Under the pieces are notes generated by a model. That model was not told where the DNA came from. It saw only the letters and a list, made by a program, of their open reading frames with translations, and did not search any database. Positions 1-64,000 of a stretch of DNA of 64,000 nt are shown here, piece after piece (the stretch's first letter is position 1; the number at the start of each line of letters is the position of its first letter). Source of the DNA: Gibbula magus (Eukaryota; Mollusca; Gastropoda; Trochida; Trochidae); the NCBI GenBank assembly GCA_936450465.1, contig OW388293.1:54463201-54527200 (forward strand). The letters are read 5' to 3'. The translations under genes and the position numbers were made by a program.

Positions 1-170
1 AACTGCATGACTCACTTTCCTGACAATTTTGAACTGTAATCAAATCGTGCAGATAAATGGGGTCTGGCTTTATAAGTCTTTTTTATCTTTCAAATTTCCT
101 TACATAAAAATATTTTCATTTGAATATTTTCTTCTTAATAGTTATAAAAACATGTTTTAAAAGTATTATA

Positions 171-306
171 ACATCATTATAGTACATCAAAGATTTAAAT
201 TTAATTTTAATGTAATACTAAGTCACTATAAGACTAATACATCATTATATTACATCAAAGATTTAAATTTAATTTTAATGTAATACTAAGTCACTATAAG
301 ACTAAT
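171..306. repeat. 68-bp tandem duplication
   Basis: Two adjacent 68-bp copies (171-238 and 239-306), each beginning ACATCATTAT and containing CATCAAAGATTTAAATTT. They are nearly identical, so the duplication is young. Confidence 0.9.
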
Positions 307-532
307 GCATAGAACACTCAATGCTAAATATCTACATGTCTCTAAAAGTCTCTAAAATCTAAGACTAAATTATGTTGTAAGTAATTGAATCAATTTTAGT
401 ACAACTTCTATCCTATAGTCACCAATAGATCCATGCATATAAGTAAATATTGCAGTGTTTATTTACTATGATCATATTAGTTAATAATTTAACAGTTATA
501 ACAAATCAATGATACTGTAACCGCAAGGTTAA

Positions 533-886
533 AGGGGCAGTAGCACGTTTTTTGCAAAATTTATTTTTTCAAATTTCTTAGTTATAATGATGGTTTGTGC
601 CATTTAAATTTATTTTAGAGGGTATAACATCTTATGACACAAAGCAATTATCAGTAGTAGTAATAATGGTATTGCGTATAAGGCAAAAATTGCATGGCGG
701 CCATTTTATTGTGAACACATTTTATTATTTCAAATGACAAAAATGATTCCAATGGCTTTTCTTAGCCATGTACACTCATTTATAACTTGATTTTGCGAAA
801 AGAAGAGGGTATTTTACGATTGGTGAAATTATTTTTCAAATGCATTTCATCGACTTATTTGAGCGAAAAACCGTGCTACTGCCCCT
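533..886 (+). mobile_element. TTAA-flanked MITE, family A, copy 1
   Basis: A 354-bp element with inverted ends AGGGGCAGTAGCACG and CGTGCTACTGCCCCT, flanked by TTAA on both sides (529-532 and 887-890). TTAA target duplication is the signature of piggyBac and some related transposases. It has no coding capacity. It sits inside a tRNA-derived SINE: the SINE B box GGTTCGATTCC resumes at about 892. Related copies are at 31445, 55836 and 60475. Confidence 0.88.
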
Positions 887-890
887 TTAA

Positions 891-1095
891 GGGTTCGATT
901 CCCAGCCACGTCATACCAAAAGACATTAAGAGTTATTGCTTTCTTGCTTTGGGCTCAGCATTGTAAGGATAGAACAACGCTTGAACTGGCGCTGTACAGT
1001 AGCTGCAGGATGCCAAGGGCACAACAAGAATTTCCAATTTTACATTGTATGGAGGATAATAAAATATTTTTATGATCATTATCATAATCATGATA

Positions 1096-1128
<33 letters not shown>

Positions 1129-1150
1129 GTTATTATTATTATTAATAATC
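891..1150 (+). mobile_element. tRNA-derived SINE (family S1), 3' part with ATT tail
   Basis: From GGGTTCGATTCCCAGCC (a pol III B box) through a body ending in a long ATT/TTA microsatellite (about 1096-1150). The body (GCTCAGCATT, GAACAACGCTTGAACTGG, GCCAAGGGCACAA) matches the more complete copy at 55152-55375. The 5' part is displaced or lost through the MITE insertion at 533-886; ACCGCAAGG just left of the MITE may be its remnant. Confidence 0.8.
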
Positions 1151-4003
1151 ATTATTAATCATTATTTTTATTACTATTATTAATATTAGATCATAATTAC
1201 ATTTTAACTTTAACTCTACCCTAGTCACTACCAGACCCATGCGTATAAGTAACCAATAATATTCCTGTTTTCCTATGCTAGCGCCCTCTACACATGCTAC
1301 ATACAACAGTGACACTTACCAAGTAGAACTGCGCCAGCTGAGAAAACATGGACAGGGAACAGTGCACTCGAACACAGCATTTACATTCACCTACATATAG
1401 CCTCTTTCAGGTTGTATTTGTGAGACACAGAACTATCAAATGTTTAAAATATGGAACCAAGTGAATTTCTAGGTATGAATGCATGAATATAAATACACAA
1501 TTGAAAATCATAAAAATAACATCACATATATAAAATGGCATAAATGCATAAATTGAAAGATGTGAATCAATGTTAAAGATACAGATTTGGCTAAATAATA
1601 AATGAAAAATAGAAATGCATGAATGTAAGTAAAGGATATCAGGATTCAATATCAAAAACAAAGATTTTGTTCAATCATAAATGAAATAAAATAATATCAA
1701 TGCATGAATTAGAAGACCATAGATTTCACGGTTTAATATATTCAAAGATGTTATTAAAAAGGACAAGCAATTGAAATAAAATATTACCCAATGTTAAAAC
1801 ATACATATTGTGATCGGGTATTATCTATATTAATCATGATCAAATGAGACACAAGTAGGTATCATATATGAAATGAACACTTTATGTCAGCCACATTTCC
1901 TCTGTCAATGAATATTAAAATACTAAACCACATCCCGTTTAATACCATATTAAATTATTATAGCGATTTGGTATTTGATAAGCGAAAGCCATTCACATGT
2001 TTCATAAAAATGATATTAAACGTCAAACGTATTATGACGTCAAATACGTCGGAAGTACATGCAATGTTATATCATAAAAGGGAGATCTTCAATAAGTCAT
2101 TTAGAATAAGCACTAATAACATGAATATAAAACCAAAATGAAATGTTAAATTTCGTTTCCACGAAAAATACCTCAATTGTAGTCGCGATTTAACAACATT
2201 TTCAATAATTGTCCATGCAAATAATTATTTGCTATCTGCAGTCTTCCTATTGTTATGAGTATGTATTTAATAATAATCTGACTGGTTTGTGTTTTCATTT
2301 GTTAGTAATTTCACTAAAACGCTATACTTATATTTATGTAAAATTTAATGATTTAATGAGTGTAAAAACATTTCTTCAATGTTTTGAGTAATACTCCTGA
2401 TTTTTGATAATACAAACGTGATCAATACTTCCAATTATAGTTCCAAAGAAACTTTCCTCTATTTGCTATATGCATCATTAAGGAACTCAAAATAGATTCT
2501 AAATTATCTAAATGACTGTATGTGGTTGATTTATGCAATATCTTGATTGATTTTACATCATTACATCTTGAAAAGATTGGTACAATTATCCAAAGAATAA
2601 CAATTACTTAAACATATGGATAAAGTGTCACATACAAATGTAAAAATCGATAAAATGCCTATACCATTATCGTGGCTTCATCGATTCTTCTTAGAATACA
2701 CTTTTCTCTTTGAATGATTTTACTGATTTACATTTACGATATGTTTGCAGATCTCATTAAGTTCATTGACAATTTGTCTGCAGGTTGAAGAAGATTCTGA
2801 TCCAGGAAGTCAATGCAGCGATAGAGACTGGTGTTAGTAATGCCTTGCGGGGGAAGTTCCTATAATCCTGTAAACTGACCACTCTCAATAATTTGGCACT
2901 CTGAATAATATATAGAGGATATTTGTCTTTTCTTGACTAATAATAACCATATGGTTGAAAATAACCGAGTTTGCCTAGCAATCATTGTTTCTGCAACTTC
3001 CTGTATTTCGTTGTCTGTGACGAAAATTTCACAAATCAACTAAGAATTTGTTATTCGTAGTTGCTTCGTAAACTATTCGTGACTAATTCGTGTAGTTTGT
3101 AACAAGTTTGTAAACAGTTCTTGGAAATTCGTGGTAGATAATTTTGATAGTCTCTATCTGTTTCTGTTGTCGTATCTGTTTCGTAGGGTTTCAGCATTAA
3201 AATCTACTAATTTTCGTACAAGTAAAATTGGTGTTCAAGAATTTTGCCGAATGTTACAAATTTATACAATCACCTATTCGTGATAATTCGGCTCGTAGTG
3301 AAATTGGGGCATAAGGAATTTTGCATGGAATATTGATCCGAATAGTGGGATTTCATGATGATTGTTCCTTTGTTGGTCTTGACATACCATGATTCTAAAA
3401 CTCACAAGCAAAAGAAAATAAACACACAAACACACTAGTAAATAATCCATGAGTAATAGAAGTGACTGAAAAATAGTTACATAATATCTCTAAAAGCCAA
3501 CTTAACCCAACTTTTAATTTGAGAAACATTATTTGTTCATGTGTCTCATAAATATTGCTGTATGTAATCCTTTTAGAATGTCATTAAGATGGGATAGGAG
3601 AGTGAAATAGGAGTTTGTGATTGTTTTATTACGTCTTGCAGCAATGATGTGTCAACGAATTACAGTCCCAGAGGGTAAATTATGCATGTCCAAAGTGATT
3701 ATAGCACCTCATGTGTGATTGAACAGACACTAAATATAAAGTATTGTACCCTGATGAAGGAAATTATGAATACTTCTTCACGAAATACATGCTTATTAAG
3801 ATGATTCCAAATCATCTTATCTTACCTCACAGTAAAAAACTTCATTCTGATTGGTCAGTAGCTGAAACTCTTGTAAACCTCCTACTCTCTAGTACCTAGC
3901 TTAGGCGGGATACAAATCTTTGGTCTATTTGCCTAATATTTGCCTAACTGCATAACAGTAGATTCGACGCACAGTTATGATTAATACCAAATAAATAAAA
4001 ATA
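1151..4003. other. AT-rich sequence with no gene found
   Basis: There is no supported gene. The segments near 418-450 and 1224-1260 share CCATGC(A/G)TATAAGTAA and may be old repeat relics. The stretch at 3040-3300 is unusually rich in the pentamer TTCGT. A short frame at 2784-2837 after a CTGCAG acceptor is listed among rejected items. Confidence 0.5.
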
Positions 4004-4804
4004 AAGCCATTTGCTCTGTAGCTCATCAGGAACTGCATTATTGCATATAGATTTAAGTTCGAAGATCTTAACAAATAGAGCCATTGATCTGTAGATAAGC
4101 ATTTTGCATGCTTTATAGTCTAAGGTAGTTTATCATATAAACCAAAGGTCACAAAAATTTATGACTATTTATGACTATAAGGCCTCAACAGGTACAAATT
4201 GCTAATTCAGATATCACCAACTGCGTGATAGGAGGTTCATTAAACTAAATGCAGTTAAAATGCTGTTAAAGGATGGCTCCCACATAGTAATTTAAAGGCA
4301 CAAACATGCACAATGAGTAACATGTTCGAATGATTCAAACATTAGTCTGTATCTGTAAAATACAGCCTCCCCCTTACCAACCACAAAATGTTTATCCTTA
4401 GGAATAAAAAGATGAACATTATAAGTCTTAGTCTCCATCACAAAAAGATGATATTCTCAAAATTTCAAGGTTTTAGCATTTATTAGTTCCTGGAGTGAAA
4501 TTTAAGGTTTCAGTTTGACACCCTGCCACGCCCATACATGAGAAGGGATTTTAACCAAATCAACAAACTTTAGTCTATATGTTATAAAGATGTTATTATA
4601 TATATATATATCAGGATAAAATGTACAAAATAAGATCCCCTAGATGCAAGGTACCTCCCTACAAAATTTCAGCTTTGGGGTTTAGCAGTTCTAGAGAAAT
4701 CAAAAACTTGAAAAGTAAACGGACAACGCCCAATGGAGGACGGACGACGGACAACGGCTCATGCCATAAACTCATCTGGCCTTTCAGGCCTGATGAGCTA
4801 AAAA
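4004..4804 (+). mobile_element. Helentron-like non-autonomous element, family H1, copy 1
   Basis: It begins with GCTCTGTAGCTCATCAGG and ends with GGCCTTTCAGGCC (a 5-bp hairpin) followed by TGATGAGCTAAAA. The short inverted ends CTCATCAGG/CCTGATGAG and the 3' hairpin in an A-rich context resemble non-autonomous Helentrons (HINEs) of bivalves. It shares its termini, but little interior, with copies at 20011 and 57800. Class assignment is an inference. Confidence 0.6.
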
Positions 4805-5368
4805 GGTCAGTAAGATAAATTGGTTGTCAGACCGCACCTCAGGGTAGATGAAACTTATATTGTCCGACAACAGTATTTGCTTTTTTTTCTCTGTTGAAAA
4901 ATATGTATATTTTCTTTTGCCTGTCAGTTTATTTGTGAGCCTGGTCGAGTTTTATCATATTCTTTCAAAGAGTTCCTTCAAAACAATTTGGAGGAGACGA
5001 AAATGTTACAAGACATAAAACATCTCTTCATCAAGTGGTTTCAAGTAGATCAAGGGCTGAGCAAAAGCGCAAAAGAACAAGTACGCCCGATAAAACATAT
5101 CATGGAATTATTAATTAGTACATATGGGTGAAGCTGGAGTAGCCAGATCAATATCGCTGATATTTGGAATTTAATGAAAGATGGGATGCAGAATTTATTT
5201 AATAATTTTTTTTTTATATATTTACTGTCCTTTGTCCTATATTTAAGCATGGAAAAACATTTTTGGGTCATCAAACATTCTAAAGAATTGTTTGCATTAA
5301 CATTAAAACTTTGGTCAGTAAATCAAGCTATTAACTAGATTAGCGTTTGCGGGACACCGCAAAAGCAG
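4805..5368. other. Sequence with no gene found
   Basis: About 560 bp of AT-rich sequence with short T-runs. No repeat boundary or coding signal was recognised. Confidence 0.5.
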
Positions 5369-6930
5369 AGCAGCTCCGAAACTTAGGGTCTCGCCTTTCC
5401 CTGTTCCGCCTTCTCGTCAGCATCAATAAAATGGCAATTCTTTTTAACAAAAGTTTGTTCATTATTCGAGTTATTACTAATCATCACTGGGGTCACTTTT
5501 CACAAGTTTGTTCTTAAAACCTATTTCTTCTTTCAAAATTTGATCAAAGGATACACGTGGCCTTAACCAATATCTCATGACCTTGACCTTTGACCTTCAA
5601 GGTCACACCATCAATGATCACTTTTCATCTCGTATAATAATCATGCAATGACTCAAAGTGTTCATAGTTAAAATACGGCATATTCACAAAAGCATGCTTA
5701 AGTTTTGACCTCACTGCGACCTTGACCTTTGACATATTTTAGCGAAAACGTTTTCAAATCTTGGTCTTTCTCAATAGTTCATATATACCAAATAAGAGCC
5801 TAATAGCACAAAAAAGTTTGAAGTTATCATGTTTACAAGGATTGTTGTAGTGATTTCAGAACTCATGACCTTGACCTTTGACCTTGAATGTAAACATGTC
5901 AAAATCTTTCACCAGGTGTATAAGAAAGAAATTAAGCTATCTATATGAGGTGTTAATATCTTCATGGAAAAAAAGTTACTTAGTGATTTCAGAACTGATC
6001 AGCATGACCATATCTCGTGACCTTGACCTTTAAAATTCAAGGTCACACAATCAGTGATCACTTTTCATTGTGTATCACAATCATGTAATGATTTAAAGTG
6101 TTAAATGTTGAAATAAGACATTTTCGCAAAAGCATGCTTAGGTTGTGACCTCGCTATGACCTTGACCTTTGACGGATGTTAGCGAATACCTTTTCAAATC
6201 TTGGCCTTTCTCCATAGTTGATATGTACCAAATAAGAGCCTGATAGCACAAACATTTTTCAAGTTATTGTGTTTACAAGGATTTTTTTTAGCAATTTCAG
6301 AACTCGTGACCTTGACCTTTGACCTTGAATATGAACATGTCAAAATGATTCCCTAGGAGCATAAGTAAGAAGTTATATATATGAGGTGTTGATACCTCCT
6401 TGGAAAGAAGTTATTTAGTGATTTCAGTACTGGTCAGCATGACCATATCTCGTGACCTTGACCTTTAAAATTCAAGGTCACACAATCAGTGATCACTTTT
6501 CATTGTGTATCACAATCATGTAATGATTTAAAGTGTTAATCGTTGAAATAAGACATTTTCGCAAAAGCATGCTTAGGTTGTGACCTCACTATGACCTTGA
6601 CCTTTGACGGATGTGAGCGAAAACCTTTTCAAATCTTGGCCTTTCTCCATAGTTGATATATACCAAAGAAGAGCCTGATAGCACAAATATTTTTCAAGTT
6701 ATCGTGTTTACAAGGATTTTTTTAGCGATTTCAGAACTCGTGACCTTGACCTTTGACCTTGAATGTGAACATGTCAAAAAAATTCCCCAGGGGTATAAGT
6801 AAGAAGTTATGTATATGAGTTCTCAAAACCTAATAGGAAAAAAGTTATAGCGAATACAAAACGCGGCGGCGGCGGCGGCGATGGAAACTGCACAAAAACT
6901 GATAGCAGCTCCGACTTAGTCGGAGCTGCT
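5369..6930. mobile_element. Helentron-like element with TGACCTTGACC tandem arrays (family H2)
   Basis: The left end AGCAGCTCCGA (5369) is matched by a 27-nt perfect palindrome at the right end (6904-6930, arms AGCAGCTCCGACT). The interior holds three repeats of about 430 bp (about 5560-5995, 6005-6430, 6440-6830). Each contains two or three blocks of TGACCTTGACCTTTGACCTT or close variants. A (GGC)n run lies near 6863. This type of element is common in bivalve genomes; the exact superfamily is not certain. Confidence 0.7.
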
Positions 6931-7057
6931 AATTATTATAATTACTAACTATCTTGTATAATTAAACATAGGGAGCTTACCATGAAACTTAAAATCAAAT
7001 CAGATACTTCTAATCACATGTAGTATCGTTTAAACTTGCTATGTTTCAACCTTTTAA

Positions 7058-7884
7058 AGAGCCATCAAGGATGTTAGTGTTTCAAATTTTTGGAAAATAT
7101 ACTTATAACGTCATTCGGCAGAGAAATCTTTTATCTACAACATGGCATATGTTAAATAATTTTCATATAACGACAATGTAATGAAATTTGGTTTCAAAGA
7201 GAAGTACCACTTCGACTAGCCAGCGCTAAGGGTATCTGACGTCATATAAACAGAATCTCCTTTTTTGCGTAATACGTACTACACAAACAGAAGCGTGAAG
7301 GCTCGTCTCTAGCGCAAGTCGCCATAACAACCCATGTGCTGCACGTGCTGCACGTGTCTCTCTTGCAAGTTACCTTTATCACACATTACTGAATGTGACG
7401 ATTGCTTTACAAAAAAATTTTCTAAATGTCCTGAGAATATACAAATTATTGCCTGTTTAATGTACTTTTTATTGAGATAAGACCAGCAAATTATGACAAA
7501 TTTTTACTCTAATTAATTATAAAATTCAAGAAAAATACCTAGTTGGGTAAAACAATTATTCCAATATCTGTAGCAAATACATAATTAAATGAAATGGTAA
7601 ATAAATAACCGCCAAAAAATTATATATTTCGATTTCTTTCATTGCTCATATTTTTTGTTATTCTTTTGTGTCTTTGTTTACTATGTGTGAGCTAGACCAT
7701 AATGCTTTGCGCTTGAAAATAATAGACTGGATCTATATTTAGACTGGGAAACACCTTTACTAATTGATGCAATTTCTCGGCTTATTTTAAGTTGGAAAAT
7801 TTGGGAAAAATTAAGTGTATTTATTTCACGGAAATAGAGTTTTGAAAATTTTTCGATATGTTCATCAACATCCTTGATGGCTCT
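7058..7884. mobile_element. TTAA-flanked element, family C (827 bp)
   Basis: Inverted ends AGAGCCATCAAGGATGTT and AACATCCTTGATGGCTCT lie immediately inside TTAA at 7054-7057 and 7885-7888. The interior is AT-rich with one GC-rich patch (7215-7365) and no long reading frame. It is a non-autonomous piggyBac-type element by target site and end structure. Confidence 0.85.
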
Positions 7885-7888
7885 TTAA

Positions 7889-8330
7889 GAAGGGGCTTGT
7901 TGGGGATAGCAACATGTGGATCCACCGACCGGACCAAGCACTCATGTCTGTTCAACTTATCACTATCTATACTGTCTTTTACATTAAAAAATTACTAATT
8001 CCTCAATACAGTTGTTTAATAGAATAAACACTTTCTTGAAGAACTTGAAACACAAATTATTAATAAAGTGGACATATTTTGACAAGAATAAGGAAACCTA
8101 AAAATTCTATAAATGTTTGAAATCAAATGCAAATGTGAAAGAGGCAACTAAACATGTTTACAATCTGGGGAAAAGTAGATAAAACTCAAGGAGGTAGGGA
8201 TGAACACACAAACATTAATTGTCCACATTTTCTCTGTATTTCAAGTTTTGTTCTAAGCTATGCCTAATTTGAACATGAAAGCATGATCTTCTAAATTTGG
8301 TGGGAAAATACCCACTGTCCATCTCTTAGC
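7889..8330. other. Sequence with no gene found
   Basis: AT-rich sequence between two TTAA-flanked elements. No repeat or coding signal was recognised. Confidence 0.5.
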
Positions 8331-8334
8331 TTAA

Positions 8335-8774
8335 AAGGAGGGTTCTTTTGGGGTATTTTTTGTGGAAACGAAATTCAAGAGGATATTCCCGTTTACACGT
8401 ATATACTATTAATATTAGATTAAAACACAGTCAAATTGAAAGATATTAATGAAGTTAATACTTTGATGACTTTACACTTTACAACTTGATAAAGACAAGC
8501 GCACATTTGTTGAAAAATAAAAACAATGAGAATTGAAGCCATTCATCGGCCATTCATCGCTGCGAGTGGGGAAAACTTCGTTTCGGCCTAGGAGCATATA
8601 GTTTATTAGTTTTATGATACGTTCTGTGTTACTATGTGAATATTCTATCATTGTATATGTTTTATTACTACAATAATTTAGAATTGTGTTAAATATAGCG
8701 TGTTTTCATTTCACGAAACATCAAGAATCCAAGATGGCGGATGCTGCCGATAGATCGGTGATAGAACTTTCCCT
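8335..8774. mobile_element. Probable degenerate TTAA-flanked MITE
   Basis: The ends AAGGAGGGTTCTTTT and the complement of GATAGAACTTTCCCT match at about 10 of 14 positions and sit inside TTAA at 8331-8334 and 8775-8778. The interior has no coding capacity. The imperfect ends make this less certain than its neighbours. Confidence 0.42.
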
Positions 8775-8778
8775 TTAA

Positions 8779-9278
8779 AACATACACACAACAAATCAGT
8801 CAATTTTGAAAATTAATGAGAAACTCTAAATCTAAGGGATAAAAAGAAGACTACAAGGTGAGGATAAAACAGGTTAAAAGCAGTTTGGAGGGCAGATTCA
8901 GGAATTAAGGATTCACACAGGGTAAGGAGGGATTTACTCAGGGAGCTCATCCAATTTACATGCAAAATGTTTCAAAAGTGAGGGGAGCGTGGGGGAAGGG
9001 GGATGGGGGGAATACTAAAATCAGCATTTTATATACAAACCTTGTAGTGGTAAGGGCAAAACAACATTTTATGAATTCAAGGTACAACAATGCAAAAAGC
9101 AAGTAAAAAACGAACCACTAGGATAAAAAGGGATGGTTGAAAATCATTTTGAACAATCACACCCATTTAATGGTCAAAGAGCAAGAAAATCTGAAGAAAG
9201 GTAGGGATGAAAAGGATGGGTTGAAGCAAGGGGTTGATGAACGCAGCTGAACACCGAGAGCTGCCTCGAGCCACTCAC
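8779..9278 (-). other. KCNQ intron 2, proximal part
   Basis: This is sequence just downstream of the second exon 2 copy in the KCNQ sense. It has purine-rich runs near 8975-9010 and no recognisable repeat or exon. Exon 3 (S2 segment) was looked for here and back to position 1 and was not found. Confidence 0.5.
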
Positions 9279-9369
9279 CATTCCGAACAGAGTTTCATTT
9301 GCAAATGTAGAATATTGCTCAATCGTAGACAAGACGCTGAATATAAGGCAGATGAGCACCATCATAAAG
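9279..9369 (-). CDS. KCNQ1-like: KCNQ channel exon 2, downstream copy (S1 segment, LFGM form)
   Basis: This is a second complete 91-nt copy of the S1 exon. The acceptor CTTTTTCAG ends at 9370 and the donor GTGAGT is at 9273-9278. It reads [15 protein letters not shown] then IEQYSTFANETLFGM. The S1 helix is identical to the upstream copy at protein level. Differences are confined to the outer end of S1 and the S1-S2 loop: Asp to Glu, TE to ST, and Trp to Gly next to the last Met. Many silent changes separate the copies, so both appear to be under protein-level constraint. The gap to the upstream copy is 41 nt. Joining both copies puts this one out of frame, with a TGA at 9319-9321. Mutually exclusive use is the likely reading; transcript evidence is not available here. 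Confidence 0.92.
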
Positions 9370-9410
9370 CTGAAAAAGGAACATGGTAGAGGAGTTTATT
9401 TAATACATAC

Positions 9411-9501
9411 CATCCAAAAAAGAGTTTCGTTGGCGAATTCTGTGTACTGATCTATGGTGGACAACACACTGAAGATGAGGCAGATAAGAACCATCATGAA
9501 G
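9411..9501 (-). CDS. KCNQ1-like: KCNQ channel exon 2, upstream copy (S1 segment, LFWM form)
   Basis: This 91-nt exon encodes transmembrane segment S1 and the start of the S1-S2 loop of the channel voltage sensor. The acceptor TTTCAG lies at 9502-9507 and the donor GTATGT at 9405-9410. After one base that completes the Val codon from exon 1, it reads [15 protein letters not shown], then [15 protein letters not shown]. Vertebrate KCNQ1 exon 2 is also 91 nt with the same phases (2 in, 0 out) and ends LFWM. The FSVLST block contains the positions equivalent to human S140 and V141, known gating-sensitive residues. It is the first of two tandem copies in transcription order and lies directly beside a minisatellite that repeats its acceptor. 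The NET tripeptide in the loop is an N-glycosylation sequon, but it lies close to the membrane. Confidence 0.95.
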
Positions 9502-9502
9502 C

Positions 9503-11735
9503 TGAAACATAAGTTATATCGTCAAGCAAAGTAAAAACTCTTGTAACTTTGTGTAGTAAGACAGCAAGGGTACCTGTGCTGATTAGAATATAGGGACATT
9601 ACGGAGCTGAAATTGAAGTTATATCGTCAAGCAAAGTCAAAACTCTTGTAACTTTGTGTAGTAAGACAGCAAGGGTACCTGTGCTGATTAGAGTGTAGGG
9701 ACATTACGGAGCTGAAACTGAAGTTATATCGTCAAGCAAAGTCAAAACTCTTGTAACTTTGTGGAGTAAGACAGCAAGGGTACCTGTACTGATTAGAATA
9801 TAGGGACATTACGGAGCTGAAATTGAAGTTATATCGTCAAGCAAAGTCAAAACTCTTGTAACTTTGTGTAGTAAGACAGCAAGGGTACCTGTGCTGATTA
9901 GAATATAGGGACATTACGGAGCTGAAATTGAAGTTATATCGTCAAGCAAAGTCAAAACTCTTGTAACTTTGTGTAGTAAGACAGCAAGGGTACCTGTGCT
10001 GATTAGAGTGTAGGGACATTACGGAGCTGAAACTGAAGTTATATCGTCAAGCAAAGTCAAAACTCTTGTAACTTTGTGGAGTAAGACAGCAAGGGTACCT
10101 GTACTGATTAGAATATAGGGACATTACGGAGCTGAAATTGAAGTTATATCGTCAAGCAAAGTCAAAACTCTTGTAACTTTGTGTAGTAAGACAGCAAGGG
10201 TACCTGTGCTGATTAGAATATAGGGACATTACGGAGCTGAAATTGAAGTTATATCGTCAAGCAAAGTCAAAACTCTTGTAACTTTGTGTAGTAAGACAGC
10301 AAGGGTACCTGTGCTGATTAGAATATAGGGACATTACGGAGCTGAAATTGAAGTTATATCGTCAAGCAAAGTCAAAACTCTTGTAACTTTGTGTAGTAAG
10401 ACAGCAAGGGTACCTGTACTGATTAGGATATAGGGACATTACGGAGCTGAAATTGAAGTTATATCGCCAAGCAAAGTCAAAACTCTTGTAACTTTGTGTA
10501 GTAAGACAGCAAGGGTACCTGTGCTGATTAGAATATAGGGACATTACGGAGCTGAAATTGAAGTTATATCGTCAAGCAAAGTCAAAACTCTTGTAACTTT
10601 GTGTAGTAAGACAGCAAGGGTACCTGTGCTGATTAGAGTGTAGGGACATTACGGAGCTGAAACTGAAGTTATATCGTCAAGCAAAGTCAAAACTCTTGTA
10701 ACTTTGTGGAGTAAGACAGCAAGGGTACCTGTGCTGATTAGAATATAGGGACATTACGGAGCTGAAATTGAAGTTATATCGTCAAGCAAAGTCAAAACTC
10801 TTGTAACTTTGTGTAGTAAGACAGCAAGGGTACCTGTGCTGATTAGAGTGTAGGGACATTACGGAGCTGAAACTGAAGTTATATCGTCAAGCAAAGTCAA
10901 AACTCTTGTAACTTTGTGGAGTAAGACAGCAAGGGTACCTGTGCTGATTAGAACCATCATGAAGCTGAAACATAAGTTATATCGTCAAGCAAAGTCAAAA
11001 CTCTTGTAACTTTGTGTAGTAAGACAGCAAGGGTACCTGTGCTGATTAGAGTATAGGGACAATACCGAGCTGAAATTGAAGTTATATCATCAAGCAAACT
11101 CAAAACTCTTGTAACTGTGTGTTGTAAAACAGCAAGGGTACCTGTGCTGATTAGAGTATTCATGCAGCTGAAACATAAACAAAGTCAACAATCTCAGGGC
11201 CTTCTTTCAAGGTAAAAATAATGTGTAGTCTGGGCTGTCCGTAGATAATCCCCAAGGGTACTTGTGCTGATTAGATATATGAATCAGTAGGAAGCTGAAA
11301 CATAAGTTATATTGTCAAGCAAACTCAACAATCTCAGGGCCTAACTTCTGTCAAGTTAATAATAATGTGTAGTCTGGACTGTGCGTAGACAATCCCCTAG
11401 GGTACTTGGCTGATAAGAGGCATAGGAATCATTAAGGAGCTGAAACACAAGGTATATGGTTAAGCAAACTCAATAATCTCTGAGTCCAGTATCAAGTTTA
11501 TAATGTGAAGTCTTGGCTGTGCATAGACAATCCCTGAGAGTAACTGTGCTGATTAGACGCTTGAATCATTAAGAAGCTGAAACATAAGTTATATTGTCAA
11601 GCAAAGTCAACAATCTAAGGGCCTTCTGTCAAATTGATTCTAATGTCTTGTCTTGATTCTCAAGTCTTGGCTGTGCGTAGACAATCCCCATGAGAATCAT
11701 GTAGGAATCATTAAGAAGCTGAAACATAAGTTTCC
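9503..11735. repeat. 105-bp minisatellite carrying repeated exon-2-type splice acceptors
   Basis: The array has roughly 14 near-identical 105-bp units (9503 to about 10970), then about six more diverged units of about 105-150 bp to 11735. Read on the minus strand (the KCNQ sense), each unit contains a pyrimidine-rich TTTCAG followed by a short segment and then CAG/GTACCC, which looks like a donor. The unit at about 10947-10975 reads TTTCAG then CTTCATGATGGTTCT, identical to the first 15 nt of the upstream exon 2 copy. The unit therefore probably arose by amplification of the intron/exon-2 boundary. Units differ by a few linked substitutions (GAGTG, AACTG, GTGGA), giving a partial three-unit higher-order pattern. 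Confidence 0.92.
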
Positions 11736-11833
11736 CCCGACTCACTCTCCCTTTACCATATGTGAACCTCTGCATATGAAGACTGTACACTTAAATGAAC
11801 AATCACCCTAAACATATGTAAAGTTTCAAATTA

Positions 11834-13127
11834 CGAGGGGCGTTCAATAAGTGTTGCAAGCGGGGCATTGGTGTTTACATAAACAGTGTCAGCTTATAGC
11901 AGGTGTTACTATAGTCAAAACATAACATTGACACATGTCAAAACAATTTCTAGACATAACAATTATTTAGATATAATAGCTGCGCTGACCTAGGGGTCTC
12001 CATAATCATGGATTCTCTCAAACATGAACAACGTGCTGTGATCAAGTTCCTTACTAAAGAGGGATGCAAAGCTACAGAAATACATAATCGTATGTGTAAT
12101 GTGATGGGTAAGGATGCTCCTAACTTTTCAACAGTTTGTCGCTGGTCTCTTCAGTTCAAGCGGGGCAGGGAGTCCTTAGACGATGACCCACGGTCAGGCA
12201 GGCCATCTGAAGTCACCCGACCGGAAGTTATTGCCGCTATCGAAAGACGAATTTTAGCTGACCGCCGTGTTAAAGTTTCTGAACTGTCTTTGGAATTCCA
12301 GATATCAGTTGGAAGTGTTGAAAAAATAATTCATGACCATCTTGGTATGTCCAAGGTATCTGCAAGATGGGTACCCAGAAACCTCACACACAAGATCGCC
12401 AGAAAAGAACCGAAAGTTGCATGGAGCTCCTGGATCGGTTTAATGCGGATGAAGAAGGTTTTTGTCTCGTCTGGTGACAGGTGACGAAACCTGGATCCAC
12501 CCCTGGGACCCGGAAACTAAACTGGAATCCAAGCAATGGAAGCACCCGAGTTCACTGCCTCCCCTGAAGTTTCGCACTCAACCATCAGCTGGCAAGGTTA
12601 TGGCGACAATCTTTCGGGATGCAAAAGGCATATTATTAATTGATTACTTGCCAACCAAAACTACAATGAATGGTCAATATTATGCCAACCTAATGCAAGA
12701 ATTGCGAAAGACAATTCGACAGAAACGCCGTGGAATGTTGACACGTGGTGTTCTGATTTTGCATGACAACGCTCCAGTCCACAAGTCAAGAGTTGCACAG
12801 GCCGCTATACGTGATTGTGGATTCGAACAGCTTAACCACCCACCCTACAGCCCAGACCTAGCCCCCAGTGACTACTTCCTGTTCAGAAACCTGAAATCCG
12901 CCCTACGTGGAAGGCACTTCCGGGATGACGAAGACGTCAAAGCTGCCACAGAGGCGTGGTTAGGGGGGCAAACGGAAGACTTCTACAAAAGCGGCATCAA
13001 AAGTCTTAAAGAGAAATGGAATAAGTGTATTGAGGTGAAGGGTAACTATATAGAAAAATAAAAGTAAAAAATTGACTACGCGAGTTGGTTTTATATTGAA
13101 GTTGCAACACTTATTGAACACCCCTCG
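11834..13127 (+). mobile_element. Mariner transposon, 1.29 kb, structurally complete
   Basis: The inverted ends begin CGAGGGGCGTTCAATAAGTG on the left and match CACTTATTGAACACCCCTCG on the right with one mismatch. TA lies on both sides (11832-11833 and 13128-13129), the mariner target duplication. The length is typical of the family. It carries a transposase frame at 12008-13061. The subfamily is not assigned. Confidence 0.95.
12008..13061 (+). pseudogene. Mariner transposase (DD34D), two frameshifts
   Basis: This is a DDE-type cut-and-paste transposase relic. The N-terminal helix-turn-helix region runs from the start to about 12240 and ends in the mariner motif DDDPRSGRP. The catalytic part contains GDETWIHPWDPETK, LHDNAPVHKSRVA and YSPDLAPSDYFLF. 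All three acidic residues are present, with 34 residues between the second and third. Reading starts in the frame of 12008 and must change near 12386-12390 (a CA-repeat), then again near 12458 (a T-run), to reach the frame that ends at 13061. A stretch ending in MELLDRFNADEEGF lies in the middle frame. Each change fits a one-base loss. The copy therefore cannot make full-length transposase as it stands, but decay is slight, so it is fairly young. Confidence 0.93.
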
Positions 13128-13640
13128 TATCAACACAATCTTATTTTTATTATCCTTTGGTTTGATATACTTGACTGATTTGAATAATCACATGTCTCCC
13201 AATCTGCACAATTTTCACCTGTAACCAAATCATCCGGATAAATGAGGTCTGACTTACATGATTCGGAAGAACCGAACACTGATTAGCCATGAATAAAAAA
13301 AGTAAAATAACAAGGGTGTTCTTGAGAACGAAATTGCTTGGAGATTGATGAAATGAAGCAAAACCCAGCAAATAGGAAATTATTGATTTCTTCGAACACT
13401 GAATGGTAAAATATGACGAGTATCTCGTGAAAGATGCTGCGGGACATACACAAGACACAATTAACACTGAAAACTATCTTCAAGGAACTGTAGATGACAA
13501 CATGAAACACAGGCATTAGTGATACTGCTTTTGATAAAACATGCGCAGGGATAAATTATTCATTTTGCTATAAAATTTATCATTTGAAAACAATCTGCTT
13601 CCATCTGTGGAAAATAAGAAATGATAAAAAGATACTTTAA
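13128..13640. other. Sequence with no gene found
   Basis: About 500 bp between the mariner and a microsatellite. Overlapping minus-strand frames here show no domain or splice logic. Confidence 0.45.
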
Positions 13641-13644
13641 GAAT

Positions 13645-13732
13645 GACATGACAAGACAAGACAAGACAAGACAAGACAAGACAAGACAAGACAAGACAAG
13701 ACAAGACAAGACAAGACAAGACAAGACAAGAA
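13645..13732. repeat. ACAAG pentanucleotide microsatellite
   Basis: About 17 uninterrupted ACAAG units. The uninterrupted state implies a high mutation rate. Confidence 0.97.
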
Positions 13733-13859
13733 TTTGATAGAAATGAACTGCAGTTTTTAGATTTGTGTTGAAGGAGTTGTAATGATGAGAATTCTTGATC
13801 TGAACTGGAAGATAGTTCGATTATGTGGAGGTACAGTAATAATTTTTATCTTAAATTAT

Positions 13860-14690
13860 TATCATAATAAGCATTTTCATCTCCATTATCATCCTTTATA
13901 TAATCAGAACCATCATCATTTTTATCAACATCATCACAAGTCATCACCATCCACATCCTCATGATCCAACCATTCAAACTGGGTTCACCATTGTTTTCCC
14001 CTTCCTCCCCATCCTCCTCCTTATCATCATCGTCATCATCACATTGTCATCATCAGATTGTCATCATCACATTGTCATCATCAGATTATCATCATCAGAT
14101 TGTCATCATCACATTGTCATCATCACATTGTCATCATCACATTATCATCATCACATTATCATCATCACATTGTCATCATCAGATTGTCATCATCAGATTG
14201 TCATCATCAGATTGTTATCATCAGATTACCATCATCAGATTGTCATCATCAGATTGTCATCATCACATTGTCATCATCACTTTGTCATCATCACATTGTC
14301 ATCATCAGATTGTCATCATCACATTGTCATCATCAGATTGTCATAATCACATTGTCATCATCACATTGTCATCATCAGATTGTCATCATCACATTGTCAT
14401 CATCACATTGTCATCATATATCAGATTATCATCATCACATTCACATTGTCATCATATTATCATCATCACATTGTCATTATCATAATCATCACTATCATCT
14501 AATGTCATCATCACATCATCATCACATTATTATTATCATCATCACATTATTATTATCGTCATCACATTATTATCATCATCATCACCACAGAGCATTATCA
14601 TTATCATTACCAACAAAACATCACCATCTTACTTACATCGTCAATATCAACAACATCATCACACTATCATCATTATTATTGATTACTTAC
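13860..14690. repeat. CAT-rich array with a 14-bp minisatellite core
   Basis: At about 14040-14470 roughly 30 copies of a 14-bp unit, ATTGTCATCATCAC or its CAG variant, are arranged in tandem, flanked by looser CAT/ATC repeats. Long open frames across it are by-products of the repeat and should not be annotated as protein. Confidence 0.93.
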
Positions 14691-15588
14691 AAAACATGTT
14701 TACACTCATGTATTGAGCTTTTATCTAAAGCATATTCCACATTTTCATCTTCCAGTATACCAAAAAGAAACAGTTACTCCAACATGCTCATTTTGTATTC
14801 AAATGAAAGAAATTGGAGTAATTGTGCTTGCAAGAAGATGTTTACAAAGTTTATGAGTCTGAAATTTCTGATGCATAAAACATAAACATAATCTGCTTTT
14901 TATTGGCATATGCATATCATCTATTTTCCGTCCAATTTGCATAATCACAGCATGTCAATCTAGCATCTGAACATTATGTTCTTCAAGGTGCACTTCATAA
15001 TCATCAAGATACAAGAGCAGGGTTTTCTAATGCACCTCAACACTATATATTCTAGAACTGACGTCAGTTACTCAACGAAACAGAGATAATTATATCTTTC
15101 CTTTATTTGCAGAGGAGCAATATATATCGACTAAAGCATTAGGTAACAGACAAACTTTCCGGAGTCTGGCATCATTATATAATGCAATTAACAAAACATA
15201 AAAAGAGACCATCAATTTAAAAGCAAAGGGAAGACATTTTTCATGGACCAATTACTCTCTTATGTAACTGATGCTATTGCTCACCCATTGGTATTAAATC
15301 AATATCATATCTAATTACTTCAAATACCAGATGCATAATTAGTTGCAATAACAAACTGGAAAAGGATGAAATTAATATTTTCTCCTGAGATAACAAAAAA
15401 AGGTAGATAGAAATAGTTATAATTATAATTAATCTTACAAGTTTGATTTTTTAAAATCTGCTTTCAATCATAATTCAAGTGATGATAGTGTATAATTTCT
15501 TACCAATTTTTAATATTTAGATTAAACAAGATCTAATAACAGTTTTTAAGATAAAAATATGAGATTGCAAATATTTCACTAAGGTTTG
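14691..15588. other. AT-rich sequence with no gene found
   Basis: About 900 bp. No repeat ends, exon or conserved motif was recognised. Confidence 0.5.
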
Positions 15589-18500
15589 TTTCCATCCCAG
15601 CAGGCAATTCGACGTTGAACCGACGTTGAAACGACGTCGTTCATCGACGTAGAAATGACGTTGTATTATGGGTGTATATGAAATTTGCGGCGACGTTGAT
15701 TATCGACGTTGAATCGACGTCAGAACAATGTTGTTGCTACGACGTTGAAATAACGTTGGTTCGACGTTGCATCTACGTTGATACGACGTTGCACCAACTT
15801 TGACGCAACGTCGTATCAAAAACGTTGTCAAGACGTCGATTCAACCACAACACATCGACGTCGCCGCAAATTTCATATGCAACCATAATACAACGTCATT
15901 TCAACGTCGATAAATGACGTTCTTTCTGAGCAGTAGCACTCTCTAAAAAAAATAATCTCAATTCTAAAAGTTATTATCTCTAAAAGACAGATATTATATC
16001 TTCCGGTTTAGCTGTTGCAACAAGGGATTAGTCAAAGCAATCAACATTGAACAAGAAACAACAGACAGCTAGGGATTAAGATTACATAATTGTTTATTCT
16101 GCCTTAAAATAACAAGAATACGCGGTTCTTTGTGTCTTCAAAGGCGCGTTCAACGTTTCGTCACAGCACCATTCATCAGCTTTCTGGAAAAAGAAAAAGA
16201 CAACTTACACACATGAAAAAGGGAAAGAAAATCAACTTATTATTTATGTCGATGCTTCATCAAATCTTGAAATGTATCTAATTTTCAAAAACAATCACGT
16301 TACTCATCATTATCCCTGTACTTTAACAATATGAATTATATGTGTTAAATATCTATGGACCTTTACTGAGTCTTAATCGTTTTATGTCGGAAAATACACG
16401 ATGCATGATGAATAAGTGTATACCTGAGAAAAGATTCTGGATGGAGTTTGACAGATAACCCAGCTAATCAATAGATGCGATATCTCCGTCTGCAAATCTC
16501 TCCTCCCCATCTTATCCCTTCTCAAGCAGTTGACTGAAAACAGAAATGTGAACATTTATAATTACTCACTACAAACAGTCATACTTCTTTAACACAATTA
16601 TTCATAGAAATTTGTCAACACAATAACTGAATTTCCACCAATACCAGCTCCTATAAATAATTATATATGAATCACTTTCAGTATATCGATATATTAGCAT
16701 AAATTATACATGTCAATTACGTGTACATGCACAGATAATTATCATGAAATAATTTCTGTTTGAATCAATATAGAACTTTTCAGCTTGATTAAAAATCATC
16801 TCAACAAGAAGATCATTTGAATTTAACGCATGTCATCATATAGATGAGATCGATACTGTCATTAATTTTTTTTAAAAATCCAGTCGATCATCATGTTGAT
16901 GTTTTCAGAACTATGTATACTTATTAGTTAATTTAATGAAATTACTGTGGTTTCTTTGATAAACGATGGAATTTTTAACATTAATTTAATGTTTTTCATA
17001 AATTATGTTTAATTTTCTTTTTTCTATCTTGGAAATGACAGTACATATTAGATCAACATATATAGATAGTTGTGAAAAATTTAACATGGCGATCTATGGA
17101 AAACGTTTTATTCAATGTACACATGTAGGTAAATCGGATGACATTATTTAGATTGTCATTTATATTATGTACTTCAAGCTGAGATGATTTCAAATAAAGC
17201 TGAAAATTTTCAGAAGGAAAAATGTACAAGATAAAAATAAGAGTTTATGTTACTATTGTAATGAAGGCTGTGTTGAAAATGAATTTCATGTATTTCTTGT
17301 TTGTAATCAGTACCAGCCTGTTAGAAACAGATACCTTCCTATGATTTCAACTGTGCATAAAGATGAACAATTAATGAACAATTTGTTAAACTCAAGCAAT
17401 TTCAATATAATTTTATCTGTGTCAATGTTGCCACAAAGATTTTTGAAATGAGACGTAAATAATACATTATGTTATTTATATATTTTCCACGTGACTGTAC
17501 AATTTCAACCATAAACCATAACTGTACTATAGGTCATCTGGCCTGAAATATTGAATAAAGCTTCTGTCTGTAAAGCTGAAAATTTTGACATTGATCCAAC
17601 AAGAACTTATTTTATGAACATTATTTATCCTAGAGTCGACTAAATTAACATGCATGTGTATGGAATTAATGTCACCGTCCGAATACTTTTTGCATCACTC
17701 TGCATATCATATTGAAATAACGTTTAAATATAAGTGGCACAGTAATATTCATAATGTCAATTTTAGCATGCTTTTTAAATCGTGTTAATATGACGCAAAC
17801 AGCAATCAACATAAACAAGTTAGCAAAGCCTGCACTGAGTGAACTTGCAAACAGCTGATCGAAGACAATACGAACTCCGCGCATCATTGTGAAAACACGT
17901 CACGGCGCACTTTACGTAACACTGTAAAGAGTTTGACCATGTTTCCAAAGCCGGGCAGGCGACAAAATTGGTTTGCAAATTATGTCGTTGATCTCTAGTC
18001 AGTGAAAATAAAGTTTATGGATCGGTTAGATAGGTTAGGTAATAGTAGCACAATCATTCAAATTCCTACTCGTTCTTCAGCAGTGTTAATAAGACTGCCG
18101 ACTTCTACTGCAGTAAATGTAAACTACGCTTCGCTTTGTGTTGAGTGTGGTAGGCTAGTGTGGCGGGTTTGGTTTGGACGACGTGTCTGTATTGGGTTGA
18201 CTTTATTAAATATTAATGATCAAAGTGTGCATAAATGCAGGAACAATAACTTACCCCAGAAAGAGAAGTGGCGACACCAGTGTCCATAATACGCAACATA
18301 ACAGATTCCCTCTACGCGGCGACGTCAAACATGGCGGCGAAAGTACTTGGTTTGTGACGTAATCGTTGCACACATGACGTCATAAGCTTTTGTGCTGGCG
18401 CGAAAACGTACACAGCTTCACAAATATTTGTTACGTTTTAGAAAAGAGTCTCAAATGATAAATAAGTTAATGATTGAAATACATGGGCATACAAAATAGA

Positions 18501-18907
18501 TTACATATCTGTTTAAAAATAAATTCCCCGTTAACTATTAAAATATTTCGCGACTGCGATCTCTAATAAATGAACAGTAGGATGCAGTTAGGATCGATGT
18601 CGTTGTGGATTGTGAAGACGTTGAAATGCCGTCGTAAATAGACTTATTATCGACGTAAAAAATCACAACGTTGAAGAGATGTCAGATATCAACATAACAC
18701 CGACGTCGAAAATACCGACGTTGAAACGACGTCTGATATCGAATATATTATCGACGTCGAAAATAACAACGTTGAAACGACGTAATTTTATCGACGTCGA
18801 AAAAAGAGACGTTGAAACGACGTCGTTTTATAGTTGAACGACGTCGCGACATTATTTCAACCAAAATGCAACGTCGTTACAACGTCGTGTGCCTGCTGGG
18901 ATGGAAA
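15589..18907. mobile_element. 3.3-kb inverted-repeat element with ACGTTGAA subterminal arrays
   Basis: The ends TTTCCATCCCAGCAGGCA and TGCCTGCTGGGATGGAAA form an 18-bp perfect inverted repeat. Inside each end is about 300 bp of degenerate short repeats built from ACGTTGAA and ACGACGT (15610-15920 and 18590-18890), which may serve as multiple transposase sites. No target duplication is clear and no transposase was recognised. The interior holds a LINE 3' fragment (17215-17451). Divergent short frames at 17672-17887 (minus, with a hydrophobic stretch) and 18002-18289 (plus) are unassigned. The superfamily is unknown to me. Confidence 0.75.
17215..17451 (+). pseudogene. LINE reverse transcriptase C-terminal fragment
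   Basis: The reading frame before a TGA at 17449-17451 includes CYYCNEGCVENEFHVFLVC. This is the C-x2-C ... H-x4-C cysteine/histidine motif found at the C-terminus of many non-LTR retrotransposon ORF2 proteins. About 110 nt of trailer follows, ending AATAAAGCTTCTGTCTG near 17575. The polymerase domain is absent, consistent with the 5' truncation usual for LINEs. It is nested in the 3.3-kb inverted-repeat element. Confidence 0.7.
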
Positions 18908-19057
18908 TGCCCAAAAAAGTATTCACTTAAAGGTTTACAACATAAAGTCGCATCTACGTATCCAACATGTAGTTGCTCTGTGTATTAAGTGGTAAGGCTA
19001 GAGAGATATGTAAGGAATAAAACATTTCTTATCACTAACTAAAACAAGTGTTTGCCA

Positions 19058-19712
19058 CTAACATGGCAATGTCCCCCGCCATTAACATTGAGTTTAGTAA
19101 GACACATCATTTGGTCGAAAGGCTACTCCATATATTGCATTACTGGTAAAAAGTGTCATGATGATCAACAAATTTGAAGACTTTGGGTGCTTGGGTTCAT
19201 GAGATATTGCGTTAGAAAGTCGAAGTCAAAGTTTGACAAAATTGACTGGTGTCTGAGTAATCTGCCAATATAGGCTGTCAGAAAATATTAAGACATTATA
19301 TCCAACAGGTCATGAGATATCGCGTTAACAAGAGAAAATAAAGTGGTCGAAGTGTTGTGTTGACCTTGAAAATAAGGTCAAGGTCACCAAAATCTACAGG
19401 TGTCTGCGTCTGCCCACATTGTAAGCCAACACCAAATTTGAAGTCTTTGGTTGCAAAGCTTCATGAGATATCGCGTTAACAAGAGTTCGAAAAATGGTCA
19501 AAGTGTCGTGGTTACCTTGAAAATAAGGTCAAGGTCACCAGAATCGACTGGTGTCTGTGTCTTCCCACAATTTAGGCCAACACCACATTTGAAGACTTTG
19601 GATGCAAAGCTTCATGATATATTGCATGAAATGTGACGTACGTACGCATGGACAACGGACATACGGATGCTGCTGAATACATAGTCCCCCCGTTCGTATT
19701 GCGGCGGGGTAC
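19058..19712 (+). mobile_element. Helentron-like element, family H3
   Basis: The left end contains GTCCCCCGCCATT and the right end CGTATTGCGGCGGGGTAC, forming a short GC-rich inverted pair. The interior has about three diverged repeats of 110-150 bp containing CAAGGTCACC, GACTGGTGTCTG and CATGAGATATCGCGTTAA. Class is inferred from structure. Confidence 0.6.
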
Positions 19713-20010
19713 AACTAGATAGAGTATGAAATGACACATATGTAAAAGCTTTCCAATTAAAATGGTATCATTTATATCTGTGGTAAGCACTTTAAGGCAT
19801 ATATCATCACCACATGGTTAACTTCTATACAAAGTTGTAGTTATACTGTTTTCATGTTATGATCCGTTTTGTCTATTTTTGGAAAAACATTTTTTAGAAA
19901 ATTCGCCATCCTTGTCTTGTAAGCTCCTGTACACACAATTAGACATCATCATATTACAATGCACATTTGGAGTTTTTAAGTTATATAGCATTAAAGTCAA
20001 GATAAAAAAA

Positions 20011-20810
20011 AGAGCCATGGGCTCTGTAGCTCATCAGGTTTTATATACATTAACTAATTCAAAATGTCAACTTCTAGGTGAGAGGTATAACACATAGGAA
20101 GCACTTTAAATGGAGAAGATGAAATAGGTCTTAAGGTCCTTACCCCTTTGATCTATCTTTGAGGCCAGAGATAAAATCCACTACAAATAAAGTCACACTT
20201 GAAGATTTAATTCATTACTGTTGTTTCCTTTAAATTACATCCCTTTAAAGAGCACATAAATCTTTACATGAAATAGTTTTTCAGGTCATGATGTCTGTGA
20301 CCTATATTTGAGGTCGCAGGATCACAAAATCTACAATTTAGAATCCTCATTGGCCAAGCTGCACACAACTTTTCAGCTCTCTAGACCATTCGCAACTGGA
20401 GAAGAAGATGAAAATAGAGTTTTGAGGTTGTGACCCCTGTAACCCCATTTGGGGTCATGGGGTCACCAAATCTACAATTTAGAATTCCCATTAGCCAAGG
20501 AGTCTACACACAACTTTTCATCTCACTAGACCATTAGGAACTTGAGAAGAAGATGAAAATAGGTTTTTGGGGTTGTGATCCCTGTGACCCCATTTGATGT
20601 CACAGGGTCATGAAATCTACAATTTAGAATCCCCATTAGCCAAGGAGTCTGCACACAAAATTTTAGCTCTCTAGATCATGTGGTTATGGAGAAGAAGATT
20701 AAAATGCGAAAAGTTTACAGACAGACGGACGGACAGACGGATGGACAGATGCCGGATACCATGCCATGCCATAAACCCATCGGGCCTTTCAGGTCAGATG
20801 AGCTAAAAAA
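20011..20810 (+). mobile_element. Helentron-like element, family H1, copy 2
   Basis: It starts AGAGCCATGGGCTCTGTAGC and ends GGGCCTTTCAGGTCAGATG followed by AGCTAAAA. The interior is about four diverged repeats of about 120 bp containing CTACAATTTAGAATC and GAAGATGAAAATAGG, then an ACGGACGGACAG run before the 3' hairpin. The interior family matches the copy at 57800 but not that at 4004. Confidence 0.65.
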
Positions 20811-21850
20811 AACAAAAGAAAGTGGGGGAAATTTGTCATTTTGGCCAAAATTAAAAAAACTTTTGGGCACCTTGAGATGACAAGTTTATATTCACTTCGA
20901 TCTGAACTTTCAAGATAAAGAATTCACTCCAATTCAAATTTTTTAAATAAAAGATATATTCACTTCAATATGAGTTCATATGATAAAGAATATATTCACT
21001 TCAATCTAAGTTCGCAAGATAAAGAATATTTTCCCAGCAAAGAAACTCTCTTGCGATAAAGCAATTCTGAAGTCTTCATGGAATATGTGAAAGAGTTGTT
21101 AATGGCCTCCATCATAAAATCTATCGTCAATCATTCAGAAATCTCAAGAAGCAGACAGCCCCAATTGTGAGATTGTCCTTGGATGAATCTTGCTTGTTGA
21201 GGATTATGTAAGGATTTTTTTCTCTTTACATTATAGGACGAGCATCAAATGATATGAAGAGCATGATACATGCAAGCACTCTAGCTTTCAACACAAAATA
21301 CTGCTGGGGGAAGTATCATACTGGATGTCATGAGAATACAATTATAAATCCATTATGCTTTGACATAATAGACAGGCATGATTCTAAGTAATGCTACTCT
21401 TATACAACACTATAAAAGCATCATGACTTCATGGTACAGAAACCTTGCACAATATATCTGCTTTCATGGAAGAACTATACATTTTTTCTTCTTGGTGAAA
21501 AAAGATTATTTGGTTTACAGATTCCTCGACCATGATTTTGACCAATTTGGAAAAAAAAGCTACTCAGACTCCCTCCCAATTAAAATTTTGACAAATTTTC
21601 CCTTCCACTAAAAAATGTTGCTAGATTTTGACCGACAAAAATATAAGTGATTTTCTTAATCAATTCTGTGCCTGTTTAGCCAACCTGGACATTTTTCATT
21701 TACAGAAGAGCAAAATTGCTATTTTTCTTTCTCCTGTCTTCTGACATTTGGCCTAAAAAAATCAATAAAACATTATAAATTATGCCTGATTTTTAAAGGA
21801 AATAATGTATTATGTTGTAGATGTTTTGTAAGAATGAATTTGTGTTGCAT
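20811..21850. other. Sequence with no gene found; short tandem motif at 20885-21035
   Basis: At 20885-21035 three diverged units of about 50 bp share TATTCACTTCAATCTAAGTT and GATAAAGAAT. The remainder is AT-rich and unassigned. Confidence 0.5.
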
Positions 21851-21854
21851 TTAA

Positions 21855-22791
21855 GGAGAGATGGGACGAAGAAATTGAATTCACTTACGGTAACATTTTG
21901 CGACAACAATTTATTGTTGTGAATAAGTCTCAAAATATATGCATTACATTTTTTAAGCATAGAATAATCAATAAACTAACGGAAAGTGCTTAAATTTTTA
22001 CCGCGACGCCATTTTAACGGCCATTTACGACATGCCGAATGTCGTTACCGTCACCTATATTCCCGGTAAATATGTGACCATGGGCTTTATTTCAATTACA
22101 TACATATTTTCAGTAAGTGATGAATATAAATCACCTTGTATAATTAACTGATAGTTATTCTTCCATTAAGCACTCTTAGATTGATTGTATATTCAATAAT
22201 AATTACAGGATAGGCCGTCAAAGTTACAGTTGAATTGGACCAAACTGCCGTGAGGTCAGATTTTTATGTTTATGAAGGTGATTTAAAAAACGACGTTTAA
22301 GTAATGAAAAACGTTCGGTGATCCCCTATTATTATTTCTGAATTAGTTTTTTTATTCAACTGCTCACATCATATTACAGTTTTAGCAATATCTAAAATAT
22401 ATTCGTCAGTGAAAAATCCTGTAGAATATGCGAAAACTGATGATAAAAATTCCGTTTTATATTTAAACTGCTTAATTCTATTTTATTTTATTAAACAGTG
22501 TCATTAATTGTCAAAATATAAACTTGCTATGTATCCGCATATGTGATAAAATTGCATCTGAAAGGATTCTGAGCTTAATTGTTGAAAGCACGTGCTTCAT
22601 TTAAGTACCGGTAGGTGAAATTGGTAAAAAATAACGTAATTTGCTGACAGGGGTGTTACTATTAATAACCTTTTAAATAATTCGGTGACCCCCAAATTTT
22701 ATTACATTTTTGGATACAAGACATGAAAAACTTGCTATTTTGAAAAAATAAGCGAATTCTAAAATATTTGGTTTCATCGCCCCATCTCTCC
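21855..22791. mobile_element. TTAA-flanked element, family E (937 bp)
   Basis: The ends GGAGAGATGGGACGAAGAAA and TTTCATCGCCCCATCTCTCC form a 20-bp inverted repeat with two mismatches. They lie directly inside TTAA at 21851-21854 and 22792-22795. There is no coding capacity; it is a non-autonomous piggyBac-type element. Confidence 0.86.
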
Positions 22792-23049
22792 TTAATGTAT
22801 AATTCCTATTACAACGAATTAAGTTTTGGCAAATTCTGTTTTTTTTCTGAATAATTCTTACTTGGTAACACCACACATGCATAAATACTCCAATGTGGAA
22901 AGCTAAGCTGGCTCCGTTAAGAATCCTCGTCAAGTCCTTCAGTACAAGGAGATAGCTAGAGGCTCCTCCAAGAATCAATTAGGCTTCCCTAACAACTGAC
23001 CATGATGGCAGCAATGAGTAGAAGCGCTGACGAGACATCACATGTGCTG

Positions 23050-23770
23050 ATTACAGGGTGAAAGATGTTGATAAGCAGTTAAGATCAAGTCATATACAGG
23101 GCACAATAAGTTGATAAGCAGTTAAGATCAAGTCACATACAGGGCACAATAAGTTGATAAGCAGTTGGTGTAAGTCATATACAGGGCACAATAAGTTGAT
23201 AAGCAGTTGCTGTAAGTCATAAACAGGGCACAATAAGTTGATTAGCAGTTGGTGTAAGTCATATACAGGGCACAATAAGTTGATAATCAGTTGTGTGAGT
23301 CACATACAGGGCATAATAAGTTGATAAGCAGTTGCTGTAAGTCATAAACAGGGCACAATAAGTTGATAAGCAGTTGGTGTAAGTCATATACAGGGCACAA
23401 TAAGTTGATAAGCAGTTGCTGTAAGTCATAAACAGGGCACAATAAGTTGATTAGCAGTTGGTGTAAGTCATATACAGGGCACAATAAGTTGATAATCAGT
23501 TGGTGTAAGTCACATACAGGGTGAAAGATGTTGATAATCAGTTGTGTGAGTCACATACAGGGCATAATAAGTTGATAATCAGTTGTGTGAGTCATATACA
23601 GGGCACAATAAGTTGATAAGCAGTTGGTGTAAGTCACACACAGGGCACAATAAGTTGAAAAGCAGTTAAGATCAAGTCATATACAGGGCACAATAAGTTG
23701 ATAAGCAGTAGGTGTATGTCGCATACAGGGCAAAATATGTTGATAAGCAGTTAATTTAAGTCACATGTGG
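23050..23770. repeat. 42-bp minisatellite, about 16-17 units
   Basis: Unit core GTTGATAAGCAGTTGGTGTA then AGTCATATACAGGGCACAAT, with variants of 42-43 bp. The length is mostly a multiple of three, so a minus-strand frame stays open across many units (CPVYDLHQLLINLL repeated). There is no start or splice context, so it is not called as protein. A lone degenerate unit occurs at about 24150-24200. Confidence 0.93.
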
Positions 23771-23814
23771 TGCCATATGGTCTTTTGCATAACACAGTCA
23801 ACCTATATCAGTGA

Positions 23815-24120
23815 AGTTCAGCAACAAAGGGTGTGGTTCGCCCCAAGGATCGATGACCCGCTACATTGCTGGATATATTGAGAGTTTGAAGGGTCATTCC
23901 CTGCCCCACACTGAGACACAAGTTGAGAGACTTAATTGGGTGGGTGACTTAGTTCAAAGTGTGCCTCTGTTCACCCAGCAGTAAATTGGGTACCTGGTAT
24001 GATACGATGGTAGTGTAAATTCAAACACTGATTGCCTGATAGGTAAACGGTTGTTTCTCTTCAGGGATTGTTCTGCAGTCATTGACCAAGGGTAAAATGT
24101 TGGCCAGTGCTATGAGCATG
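23815..24120 (+). mobile_element. Degenerate SINE (family S3)
   Basis: Contains GTGTGGTTCGCCCC (a decayed B box) and TTCACCCAGCAGTAAATTGG then GTACCTGG. The latter matches the body of the intact SINE at 49150-49460 (CACCCAGCTGTTTAAATGGG then TACCTG). Ends are not clear. Confidence 0.5.
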
Positions 24121-24200
24121 CAATGTGCATATTTGTTATATAAATGGACTTACAGGGCACGCTAACTTGATAAGCAGTTAGTGTAGATCACATAGAGGAT

Positions 24201-25094
24201 GTGGTAGGCAAGAAGGCTCATTTCCTACTTGACCAACAACCACGGCTAATGACATTGTCTCGACTGGTTTGATCAATTTAAGGAACACTATTAAGTAGGT
24301 CTCGGGATATTGGTAAATATACTCACAGCCACTTCTCATTAACAACATTGATGTGGAACTAATTCGAATTTCGTTTAATTATTAAATTACACCTCAAGCA
24401 AACTCTGGTAAATTCCAGGATAATTAGAAAACCAATCTAAAGTTTTCCAGCTTGACATCAAAGCATACTACTTTGTTTAAAAAATTAATTTAATTTTAAA
24501 GATAATTAAGGCCATTGCTAAAATGATATGAAAAAATTGATTACATTTGGTTTTATTTTCACCATCAACATTTTAGCAAATAGGATAATTTTCATGGCTT
24601 TGTCAAGTTTATATTCATCAAGCAACCCAGCTTGTTTAAATATTTTGGTGTGATCGTCAGAAGATCGAGTACTTAGGAATAATAATGTACATCTCGTGCT
24701 TCACATCTTAAAGATTTACATCTTGTGAAGTTAATAACTAGAAAAAGTGTGAGATTATAAGTTGTGTTACAAGTAGAAAAACAGAAATTCTGTCCTCGGG
24801 GGTTCTTTCACAATAGAAACATTTTAACTCCAATTTTTTAAAATGACACTAACGTAACCATAGTGACTTATCCTTTTGTGAAAGGGGGTAAAATGCTGAA
24901 AAATAGGCTTTATATTTACCCTCAAGAGCAAGTGCATGTGTGAGATTTTGTAATAATTTCTTCAACTGGTAAGTATGGAGCTAGAAAGCCAAAGCATAGA
25001 GCTGCATAGCTTTTTCAATAAAATATTCTTATAACTAACAATTTACTTTAATAGACTAGAAGGTGTTTATACTCCCCCAATTCAATTTCAGTTG
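24201..25094. other. AT-rich sequence with no gene found
   Basis: About 900 bp. No repeat boundary or exon was recognised. Confidence 0.5.
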
Positions 25095-25098
25095 TTAA

Positions 25099-26578
25099 CC
25101 CTTAACATGCGGGCGACGGAATTATCCGGGAGGCTCATAGAGAAAAATGTTAGAACCCTTGGCGAGACCCGTACGTTGGACTTAGTGCATTTACCGGGTC
25201 AGTAATAATTATATTTGCCCCCCAGGCGAAATGCGAGACGAAGTGTGTCCGTATATCGCCACATGAAAACTTGTTTACATACATCTCGCAGATAGCCACG
25301 ATAACGAGTCTGTGTGAATGTCCGGTCGAAATATCAAGTAAAATTCACACCAAATTGCGTGTGCATTGTTGACCCGTAACGCATTGATAATTAGCTTTAC
25401 AAAAGGCCAATTTTCTCGGGCTTAGCCCCCGAAGCATTAATTCGCTTGAGGCTATTTTCACCCACGTGTTTGTATTGCCTCGGGTTTGCCTCGCCCGAGA
25501 CTGCTATCTGCCTCGCATCTCGCGAGACGGGGGAAAAAATCGCTAACTCGCCTTACTCCCGCACTTCATATCATGTGAGCGAATAGTTTGTTTTCAAAAA
25601 AAAATACGGCAAAATAAAGGGGAAACAATGGACTACATTCCCATATAAAATTAGAAAATCTCAAAAAAATAATAAAGACACAGCAAGCGCCGTGAAAAAG
25701 GTCATGTTTACACTTCATAAATTTTGAAACAATCAGCGATTTTCACAACTTCTAAAACATTTATCACGGCTAAAATACTGAATGCATTTTCATAATTTTT
25801 ATATCACAATAAACCGAAAAGAATAATCTTTTATTCTATATAAAATGCGAAGATTTATTCACAGAAATAAAGATACAATTTTACCTTTCTGAGAGGCATG
25901 TGAAACCAAACGGCACACAATCTAATCAACATATTTTCATCAGTTATGGTTCGAGGTTAGCGTTTATTTGAAAAGTCAAACAACATAACCATATTTGGGT
26001 TGACATGTGCTTATTTGTCAACTGGTTCGAGATTATGATTTCTTGGAAAAGTGCGATGAACGACCGTTTGCAATGCCGCATACATGTTGTAAGTATTGAC
26101 GATTTTATAGGTGGAAATAAAGACAAACTTTACATAGCTATAGAATTATAACCAAAGGTCGCATTCTAATAATTTTTATATCATTGTGAAGCTAGACATC
26201 TTGTCTTCAATTCCGTATATAGATGGAATTTTTTTCGTTTCGTATTTATGATGTTACGAGGCCCGAATTAAAGACAATCTTTCGAAAGTAATAGAATAAA
26301 AACGAAAAAACATAGAAAATTCATTCAAAGTTTCGGGTGTGAATTAGCCATTTGTGTACGGGTGTCGCTATTTGAATTTGTATTGAACGCCCGTATATAG
26401 TCCTTATTCGCCATGTAGATGCGGTATATTTCGTAAAAACGGTACCGGAATCGCCGCCTGGAAATTCCGCCAGCAGAGCTCGTTAGTGAATAAGCTCAAA
26501 CTACTGCTGCGAGCTGCGAGCCTGTAAATTCCGCCACAGGGGCTAAAAATGGTAAAATATATATACGCAACGTAAGGG
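25099..26578. mobile_element. TTAA-flanked element, family D (1.48 kb)
   Basis: The ends CCCTTAACATGCG and CGCAACGTAAGGG are imperfect inverted repeats inside TTAA at 25095-25098 and 26579-26582. Ends beginning CCCT plus TTAA are the usual piggyBac pattern. No intact reading frame is present. A CpG-rich patch with many CTCGGG and CTCGCG words occupies 25405-25560. Confidence 0.8.
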
Positions 26579-26589
26579 TTAACCTTTCA

Positions 26590-27005
26590 CAAGACAAATA
26601 CCAAATTTTTACCATGGAAACAAAAAATAATTTTAAAAAATTAAAATCTGAAAGCCCCAAAAGGCACATCTACATGATATGGGGAGGCTGTATACCAAAT
26701 TTAGTGAGGATCGGTCAAGTAGTTTAAGATCTGCTCCGAAAACAAACACTACCCTTCAAATAGACAAAGTGGAAATTGTTACCATGGAAACAAAACAATT
26801 TTTTTTAGAAAAAGCTGAAACCCCCAAAAGGCACATCTACATGATATGGAGAAGCTGTATACCAAATTTGGTGAAGATTGGTCAAGTAGTTTAAGAGAAC
26901 TGCTCTGGAAACAATGGGAACGCCAACGCCAACACAAACGCCAACACCAACACCAACAGGAACTCAACCAAAAACAAAATGTCTCCTGAACCTTCGGGGG
27001 GAAGA
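26590..27005 (+). repeat. Tandem pair of about 155 bp with CCAACA tail
   Basis: Two diverged copies contain CCCCAAAAGGCACATCTACA and GGTCAAGTAGTTTAAGA, each preceded by ACCATGGAAACAAAA. They are followed by a GCCAACACCAAC run (26925-26965) and CCTTCGGGGGGAAGACA. Structurally like the interior and tail of a Helentron-like element; ends are not defined. Confidence 0.6.
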
Positions 27006-27089
27006 CATAATTCTGGGAACTTTCAGAATCTACCCCGGGTATCCTGGTTACTGTTCCATCCCTATTTAATAATTAAGTTCATTGTAACA

Positions 27090-27587
27090 AGGCTGGGCGC
27101 ACACTACGTCCAATTTTTCTTGCGATGCATCATGCGATGAGTTGCTTTTTTCCGCGCACACTACACACATTAAGCAAGTGTGTTAGATATTGCGTTTTAT
27201 GATATCTCTCGCGTATTGTAGTCTACAGACATGGATGCCATATGTCTTTATATCCAAATATCCTACAAAACATAATTCAATTAAAAAATAATTCGAACTA
27301 TATAAAAGCGGATTTGTAAGTATGGATCAAGACATAATAATAGCACGTATGATTCATAGGCCTATCCACTTTCTTTCCATGTGGTTTGAGTGGGAAAACC
27401 CACTCAGGAAGTGTAAAATATGACGTAAGATAGGGAATTCTCCATGTGATTTCGTTTCCGATGCGTATCGCATTGATGTGTTGGATGTAGTACGTGTGCG
27501 CAGCCTATGAAAAATACACAGTCTGCGTTTTTTAACGCATCGCATGACATATCGCATGGAAAATCGGACGTAGTGTGCGCCCAGCCT
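27090..27587. mobile_element. MITE with GGCTGGGCGCACACTACGTC ends
   Basis: About 498 bp with strong inverted ends, AGGCTGGGCGCACACTACGT and ACGTAGTGTGCGCCCAGCCT. The second-layer motif GCGATGC is also inverted. No target duplication is convincing, so no superfamily is given. Confidence 0.8.
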
Positions 27588-27886
27588 AATCAAAATCTTA
27601 GTTACAAACATCCAAATAATAGGTGAAAATAAACAGCAGTAAAAAGTGAATTTAATCAGTAGGTAAACACATCACAAGAGATGAAGATCTCAACCAACAG
27701 TCGACCCATGTGGAGATATTTCGAAACCCCCACCTTTGAACATTTTTGTATGAATTTGGAGCCCCTTTTCAATAAGTGAATTCCTGGATCTGCCTGTGCA
27801 ATGATTCATGTGACCGTTGCTTACAAAGACTTTAGGATCACGAATTATTAACAATAAAAATGGCAGTAAATTGCTATGGTTCATGT

Positions 27887-29261
27887 CAGGGATGCAGATT
27901 CAAATTTTTGCCAGTCGGACATTTCATCTTTGACCCAAAAAGACGAACCCGGAAGTAAAAAAATGTTTATGAATAAAGTATGAGAAAGTATTACTATTTG
28001 TTGGTTCTTTATTCATTGCATACTATTAAACATAACACGAAAGCATGTAACTATAACTATTAATGTATCATTAACATGCATAAAATGGTTCATAATTAAA
28101 AATCAATGTTTACCAACTACGATTTACCGACAGTGCTAGTTTGAGCGAGTTTACACAAGCGAGTTTACAAGCGAATTTGCGTCAAGATAGACAAGAAAAT
28201 TCTAATAATTTAATTGCACATAGTTCATCAAAAGTTCAAATCATGGACCAAATGATATGTACATTCTAAATAATCATTTTAAATTCAAAGGAACTCGTTT
28301 TCAATAGCGATACAATTTATGTAAACTCACAACTCGGCAGAGCACGTGGTCCAACTATTTTCCATACGACTATTTCCTATTCAAGATGTAGTTACGAATT
28401 TGAACTTATTCTTATAAGATTACTTTTATATTTTATTTGGAGACATATTTCGCTATTGTAAATGAATAATTATAAAATAAAAAGAACTAATTTAAACGCA
28501 AGAGAAATTGGAGTTTTTAAATTAGCATACCTCTTAAAAACGTGTGTCATCATGTAAATGCGATCGCGTGTTCGTAGCGTCATACAAACGGTGTTTGACT
28601 ACATAACGTCTCGTGAAATAATATTGCTAATTATTCGTTTTTGATAGGTTTATTTATTTTGAATTTGTATAATAGCTTTACCATACATCGATATTGATCT
28701 ATCATATTTTGTTACAATATGTTACCTATGTTTTATGACCGAGATATTATTAAATTTATCGAGATTCAAAATAGCAAAATCTTAATCTGTAACAAATTCA
28801 TGAATCACCGGTACGGTGAAGCCACACGTTCATGCAATGTTTATCTTTGACAAAATTTGTTTACAATGCGATTTTAATGAAATCTTTTTAGTAAATAATG
28901 TTGCGAAATGGGTCACATCTTTCAGTCACTAAATGACACTGGAAATTTCAATTAAATATCAAACGGTAAGTGTTTTTTCTGCCGACAATTATAATTTACT
29001 GAAGATAATGATGATTGACGTCGTGCCTCGTGCTGTGAAGAATATATGTGACTTCTTGACTGGATCAACATATTTCAATTTCATAAACAATTATGACCGA
29101 CACAAGCAGGGCTGTTTGCCTTTATTTAATGCTTGTAAGTTTAGTTTTCCTTTTATTTTCTGCAATCGGTCAACTGATGTCCAACAGGTCAATTTTCCAT
29201 TCGGTCAAACTGGATTTACAATCGGACATGTCCGGCAAATAGACCGATTTCTGCATCCCTG
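27887..29261. mobile_element. hAT-type non-autonomous element (1.38 kb)
   Basis: Ends CAGGGATGCAGA and TCTGCATCCCTG are inverted repeats, flanked on both sides by the 8-bp direct duplication GTTCATGT (27879-27886 and 29262-29269). An 8-bp duplication with CAGGG ends is diagnostic for hAT. A plus-strand frame at 28933-29274 crosses the right end and shows no transposase motif, so I do not call it. Confidence 0.92.
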
Positions 29262-29274
29262 GTTCATGTGCTAA

Positions 29275-30707
29275 TATCAGTGTTTGGAATTGCTGCCCAT
29301 CAGCCAATTGCTGGTTAGTTCCCAATACAAACTTGGCCAGCTAGCCTTCTTGCTTGTTTGAGTTTTGATAAATTGAGCGTCTAAAGCTTGCATTGCTTGG
29401 CACATTCTTAGAAGGGTTAATTGAAATTCTTCCCAAAAGCCCTACACTGCCAGTTAGGACTGAAATGTATCTAGCATCCAAAACTGTCTCTCACAGAAGA
29501 TATCACTTGTGTGAGATCAAGTAATATCTACAAGCGATATCTACATTTTAGATACATTGCTACATATATATGCAATCAAATCATCATAATCCTTTTACAT
29601 CAACAGTTAATGACATCACTGAGAACACTGCTTACAATGCCATGAAGTCATAAAGTTGTTGCCAAAATGCTTAGGATGGCACAATGCTATGACCTCACCG
29701 GATCACTGCTAAAGAAGCTAAATGGCAATCTTGTCTTTCAGATATGTTCATTCTTGTGCTAATAATTGTTGAAGAATGATTTTGAATGATAAAGAAAATC
29801 CACCCTCTTGCCTTCTAATATCAAATACATCAAGTGAGTGAATTATTGTTTAACGCCACTTGGGCGGTATCACAACCATTGGCGGCGAACAAATACATCA
29901 ACACTCGTTGATAAAAATAAAACTATCCTCAGCAAGGCTTGGATATTTGTAACCCTAATCAGCTAGTATTGACATATAAGATATCAGAAGACACTTGGGT
30001 GAGATTCTCTATTTGTACACTTGCTAATATTAGGATTAACACAAACATTTCTAAAATTTGGAAAAGGAAAGTATCCACTACGAAACATGCATCAGAAGGT
30101 CAGGAAATGTCAGAGTTGAAACCTATTTATATTCCATGGTTTTCTTAAGGAGGTGCTGGTGCCCTAGGGGACTATCTATCTGCTAATTGCTTCAATTAAG
30201 CATGGACGGTTTGTCTCACTTAGTCTCTCTGTTGGTCAATTTGTCTGTGGCGGGCCCAAAATACATCAGCATTTGTATAGCTCAAACATGGATTTCTGGA
30301 AATAAAGAACACCATCGGAACATGATGCTAATTCAGCTGCTATTGAATCCTGGGAATCAATTTCTGAGCCCAGCAAGACACTTTATTCAATATCACATTC
30401 ACTATGTGCAATGAGTTACAAGATTCTGGGGACAATTCAAATGTCGTGTGCTTTGAAATTGATGTGTTTTATGCTTAACCTGTATATGCAAAATTGGAAG
30501 CAATTTTTTGGACATTTTTTATGTGAAATTTTGCTTTAGAATCCAGATGCCTTTGGGAAAATAAGTTGTCATTCTGTTTCTAGATGCAGAGAGTCACGTT
30601 TTGGATAGTGCAAAACCAAGGAAGGCTAAAGCTGTGAATTATCTATGCAAATAAAATGTTATTCTGATAATTTGAGGTTTCTCTTGATATGAGTGAATTC
30701 TGTCGAT
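29275..30707. other. Sequence with no gene found; SINE-like scrap at 29832-29890
   Basis: 29832-29890 (GTGAGTGAATTATTGTTTAA then CGCC, and TATCACAACCA) resembles the 3' tail region of family S2 SINEs. The rest is unassigned. Confidence 0.45.
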
Positions 30708-30711
30708 TTAA

Positions 30712-31196
30712 AGGTACATCCATTCTGTTGTTGGGGGTCAAATATGCCAAACGTTATAAATTGTCTTACTTTATCGAGAAGTACCAACTGTTACCGAAAC
30801 ATACCATTTTGATGATACTCGACTTAGTATATTGACGATATGAATGTAAAAGTGTCGATTTCTGATCGAAAACCGGACAATGCACCGCGTGTGGCGAGCG
30901 CCGATGAGTCAAACGTAATTTTTTAACCTTATTTAAACCAGACAAAATAACAAATTTGGGTTGATAATGTTTGATAGGTCATATAACTACTGTTCATGTA
31001 AATAGGACGTGCACTTTCGGTTTCTGCACATGCATAATTATGTTACTCGATTTTAATTTATTATATTATATATGATATATTTGGCGAATGAATATGCAAG
31101 CTGAGTGATTTTATTTGAATTGTAAACAGCACATATGGTGTGTTGGAACGTATTTAAGTCAAATAAAATTTCAAATGAAACACAATGAATGCACCT
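30712..31196 (+). mobile_element. TTAA-flanked MITE, family B, copy 1
   Basis: 485 bp with ends AGGTACATCCATT and AATGCACCT, flanked by TTAA at 30708-30711 and 31197-31200. The interior contains GGGGGTCAAATATGCCAAAC and GTTTCTGCACATGCATAAT, shared with copies at 35796 and 48521. No coding capacity. Confidence 0.85.
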
Positions 31197-31334
31197 TTAA
31201 GAAGACGTGAATTAAGATCTCAAACCTAGATCCTGAGCTATAATAACTATATAGCTCCCCCTCTCTACTTTGTCGTTATAATTCGTGATTTTTAATTATA
31301 CATGGAATCTGATAGATCTGTGAAATAAAATTAG

Positions 31335-31425
31335 CAAGCTACTCGTCCCAAAAGAGTACAAGAATTTGTTGTAGATGTAGTGTGATTTGAACGTAACAAT
31401 GTTACAAGTGTTCACTATCAAAATG
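31335..31425 (+). mobile_element. SINE fragment (family S4)
   Basis: Shares GAGTACAAGAATTTG, TAGTGTGATTTGAACGTAAC and AATGTTACAAGTGTTCACTA with the copy at 62655-62830. Only the 3' part is present. Confidence 0.55.
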
Positions 31426-31444
31426 GCATATACTTTAATTCTAA

Positions 31445-31799
31445 AGGGGGCAGTAGCACATTTTTTGCAAAATTTATTTTTTCAAATTTCCTATTTATAA
31501 TGATAGTTTATGACATTTAAATTAACTTTAGAGGGTAAAACATCTTATTACACAAACCAATTATCTGTAGTGGTAAAAACTATGTTGCGTATAAAGCAAA
31601 AATTGCATGGCAGCCATTTTATTGTGAACACAATTTATTATTTTGTATTACAAAAACGATTCCCATGGCTTTACCGAAACATGTACACTCATTTTAAACT
31701 TTATTTTCCGAAGAGAGAAGTATGTTTTACTATTGGTGAAATTATTTTTCAAATACATTTCATCAACTTATTTGAGCGAAGAAACGTGCTACTGCCCCT
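31445..31799 (+). mobile_element. TTAA-type MITE, family A, copy 2
   Basis: 355 bp with ends AGGGGGCAGTAGCAC and ACGTGCTACTGCCCCT. The right flank is TTAA; the left flank is CTAA, a one-base change. The body is collinear with copy 1. Open frames within it are fortuitous. Confidence 0.85.
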
Positions 31800-32029
31800 T
31801 TAAAATACATCTATAAACTCAGTGTATATTCCATATTGAGTCCTTTTGTATATCAAAGTGTTAAGGTGAATTTTGGATTAAAAATGGTCAAAAGAGTTGA
31901 CAACGGTGGCTAATATTACAGGAGGATGTACTGGTTAATCCTGCCAAGTCATTGTGGCTTTGACTTGTGGTGAAGCATCGTGATCTTCTTGTACTGGCTA
32001 TAAAGCATATCTCTCAAATCTCAACTAAG

Positions 32030-32283
32030 GGGTGTGATAGCACAGTGGTTAGTGTGTTTGAAGAATTGTTCTACACACAGTAAGGTTTGGGTGCAATGCT
32101 ACACTGAATTGCATTGCAGTACCGCCCATGGTTCACTAGCTCCATCCGATGCTTGCAAGTTTCATTGCAATGCAAAGCCATCATGGCTTTTCGGGCTTTC
32201 TCCCTGCAATAATACTAGAAGTGATAAAAGTGAAATGCTCTTGAAAGCAGCATTAAAGTCCACCTCACCTCACCCCACCCTGA
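32030..32283 (+). mobile_element. SINE (family S2), plus-strand copy
   Basis: Contains a decayed tRNA A box (AGCACAGTGGTTAGTG), then the shared body GTAAGGTTTGGGTGCAATGC, TGGTTCACTAGCTCCATCCG, CTTGAAAGCAGC and a CACCTCACCTCACC tail. The B-box part of the head is missing. The other three copies are in reverse orientation. Confidence 0.75.
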
Positions 32284-32326
32284 CTGATTTTACGAGAATA
32301 AAAAGGAATAGAATGGGTAATAAAGA

Positions 32327-32470
32327 AATTATTACACTCGAAAGTGTGCCATATGACTTTTACAAAACTCGTGCAAATTTATGTATAACCCTCGCTCTCG
32401 CTCGGGCAATACACAAATTCACACTCGTTTCGTAAAAGTCATATGACACACTTCCTCGGGTAATAATCTC
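32327..32470. repeat. Foldback (hairpin) element, about 145 bp
   Basis: Arms containing GTGCCATATGACTTTTAC and GTAAAAGTCATATGACACAC pair over about 50 bp around a loop with CTCGCTCTCGCTCGGG. No target duplication was identified. Confidence 0.8.
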
Positions 32471-35400
32471 TATATATATGAAAAGAGTTAGCAACACCAT
32501 GATATTAAATTCTAACGGTTCTTTCACCGTAAAAAGTTATGTTACTCGAACCATGATAAAAACCTTCAATTTTTTCAGATAATTATAGCACAAAGGTAAA
32601 CAATAATCCTTTGAGAAACACAAAATACCGTCCCCAATTCTCAACAGAAGAAAGTACATACTTTCAGCTGCAGGCAAAAGATTGCAGGATCTTTTTTTAT
32701 TTTTTGGGGGATGTCGAATGATTCGTTCCAAACAAAAATGGATCTTTCGCATTATCAAATATTTTTATCAACCTTTCTTACATGAGAAATCTGCACCGAA
32801 TCACCAGGATGTGACATAACAAACAAGTAACAACTCTCGGAGGACATATAACATGACAGAGGCTTTGCAACTCTTGTACTGGCGTTAATCATTCTGTGAC
32901 ATGAACATTACGTCCAAAAGTGTGGTTTTATTGATCCTTCAGTTTCTCCAGAAGTCTCAAAATCAGACCAATCTATTTAAATGTAACAAAATAAGGTGAG
33001 AAATTCAGAGCATGATAAATAAAACATCCTCCTGGAACCTGGATCCGTGTCTTGTTTCGATCTAAAAATTCACAAATTTGCTTTCTTTCCCTTTAATCTT
33101 ACATTTTTATGATGAAAGTCTGAAATTCTGTAAGACAGGGCTATCAAAGAGAAGCCTTAAAGACAAATCTACAATGGATCTGTATTAAAAACATGAAAAT
33201 AAAGCCGTTCTTCAGACTTTGTTGCAGGAAAAAACTCACTTTGTATATAAGACCACACAGAGATATTCTTCCACAGCGCCCTACAACTCTATGCACCAAT
33301 AGAATCGTATTTCAAACATGAAAATAAATACGTTCCTCAGAAGTTGAAGAAAAAATGGAAGTTTCTGATAAGAATGAAAAAACCCTGCTGATGAGATATT
33401 CAATACTTTTACAAAGATTCTGAGCCTGAGTCGGTAATTAGATTCTATCAAGCCTGTTCTTCTGAGTTTGCCACCAGGTGGAGCTCATGGATTTATACAG
33501 AAATTGTTGATTCAATAAGCAAAGAAAGAAGTCTTTTATCCTAGGGGAGAATGTTTCTTTAAATACAATTCTGGGTGTGACCATGAGAGCCCTAATTCTT
33601 TTTCAAGAGATTAATTGAGAGCAGGATTTTCAAATATGAAATTTTAACGAATTTGTCTTGTTACTGGAGCTGAAATGTGACAAATGTAAGCTAAGGTAAA
33701 TCCTTACAAAGACGACTTGCGATGATGAGTCAAATTAAGTAACATCGTGATTCAATCTTTATTTTTTTGTACTTTTATTAATCGAAGAAAAGGAATCACT
33801 TCTGTCACGAATTTCCGTGTGAGAGTCAAATAACATGATGTAAATGTCAATTAGAGATGCTAAAAAATTAATTTGATTAGTTAGGATACTGTATGATAAT
33901 TCATGGGTAAACAAATCTAAAACATGGATTTATTAAAATGCATTACGAATGTAGGACGACTGTGATTGATTTATATCCAAAGAACTTTTGACATTTTGCA
34001 TGTTATTATTCAAACACATTCTACTATTGTGTATAGTCAGTATTATGCCTATCTGAAGCAAATGGCTAAATTTGGAATATTCTGAAGTGTTATTCCTGTA
34101 ACTTGACCCCTATGAATGGTTTGACACAAATTGAACAGCAAAATGTTAACAGTTTCAACTTTTACTGCTATAATTTACACAAAATATATTTATGATCTAT
34201 TTCATGTTTCAAACTTTTTCACATGTGACTATACTGTTAACACATTCTGGTCTTTTGATTGTTGTTTCAATCTTTTTCATGTATAGATGCTGATTTAATA
34301 AAATGTGAAAATGTGAGAGACATGATTGAAGATATGTTATTTGTCTGTAAAATAACTATTCTATTCATTTTTAATATCTTAAACCATCATACAAAACCAC
34401 TTCATGAGAATGTTGATAACAAAAGTGTCATTACTAGAAAATAAATGCCAATTTCATTAGCCAATTCTTGTTGTTGAAGTAAATTTGAGGCAAATTAGAA
34501 AGTTATTGGGAAACAGAATAACCATTCTCAGTCTTGTCATCATAAACATTTTTTTAAGTAAACCAAAATGAGAAACCTCTAATTAATGGTAAAATATTTC
34601 CAAAATTTTGAAGAAATCCATTCAAATTTGAAAGAAATGTGCTCTGAAACAGGCCTGAAAATAGTTACAAAGATTATTTAATGACATACAAACAACATTG
34701 ATACAGTTGACACAGATCATCCTTGATTTTATCTCTTTTACGATGACAGGATCATATTTGAGCCAATCAGATTTCCAAGAAAATATGTCTCAAAACAAAC
34801 ATGCATTCTCTGTCTCTTCCATTGAAGAACGCTTTTAATTATTTCAACCAATCAGAAGTCTCCAAGAGGAGGTGTGTGATATCACTGAGCACTCAACTTT
34901 CAACGAGAGAAATGGCAGATATTGAACATTTTATTATAGTTGATGGTGGACATAAATTTGTTTAGTTTCCGTTGTTAACATCACAGCTATGGTGAGGAAG
35001 GACTCCTTAAGTGGACTTTCGTGTTTACCTATCAATTAGCAAGAATAATGATGATAATATTGATATATTGCTTATTTATGTCAATAATGTGTTGTAATTC
35101 CCATTCTGATGTTGATGTGTGGTTCAATGTTATAAACAAGAGTCATTAGAAGATGACATATCCAAATGAACCCACATAACAAAATGACGGATGGACAAAC
35201 AGACAGTATGACGACTATATCCCATGGTATACATACTGATGGGATAATAAAGGATAGTTTATGACATCCGTGAAGATTGGTGTACATAACTTATAAATCA
35301 GTCAGTTAAAAAAATTAACTGAAGTTTTTAACACTTTTAACACTTGCAATGTCTGTTATTACAGCTGTTCTGATTATTCTGATTTCGGCATAGTCAGTTA

Positions 35401-35791
35401 AAGATACAATTACTTAGGTAGATCCAGAAGGGGGGGGGGGGGAGGGTTGCCAGGGGTGCTCTCTCCCCCCGAGCATTTTCAAGGTCCCACCCCTGCTCAA
35501 AAAGCTGTATCCCCCCTCATGTAGTCCTGAATGTTACAAAATAAAATTGTAATCTATTTTCAATTACCGTAGGCAAATATTTTATGTCATATACTCATAT
35601 ATTTTAAATTCAGATTTCAGGTCTGAAATGACTAAGATGAAAAGCAAGATCATTTTCTCAAAAAATGGATGTTGATTGCTAATATAATCAATTGTAAGTA
35701 TATATTTATGTTTTTAAATACTGCATACATATGACTTAAAATCAACAAATTTGTCAGTCTTGGCAAAGACATATTTATGTTGAAATAATAA
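32471..35791. other. Sequence with no gene found
   Basis: About 3.3 kb. 33180-33240 and 33305-33360 are a diverged pair sharing AAACATGAAAATAAA. 34755 and 34850 carry CCAATCAGA motifs. 35150-35260 has an ACGGATGGACAAACAGACAG run typical of Helentron-like ends. A 15-base G run lies at 35430-35445, next to a GTAGATCCAGAAGGGGG repeat scrap. Confidence 0.45.
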
Positions 35792-35795
35792 TTGA

Positions 35796-36270
35796 AGGTA
35801 CATCCATTGTGTTGTTGGGGGTCAAATATGCCAAACGTTATAAATGGTCTAATTTTATCGAGAAGTACCAACTGTTACAGAAAACAACAATTTTAATTAT
35901 ACTCGACTTAGTATATTGACGATATGAAGGTAAAAGTAGTGATTTCTGATCGAAAACCGGACAATGCACTGTGTGTGGCGCGCGCCAATGAGTCAAACAT
36001 AATTTTGGAATCTTATTTACACCAGACAAAATAACAAATTTGGGTTGATAATGTTCAATAGGTGCATGTAAATAAAACGTGCACTTTCGGTTTCTGCACA
36101 CGCATAATGATGTTACTTGATTTTAATTGAAAACTAGTAATTATGATATGTTTGGTGATTGGGTATGAATATGCAAGCTGAGTGAATGTGTTTGTATTGT
36201 ACACAGCACATATGTGTGTTGGAACGTATTAAAGCCAAATAAAATTTTATGAAACACAATGGATGCACCT
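35796..36270 (+). mobile_element. TTAA-type MITE, family B, copy 2
   Basis: 475 bp, ends AGGTACATCCATTGTGTTG and CACAATGGATGCACCT. The right flank is TTAA and the left flank TTGA. Collinear with copy 1. Confidence 0.86.
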
Positions 36271-36720
36271 TTAATATTATTCATATATCATAGTTGTCAA
36301 GGAAAAGGATGAAAGCAAAAGTGGTGTTTAAACAAAAAGGGTACATGACAAAAATATATCTCTAAATTAAAAATTTATCCACAACATGCAAAGAAAACAT
36401 TTTGACAAATTACGCTCTCCAAAATTCCTTAATACAATTAGAAAACAACATACATATCCAATCAGAAATGGCTTTTATTCAAAATGCAATTAGAAAACAT
36501 ATACTGACATCCAATGCATTTATATTAACTTAATCCTCAGTTTGACTAAAAAGACAGAACAGAAATTGCGTTATGTCTCCAAGGGTTTGCTGCATTGGAA
36601 TAATAAATGTAATAACTTGAATGTTTCAGGCTGTTATAACATTAACTGATCCTTGCTTACAGTGGGGCATCTCTCTTAGTAGCTTATCATAACATCCTAC
36701 TCTTTAACTTCCTGTACTGT
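36271..36720. other. Sequence with no gene found
   Basis: About 450 bp of AT-rich sequence with no recognised motif. Confidence 0.5.
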
Positions 36721-36854
36721 TGGCTGCTCCCCTACAAAAAAAATATCCTGAAAATATGTTTAGGCAATATATCCACAGGAGCACCACAGCATCTTTTCAA
36801 GCAGTTAGAGCAAAATTTTACCATTGCCGCTAGCGGATAAGATCCGGACATGGT

Positions 36855-37240
36855 GTGGATGGGTCATGTGGATTGGTTTCAGCAATGTATCCGTTGGCCG
36901 AATATGTTACGGTAACATATCCACTACCGAGTCCCCGTTATCCACAGTATAGCCACAAAAGAGCACAAGATAGCTGCGTTTGTGGATTGGTTTCAACGAT
37001 GTATCCGTTGGCTGTAAGACCATCAAAAGTTTCTGAATATGTTACGGTAACATATCCACTACAGAGTATCTGTTGTCCACAGTATAGCCACAAAAGAGCA
37101 CAAGATAGCTGCCTTTGCGGATTTGTTTCAACGATGTATCCGTTAGCTGTAAGACCATCAAACATTTCCGAAAATGTTACGGTAACATATCCACTACCGA
37201 GTCCCTGTTGTCCACAGTATAGCCACAAAAGAGCACAAGA
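36855..37240. repeat. Tandem repeat, about 123 bp, three units
   Basis: Units share GATTGGTTTCAACGATGTAT, ATGTTACGGTAACAT (a palindrome) and CCACAGTATAGCCACAAAAG. Both strands have fortuitous open frames across it. Confidence 0.9.
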
Positions 37241-38236
37241 TCACTGGCTTTATGGGAATGCTACGGATAGGCATCGATTTGAAGTTGGTAGTAGGAAGAT
37301 TGTAATTATATGAAGTCTCTGTGGTAAAATCAAGGGAAAAAAGTCCTCTGTAAGAAGTATTGGTAAAAAATCATTGGTAAAAGAGTCTTCTGCCAAAGAA
37401 GTCCTGTTATTGTGAAAACAGATTAAATTGATGTTAGCACTAAAGATATGGTAAAGAAAGATTATGATTTGAGTTTCGACTTTAGAGAAATTGCAACACC
37501 AAACAAGTGCAAATCTATTGGTCATTAGACTTGAAATGGGTGGAGCTTAATTAATTGATAAACTGTCCAATGGTATGATTACAGGAATGACCCCAAATAT
37601 ACCTCTTGGAGACACCTAGTTGATTGCTTTACAAGTAGCTTAATTACTGTGTACATTTCATTAGATTAATCAATTTGTTTGTTAAGAGCTGAGAAGTGAT
37701 GTGGAGGGTTGCTGTGTATTTGTGTAATGTGGTTTCAAGTTGTAAACTTGGGCTGTAGAGGTATATCTAATTAACGACCTATGTATTAGAATAATTTATA
37801 CAATGCTTTTAAATCAGTAAAAGAGTACACCAAGTCAAAATATTATTTTGAGTATTGATACCAAATAAAAATAATGAAATTCACTAACATTTTATTAGCT
37901 CTGATATGTTCTAAAACCAATCTTTTGCACAAATCGTTTGGTCAAAATGTTTTTTTTATTTATTTTTTATTATGAACACTCAAATAATGCTCAAACAGTT
38001 GAATTACATAAAATTTCAATGAAAAGGTTACATTATTCAAATTCTTTAACTATAGTTTCATTTGATATTAGAGAAATTTCATCTGATGAAGGAAATAAAA
38101 TACCAATAAATAAATTAGACCATATCAGTTTTTAGTTTAACAAATTGATAGAAACAAACCATTTCAGAATATCATGATAAAATCCCTTAAATATCAAAAA
38201 CTGGCATATTTAACCAAATAATTGCCTCTAGTATCA

Positions 38237-38460
38237 GATCAATCAATTTTAGCCAATCAGAAGGCTTCTCAGTATTTATTACTGTTTTTTGTGTGACCTG
38301 CATGCCCTTTACAATTGATAGATAAAACAATTATTGTTCATAATATTTCATAATCAATTCAAATCCTTTAAATTTTACCAACTGTCACAACCAATATATA
38401 AAGCAATACATTTGTCACTTTGATCAGATCAATCAATTTTAGCCAATCAGAAGCCTCCTT
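38237..38460 (+). promoter_or_regulatory. Duplicated CCAAT-box segment upstream of a candidate gene
   Basis: A segment of about 40 bp ending AGCCAATCAGAAG occurs at 38237-38280 and again at 38422-38460. The second CCAAT lies about 35-45 nt before the ATG at 38489. Both copies share CAATCAATTTTAGCCAATCA. The arrangement resembles a CCAAT promoter, but no TATA or initiator is evident. Confidence 0.35.
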
Positions 38461-38488
38461 AGTCTTGCTGCTGTATTGTTATTCCAAA

Positions 38489-38583
38489 ATGGCTGCTTTC
38501 AAAACATCAACAAGAAATCTCACCAAGCTTTACAGTTCACAAGACAAGTACAAGTACAAGATTTCTCAGTTGATTAATCCAAG
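38489..38583 (+). CDS. Unknown 99-codon gene candidate, exon 1
   Basis: The product is not recognised. ATG at 38489 (context AAAATGG) opens 31 codons beginning MAAFKTSTRN and ending KISQLINP, then AG before a strong GTAAGT donor. The exon is polar and Lys/Ser/Tyr-rich. It lies in the middle of the 5-kb inverted-repeat element, downstream of duplicated CCAAT motifs. The next compatible exons are at 40053, 40337 and 40641; joined in phase they give 99 residues and a stop. The clean donor and phase agreement across three junctions support it, but none of the junctions is proven. It could be a passenger gene, a transposon-encoded accessory protein or a chance frame. Confidence 0.45.
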
Positions 38584-40052
38584 GTAAGTACTTGTGATCA
38601 CTGCATTCCAAATGTATCAATCTAATTTCATTCACCCTTTTCAATGGACAGTTTAAATCAATGGACAGACTGAGTAATATTTTCTGACTTTTGGCTTCAT
38701 TGGTTAAAAGGCACTCATGTCTCAGTCATGGCATGTGTAACAAGGCATCTGTGGTATTTATTTGCTATTGGTTGCTTTAAGTTCAGATCAGATTATGAAT
38801 AGGAATAAATGTAAATTGTATTTCAAATACTTTAAAAACTGCTTTATAAACATGTCAATGTTTATAACACAGGTGACTGTGCACTCGGCCATGATGACAG
38901 CTAGACAGGGTTTGGGACAAGACAGGAAATGATGTAACCTACTCTCAGGCAGGAAATGATGTAACCTCTCAAGGTAAGACTTGAGATGCTGACATATTGT
39001 TGTATAAACAAACAAATTGTTAAATCGCATTGAATTCATTGTTGATAACAATTAATCAAGACATTTGTTTTGCTTAATTGATGTTCTGGAAATGTATCTA
39101 GACTGACTGATTGCTAATATAAACTTTTTACACATAAATTTGCTATGAGTCATTAATAGTCAAAATTACATTTGGATTTTAAAGGTTTTTTAATCCATAT
39201 TTATTTTATCAATTATGTTTGTTTGACTTACAAATCTTAATTTATTGTTTTATAAAGAAATTCAAAACACTTGTTTGTTGGTTAAAATACTCAGTATCCT
39301 TATTTTCATCATAAAGACATTTAGTGTCATTATACTCTTTAATAGTATTGACATGTTATATATTTACTATATATAATATCAAATATTTAATTGATTTGTG
39401 ATTATTGGTAATTTGTAATCTGTTTACTTGAAGGGATATTTGATGTTTTATGATTATTAAGAATAATATTTCACTAGTATCTCAACTAATAAAGACATTT
39501 ATTCTATTTTGGTCCAGTATATGTTTATCAGTTAATAAAATTAATCAATTTTGATTTATACTTTTCAAATTCTTTTTGTTTTCATCAAATAGTTTGATCT
39601 TATTCAGTAAAGTGTCAATATTGATTTCAGTGTGGACTGAATCGGACAGAAATACACTCACCTGGTGGACACAACTCTCAGACGTTGTTTATTCAAGGTC
39701 TATTGAAGGTGGGGTTGGCATTGAATTTGACAATCAGCTTCTTTAATTGATAATCTTCTTTCTGAATATGCACCCAATCAAGCTGATTGATTACTTTAAT
39801 GGACACTAAAGGTCATGGTTATTTAATTTATTGCAGATTACAAATTACAACCTTAATATGCATCCAGACAGACCGATTATATTTTACATACAAATTTTGC
39901 TATCAGTCATTAATCATGAAAATCAAATTTGTATTTTCACATTTTGTAATAATTCATTATTTTACCAATTTATTTGATTAAATTAAAAATATACGTTATA
40001 GTTTGAACTTACAAATGTTTATGTTGGTTTACATAGTCAAGTCAAGATCTAG

Positions 40053-40087
40053 GGTTCAAGACGCCAGCACAGTTCAAGCCATTGAAG
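40053..40087 (+). CDS. Unknown 99-codon gene candidate, exon 2
   Basis: A 35-nt exon after GATCTAG and before GTGCGA. It completes the Arg codon from exon 1, encodes VQDASTVQAIE, and leaves one base. Its splice sites are the weakest of the set, with a poor pyrimidine tract and a non-standard donor at +4 and +5. It is nevertheless needed: joining exon 1 straight to exon 3 gives an early stop. Confidence 0.3.
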
Positions 40088-40336
40088 GTGCGAATTTAAC
40101 ATGATGTATATTGTCATTTCATATAAAGCATTTAAATTAAACATTTAAATTTAAAGGAACAGTTACACTACTCAAAGCTAAGTTAAATTTTTTTCTAAAT
40201 GTATATATATATCGTCATATCATATGAATTTGAATAACAATTTGAAGATTTTGAAAACATTTGAAATAACATTAAAATCATTTTACTATTTACAATGATA
40301 ATTTATTGAAATACTATTACTGTTCTTTGTTTCCAG

Positions 40337-40429
40337 TGTTTGCCATCCTGGTATTGCACCTCCTGTACTCCCAGTACACTGACCACCTGTCGAAGATCTG
40401 TAGCCTGAGGAAGGCATTCCGGAAATTAG
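40337..40429 (+). CDS. Unknown 99-codon gene candidate, exon 3
   Basis: A 93-nt exon between TTTCCAG and GTATTA. In phase it reads FAILVLHLLYSQYTDHLSKI then CSLRKAFRKL after a split Val codon. The first ten residues are hydrophobic, followed by a basic amphipathic stretch, so a membrane-associated helix is possible. No family is recognised. Confidence 0.42.
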
Positions 40430-40640
40430 GTATTACTAATGTTTTACAAAATGTCTCTTTTGTTTTCTTTATAGTTTGCCTCAACAAGATTTGTGTGAGT
40501 ATGAATGTCCTGTATGTAATGGGACATGAATGTGCCATTGGTTATGGTCTATATATATCAAAAAGTCTTTTCATATCATGTGATTTGTAACTTGCCTGTT
40601 TGTACCATGGTATCTATATTCTTACTATTCTACTTTTCAG

Positions 40641-40717
40641 GAGCTCGGCGCAATCACATTAACATGGCCCCTGAAAGTGACCTGGAGGTTCCAAGATCCA
40701 GATTGTACATGTCATAG
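40641..40717 (+). CDS. Unknown 99-codon gene candidate, exon 4 (C-terminus)
   Basis: Follows a good acceptor (TACTTTTCAG). It completes a Gly codon, reads ARRNHINMAPESDLEVPRSR then LYMS, and stops at TAG 40715-40717. No AATAAA is close by; the 89-bp satellite starts about 270 nt further on. Confidence 0.42.
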
Positions 40718-40984
40718 ATCTCAGGAATGTTATTAAGTAAACGTTAAAAGCAGGATGTGTTACTGAACGCAGTTGAATGTCCTTTGAATTCCTTTGCAGA
40801 AGGATATTTATGTATATATTTGTACAGCACTCAGGATCTCAAGATGAACATTAATATTATAGTATTTATTGTGTACTATTAAAAATCGTGAAGTGTACTA
40901 TGTTTTTGTTTTTTGTTTTAACTGGAAATGGTTCTTTGATTTTGAGGTATATCTATATATCTATATTAAATTTCTGGAGTGCCT

Positions 40985-41640
40985 GTGGACGGTTTTATGA
41001 ATAATATATGCAAATGCAGGTCTGGACTACTTGTAGATGGTTTTATGGCTTTATTGGATAGGGTGGGGATCCCTTTGGATATATTACCAAACCATATCCG
41101 CAACTCCATTCTGGGCTACTTGTGGATGGTTTTATGGCTTTATTGGATAGGGTGGGGATCCCTTTGGATATATTACCAAACCATATCCGCAACTCCATTC
41201 TGGGCTACTTGTGGATGGTTTTATGGCTTTATTGGATAGGGTGGGGATCCCTTTGGATATATTACCAAACCATATCCGCAACTCCATTCTGGACTACTTG
41301 TGGATGGTTTTATGGCTTTATTGGATAGGGTGGGGATCCCTATGGATATATCACCAAACCATATCCGCAACTCCATTCTGGACTACTTGTGGATAGTTTT
41401 ATGGCTTTATTGGATAGGGTGGGGATCCCTTTGGATATATTACCAAACCATATCCGCAACTCCATTTTGGACTACTTGTGGATGGTTTTATGGCTTTATT
41501 GGATAGGGTGGGGATCCCTTTGGATATATTACCAAACCATATCCGCATATGGACTACCCGTGGATGGTTTATGGCTTTATTGGATAGGGTGGGGATCCCT
41601 ATGGCTATATTACCAAACCATATCCGCAACTCATTTTACA
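40985..41640. repeat. 89-bp satellite, about seven units
   Basis: Unit contains TGTGGATGGTTTTATGGCTT, GGGTGGGGATCCCTTTGGAT and CCAAACCATATCCGCAACTC. Units are more than 95% alike. 89 is not a multiple of three, so each unit opens a fortuitous frame beginning MDGFMALLDRVG. Confidence 0.96.
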
Positions 41641-41767
41641 ATTTAGTCTTTCTGGATATGTTCTGGAACAGCCTTGCGGATTGGTTGTGGCGATGGTAAA
41701 ATTTTGCTTGTGGCAATGGTGCAGTAATATGTTTTCAAGGGATTTTTTTTTGTAGGGGTGTCGGCCA

Positions 41768-43974
41768 TATTTGTTGGCGAAACTCAAAATCAGAACTATT
41801 CCATTTTTGTTGAGGTTAAGATATATAGAATAATCCTTAAACCATTTTTGATTGAAAACTTGCTGAATTGAAAGTAAGAACACATTTCATTTTTAAACAT
41901 TCAAATTTTTAATGAGAGTTTGTCATATAAGATTAACATATTTGATACTTATCCCATTTTCGAGAAGGTTAAACTTCATAAATTAATCTTGAAACCTTGT
42001 TTGATCAAGAAGTTGCTTAAAATTGATTGTTACAAGAACAAATAATATCTTTAATGAGAGTTCATCATATAAAATTATTTGATATTGTATTAATTACGAA
42101 AGATTTCATTGATTGATTCTTTACAAATATAAGACACCATGATACACTGTTAACAAGAATAATGTGTTTAAATTCTATAAGGTTTAAATGTATTATTGTA
42201 GTCTCAAAATTTGGAAAAAAATAGTCTGATCAAACATTTATAAACCGAATTCACATCAATTTTTATTTGCTAAAACAAACATATGCTTTATCTTTTCCCA
42301 TTAACTTTCTGTTATCAGCCTATTCCAAAGGTCATCAGATTCTTGAATGATCTGGATCATGGTCTACAAATGACATGAAACTGTGTTACACTTTAAAGAG
42401 AGGTTTCTATCGATAACTGTGTGGCAGCCATCTTGTTTTTTTATTACTTGAGATGAAAACATGCTGTATTTTCACTTATTTCAATTTGTTTAAATTATAA
42501 TACATATGTATTGATAGACTATTCATACGGTAACATATAATTTATTATTAAACTAATCAACATTGTCTTGTTGTGCCATAGTAATTAAGGATTTCCACAC
42601 TCGTAGCGCTGATGAAGGTTTTTTTATATTTCAATGAATGTATGCTAGCCTTTATCAAAATTTGAAATATAAAAACATAAAAATATTACCATCAGTAATA
42701 TGTTTCACTTGGAATGTGATAAGAATGTATCAATTATTAACATAGATGTGTAGACAGGATTGTCCTCTAGAATTTCGTTTCCACAAAAAAAAACCTGACA
42801 GAGATAATATTGGGAATTCATGGGTATCGATTTCACTCATCAAAATTGAAAATGAGGTGTAAAATATCAAATGAAATTGGTAATTGATATTTTGGAAAGC
42901 GTACATAATATTTTCAGATATTCAAATTCAAAATTGTTTTTGAATTGATTTGAAATAAAATCAACAAGCTAACCTTCAGAGACCGGAAATTATGTTCTTC
43001 GTATCTTCACTTATTTCAAATTTTAATATATATGAATATTTAATGCGTATTTGACGCAGATATGCATCTAATCTAAGCCCTGTATATGATTATTGTTCTC
43101 TGAAACCGGTATTGAAAGGTATACTTGCAACAAAAAGCATGTTACAAACACAGAATGTAATTGTAAACCAAATGGAATTTTGGAGATTTTAGTTAAATAA
43201 GCAAGCAGTTCTTTTAACACAAATCAATAAGCAGATTCAAAAGAGCTCAAATCTCAATCAAAAGTGTCAAATCCAGAACAAAATCCGCTATTCAGGCAAA
43301 CTCCTATCTTTTGTCTAGTTCAGCTGAACAGAGTTCCCTGATAAGCTGCGTCTTGCACGCAAGATATGTCCTTTCAAAGATGATCAGAAAAACCAACAGC
43401 TAAAATTGATTCCGCAGCTCCAGAGCTTAAAGCAGAACCGCTGTTAACCTCTGGTGTTTACAGAGAGGAACCGCTCGGGATTTTGGGATCAGCGACCATC
43501 TGACATCGGTGCAACCAATCAGTCGATATCAGATACAAATGACCTATTTATTTAACCCTCGATGCTAGAGATGTTGGAGTTAGGGGAATGGGTCTTAAAA
43601 TACTTGCATTTTGCTTTTCTTAATGAAATAAAAAAACGTTATTTTCAGGATCATTTTTATAACATCCGTGCTAGGAAACAGTTGATATCAAATTCAGATG
43701 ACCTATTTATCTCCTGCTTGATGTTACAGCCAAGGCACTGTGTCTTTGGCAAATTAATGCAGTTTCTCTTTTCTTGGTGAAGTGAAAGTCACTAATTTTT
43801 TTGGAGTTTTATTTTAACAAATTAGTTGCAACCAACCACTTGATATCAGAATAATCAATGACCTATTCATTTAACCCCTTGATGCCATTGATGTCATAAC
43901 CTTTGTAAAGGGTCTTTAAAAAATATGTGCCATTTTTTTTATTTTGACATTGTTCAACAAGACAATATAAGATA
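41768..43974. other. AT-rich sequence with no gene found
   Basis: About 2.2 kb. A small hairpin lies near 42618-42675 (TTTTTATATTTCAA against TTGAAATATAAAAA). No other structure was recognised. Confidence 0.5.
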
Positions 43975-44232
43975 AAGGTGAGGTGAGGTGAGTTGGGGTT
44001 TAACGCCGCTTTCAAGAGTATTTCACTTATATCGCGGTTGCTAGTATTATGGCAGGGAGAAAGCACGCAACGCCATGTGGCTATGCATTGCGGTTAAACC
44101 TGCGAGCATCGGCTGGAACTAGCGAACCATGGGTGGTACTACACTGAAATTCAGTGTTGCATAGCACCCAAACCTTACTGCGTGTAGAACAGTTCTCTAC
44201 TACAGACAAGGTTGCCGTGCCTCTGGCGGGAG
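43975..44232 (-). mobile_element. SINE (family S2), minus-strand copy
   Basis: The tail GAGGTGAGGTGAG at the left is followed by the shared body GGGGTTTAACGCCGCTTTCA, CATCGGCTGGAACTAGCGAA and AAACCTTACTGCGTGTAGAA. The tRNA head at the right is truncated after CCTCTGGCGGGA. Confidence 0.82.
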
Positions 44233-44354
44233 TATAAGATAAAAATAACCTACTTATTTCATCATGATGCTTGATGTTCACAAGAGCAAGTGTATTGGTC
44301 TGCACCAAATTGTTTTTTCCAAATCTAAACTTCGTAATTTTGCAATCTTTTAAC

Positions 44355-44792
44355 TAAGGCTGTGCAATATTATTGCAATACCAATATATTGCAATGCAGA
44401 GTTGTGCAATACATGTATTGCAATATGATTTTCATATCGCAATATATTGCACCAACAAATATTAAGTTAAATGTATTCATTTATCTTGTAAAAAGACACA
44501 TTTTCTGGCTTAACAAAATTATTTTGGAATGCTAGAATGTTAGCTGGACTTCATTACAAATGATCTTTTTGAAGATCTGAAAGTCATTTTATCAAATGTG
44601 TCATGTACTGCAAAAAGAAGTATAAAAGTTGAATGTACTGTAGATTCATTTAGCATGTTGCAATATCATTGGCAATAGTTAAAATGGTTTCTAGAGAAAT
44701 ATTTCATTGTCAGAGGATCTTGCAATATATTGTGGTATGTATTGCAATACATTACAGTTCAGCAATACGTATTGAGGCAATACACAGCCCTA
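44355..44792. mobile_element. hAT-type MITE (438 bp)
   Basis: The ends TAAGGCTGTGCAATA and TATTGAGGCAATACACAGCC then CTA are inverted repeats. They are flanked by the 8-bp direct duplication CTTTTAAC (44347-44354 and 44793-44800). The interior is dense in TTGCAATA words. Confidence 0.9.
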
Positions 44793-44838
44793 CTTTTAAC
44801 ATTTGACACTGATTACAACCAAGCAGTTGATATCAGGA

Positions 44839-44938
44839 TCTAGATTTTTTAATCTCTCTTAGCTCTAAGAGAGCCAGAGGCGTCAGTCAATCTTAAATAA
44901 TGATACTCTTAGCATTAAGAGAGGTTCGGAAATCTAGG
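44839..44938. repeat. Small foldback element, about 100 bp
   Basis: Outer CTAGATTT/AAATCTAG pairing plus an internal palindrome CTCTCTTAGCTCTAAGAGAG and its counterpart CTCTTAGCATTAAGAGAG. Confidence 0.6.
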
Positions 44939-45384
44939 CAGAGATATTTGCATTCATATTAACTCCTGGTTGCATGAAATGGGGGATCAAAGGTGAACAT
45001 AAAAAAGATCTTCATTCATTGAAAGCAATTTGTGCTTCTATACGTATACACAGTACCCAAAATGGTAATGTCACATTTGTATACACAGTTCACAAAATGG
45101 TAATGTTAAATACTTTCAAGGGGCAAATATGAAAACGAAAACTCCCAAATAACAAAAGTGTTCCAGTGGCAAACATCCATGAAACTCTGTCAATATTAAT
45201 GTTAAATTCCTATGCAGCAGTTGAACTCATACACAAATTATTAAGCCATGAAGATATGATTAATTATAGGTAAAGAAACAAACAGTACGGTAATTATTCA
45301 TTGTAATTGCTGATTCATATAGTAATATTATATATTATGACAGAAATAAAATCTTAAACGGCAATGTTGCTATTTCAGTCAAAT

Positions 45385-45640
45385 CAAACCAAGAAGATTA
45401 AGAGCCTTTGGCAGCTCAAACTCCTCACAGTGTTGTTGTATCTGTGCATCAAACCTTTAAAGCACAGGGACGAGGTTGATGTCAGAAATAAAGCCTTTCA
45501 TTGATATGAAACCAGCGGCGAACATCCTCGCAGGTCAAACTCCTCACAGTGTTACATCTCTCTGTACATCAAATCTGTATAGCTGGTCAGACCTGCATGC
45601 GGGACAAGGTTGATGTAAGAAATCAAACCTTACACAACAA
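45385..45640. repeat. Diverged tandem pair of about 130 bp
   Basis: Two units share CAAACTCCTCACAGTGTT, CATCAAA(C/T)CT and ACGAGGTTGATGT or ACAAGGTTGATGT. They lie just left of the long hairpin at 45679. Confidence 0.6.
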
Positions 45641-45678
45641 TGTTGCTACTTTATTGACATGACACCAGCAAGAATAGA

Positions 45679-45914
45679 AACCTACAACTTCCAAACGCAA
45701 GGCATAACTTTTGCCAGTCTCCATTACTGGCTGATTGAGGCCTTGCAGTATTTCCTTAAGATCTTAGTGCTTGGAAATTCTGGGCACAATATGCATCTTA
45801 GGTGCAGCGACCCACTATCTTGGCATGACAAAGTGAGGGAAATACTGCAAGGCCTGAATCAGCCAGTAATGGAGACTGGCAAGAGTTATGCCTTGCGTTT
45901 GGAAGTTGAGAAAC
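45679..45914. repeat. Long hairpin, about 75-bp arms
   Basis: The left arm (45679-45752) and right arm (45838-45914) are nearly perfect complements, for example CCAAACGCAAGGCATAACTT against AAGAGTTATGCCTTGCGTTT. The loop is about 85 nt. A transcript of either strand would form a long duplex. The open frame spanning it is a by-product. Confidence 0.88.
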
Positions 45915-47297
45915 CTATGGCAGCTAGGTAATACACTGACATAAGCATTATGTGATTGTATCAAAACCAAAATATTGCATCCTTGATATAAAGAAGTTGT
46001 AAATCCATAGAATTTGTGTCATGCTGCATCAATGTATATGTTTCCACACGTTCCAACATTCCCTGATTGTGTTAGAAGACTTAGCCTCGTACTGCTGGTG
46101 GTTGGTTTCTTATCACTAAATGAAATGTTGGGATTTGAAAATTAATGATTGTTCATCGGTCTTCTCATATGGGCACTGCCAATTGCATGATTTACAGTAA
46201 TATTTTTGGTTGGTTATTTATTGTGCAATACATGTGAATGCTGGCTACACAATCAGGAGATAGCAGATCATGCGAATACAAATACAAATACGAGTTGGAT
46301 GTTCAATTTGTTTCTGCTCAAACTTACATCTGCTTAATCATCGCCTCTCAAAGTATGAATGAGGATTTTTTTAAACATGCAAGCTTCCTATTCAATCTTT
46401 CCCTCCAATTTCATTGTGCTGCAAGTATATTGCGCAGTAAAAATAATGTTGGATTTCATATCAAAACTACCCAGAACAATGCTACTGCATATAAATTGTT
46501 CAGAAAAGAGTTTCATCACTGTATATATCCTATGATTATTTCCATTGATGTCCATTACAATCACACCAGAAACTATACATTTACATACTACTTGAATCTA
46601 TTGAATGATCTCTCATGACTCTCAACAGCATGCTGCACTGAATAGCCAAGTACGGAGTTGTAAAAGCTCCGAACACTGTGTATGAAGATTGAAGCAGTGA
46701 AGCAGAGCACAATTAAATACCAAGCTTCAGGCTGATTAATTTACAAATACCATTTCGTCAGATTTCCTCTCGCTGACAAGGAAAGATATTTATGTGTTTC
46801 TGATGAGAAAGTTTCAGATAAAGTGCCTCGTAAATGCACACAACTCCTAGATAAAAGAAACCGATCCCGAATCTTGGAGATGATAGGAATATGGCCGACC
46901 TGGTGATGGCTTAATGTAACTTGTTAAGTCAAGGTTAGAATGATAAACATTGCCATGTATTACCAATTTGTGTCCAAACTTGAATCTTCCAGTCCTAATG
47001 AAAGTACATGGCAGACCAATACACAAAGCAGATTTAACTATTAACCTACAGAATTATCAATACATAGTGGCGGATCCAAGAGGGGGAAGGGGGCATGTGC
47101 TCAGGGAAAACAAATCCTTCCTTTTATCCTTGACGTGTAAAATGAGTTGAACTTATTGCTAAACGTAACACATGCTTAAAAACACTCTTGATATAAGTTT
47201 TGTGTATTGGTTCATATTTAGTGTCCCCTGTGATTGGTTAGTGTTTAGTCTCCTCTGTGATTGGTCCATATTTAGTGTCCCCTCTCATTGGTCACTG
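45915..47297. other. Sequence with no gene found
   Basis: About 1.4 kb. A scrap at 47068-47100 (AGTGGCGGATCCAAGAGGGG) looks like a dispersed repeat end. The open frame at 46238-46618 shows no domain or splice signals. Confidence 0.45.
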
Positions 47298-47772
47298 CAA
47301 AGAAAAGAAAGGTGGTGCGGCTACCAAACACATAGAAAACCAGGCGGTTGACAACTTCAAGGGTTTGATTGTAACGTTTCGCCACCCGGGCGGCTTCTTC
47401 AGACAAAAAATAGGCAAGGAGGCAGAGCTAAAGTACTAAAATGAGGTTCACAGGTTCACTCTCAATTCTATTTCAAACTTAAATTCCTTCACTTTTCCAT
47501 TCATAGTACCACATTTTCCTTCTCATATTACTTATGAATTCTCTCATATACCACATACTGGCCTTCAGCCTCCAGCTGATTGTGACATCATAAACACCAT
47601 TGTGACATCATCAACAGTGAACCTCATTTTAGTACTTTAGCTCTGCCTCCTTGCCTAAATTTTGTCTGAAGAAGCCGCCCTCACGGGTGGCGAAACGTTA
47701 CAATTAAACCCTTGAAGTTGTCAACCGCCTGGTTTTCTATGTGTTTGGTAGCCGCACCACCTTTCTTTTCTC
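47298..47772. repeat. Long inverted repeat, 155-bp arms, with hammerhead-like core
   Basis: The arms 47298-47452 and 47620-47772 are about 95% complementary around a loop of about 165 bp. Each arm contains, in opposite sense, CTGAAGA, then a GCCGCCC/GGGTGGC hairpin, then GAAAC (47666-47696 on plus; 47375-47402 on minus). This matches the CUGANGA, stem II, GAAA order of a hammerhead ribozyme. A convincing stem III and cleavage site were not found. Confidence 0.85.
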
Positions 47773-48516
47773 ATTTAATAATGTTTTACCACATTATCGC
47801 GGCTATCTGTATCCTTTAGTGGATCCATGTAGTACCAGCTCGTTACCTCCTCAAGCCCACCGGGGACAAGCGCCTCCTCTCTGCAAAGTAAACCCCACTG
47901 AACTCCCTCTAGATCCACCACTATGATTAGTGTATATAGTGTATCAAATAAGCTCATAATATTCCAGGGCATGTTTTATAAATGTATCAAGAAAATTAAA
48001 ATAAGACGACAAAGCTTGTTTTGGGGACCAGAGCAAGTTAAAGTAATCATTTATACCTTTTATTTTGCAAAACTTACATCTGCATGTGACAGCTATCATA
48101 AAGGAACATTAGCTCTGCAGATTAGAAGCCAGACATATAATAATCTCACCAGACTCAGGCAATATGAGTCTATTGCCTGAAGGATGCTTTTATTTCTGTA
48201 TTGCCCGTTTGTTTATCATTTACAGATAAAATTTGCTTGTTCATAGCCTATCGGTATATATGTTAAGCAATAAGAAAAATAAAGAGTGATATGACTACAG
48301 AAGGGAGATATATTGTAAACATGATTTACACATCTTAAACTTTGAAAAAAAGTTCATATTTCCCTTTTCATACTGAAAACAAAACACATATACCAGGGGA
48401 AAATCCATCTCATTTAATATTTTTTTTATTAAATTTTATTTCCCTGTCTTTTTATTTATTTGTCCAATAAAAATTACTTTAAAAATCTTAGTATGGTTCC
48501 ACAGACTTTAAATGGA
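47773..48516. other. Sequence with no gene found
   Basis: About 740 bp of AT-rich sequence. No repeat end or exon was recognised. Confidence 0.5.
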
Positions 48517-48520
48517 TTAA

Positions 48521-48973
48521 AGGTGCATCCATTGTGTTTCATAAAATGTTATTAGGCTTTAATACGTTCCGACTCACCATATGTGCTGTTTACAGTGCAA
48601 ATAAACTACCTCAGCTTGCATATTTATTCCCAAACGCCAAATATATCAGAATTACTAGTTTCCAATTAAAACAGAGTAACAAGATTACGCATGTGCAGAA
48701 ACCGAAAGTGCACGTCCCATTTACATGCACAGTAGTTATATGACCTATTAAACATGATCAATCCAAATTTATCATTTTGTTTGTACATTTCAATCGCGAT
48801 GTATTGTCCGGTTTTCGATCAGAAATCACTACTTTTAACTTCATATCGTCAATATACTAAGTTTACTAGCTATCATCAAAATGGTGGTTTTTGGTATCAG
48901 TCGGTACTTCTTGAAAAAGTAACACCATTTATAACGTTTGGAATATGTGACCCACAACAACACAAATTAACCT
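48521..48973 (-). mobile_element. TTAA-flanked MITE, family B, copy 3
   Basis: 453 bp, ends AGGTGCATCCATTGTGT and ACAACACAAATTAACCT, flanked by TTAA at 48517-48520 and 48974-48977. It lies in the opposite orientation to copies 1 and 2. The open frames inside are fortuitous. Confidence 0.86.
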
Positions 48974-49149
48974 TTAAGGATTGACAATTCACACCTCAAT
49001 CCATCAACAAGTGCAGCATGAGTTTCTACTCACTTCAATATCTTTTACATGTGAACAAATTCAAACATTTTCAAACCCTTCAATATCTACTAAATGTCAA
49101 CATATTCTCAATTTTTCACAATTGTAAATATAGCCATAGCAATAGCCAA

Positions 49150-49460
49150 TGGAGCACAGTGGTGTAGTGGTTAGCATGCTTGCCTCTCACGCCAACGGCC
49201 CGGGTTCGAATCCCGGTGGAGACACCAAACATTTGTGACCTGGGTCTTATACTGTGTTTTGCCCCTGGGCAAGGCACTTCATCCACATTGCACTCAGTCC
49301 ACCCAGCTGTTTAAATGGGTACCTGAACACGGGAGGTACGGACCTAGTAGCGGCACCGAAAGTAAAATTCCTTCAGGGTAATAATTGTACTGCCATTGAG
49401 CAGTGCTTGCACTGGATATTAGGCGTTAAAATGTATATCATTATTAATATTATCATAAAA
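49150..49460 (+). mobile_element. Full-length tRNA-derived SINE (family S3)
   Basis: The tRNA-like head carries an A box (TGGTGTAGTGGTTAGCATGC) and a B box (GGGTTCGAATCCCGG) at normal spacing, so internal pol III promoter elements are intact. The body contains CTGGGCAAGGCACTTCATCC and CACCCAGCTGTTTAAATGGG, a central block seen in several invertebrate SINEs. It ends in ATTATTAATATTATC. The head lacks a folded acceptor stem, so I do not call a functional tRNA gene. Confidence 0.88.
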
Positions 49461-51125
49461 TTTCAAGCAAAAGTTGAAAGAGGATGTTGAAACGGCCAAT
49501 ACTACCTCTAAAACCTTTTACAAATGTTTGTTTTATTCTTCTGTAAATGTATTTGCTGTTGTATGATCTTCAGGATAACTCCATTCATGCTGTGAATGCA
49601 ATAAAGAAGTAATTATCCAGAAAATCATGTTTTCTTATGTATTCCACTTCTAAAAGCCCTTCAAAGACTTGATACAGTCAATACTTCTGATAGAACAAGG
49701 AATGTCCTTCAGGAAATCCTTACTACTTCCGAAACCTTTACAAACGTCCGGATGATTTTTTCTCCTGTAAATCTAACTATCTACATCAAATTGATATCCA
49801 TATGGATAATAGAGCATTCATTGTTCGAGTTACGAGGATGAATTACAGGGTTCTCGCTACTCATCCGTACTTTCATGCATATCTGGTCTAAACCTTAGCT
49901 AAGAAACCAAGGCCTCATTTCCTTACAGGCTATTAGCTATTGCAATTGGAATCAATAAGACTTAGTGGACCCTTTGTCCGAGCTGAGGATATTAATTAAG
50001 CTGGAGTTGCCCCGGGGTCAGTGCTGAGTCCCTTTCTTTTCATACAGTAATGTTAACATCCGTACCAGAGCTTATTAGCACTGGTTATCAGCTGACAAGA
50101 CGACTTGGCTATAAGCCTTAAATAGCACTCAAAACAATATTCAGAAAGATAATGGAAAGTGTTAATGTAACTTTGACAATGTCACACTATAACATATAAC
50201 CCTATAAACATACAGGTTTTCATAGCTGACAAGGAGCTAATGTTTTTCTTTCGTAGTACAGGATCATTTTCACCACCACTTGCATGGAGCTTTTGAAAAT
50301 CAGACCGTATCAGTTATTATTAAGCTCTGTTTGATTAGCACATATGTGCCATCTTGAATTCTTTCTTTAAAATTGATATAATTTTGACAACAGGCTGATA
50401 AAGGGGATATCAAATGATCGATGATGATCATTGTGTTGGTAAAAATGACAGCTTTGGTGTTCATAATGAAACAGAAATGGTGATGTTGACGATGATGTTG
50501 ATGATGATGACGATGATCCCAACACATGAAAAGACAATCAATGCTTTACCAAAGAGTACCAAAGACCAAATAAAGTAGTGTCCATTAAAGGTTAAGGGTT
50601 GTCAATTACATATCATTCTCATCATGAATCATTTCTTCTAAAAATGCTTTAATAATAAACTTTATAAATAAACATTACAATTATTAATGCCCCATGGAAG
50701 GATTGTTCAAACAGCTTTTGCATTGTAGCCTGCATTCAATAATTATTAGCCTCTGGGAACATTGTTCTAAAAGCTATTACCAAGTGCTACAAATAGCCAC
50801 AAACTATCCTCTTCACAGTATGTTTCAATGTAATAGAAACCTCGGTACGATTTCATTACTGCCACATACCGATCATCTATTATTCAAGGTATTCTGAATA
50901 GGTATGTTCTGCTTGAAGCAGGTGCAGCAACTTAGTCACAATTTCTAAAATATCTCTACAATAATAAAATATTCTACTTTCAGATATTATTGTAACAATC
51001 AAAATGCCTCTTTTTTGAATAATCCTTTTTGGATAATTTTCTGAAATCATTGCAATATGCACAATGTATAGACAATGAGATTATTATTCAAACAAATTAA
51101 TAAAACAAGAGTTTGAATTGTGACG
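49461..51125. other. Sequence with no gene found; GAT microsatellite at 50478-50520
   Basis: A short GATGATGTTGATGATGATGA run lies at 50478-50520. The rest is unassigned AT-rich sequence. Confidence 0.5.
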
Positions 51126-51139
51126 GTAATGATGTATTG

Positions 51140-51567
51140 ACCGTGGTGGTAGTAGTTATACTAATAGTAGTGATAGTAGTAATAGTGATTATAGTAGTAC
51201 TAATACAAGTAATAGTAGTGATAGTAGAAATAGTAGTTATAGTAATAGTATCAGCATTAGTTGTACAGTAAAAGTAGTGGTTATTTCAAGCAGTAGTGGT
51301 AGTAGTTACAGTTGAGGTAGCAGTAGTAGTAGAAGTAGTAGTAATACCAATGCTAATACTAGTAGTAGTAGTACTAGTAGTAGTAGTAATAGTAGTAGTA
51401 GTAGAAGAAGTAGAGGTTATAGTAGTAGTTGTTCTAGTAGTGGTATTAGAAATAGTAGTAGTGGTAGTAGTACTAGTAGTAGTAGGAGTAGTAGTAGTAG
51501 TAGTAGTAGTAGAAGTAGAAGTTATAGTGATAGTAGTAATAGTAGTAGCAGTAGCAGTAGCAGTAGC

Positions 51568-51600
<33 letters not shown>

Positions 51601-51607
51601 GGTAGTA

Positions 51608-51649
<42 letters not shown>

Positions 51650-51830
51650 AAGTAGAAGTAGAAGTTATAGTGATATTAGTAATAGTAGTAGTAGTAGTAG
51701 TAGCAGTAGCAGTAGTAGTAGTAGTAGTGGTGGTAGTAGTAGTAGTAGTGGTGGTATTAGTATAGTAGCAGCAGTAGTAGTAGTAGTAGTAGCAGTCGAG
51801 GTAGTAGTATTAGTGGTAGTAATGTTAGTT
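51140..51830. repeat. AGT trinucleotide array, about 690 bp
   Basis: A long, impure AGT/GTA array with AGC, GGT and AGA variants. The open frame across it, made almost wholly of Val, is an artefact of the repeat. Confidence 0.97.
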
Positions 51831-51839
51831 TTTGTTTTA

Positions 51840-52716
51840 GTAACTTATACTAACTGTACTAGATGTAGAACTTTATGACCTACTTTAAAACATTTATACA
51901 TAAGAATATAATCAGAAATATTCTTAAAATCATTTCTGGTTTTATATCTTGTGACATCAAATATTAGAACAGCCAAAGCAGTAAAGTTTCTTCAAATGTG
52001 CTTACAAAACGCTATTACAGTCAATGCTTCCTGTTTAACTTAATCATCAACACTGCATGAGAATGGATTTTTTTTTCAGAAATGTCAAATGGCTGAAATT
52101 TGATATCATTATTATTTCACTCTGGAATCCAACCCATTATCTTATTTACATTCAGGCAAAACTCACTTCTATCTCTGATATATAATTAAATTTATCATAT
52201 ATATAAACTAGCTTCCAACAGAAATTTTACCAACAGCAATGGCAGATGGTTTAATGTCATGAATGATAAATACGATGAAACATAGTAATATGTTGTGTCC
52301 AAAAGCAAAGTAAAATAAATTTCCATTTTTGAAACGTTATCTACGAATTATGTTTGTGAAAAACACAAACTGTCGTTTTGAAATCTGGTTAACTAGGCAC
52401 GATACAAGAGTGAAACATGGCTTGTTTAATGATGTCAAACAGTAATGATGCAAGAAAGTACATCATGTCATGTTTATTGGCTTGATTTCCATATTTTATA
52501 AATTTTAGGATTAAATGTAAACAATTTTGTCAACAAACAGCCGTAAATATAAAAGTATCATACAAAGATAAGGGAATCCTTCCGAACCAGAAACATATAC
52601 TTATCAAAGACATTCAAGGTCAACTTTTTCTGGTGGTGGTATTTTGTTTTTGGACTCTGCTAAAAATGTGGTGGCGCCTATTTTGGTCGATTTTAACAGA
52701 GGACCATGTATGTATA
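51840..52716. other. AT-rich sequence with no gene found
   Basis: About 880 bp. No repeat or exon was recognised. Confidence 0.5.
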
Positions 52717-52812
52717 CGTTAGCACCCTCCTCAAGGGCGATATGGATTTCAACGCTCGAGCCGTCAAGGCGAGAGTGTTGAATCCATATCGGCCGTAGAG
52801 GGGGGTGCTAAC
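52717..52812. repeat. Hairpin, about 45-bp arms
   Basis: GTTAGCACCCTCCTCAAGGG and CGATATGGATTTCAACGCTC pair with their complements in GAGAGTGTTGAATCCATATC and GGGGGGTGCTAAC. It directly abuts the inverted end at 52815. Confidence 0.85.
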
Positions 52813-52929
52813 CTACTTACACCACGTGGGCACCGAACGGAATGGACTCGTCCATCACGTGTTGACACTTCTATTTTCGGAACAGGTGCACGCGTTTTCT
52901 ACTTAAAACGTAACAAGCACGTGCACCCC

Positions 52930-53053
52930 ATGCATCTTCATGGTTACACGCGGTTTTGGAGACGTGATTCATTGTGCGAGATGATTTCAAGGGAATCGGA
53001 CGACGAACTTTGTCGGGCGTTACAAGAAGTGACAGACACCGAGACAGATGTTG
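52930..53053 (+). CDS. Unknown two-exon gene candidate, exon 1
   Basis: The product is not recognised. ATG at 52930 opens 41 codons beginning MHLHGYTRFWRRDSLCEMIS and ending ALQEVTDTETDV plus one base, before a strong GTAAGT donor. The same frame stays open upstream to about 52800, so the true start could be further 5'. Codon use is GC-richer than the surroundings. Joined to 53632 it continues in phase. Confidence 0.35.
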
Positions 53054-53235
53054 GTAAGTGTTAAAGATTGTTGGTTTTAAATATATATTTTAGCAAAGTT
53101 TAGAATTGATTTAGTTTTGCATTTCCCAAAATCTATGTACGTATATAGCATATATATAGTATTGTGATCTTCGTTCGCTGCTCGAAACCATAGTGATTTA
53201 ATACTTTAGAACATCAAATATATCTTACAGTTTTT

Positions 53236-53450
53236 ATGCCCCCGTATCGGAGATTCCGGGGGTATATTGTTTTTCACCTATCCGTCTGTCTGTCCGTGTG
53301 TTTGTCCACAAAAACTTTAACCATGGCCATAACTTTGGATTGCTCAGAGCTAGGGCTTTCATACTTGGCATGTGCATACCTTGTTGTGATGGCTGATAAT
53401 AGCATATATTCGGGGGCATCCGTGTTTAACAAACACATCTTGTTCATATC
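53236..53450 (+). mobile_element. Helentron-like short repeat, family H4, copy 1
   Basis: Begins TGCCCCCGTATCGGAGATTC then CGGGGG (a hairpin), followed by TTTTTCACC and a TCCGTCTGTCTGTCCGTGTG run. It ends near GGGGGCATCCGTGTTTAACA. The same sequence in reverse is at 60905-61118. It is nested between the two exons of the candidate gene. Confidence 0.6.
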
Positions 53451-53631
53451 TATCGGGTCTAAATAACGCAGCTCATTTCATCTTGTTTCAGTAAGTGATT
53501 CAGAAAACAAAATTTTAAAATGTGAAAAATTATTAAACTAAATGTAAATTTTAAGAAATATGCCTTGTGCTTATCTTATTTAGTATTGCATTTCCCATAA
53601 CCTTAACTACAAACTCAATATTGTCTTGAAG

Positions 53632-53750
53632 GAACAGCAGACAAACGATGGGATACAACACACTCCAGAAGATGGTCCCGATGTGTTCAGAAGGCAGCTG
53701 GTGTCAAGGGCTACAAGACAACCACTCACGCAACGAGACTCTATCATTGA
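53632..53750 (+). CDS. Unknown two-exon gene candidate, exon 2
   Basis: Follows a modest acceptor (TTGTCTTGAAG). In phase with exon 1 it reads GTADKRWDTTHSRRWSRCVQ then KAAGVKGYKTTTHATRLYH and stops at TGA 53748-53750. It is strongly basic and might bind nucleic acid. The predicted total is 80 residues. The frame could equally be part of a decayed transposon protein. Confidence 0.3.
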
Positions 53751-53769
53751 TAATGGAACTTTGGACACA

Positions 53770-54377
53770 GGAGCGTCATAGGTATGTTGTATACCCTACA
53801 AACATCCTTTTAATCTTATTGCTTTCTAATATTAAAAAAACACATTAGACCATGTTGATGTACGTAAAGACAGATACAGTGCGGCAAATTATTTAGTAAT
53901 TCAAGAATGCACTACTTATCGTCTAACTTATGACGTCACGCTATATATGTATTCCGACCCATTCTATCATTTAAAATGCGACCAGTTCAAGTTGCACAAT
54001 ATACAAATTTTCCTTCTATGTATATATATAAATGTATATATATACTTAATTCAACAGAAGTTTACCAAAACCATTTTATGTTGAAAAACAGGTGTGTGCA
54101 GTTACACAAGAAAAAACACAGAGCAGAAAGCCATGGTCATCGTCATATTGAATGAGGACAAGCCGGGAAGCAGGAGACTGTATCGACAACACAGACACCT
54201 CTGCATCTACTAACGTCAGTCACGCTGTCATCACCAGATACTGGCCACACGATTCGCATTGCAAACTGCGTTGTAAATTCATGATATAAAGAGAATTTGA
54301 CTTGACCTATTTATTGAACATTCGTTGACATTTGGAGAGTAAGTTTATTTTCAGTCCCTTTTTTGACATATTTACGG
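53770..54377. other. Sequence with no gene found
   Basis: A possible further exon start after AAAAACAG at about 54091 (GTGTGTGCAGTTACACAAGA) has no clear frame link. Otherwise unassigned. Confidence 0.4.
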
Positions 54378-54530
54378 AGGTAATTTTCAAATATTGTTTC
54401 TAGGCGAAGCCGAGGAACAATATTTGATAATTACCGATGTTCAAAGTTCCGTGGGGAGATAAGTCAAAGACCGAGGCGAAGCCGAGGTCGGACTTATCTA
54501 CCCAAGGTTAGGTTAGTAAATATCCGAAAT
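54378..54530. repeat. Two adjacent hairpins with GGCGAAGCCGAGG loops
   Basis: GGTAATTTTCAAATATTG pairs with CAATATTTGATAATTACC, and GATAAGTCAAAGACC pairs with GGTCGGACTTATC. Both loops contain GGCGAAGCCGAGG. Confidence 0.7.
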
Positions 54531-54857
54531 TCAGACTCCAAATAGCATACCCGGGTGTTATTCACATATCAACCTCTGACGTATGATAACAAGGTTGTTA
54601 CATAGAAAATTAACCTGTCAGAACAATGGACATAACATACCCTAGTGGTGTAAGTAAAGTTAATTAATATTCTACCCTATGTTAAAAGTCCAAATATATG
54701 TTTCAAATGAAAAAAATATGCATCATAATTTTCTGAAAGGGCATTTTCTAATGAACAGCTCAATCTCTTCTGAGTGAACAATTTACAGGAATCACAGAGG
54801 GAAAAGATTGGCTAAGACAACTCAGTTTTATTTTCAGGATATCTAGCCTCTTATCCA

Positions 54858-55138
54858 GGTGAGGTGAGGTGAATTGGGGTTTAACGCCGCTTTCAAGAGT
54901 ATTTCACTTATATCGCGGCTGCTAGTATTATGGCAGAGAGAAAGCCCGCAACGCCATGTGGCTATGCATTGCGGTAAAACCTGCGAGCATCGGCTGGAAC
55001 TAGCGAACCATTGGTGGTACTGCACTGAAATTCAGTGTAGCATTGCACCCAAACCTGACTGCGTGTAGAACAGTTCTCTACTGCAGACAAAGTTGCCGTG
55101 CCCCTGGCAGGATTCGAACCCCGGACCTCTTGATCCGA
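54858..55138 (-). mobile_element. SINE (family S2), minus strand, with 13-bp target duplication
   Basis: The tail GGTGAGGTGAGGTG at the left, then the S2 body, then the complement of the tRNA head (B box seen as GGATTCGAACCCC). It is flanked by exact 13-bp direct repeats AGCCTCTTATCCA (54845-54857 and 55139-55151), the mark of LINE-driven target-primed insertion. It landed immediately 5' of another SINE. Confidence 0.92.
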
Positions 55139-55151
55139 AGCCTCTTATCCA

Positions 55152-55375
55152 AGAGATGTAGCCCAGTTGATAGAGCTCATCACCCGGGTTCGATTCCCGG
55201 CCACGTCATAACAAAGACGTTAAAAGATGGAATTATTGCTTCTTTGCTTGGTGCTCAGCATTATAGGGATACAACAACGCTTGAACTGGTGCTGCACTGT
55301 GGCTGTCGGGTGCCAAGAGCACAAATAGAAGTTCCAATTTACTTTGTAATGAGGACAATAAAGTATTATTATTAT
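55152..55375 (+). mobile_element. tRNA-derived SINE (family S1), near full length
   Basis: The head has an A box (ATGTAGCCCAGTTGATAGAG) and B box (GGGTTCGATTCCCGG). The body contains GCTCAGCATTATAGGGATAC and CAACAACGCTTGAACTGG, and the tail is ATT repeats (55363-55378). It matches the split copy at 891-1150. Confidence 0.88.
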
Positions 55376-55385
55376 TATCATATGA

Positions 55386-55831
55386 TATTATGCATCCCAT
55401 TAACGCAGGCGAGACGTTTAAATCCTCGAACTCTGCCATGATGGACATTGGATAAAGACTCTGCTCTAAGCTTTGGTTGAGTATGGGAGCAAATCGAGTG
55501 TAAAGCCAGAGCTTTGGTTCCAGTCGGCGCCAAGGGGCGACTCCAAGAGACAGGCAACTATTAGCTTGTAAATGATTACTTCCACAGGTTATTATGATAG
55601 AATTATAGCCATCTGCTTGCTTCCTTCACTCAAGAGTTGCTGATGCCAAGTTGTTGATATTTTCCATATTTGTCATATCAAAGGTTTGATTATTGCTTAA
55701 TTGGCAATAATCTACTGATTTGATTTCATATGTTATACATATTATTTATATGTCTGTATTTAATGCCGGTCAGTTTGGCGATTCTCCCCTTCTCTCCCTC
55801 TGATGTAATGTGACATATAGTAAGACTTTAT
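55386..55831. other. Sequence with no gene found
   Basis: About 450 bp. No repeat end or exon was recognised. Confidence 0.5.
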
Positions 55832-55835
55832 TTAA

Positions 55836-57069
55836 AGGGGCAGTAGCACGTCTTTTTGCAAATTTTAGTATTTCAAATTTCCAATTTTTAATGATAGTTT
55901 ATGTCATTTATATTTACTTTATAGGATAAATATATAGAACATCATACTTGTGCATTTGGATCATTTGTATTGAACATGAAGATGTCATGGAAGCGGAGGA
56001 ACAACGAGTTCGAAGAACGAGTTGTTCCTCCGCTTCCATGACAGCTTCGAGTTCAATACAAACGATCCAAATGCACAAGTATGATGTTCTATATTTATTA
56101 TATACCCCTTTTTATTTGCAAATTGGTAAACAAATAAAGTTGCATAAATTTACTGGAACGACGTGTATCGTATTGATACAAGGACGGTTGCTTGACCAGC
56201 ACGACTCACGATTTGATATCTTAATAATATCTTTATTTTCTCATTTGTCAGCCCAATAGAGCTTTGAGTGAAATTTTCTTCAGTGTGGTAACATACTTAA
56301 ACCATCAAATTTGCTTTACTATCATTTAATTACAAAGAACTGACAATAAGAAACAACATTCAGGCCTCGGTTCGTCGTGCTTCTTTCGAATGACGTAACC
56401 ATGGTTATGACGTCACAATAGTAAACGGTTGTGACGACACAATGACGCAGTTTCGATAGCGCAGCTTTCGTCAATGCGTTAATTCCCCTTATACTTTGCG
56501 CTTTTCTGCCTTGTTAATGATAATTTGAGTAACATTTTCCCTGATCGTGCTGTTAATATTGGGTCTAAATCCAAGCTGATACTTTAATCGACTGAAAAAA
56601 TACTAGCAGTGTTATTAAAACATACATTCCGGAGATTGAATTGAGAAAACATTGAAAAATACGGAGAATTCCGAGAAGTGCCGAAGTTTAGAGATAGTAG
56701 AACCGTCAGCCGTGCAATACGGAATTCACCGTGCAATACGGAAATCGACCATGAAAACTGTATTGCACCCCTGTATTACTATCTTAAGTTTACATGGGTA
56801 TATAATAAAACATCTTATTACACGAACCAATTATCCGTAGTGGTAATAAACGTGTTGCGTATAAAGCTAAAAATGCATGGCGGCCATTTTATTGTGAACA
56901 CAATTTATTATTTCGAATGACATAAACGATTCCAAAGGCTTTATGGAACCATGTACACTCATTTTTAAATTTATTTTCCAAAGAGAGAAGGGTCTTTTAC
57001 TTTTGGTGACATTATTTTTCAAATCAATTTAATCGACTTATTTCAGCGAAAAAACGTGCTACTGCCCCT
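55836..57069 (+). mobile_element. TTAA-flanked MITE, family A, copy 3, split by a nested insertion
   Basis: Ends AGGGGCAGTAGCACG and CGTGCTACTGCCCCT lie inside TTAA at 55832-55835 and 57070-57073. The family A body is interrupted at about 55928 and resumes at about 56807 with AAAACATCTTATTACACGAA. The outer MITE is therefore older than the insert. Confidence 0.88.
55928..56806. mobile_element. Nested insertion with foldback head
   Basis: The first part, 55930-56098, is an almost perfect hairpin of about 75-bp arms (AGAACATCATACTTGTGCAT against ATGCACAAGTATGATGTTCT). Then TTATTATATACCC at 56096-56106 is inverted at 56796-56808 (GGGTATATAATAA), suggesting a 710-bp unit joined to the foldback. 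No coding capacity was recognised. The exact junction bases are uncertain. Confidence 0.65.
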
Positions 57070-57073
57070 TTAA

Positions 57074-57435
57074 AAGAATTTTACGAGAAGACCATGAAGT
57101 TTATTAATGTATGAAAGAAAGCAAATATAATATAGACATAAGCATAATAAAAGCATGATCTATCCCTTCTTTTTATGAAAGAGTACTTTGATTTATTTTT
57201 TGATTACATTTTGTCAAAGTATACCAGAGGCATTTGAAGGAACCATTTAAATATGTGTTGCCCAAAATTGATGAGAATTACTCCAGTTTTTATGAATTAT
57301 TTGAATCCTAAACCCTTTAGGGTGATGAATAGCTTCAGCAAAATCATTCATGTTCATCATAATCGTTTCTAAATTAGATTACATATTAAAAGAACCTGAT
57401 GTCATGATTTTGAACTCAAACTGTAAAAAACATTT
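57074..57435. other. Sequence with no gene found
   Basis: About 360 bp of AT-rich sequence. Confidence 0.5.
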
Positions 57436-57764
57436 GAGGTGAGGTGAGGTGAGGTGAGGTGAGGTGAGGTGAGGTGAGGTGAGGTGGGGTTTAACGCCGC
57501 TTTCAAGAGTATTTCACTTGTATCACAGCTGCTAGTATTATGGCCCGCAATGCCATGTGGCTATGCTTTGCGGTAAAACCTGCGAGCATCGGCTGGAAGT
57601 AGCGAACCATGGGTGGTACTACACTGAAATTCAGTGTAGCATTGCACCCAAACCTTACTACATGTAGAACAGTTCCCTACTAAAGACAAAGTTGTCGTGC
57701 CCCTGGCAGGATTCGAACCCCGGACCTCTTCATCCGAAGCCAAACGCGCTAACCAAAAATATCC
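57436..57764 (-). mobile_element. SINE (family S2), longest minus-strand copy
   Basis: An expanded GAGGT-repeat tail (57436-57486), the S2 body, and the complement of the tRNA head with both boxes (A box as CGCGCTAACCA, B box as GGATTCGAACCCC). It provides the fullest view of the family. Confidence 0.9.
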
Positions 57765-57799
57765 TTGAAAAACAACTAGAAAGATTAAATATTAAAAGT

Positions 57800-58655
57800 A
57801 GAGCCATGGGCTCTGTAGCTCATCAGGGTTTATATTGTTTAATGATGAATAATGATATAGATTCTTACTATTTAGAATCTCCAATGGCTAAAGGTTCTTC
57901 ACACAATATTACAGCCTTCTAAATCTGCTTGTTCTGGAGAGGAAGACGAAAATAGGTTTTTAGGTCATGGCCTATGAGGCCCTTATTTGGGGTCAAAGGC
58001 TCACCATATCTACTATTTAGAATCTCCAATGGCTAAAGCTTATGCACATAATATTACAGACTTCTATGTCTTTTTGTTCTGGAGGAGAAGATGAAAATAG
58101 GATTTTAGGTCAAGGCCTGTGAGGCCCTTATTTGGGGCCACAGGGTCACCAAATCAACAATTTAGAATCTCCATTGGCTAAACGCTCTGCACACAATATT
58201 ATGGTCTTCTATGTCCTTTTGTTCTGGAGAAGAAGATGAAAATAGGATTTTAGATCATGGCCTCCGAGGCCCTTATTGGGCCACAGTGTCCACCAAGTCT
58301 ACAATTCAGAATCTCCATTGGCTAAAGAGTCTGTAATTTGAGCCTTCTAGGTCTTTTCGTTCTGGAGAAGGAGATGAAAATAGGACTTTAGATCATGGCC
58401 TATGAGGCCCCTATTTGGGGTCACAGGGTCCACCAAATCTACAATTTAGAATCTCCGTTGGCTAAAGAGTCTGTAATTTGAGCCTTCTAAGTATTTTCGT
58501 TCTCGAGAAGAAGACGAAAATAGGTTTTCAGTGGTTCTCGAGAAGAAGATGAAAAAGCAAAAAGTTTACAGACGGACAGGCGGATGGACGGATGTACGCC
58601 GGACACCATGCCATACCATAAGCCCATTTGGCCTTTCAGCCCTGATGAGCTAAAA
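57800..58655 (+). mobile_element. Helentron-like element, family H1, copy 3
   Basis: Starts AGAGCCATGGGCTCTGTAGC and ends GGCCTTTCAGCCCTGATGAG then CTAAAAA. The interior has about six diverged repeats of about 110-120 bp with AGAATCTCCATTGGCTAAAG, TTTTGTTCTGGAGAAGAAGA and GATGAAAATAGG, then an ACGGACAGGCGGATGGACGG run before the 3' hairpin. Confidence 0.7.
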
Positions 58656-60470
58656 ATGTCTCCTAAACTACAAACTGATTTTTTTAATTTTATCTCAAAG
58701 TTGTCTCATTCTTAACGCTAAAACTCTCATAAATCAACTTAACCTGTCGCCAATGCCCTAGTTCAATCCTAACCAGGGCCTGTGTCATGACATTTTTGAC
58801 ATGTCGATTGAAAAAATGAGGAAAAGTGAGTGTAATGCATAGCTGCAAATAATTAAGTGCACCAGAGAGAATATTAAACATCAAAGCTGTCACTAACAAC
58901 ATGGATCATGCAGTACGTGGTTTAAGGAGACCCTAATCATTAAGCTGCAGGCAAAGACGGAGCCAGGAATCAGAACATTTAAATCTTCAGATATTGTCCA
59001 ATTATTTTGCATAATTCTGTGATTCCTGTAATTAGGTATATCTGAATGTTAATTGTCTTTGTTATAGACCTACGATTCTTGTTGATTGGCAACTCAGAAT
59101 GATTTAGGATTAATAGATTTCTTGTTAAAGCAGTTGTGGATCTAGAAGGGGGTTCAGGAGATTCACCCCCCTCGAAATTTATGCATGTATATTCGACTGA
59201 CCCTTCAAGGCAAACCCCCTTTTCAATAATTTAACCACCCCCTTGAAAATTTATGTAAGGAATTCCTGTAATTTGCCACTCTGAAGAATGACCTGACACT
59301 AATTAATCCCTTTTTGTCAATAAATTGTGATTATACTGTCAATTGGTCACCCAGAAGGATTTTTCACTCACACAAAGTGTCCTCTGATATTAAATATATC
59401 AACATGAGTTGATAAAAGTTGCATATACCCAAGGCTTGCCATGAGATTGTATATAAAATTTACATCTCTGAACACAGCATTGCATTAGACTTCAAGTAGA
59501 CTTCCATGACACTGTGATATCATCATCTTGATGACATCATCGCATTGTGATGTCATCAGGTTTTTTACACTATGGCATTGTAAGTCATTACAAGATGATG
59601 TAAACACATTACAATGTCAATTGGTTGACCTTGACAGGGCAATGTGCAAAATCTACTGTTAAAACAACAGAATCATATCATCTTTAAATATTTTTTCAAA
59701 ATAGCATTTTGGCCTTCTGCCAAGCAATTTTTCATTTACTATATGTGCTACCAAAGTAGTAATAATTTTGAACCCTGGGTATCTGTATTTCTTTATTTAC
59801 AAGAAAATTTTTATCAGAGGAAAAGGGCTGGACCAGCACCATATACAAAACTCTAGATAATAAGCTGCATATAATAACATGGTTTCCAGGATAAATGAAG
59901 TCGACATAGAAAGACAAGCTGGTAAAGCTGCACCCTGCCGGCCACACTGTCTGATTCACTGTCTGAATTGATCTGGATTCTCCTCATAAACACATAATTG
60001 CGCATCATGCATCCACTGAATTATTCTGATTTATATTAATATCAATCAAAACATACATACGTCTTCGGAGGAAATGTCATCTGTAAAGATCTATGCATTT
60101 ATTCATTTCATTATCCATGAAAAACGTATGCAGAGCAATAACCATTTACCCATTATAACCTAAGAAAAATTCTGGCAATATTAACTCTTTATCTGCTAGG
60201 CCAAAAATATTCAGTAAAGCCTATCTTTAGCAGCTGGAATATTCCATTTGTCAGCAGGTTGTGATTCCTGTAAATTGATCACTGAGAATGGTTTGGCACA
60301 GCTTCAACTTTATGGATGAATTTAAACTACAAAATTCTAATAATGCTGATATTATCAAATCATTGGCCATTTCGCAACACAGTTAATTTCCCTTTAACAA
60401 TCCTGAGTAAAACCATTGTCTTATGTGATATCAAGCTGTCATGATGCAAACTGAACTTTGGCACTGGGTC
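58656..60470. other. Sequence with no gene found; repeat scraps
   Basis: 59146-59175 resembles the GGATCTAGAAGGGGG repeat end also seen near 35410. 59515-59560 has a GATGACATCATC/GATGTCATC palindrome. 59262 and 60266 share a TTCCTGTAAATTG(A/C)C motif with 2866 and 34093. Confidence 0.4.
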
Positions 60471-60474
60471 TTAA

Positions 60475-60830
60475 AGGGGCAGTAGCACGTTTTTCTTGTG
60501 AAATGAGCCGATGAAATGTAATTGAAAAATAATGTCACCAACAGTAAAACACCCTTCCCTCTTCAGAAAATCAAGCTAAATTATGAGTGTACATGGTTCC
60601 GTAAAGCCATGGGAAACGTTTTTTGTCATTAGAAATAATAAATTGTGTTCACAATAAAATGGCCGCCATGCAATTTTTGCTTTATACACAACATCGTTAT
60701 TACCACTACGGATAATTGTTTTGTGTAATAAGATGTTTTACCCTCTAAAGTAAATAAGAATGATATAAACTATCAGTATAAATGGGAAATTTGAAAAAAT
60801 AAAATTTGCAAAAAACGTGCTACTGCCCCT
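60475..60830 (-). mobile_element. TTAA-flanked MITE, family A, copy 4
   Basis: 356 bp, ends AGGGGCAGTAGCACG and CGTGCTACTGCCCCT, flanked by TTAA at 60471-60474 and 60831-60834. It is the reverse orientation of the other three copies. Confidence 0.9.
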
Positions 60831-60904
60831 TTAAATATTTAATAAAACCTTTTGTTTGTGTATAATTTCACGCCGGCCAAGGGCGGGTAATTTGAGTACA
60901 GATT

Positions 60905-61118
60905 CTCCTGATAAGGTTTCCCATGGGTGATATAGTGGAGAGTAACGGAGCATATATAAAACCATGGGTAACCGAGGATGATATCAAGTATGAAAAGTCT
61001 ATCACTGACCAATATCAAAAGTTATGGCAAAGGTTAAATATTTTTGGACAAACAGACAGACTGACAGATGGACGGTTGAAAAACAATATACCCGGGAATC
61101 TCTGATTAGGGGTATAAA
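60905..61118 (-). mobile_element. Helentron-like short repeat, family H4, copy 2
   Basis: Reverse orientation of the repeat at 53236. It contains GGACAAACAGACAGACTGAC and AACAATATACCCGGGAATCT then CTGATTAGGGGTAT. The left limit is uncertain. Confidence 0.55.
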
Positions 61119-62247
61119 AAAGTTTGTTATGGTAAAGTTGGAATGATAATTTAGGTAATTCAGAGAAAGAGTCATAAAACATGGACGGTCAGATAAACAG
61201 AATTCATATATCGATTCATCAAAATGCATTGGACTGGATACTGATCTGATACAATGAATAAAGTTTTCATGAGTGTGGCGCTTAAGTGTGATTAAAACAG
61301 AGATGTCATAAATGCATACAGCTCATTTACCAGAGAGCTACTGGGATTGAATGCTCTCCCATCCTGCAAATAAACACATTAATGTTCTTTGAATAAAAAA
61401 TCCTCAAAAAGGACAGTGAGAAAAAAGATTTTCTAGAACAATTTAGAAGTTGGTGTTTTTAGTATAAGACAAAATATTATGGATGACAAGTTCTTTTTGT
61501 ATGCAGAACATTTTTGAGCTTTTTCTCATCACTTTATCACAGAGGGAAACAAAAAGTCTGGAAACTTTGTGCATGCAATGAAAAGGATTGTCATCTATAA
61601 TATTTTTTCTTAATCAAGAAATACATTTTTATGAACAAACGAATCAAAGGTTTAGCTGAAAATCTGAAAACATGTTCAACTTTCACACCCAGACAATTCT
61701 GATAAACATGAATGACATCATTGACTGGCATTTCAATCCACAGATAATAAAGAAGTTGTATATCCATAAAAAAAAATCATTTTCATTCAACATGTACATG
61801 CATAATTCAAAACATATCATTAATCATATAAGTCGATCATATGAAAAGAGATAAAATCTTGATATAAAATTATAATCAATAAAATGCAAATAAAACCATG
61901 GAAATGTATGTCATCGTTATTATGAAGTATCAAGTAAGTAGTGGAACTCCAGCAAGGACATGAAGGGAGTTTCATTCACGACTCCGGCCTACTCATCCAC
62001 CCCAATCCAAAATCAGTAAAATCAGCTGATATACAATGGAAATTAGTACTAACATTTTTCTAAGAAAAAATTTATGATGAAGCCACAAGACAGTTGTCAA
62101 TATTTTTCCTAAACATGTACCAATGTTATATTTCATCACACAATCCGCATGAGTACTTTCATTTCAACTCGAATTTTTTTAAATCAAACATCCTCACAGT
62201 CATCTTGATGATATCTCAACAACTCCAGGTCATGGTGGTGGAATAGG
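61119..62247. other. Sequence with no gene found
   Basis: About 1.1 kb of AT-rich sequence. No repeat end or exon was recognised. Confidence 0.5.
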
Positions 62248-62249
62248 TA

Positions 62250-62651
62250 CCGTATTTCCTCTAATAGACGCCCCCAGTGTTTATTTTTTCAGCCCAGCCC
62301 AGCCCAGCCCAGCCCAGCCCAGCCCAGCCCAGCCCAGCCCAGCCCAGCCCAGCCCAGCCCCACCCAGCCCAGCTTCTATTCGAGGCCAGCATCTATTCAT
62401 TTTTCGGCTTACACATCACCCGACAAACTAACTTTCTTGAATATGATTTTTTTGGGTGAATATTTATTCATTATTGTACAGGAATAATGTTTTCTTTAAG
62501 AGACAAACATAAACATATATAAATTGCATTTTTAAAAAAAACTTTGCTCATCTTAACACCCAGCGTCTAATCTTTCGAACGGTCATATCCCCAGCGTCTA
62601 TTCGAGACCAGGTGTGAATTCGTGGCCCGGCGTCTATTAGAGGAAATATGG
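62250..62651. mobile_element. TA-flanked MITE with CCGTATTTCC ends and AGCCC array
   Basis: Ends CCGTATTTCCTCTAATAGAC and GTCTATTAGAGGAAATATGG form a 20-bp inverted repeat with one mismatch, flanked by TA on both sides (62248-62249 and 62652-62653). This fits a Tc1/mariner-type target. Inside is a pure CAGCC/AGCCC pentanucleotide array at about 62291-62358. Confidence 0.85.
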
Positions 62652-62654
62652 TAA

Positions 62655-62830
62655 GCTGTTTAGACAGTCAGTGCTGGCGATTGGTGCCTGCCTTTGAGTG
62701 TCTGAGTTTGAATCCTGCAAGGAACTTGTCCCCAAAAAGTACAAGAATTTGTACAATTGCAGATAGTGTGATCCAAAATATAACAATGTTACATTTGTTC
62801 ACTATATAAATAAATAAATAATAATATATC
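62655..62830 (+). mobile_element. SINE (family S4)
   Basis: A decayed head with GAGTTTGAATCCTGC (B-box-like) and a body with AAAGTACAAGAATTTG, GATAGTGTGATCC and AACAATGTTACATTTG, then an AAATAAATAAAT tail. It matches the fragment at 31335. Confidence 0.65.
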
Positions 62831-63108
62831 TAACTTGGAAGTCACTAACATAAACTGATCTTATATTTCCCCAATTTCTTGCTTTCAGCTTTAGGCATGG
62901 GTTTGAATATAGTAAAACCAACTAAAACCGGTGTGACCGAGCAACTCTTCCTCAGTCTAAACCTCCTCCCTGAGGAAGATTTTTCCTCAGATATTTGTGC
63001 CCTGGGAGAAGGATGGCCAAGGTCAAAGTTTCCCCCAATATATTAATGACATGTACCTACATTTCATCTGTAAAAATAAAACCTGAACGATAAGAGAAAA
63101 CTACTCAC

Positions 63109-63449
63109 ACAGTGAAGTGGTAGATGAAACACTTCCAGCCCGTCGGCCGCTCAAGGAAGTTGTAAATACGAGCTTGCACCGACGTCTTCCCGTGCACACG
63201 CGATGTATACATGGGCATGTAATGTTTATTCTCCGCAGCTTGGAGAGTTTGCTGAATGTTCTTGGAATCGGAGGTCATTGAAGCTGCAGGTGAAAATTCA
63301 GCTTCATAATGTTCCGGCAAAATACTCGGGAAGCCGTTGCCCGAAAATTTGCCTTTGTTCCTTTTCAGGAATCCACGAACATCTGGATTTGGGATCATCT
63401 TCTGGTTGGCCCCCTCGTCACGTGGTAAACTATCCATCTTCCGGGGCAT
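63109..63449 (-). CDS. KCNQ1-like: KCNQ-type voltage-gated potassium channel, coding exon 1 (N-terminus)
   Basis: This encodes the cytoplasmic N-terminus of a KCNQ (Kv7) potassium channel subunit, a tetrameric plasma-membrane channel. The frame from ATG at 63447-63449 gives 113 codons plus two bases. Residues 91-112 contain [16 protein letters not shown] followed by CFIYHF, nearly identical to the pre-S1 segment of vertebrate KCNQ1. The exon ends ACTGT at a GTGAGT donor (63103-63108); the split Val codon is completed by the first base of exon 2, as in vertebrate KCNQ1. An in-frame TGA lies two codons before the first ATG, so translation starts here or at Met5. Met5 has the better context (A at -3, G at +4). 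Residues 1-80 are poorly conserved and low in recognisable motifs. KCNQ1 identity rests on recalled family sequence; an invertebrate KCNQ of another subclass is possible. Confidence 0.93.
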
Positions 63450-64000
63450 TGGTCAGACTTCAGAGTCAAATTTAGCACCCTTTGTAAAGCTTTTAACCTC
63501 TTCTGAAAGTTGATTTCATAAACTTTGCAAAGTTACTTGAGAATCTGTCATGGAATTTAGTTGTAGTTGAGGTTTGTAGCAATTCAACTCCTTCCAAACA
63601 AAGGTTTGACCTTCTTGAAAAAGAATCCAGTAAAATTCACTAAACGGTGTTCAAATTATCGGAAATTTAGCTCATCTTCTAAAAGCTTTTAAATTCCTTG
63701 TTGAATCAGCCTTAAGTTCAGATCACAAAACGTTTGCAAGGAAGAACCTCTGAACCACAAGTCAATCCTCACTTGTTCTAAAAGATGCCCAATTTGTGGT
63801 TAGAGCTGCAACAGCTCTCTGACTGTCAACAGATGCACCCCTATCACCTCACTGCCGATATATACATTGTCATTTGAGTTTTGAAATTTCCACACGAGAG
63901 AACACCTCACACTTCATTAATTGGACAACTGCTTTGCATCATGGTAGCACCCTGGAATCACACTCGTAGCTCGGAGCTTGTTTGCCGCAGTTTGACAGAT
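63450..64000 (-). other. KCNQ 5' UTR and upstream region
   Basis: This is sequence upstream of the KCNQ start codon in the minus-strand sense. An in-frame TGA precedes the first ATG. A TATATA-containing stretch lies near 63857-63866, about 400 nt upstream, but nothing ties it to transcription initiation. There is no CpG-rich block and no recognisable repeat. The promoter may lie outside the window. Confidence 0.4.

Follow-up and report, generated by a model that had tools for sequence, protein, structure and literature searches.

Adjacent copies of exon 2 in a molluscan KCNQ1-like channel gene: candidates for mutually exclusive splicing

KCNQ1-type channels set repolarization in the vertebrate heart, and the top of S1 and S2 is a region studied for gating and drug binding. 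At the present locus two similar 91 nt segments, each resembling this part of the channel, stand next to one another, which raises the question of whether they are alternative versions of one exon, included one at a time, or a working exon beside a copy that has lost its role. A preliminary description had proposed tandem, mutually exclusive KCNQ S1 exons; that proposal now has homology, phase, purifying selection, a short intron between the copies and a frame lock behind it, and the use of both copies in RNA is its prediction. We consider it probable that the two segments, termed exons 2A and 2B, arose when exon 2 of KCNQ1 was duplicated in tandem long ago and have been kept as functional mutually exclusive exons.

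The gene and its two exon 2 copies

The minus strand of the window (the whole 64 kb stretch of DNA that was analysed) contains the 5' portion of a gene for a KCNQ1-like potassium channel. Exon 1, which has an in-frame TGA one codon ahead of its ATG, matched residues 1–116 of P0002 from Haliotis cracherodii with 72% identity in a tblastn search of the window (E 3.9e-49) and is separated from exon 2A by an intron 1 of approx. 53.6 kb. P0002 carries both an Ion_trans and a KCNQ_channel domain, and KCNQ1 and its mollusc relatives are matched by exon 1 as well as by each copy of exon 2, showing that N-terminal and S1 sequence of KCNQ1 type is present. The protein sequence of vertebrate KCNQ1 (Kv7.1) is similar to that of the end of exon 1 together with exon 2, and solved KCNQ1 structures are matched by exon 2A; the vertebrate gene is not known to have more than one exon 2. 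No exon 3 or later exon was found in the 64 kb window by tblastn.

In a protein search (best 120 of 1442 relatives), the top match, in two stretches, was a protein from an ostracod, followed by Haliotis, and molluscs made up most of the top 25. Relatives in bacterial or archaeal genomes were not found, as expected for an animal gene. When the C-terminal part of P0002 was used as the query, proteins from gastropods, bivalves and octopus formed a set that ranked above a second molluscan KCNQ1-like set (best 120 of 4903 proteins among 7973 candidates scored), these sets being taken from the ranking. Exon 1 matched P0002 over its whole length and P0020, a member of the second set, only from residue 32 onward (44%), and for this reason the gene, a molluscan KCNQ1-like paralogue, is most likely the first of the two. 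The source animal is, on these similarities, most likely related to Haliotis and not identical with it. We also observed that residues 147–152 of P0002, directly after exon 2, comprise six extra residues (LAEYYL) absent from the aligned KCNQ1 structure, perhaps reflecting a shifted exon 3 acceptor or a model error.

Table 1. Position, strand and character of the features recognized in the window
Feature	Positions	Strand	Details
Exon 1, coding part, KCNQ1-like gene	63109..63449	-	113 codons + GT, ends HFTV; donor GTGAGT
Mariner-like transposase	11960..13061	+	Mos1-type HTH and DDE domains
Four older, diverged units of the array	11168..11718	-	127–145 nt
Array of 16 units	9502..11167	-	14 of 105 nt, 2 of 98 nt; each ending TTTCAG
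Truncated third exon head inside the array	10943..10964	-	20/22 bases as in exon 2A
Exon 2A	9411..9501	-	91 nt; donor GTATGT; tblastn and DNA profile
Intron between 2A and 2B	9370..9410	-	41 nt; pyrimidine-rich 3' end; no YTNAY branch motif
Exon 2B	9279..9369	-	91 nt; donor GTGAGT; tblastn and DNA profile
Further tandem array	5570..6847		period 435
Further tandem array	41021..41632		period 89
Further tandem array	57866..58528		period 145
Weak tRNA match, the only Rfam match	49160..49216	+	31.7 bits, cut-off 29; far from the exon pair

The two intact 91 nt versions of exon 2 that had been described as lying side by side were recovered at exactly the positions first given for them, on the minus strand. 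Both matched human KCNQ1 (tblastn of the window, E 2.8e-8 and 1.4e-7) and were also matched by Haliotis P0002 (E 3.0e-12 and 1.2e-11). When the 64 kb were searched with a DNA profile built from 2A and 2B, these were returned with E values of 6.4e-27 and 1.9e-26 and the next match had an E value of 0.095; no third complete exon 2 was detected in the window by tblastn or by the profile search. A mechanical scan of the window for adjacent open segments of the form AG-91-GT with more than 50% amino acid identity gave a single minus-strand pair, namely 2A and 2B, and its plus-strand matches all lay within a triplet repeat near 51.5 kb.

The copies are equal in length and phase, have canonical splice sites and are identical at 26 of 30 residues. 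Their phases are the right ones, as had been claimed, since exon 1 ends ...ACT GT and each copy supplies a C followed by 30 codons closing ATG|GT. Exon 2 codes for the main part of S1, the S1–S2 loop and the first turn of S2, a segment that we take to be F130–M159 in the numbering of human KCNQ1.

Coding constraint and the predicted channels

At the nucleotide level, exons 2A and 2B are distinguished by 24 of their 91 bases, and 20 of these fall at third positions (20 of 30 codons); 21 codons are changed, 17 of them silently, and four residues differ (D/E, T/S, E/T and W/G). Residues 1–16 are the same in both copies, in agreement with the earlier remark that the S1 helix is identical despite many silent differences. 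The NG86 method gave a dN value of 0.08 and a dS value that was not computable, i.e. saturated, and the introns ahead of the two copies have only TTTCAG in common. In neutral simulations starting from exon 2A and carried to 24 differences, with base composition and transition bias of our own choice, the mean number of amino acid changes was 15.3 and the minimum was 8, 55% of the outcomes contained a stop and four or fewer changes occurred in 0 of 20,000. As the combination of 24 nucleotide and four amino acid differences is not matched by the neutral simulation, both copies appear to have been coding for most of their time apart. Compared with the Haliotis exon, 2A differs at two of 30 residues and 2B at two others, which argues that both have been constrained for long and, the distances being equal, that decay at the protein level has been no faster in 2B than in 2A. 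These comparisons support strong purifying selection on both copies.

The four differences correspond to human positions 146, 149 and 150 in the loop and 158 at the top of S2. The two predicted channels would therefore have S1 in common and be set apart by the loop and the top of S2 (W158 to G). A difference in gating is expected to follow, most probably due to W158G; our literature search found no papers on KCNQ1 W158 and the voltage sensor. The preliminary description had also placed the variation in the region of contact with KCNE subunits, which are not known outside vertebrates; a literature search on this returned no papers. This point proved weaker than claimed, because 2A and 2B do not differ at any of the residues of this exon for which such roles are reported: F130, Q147 and Y148 as KCNE1 contacts in the apo structure of KCNQ1 (PMC12589563), and V141 and L142, which meet KCNE3, with Y148 also being critical for the binding of activators (PMC10501768).

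Position 158 bears on a different reading, which is that 2B was formerly functional and has recently lost its role, so that only 2A is now spliced in. Exon 2A keeps the tryptophan found at this position in 255 of 286 relatives, the remainder having Y (25), I (2) or S, T, H or C (one each) and none having the G of 2B; this count was obtained with a loose pattern from 286 of 318 fetched proteins, which are redundant and of which 32 lacked the segment. With a stricter pattern, which located the segment in 210 of 318 proteins, W was counted 192 times, Y 15 times and I, S and H once each, and in the first molluscan set the position was visible in 23 of 28 sequences, as W in 19, Y in three and I in one. 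Since W predominates among the 286 relatives and G is absent from them, 2B could be impaired by the glycine at the W158 position. A recent loss of function of 2B is possible in terms of sequence divergence, with approx. five recent neutral substitutions fitting the data: in simulation, five neutral changes in 2B leave four or fewer amino acid differences and no stop with a probability of 0.7. Against this, the frame of 2B is open, its equal distance from the Haliotis exon is not that of a decaying copy, and both its acceptor and its donor score above those of 2A on primate splice-site frequencies, leading us to regard a recently silenced 2B as unlikely.

The 2B-type motif LFGM occurs in none of the 318 fetched proteins, a point against the functional reading even though 90% clustering of the database could hide such isoforms, and no clearly 2B-type protein was present among the relatives, seen as cluster representatives only. 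Automatic annotation of mollusc genomes may already list such isoforms, as several entries are named isoform X1 or X2; in the database, each 90% cluster is represented by a single member. Separately, the exon 2 segment of Physella acuta P0016, IEQYTEFAIGTLMYM, departs from that of other pulmonates and is a candidate second exon type, which we did not count, given that P0016 differs elsewhere too from Lymnaea P0009. The SSLYYM segment of ticks was not counted as a second type either, as it is present in five of five tick entries in which the segment was seen (P0160, P0166, P0199, P0200 and P0248), with no W-type tick copy observed.

Splice sites and the array upstream of exon 2A

Splice sites were scored with primate frequencies, and in a mollusc these scores give a rough ranking only. 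The good acceptors attributed to both copies held for 2B, which lies in the top 1.5% of minus-strand AGs in the window, and less so for 2A, which lies in the top 13%. A YTNAY motif is located 21 nt from exon 2A on its upstream side. No such motif is present in the 41 nt intron or in the last 30 nt of 2A, which, like the poor score of the 2A acceptor, counts against the functionality of the pair. On these signals the default copy could be either 2A or 2B.

Exon 2A is directly abutted by an array of 20 acceptor-like units (9502..11718, minus strand), within which TRF (9500..11159) found a period of 105, 15.9 copies and 95% matches, and the acceptor of exon 2A is itself the last copy of this array. 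Of the 60 bases that precede the splice site, the unit at 10964 has 59 in common with 2A, and of the first 24 that follow, 20; over both strands of the window, only three places carry at least 19 of the first 22 bases of the exon, these being 2A, the 10964 unit and 2B. The likeness of this unit to 2A shows that the array arose from, or became attached to, the native 3' splice site of the exon. We dropped the idea that the array consists of complete exons that have decayed, because beyond the first bases the match of the exon to the array was not above that of shuffles. The mariner-like transposase in intron 1 beside the array is split over two overlapping frames and thus broken.

Such an array invites the opposite reading of the pair, in which 2B is the standard exon and 2A a failing copy whose acceptor is drowned in repeats. 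Besides the origin of the 2A acceptor within the array, the scores are in keeping with this, in that 17 of the 20 units equal the 2A acceptor (three) or fall below it by 0.6–0.8 bit (14), two score higher (11167 and 11439) and one is lower by 4.1 bits. Yet 2A is the copy that keeps the conserved tryptophan of the family and it has the YTNAY motif upstream, and we hold its failure to be quite improbable. The array might instead act as a splice regulator, its approx. 20 decoy branch-site/acceptor units competing with 2A and its length setting the 2A:2B ratio and thereby gating; this suggestion we regard as decidedly doubtful.

Exclusive inclusion and its precedents

Mutually exclusive use of 2A and 2B would be enforced at two levels. 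As the intron between them, at 41 nt, falls below a 50 bp criterion, joining of the 2A donor to the 2B acceptor is inferred to be impossible, presumably through a steric block. In a human survey, a distance from donor to branch point of less than 50 bp was taken as potential steric interference, with 57 such cases (9%) (PMC5740500). The present pair resembles that class of spacing-enforced exclusive exons in having an intron under this limit and an exon length not divisible by three, and differs from it in showing no YTNAY branch motif ahead of 2B and in that the 41 nt are judged by a criterion set for human introns. At the second level, a message with both copies or with the intron retained would run into a stop. 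The exon length of 91 is 1 mod 3, so the frame is held with a single copy and lost with two copies or with neither; joining exon 1, 2A and 2B brings a TGA within 2B, and 2A followed by the retained intron and 2B meets a TAA after four codons. A docking/selector system found no support, as 96 of 100 shuffles folded at least as well as RNA structure across the pair.

The same stops allow for a reading in which the alternatives are not strictly exclusive: messages with both copies or with neither would be produced in useful quantity and broken down, which would set the amount of channel. Exon 1 read into any of the 20 array units also meets a stop, after 7–70 codons unless a further splice intervenes. 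The frame stops are, however, a passive property of a 91 nt exon, and regulation of this kind seems to us highly improbable. That the pair is an assembly artefact or represents collapsed haplotypes is extremely improbable. Regions like the adjoining array are presumably difficult to assemble, but two copies with 74% identity and saturated third positions have diverged far beyond what alleles would show.

Mutually exclusive inclusion of 2A and 2B, our preferred reading, has parallels in other channels. Tandem duplicated exons are enriched in voltage-gated channels, with Slo, para, NALCN and calcium channels named as examples (PMC9741552). As described there, those of Slo, para and CACNA1C/D are, as here, adjacent homologous exons that are candidates for exclusive inclusion, whereas the present exon spans S1 to the start of S2 and is known from genomic sequence alone. 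The term 'KCNQ' does not occur in the main text of that paper (0 occurrences), nor in the main text of PMC5740500. The earlier statement that no duplication of a KCNQ exon 2 had been described agrees with our search of the open-access literature (titles and abstract starts only), in which no case of KCNQ with mutually exclusive or duplicated exons, in molluscs or Drosophila, was described. Exclusive exons in tandem are an established phenomenon among ion channels.

Should the pair be used as predicted, it would add the KCNQ family to the channels with an independently arisen tandem exon duplication. An exon swap limited to the top of S1 and S2 would provide a ready-made natural experiment on residues 146, 149, 150 and 158, and, if the decoy reading of the array were true, the length of the array, which may vary among individuals, would tune gating.
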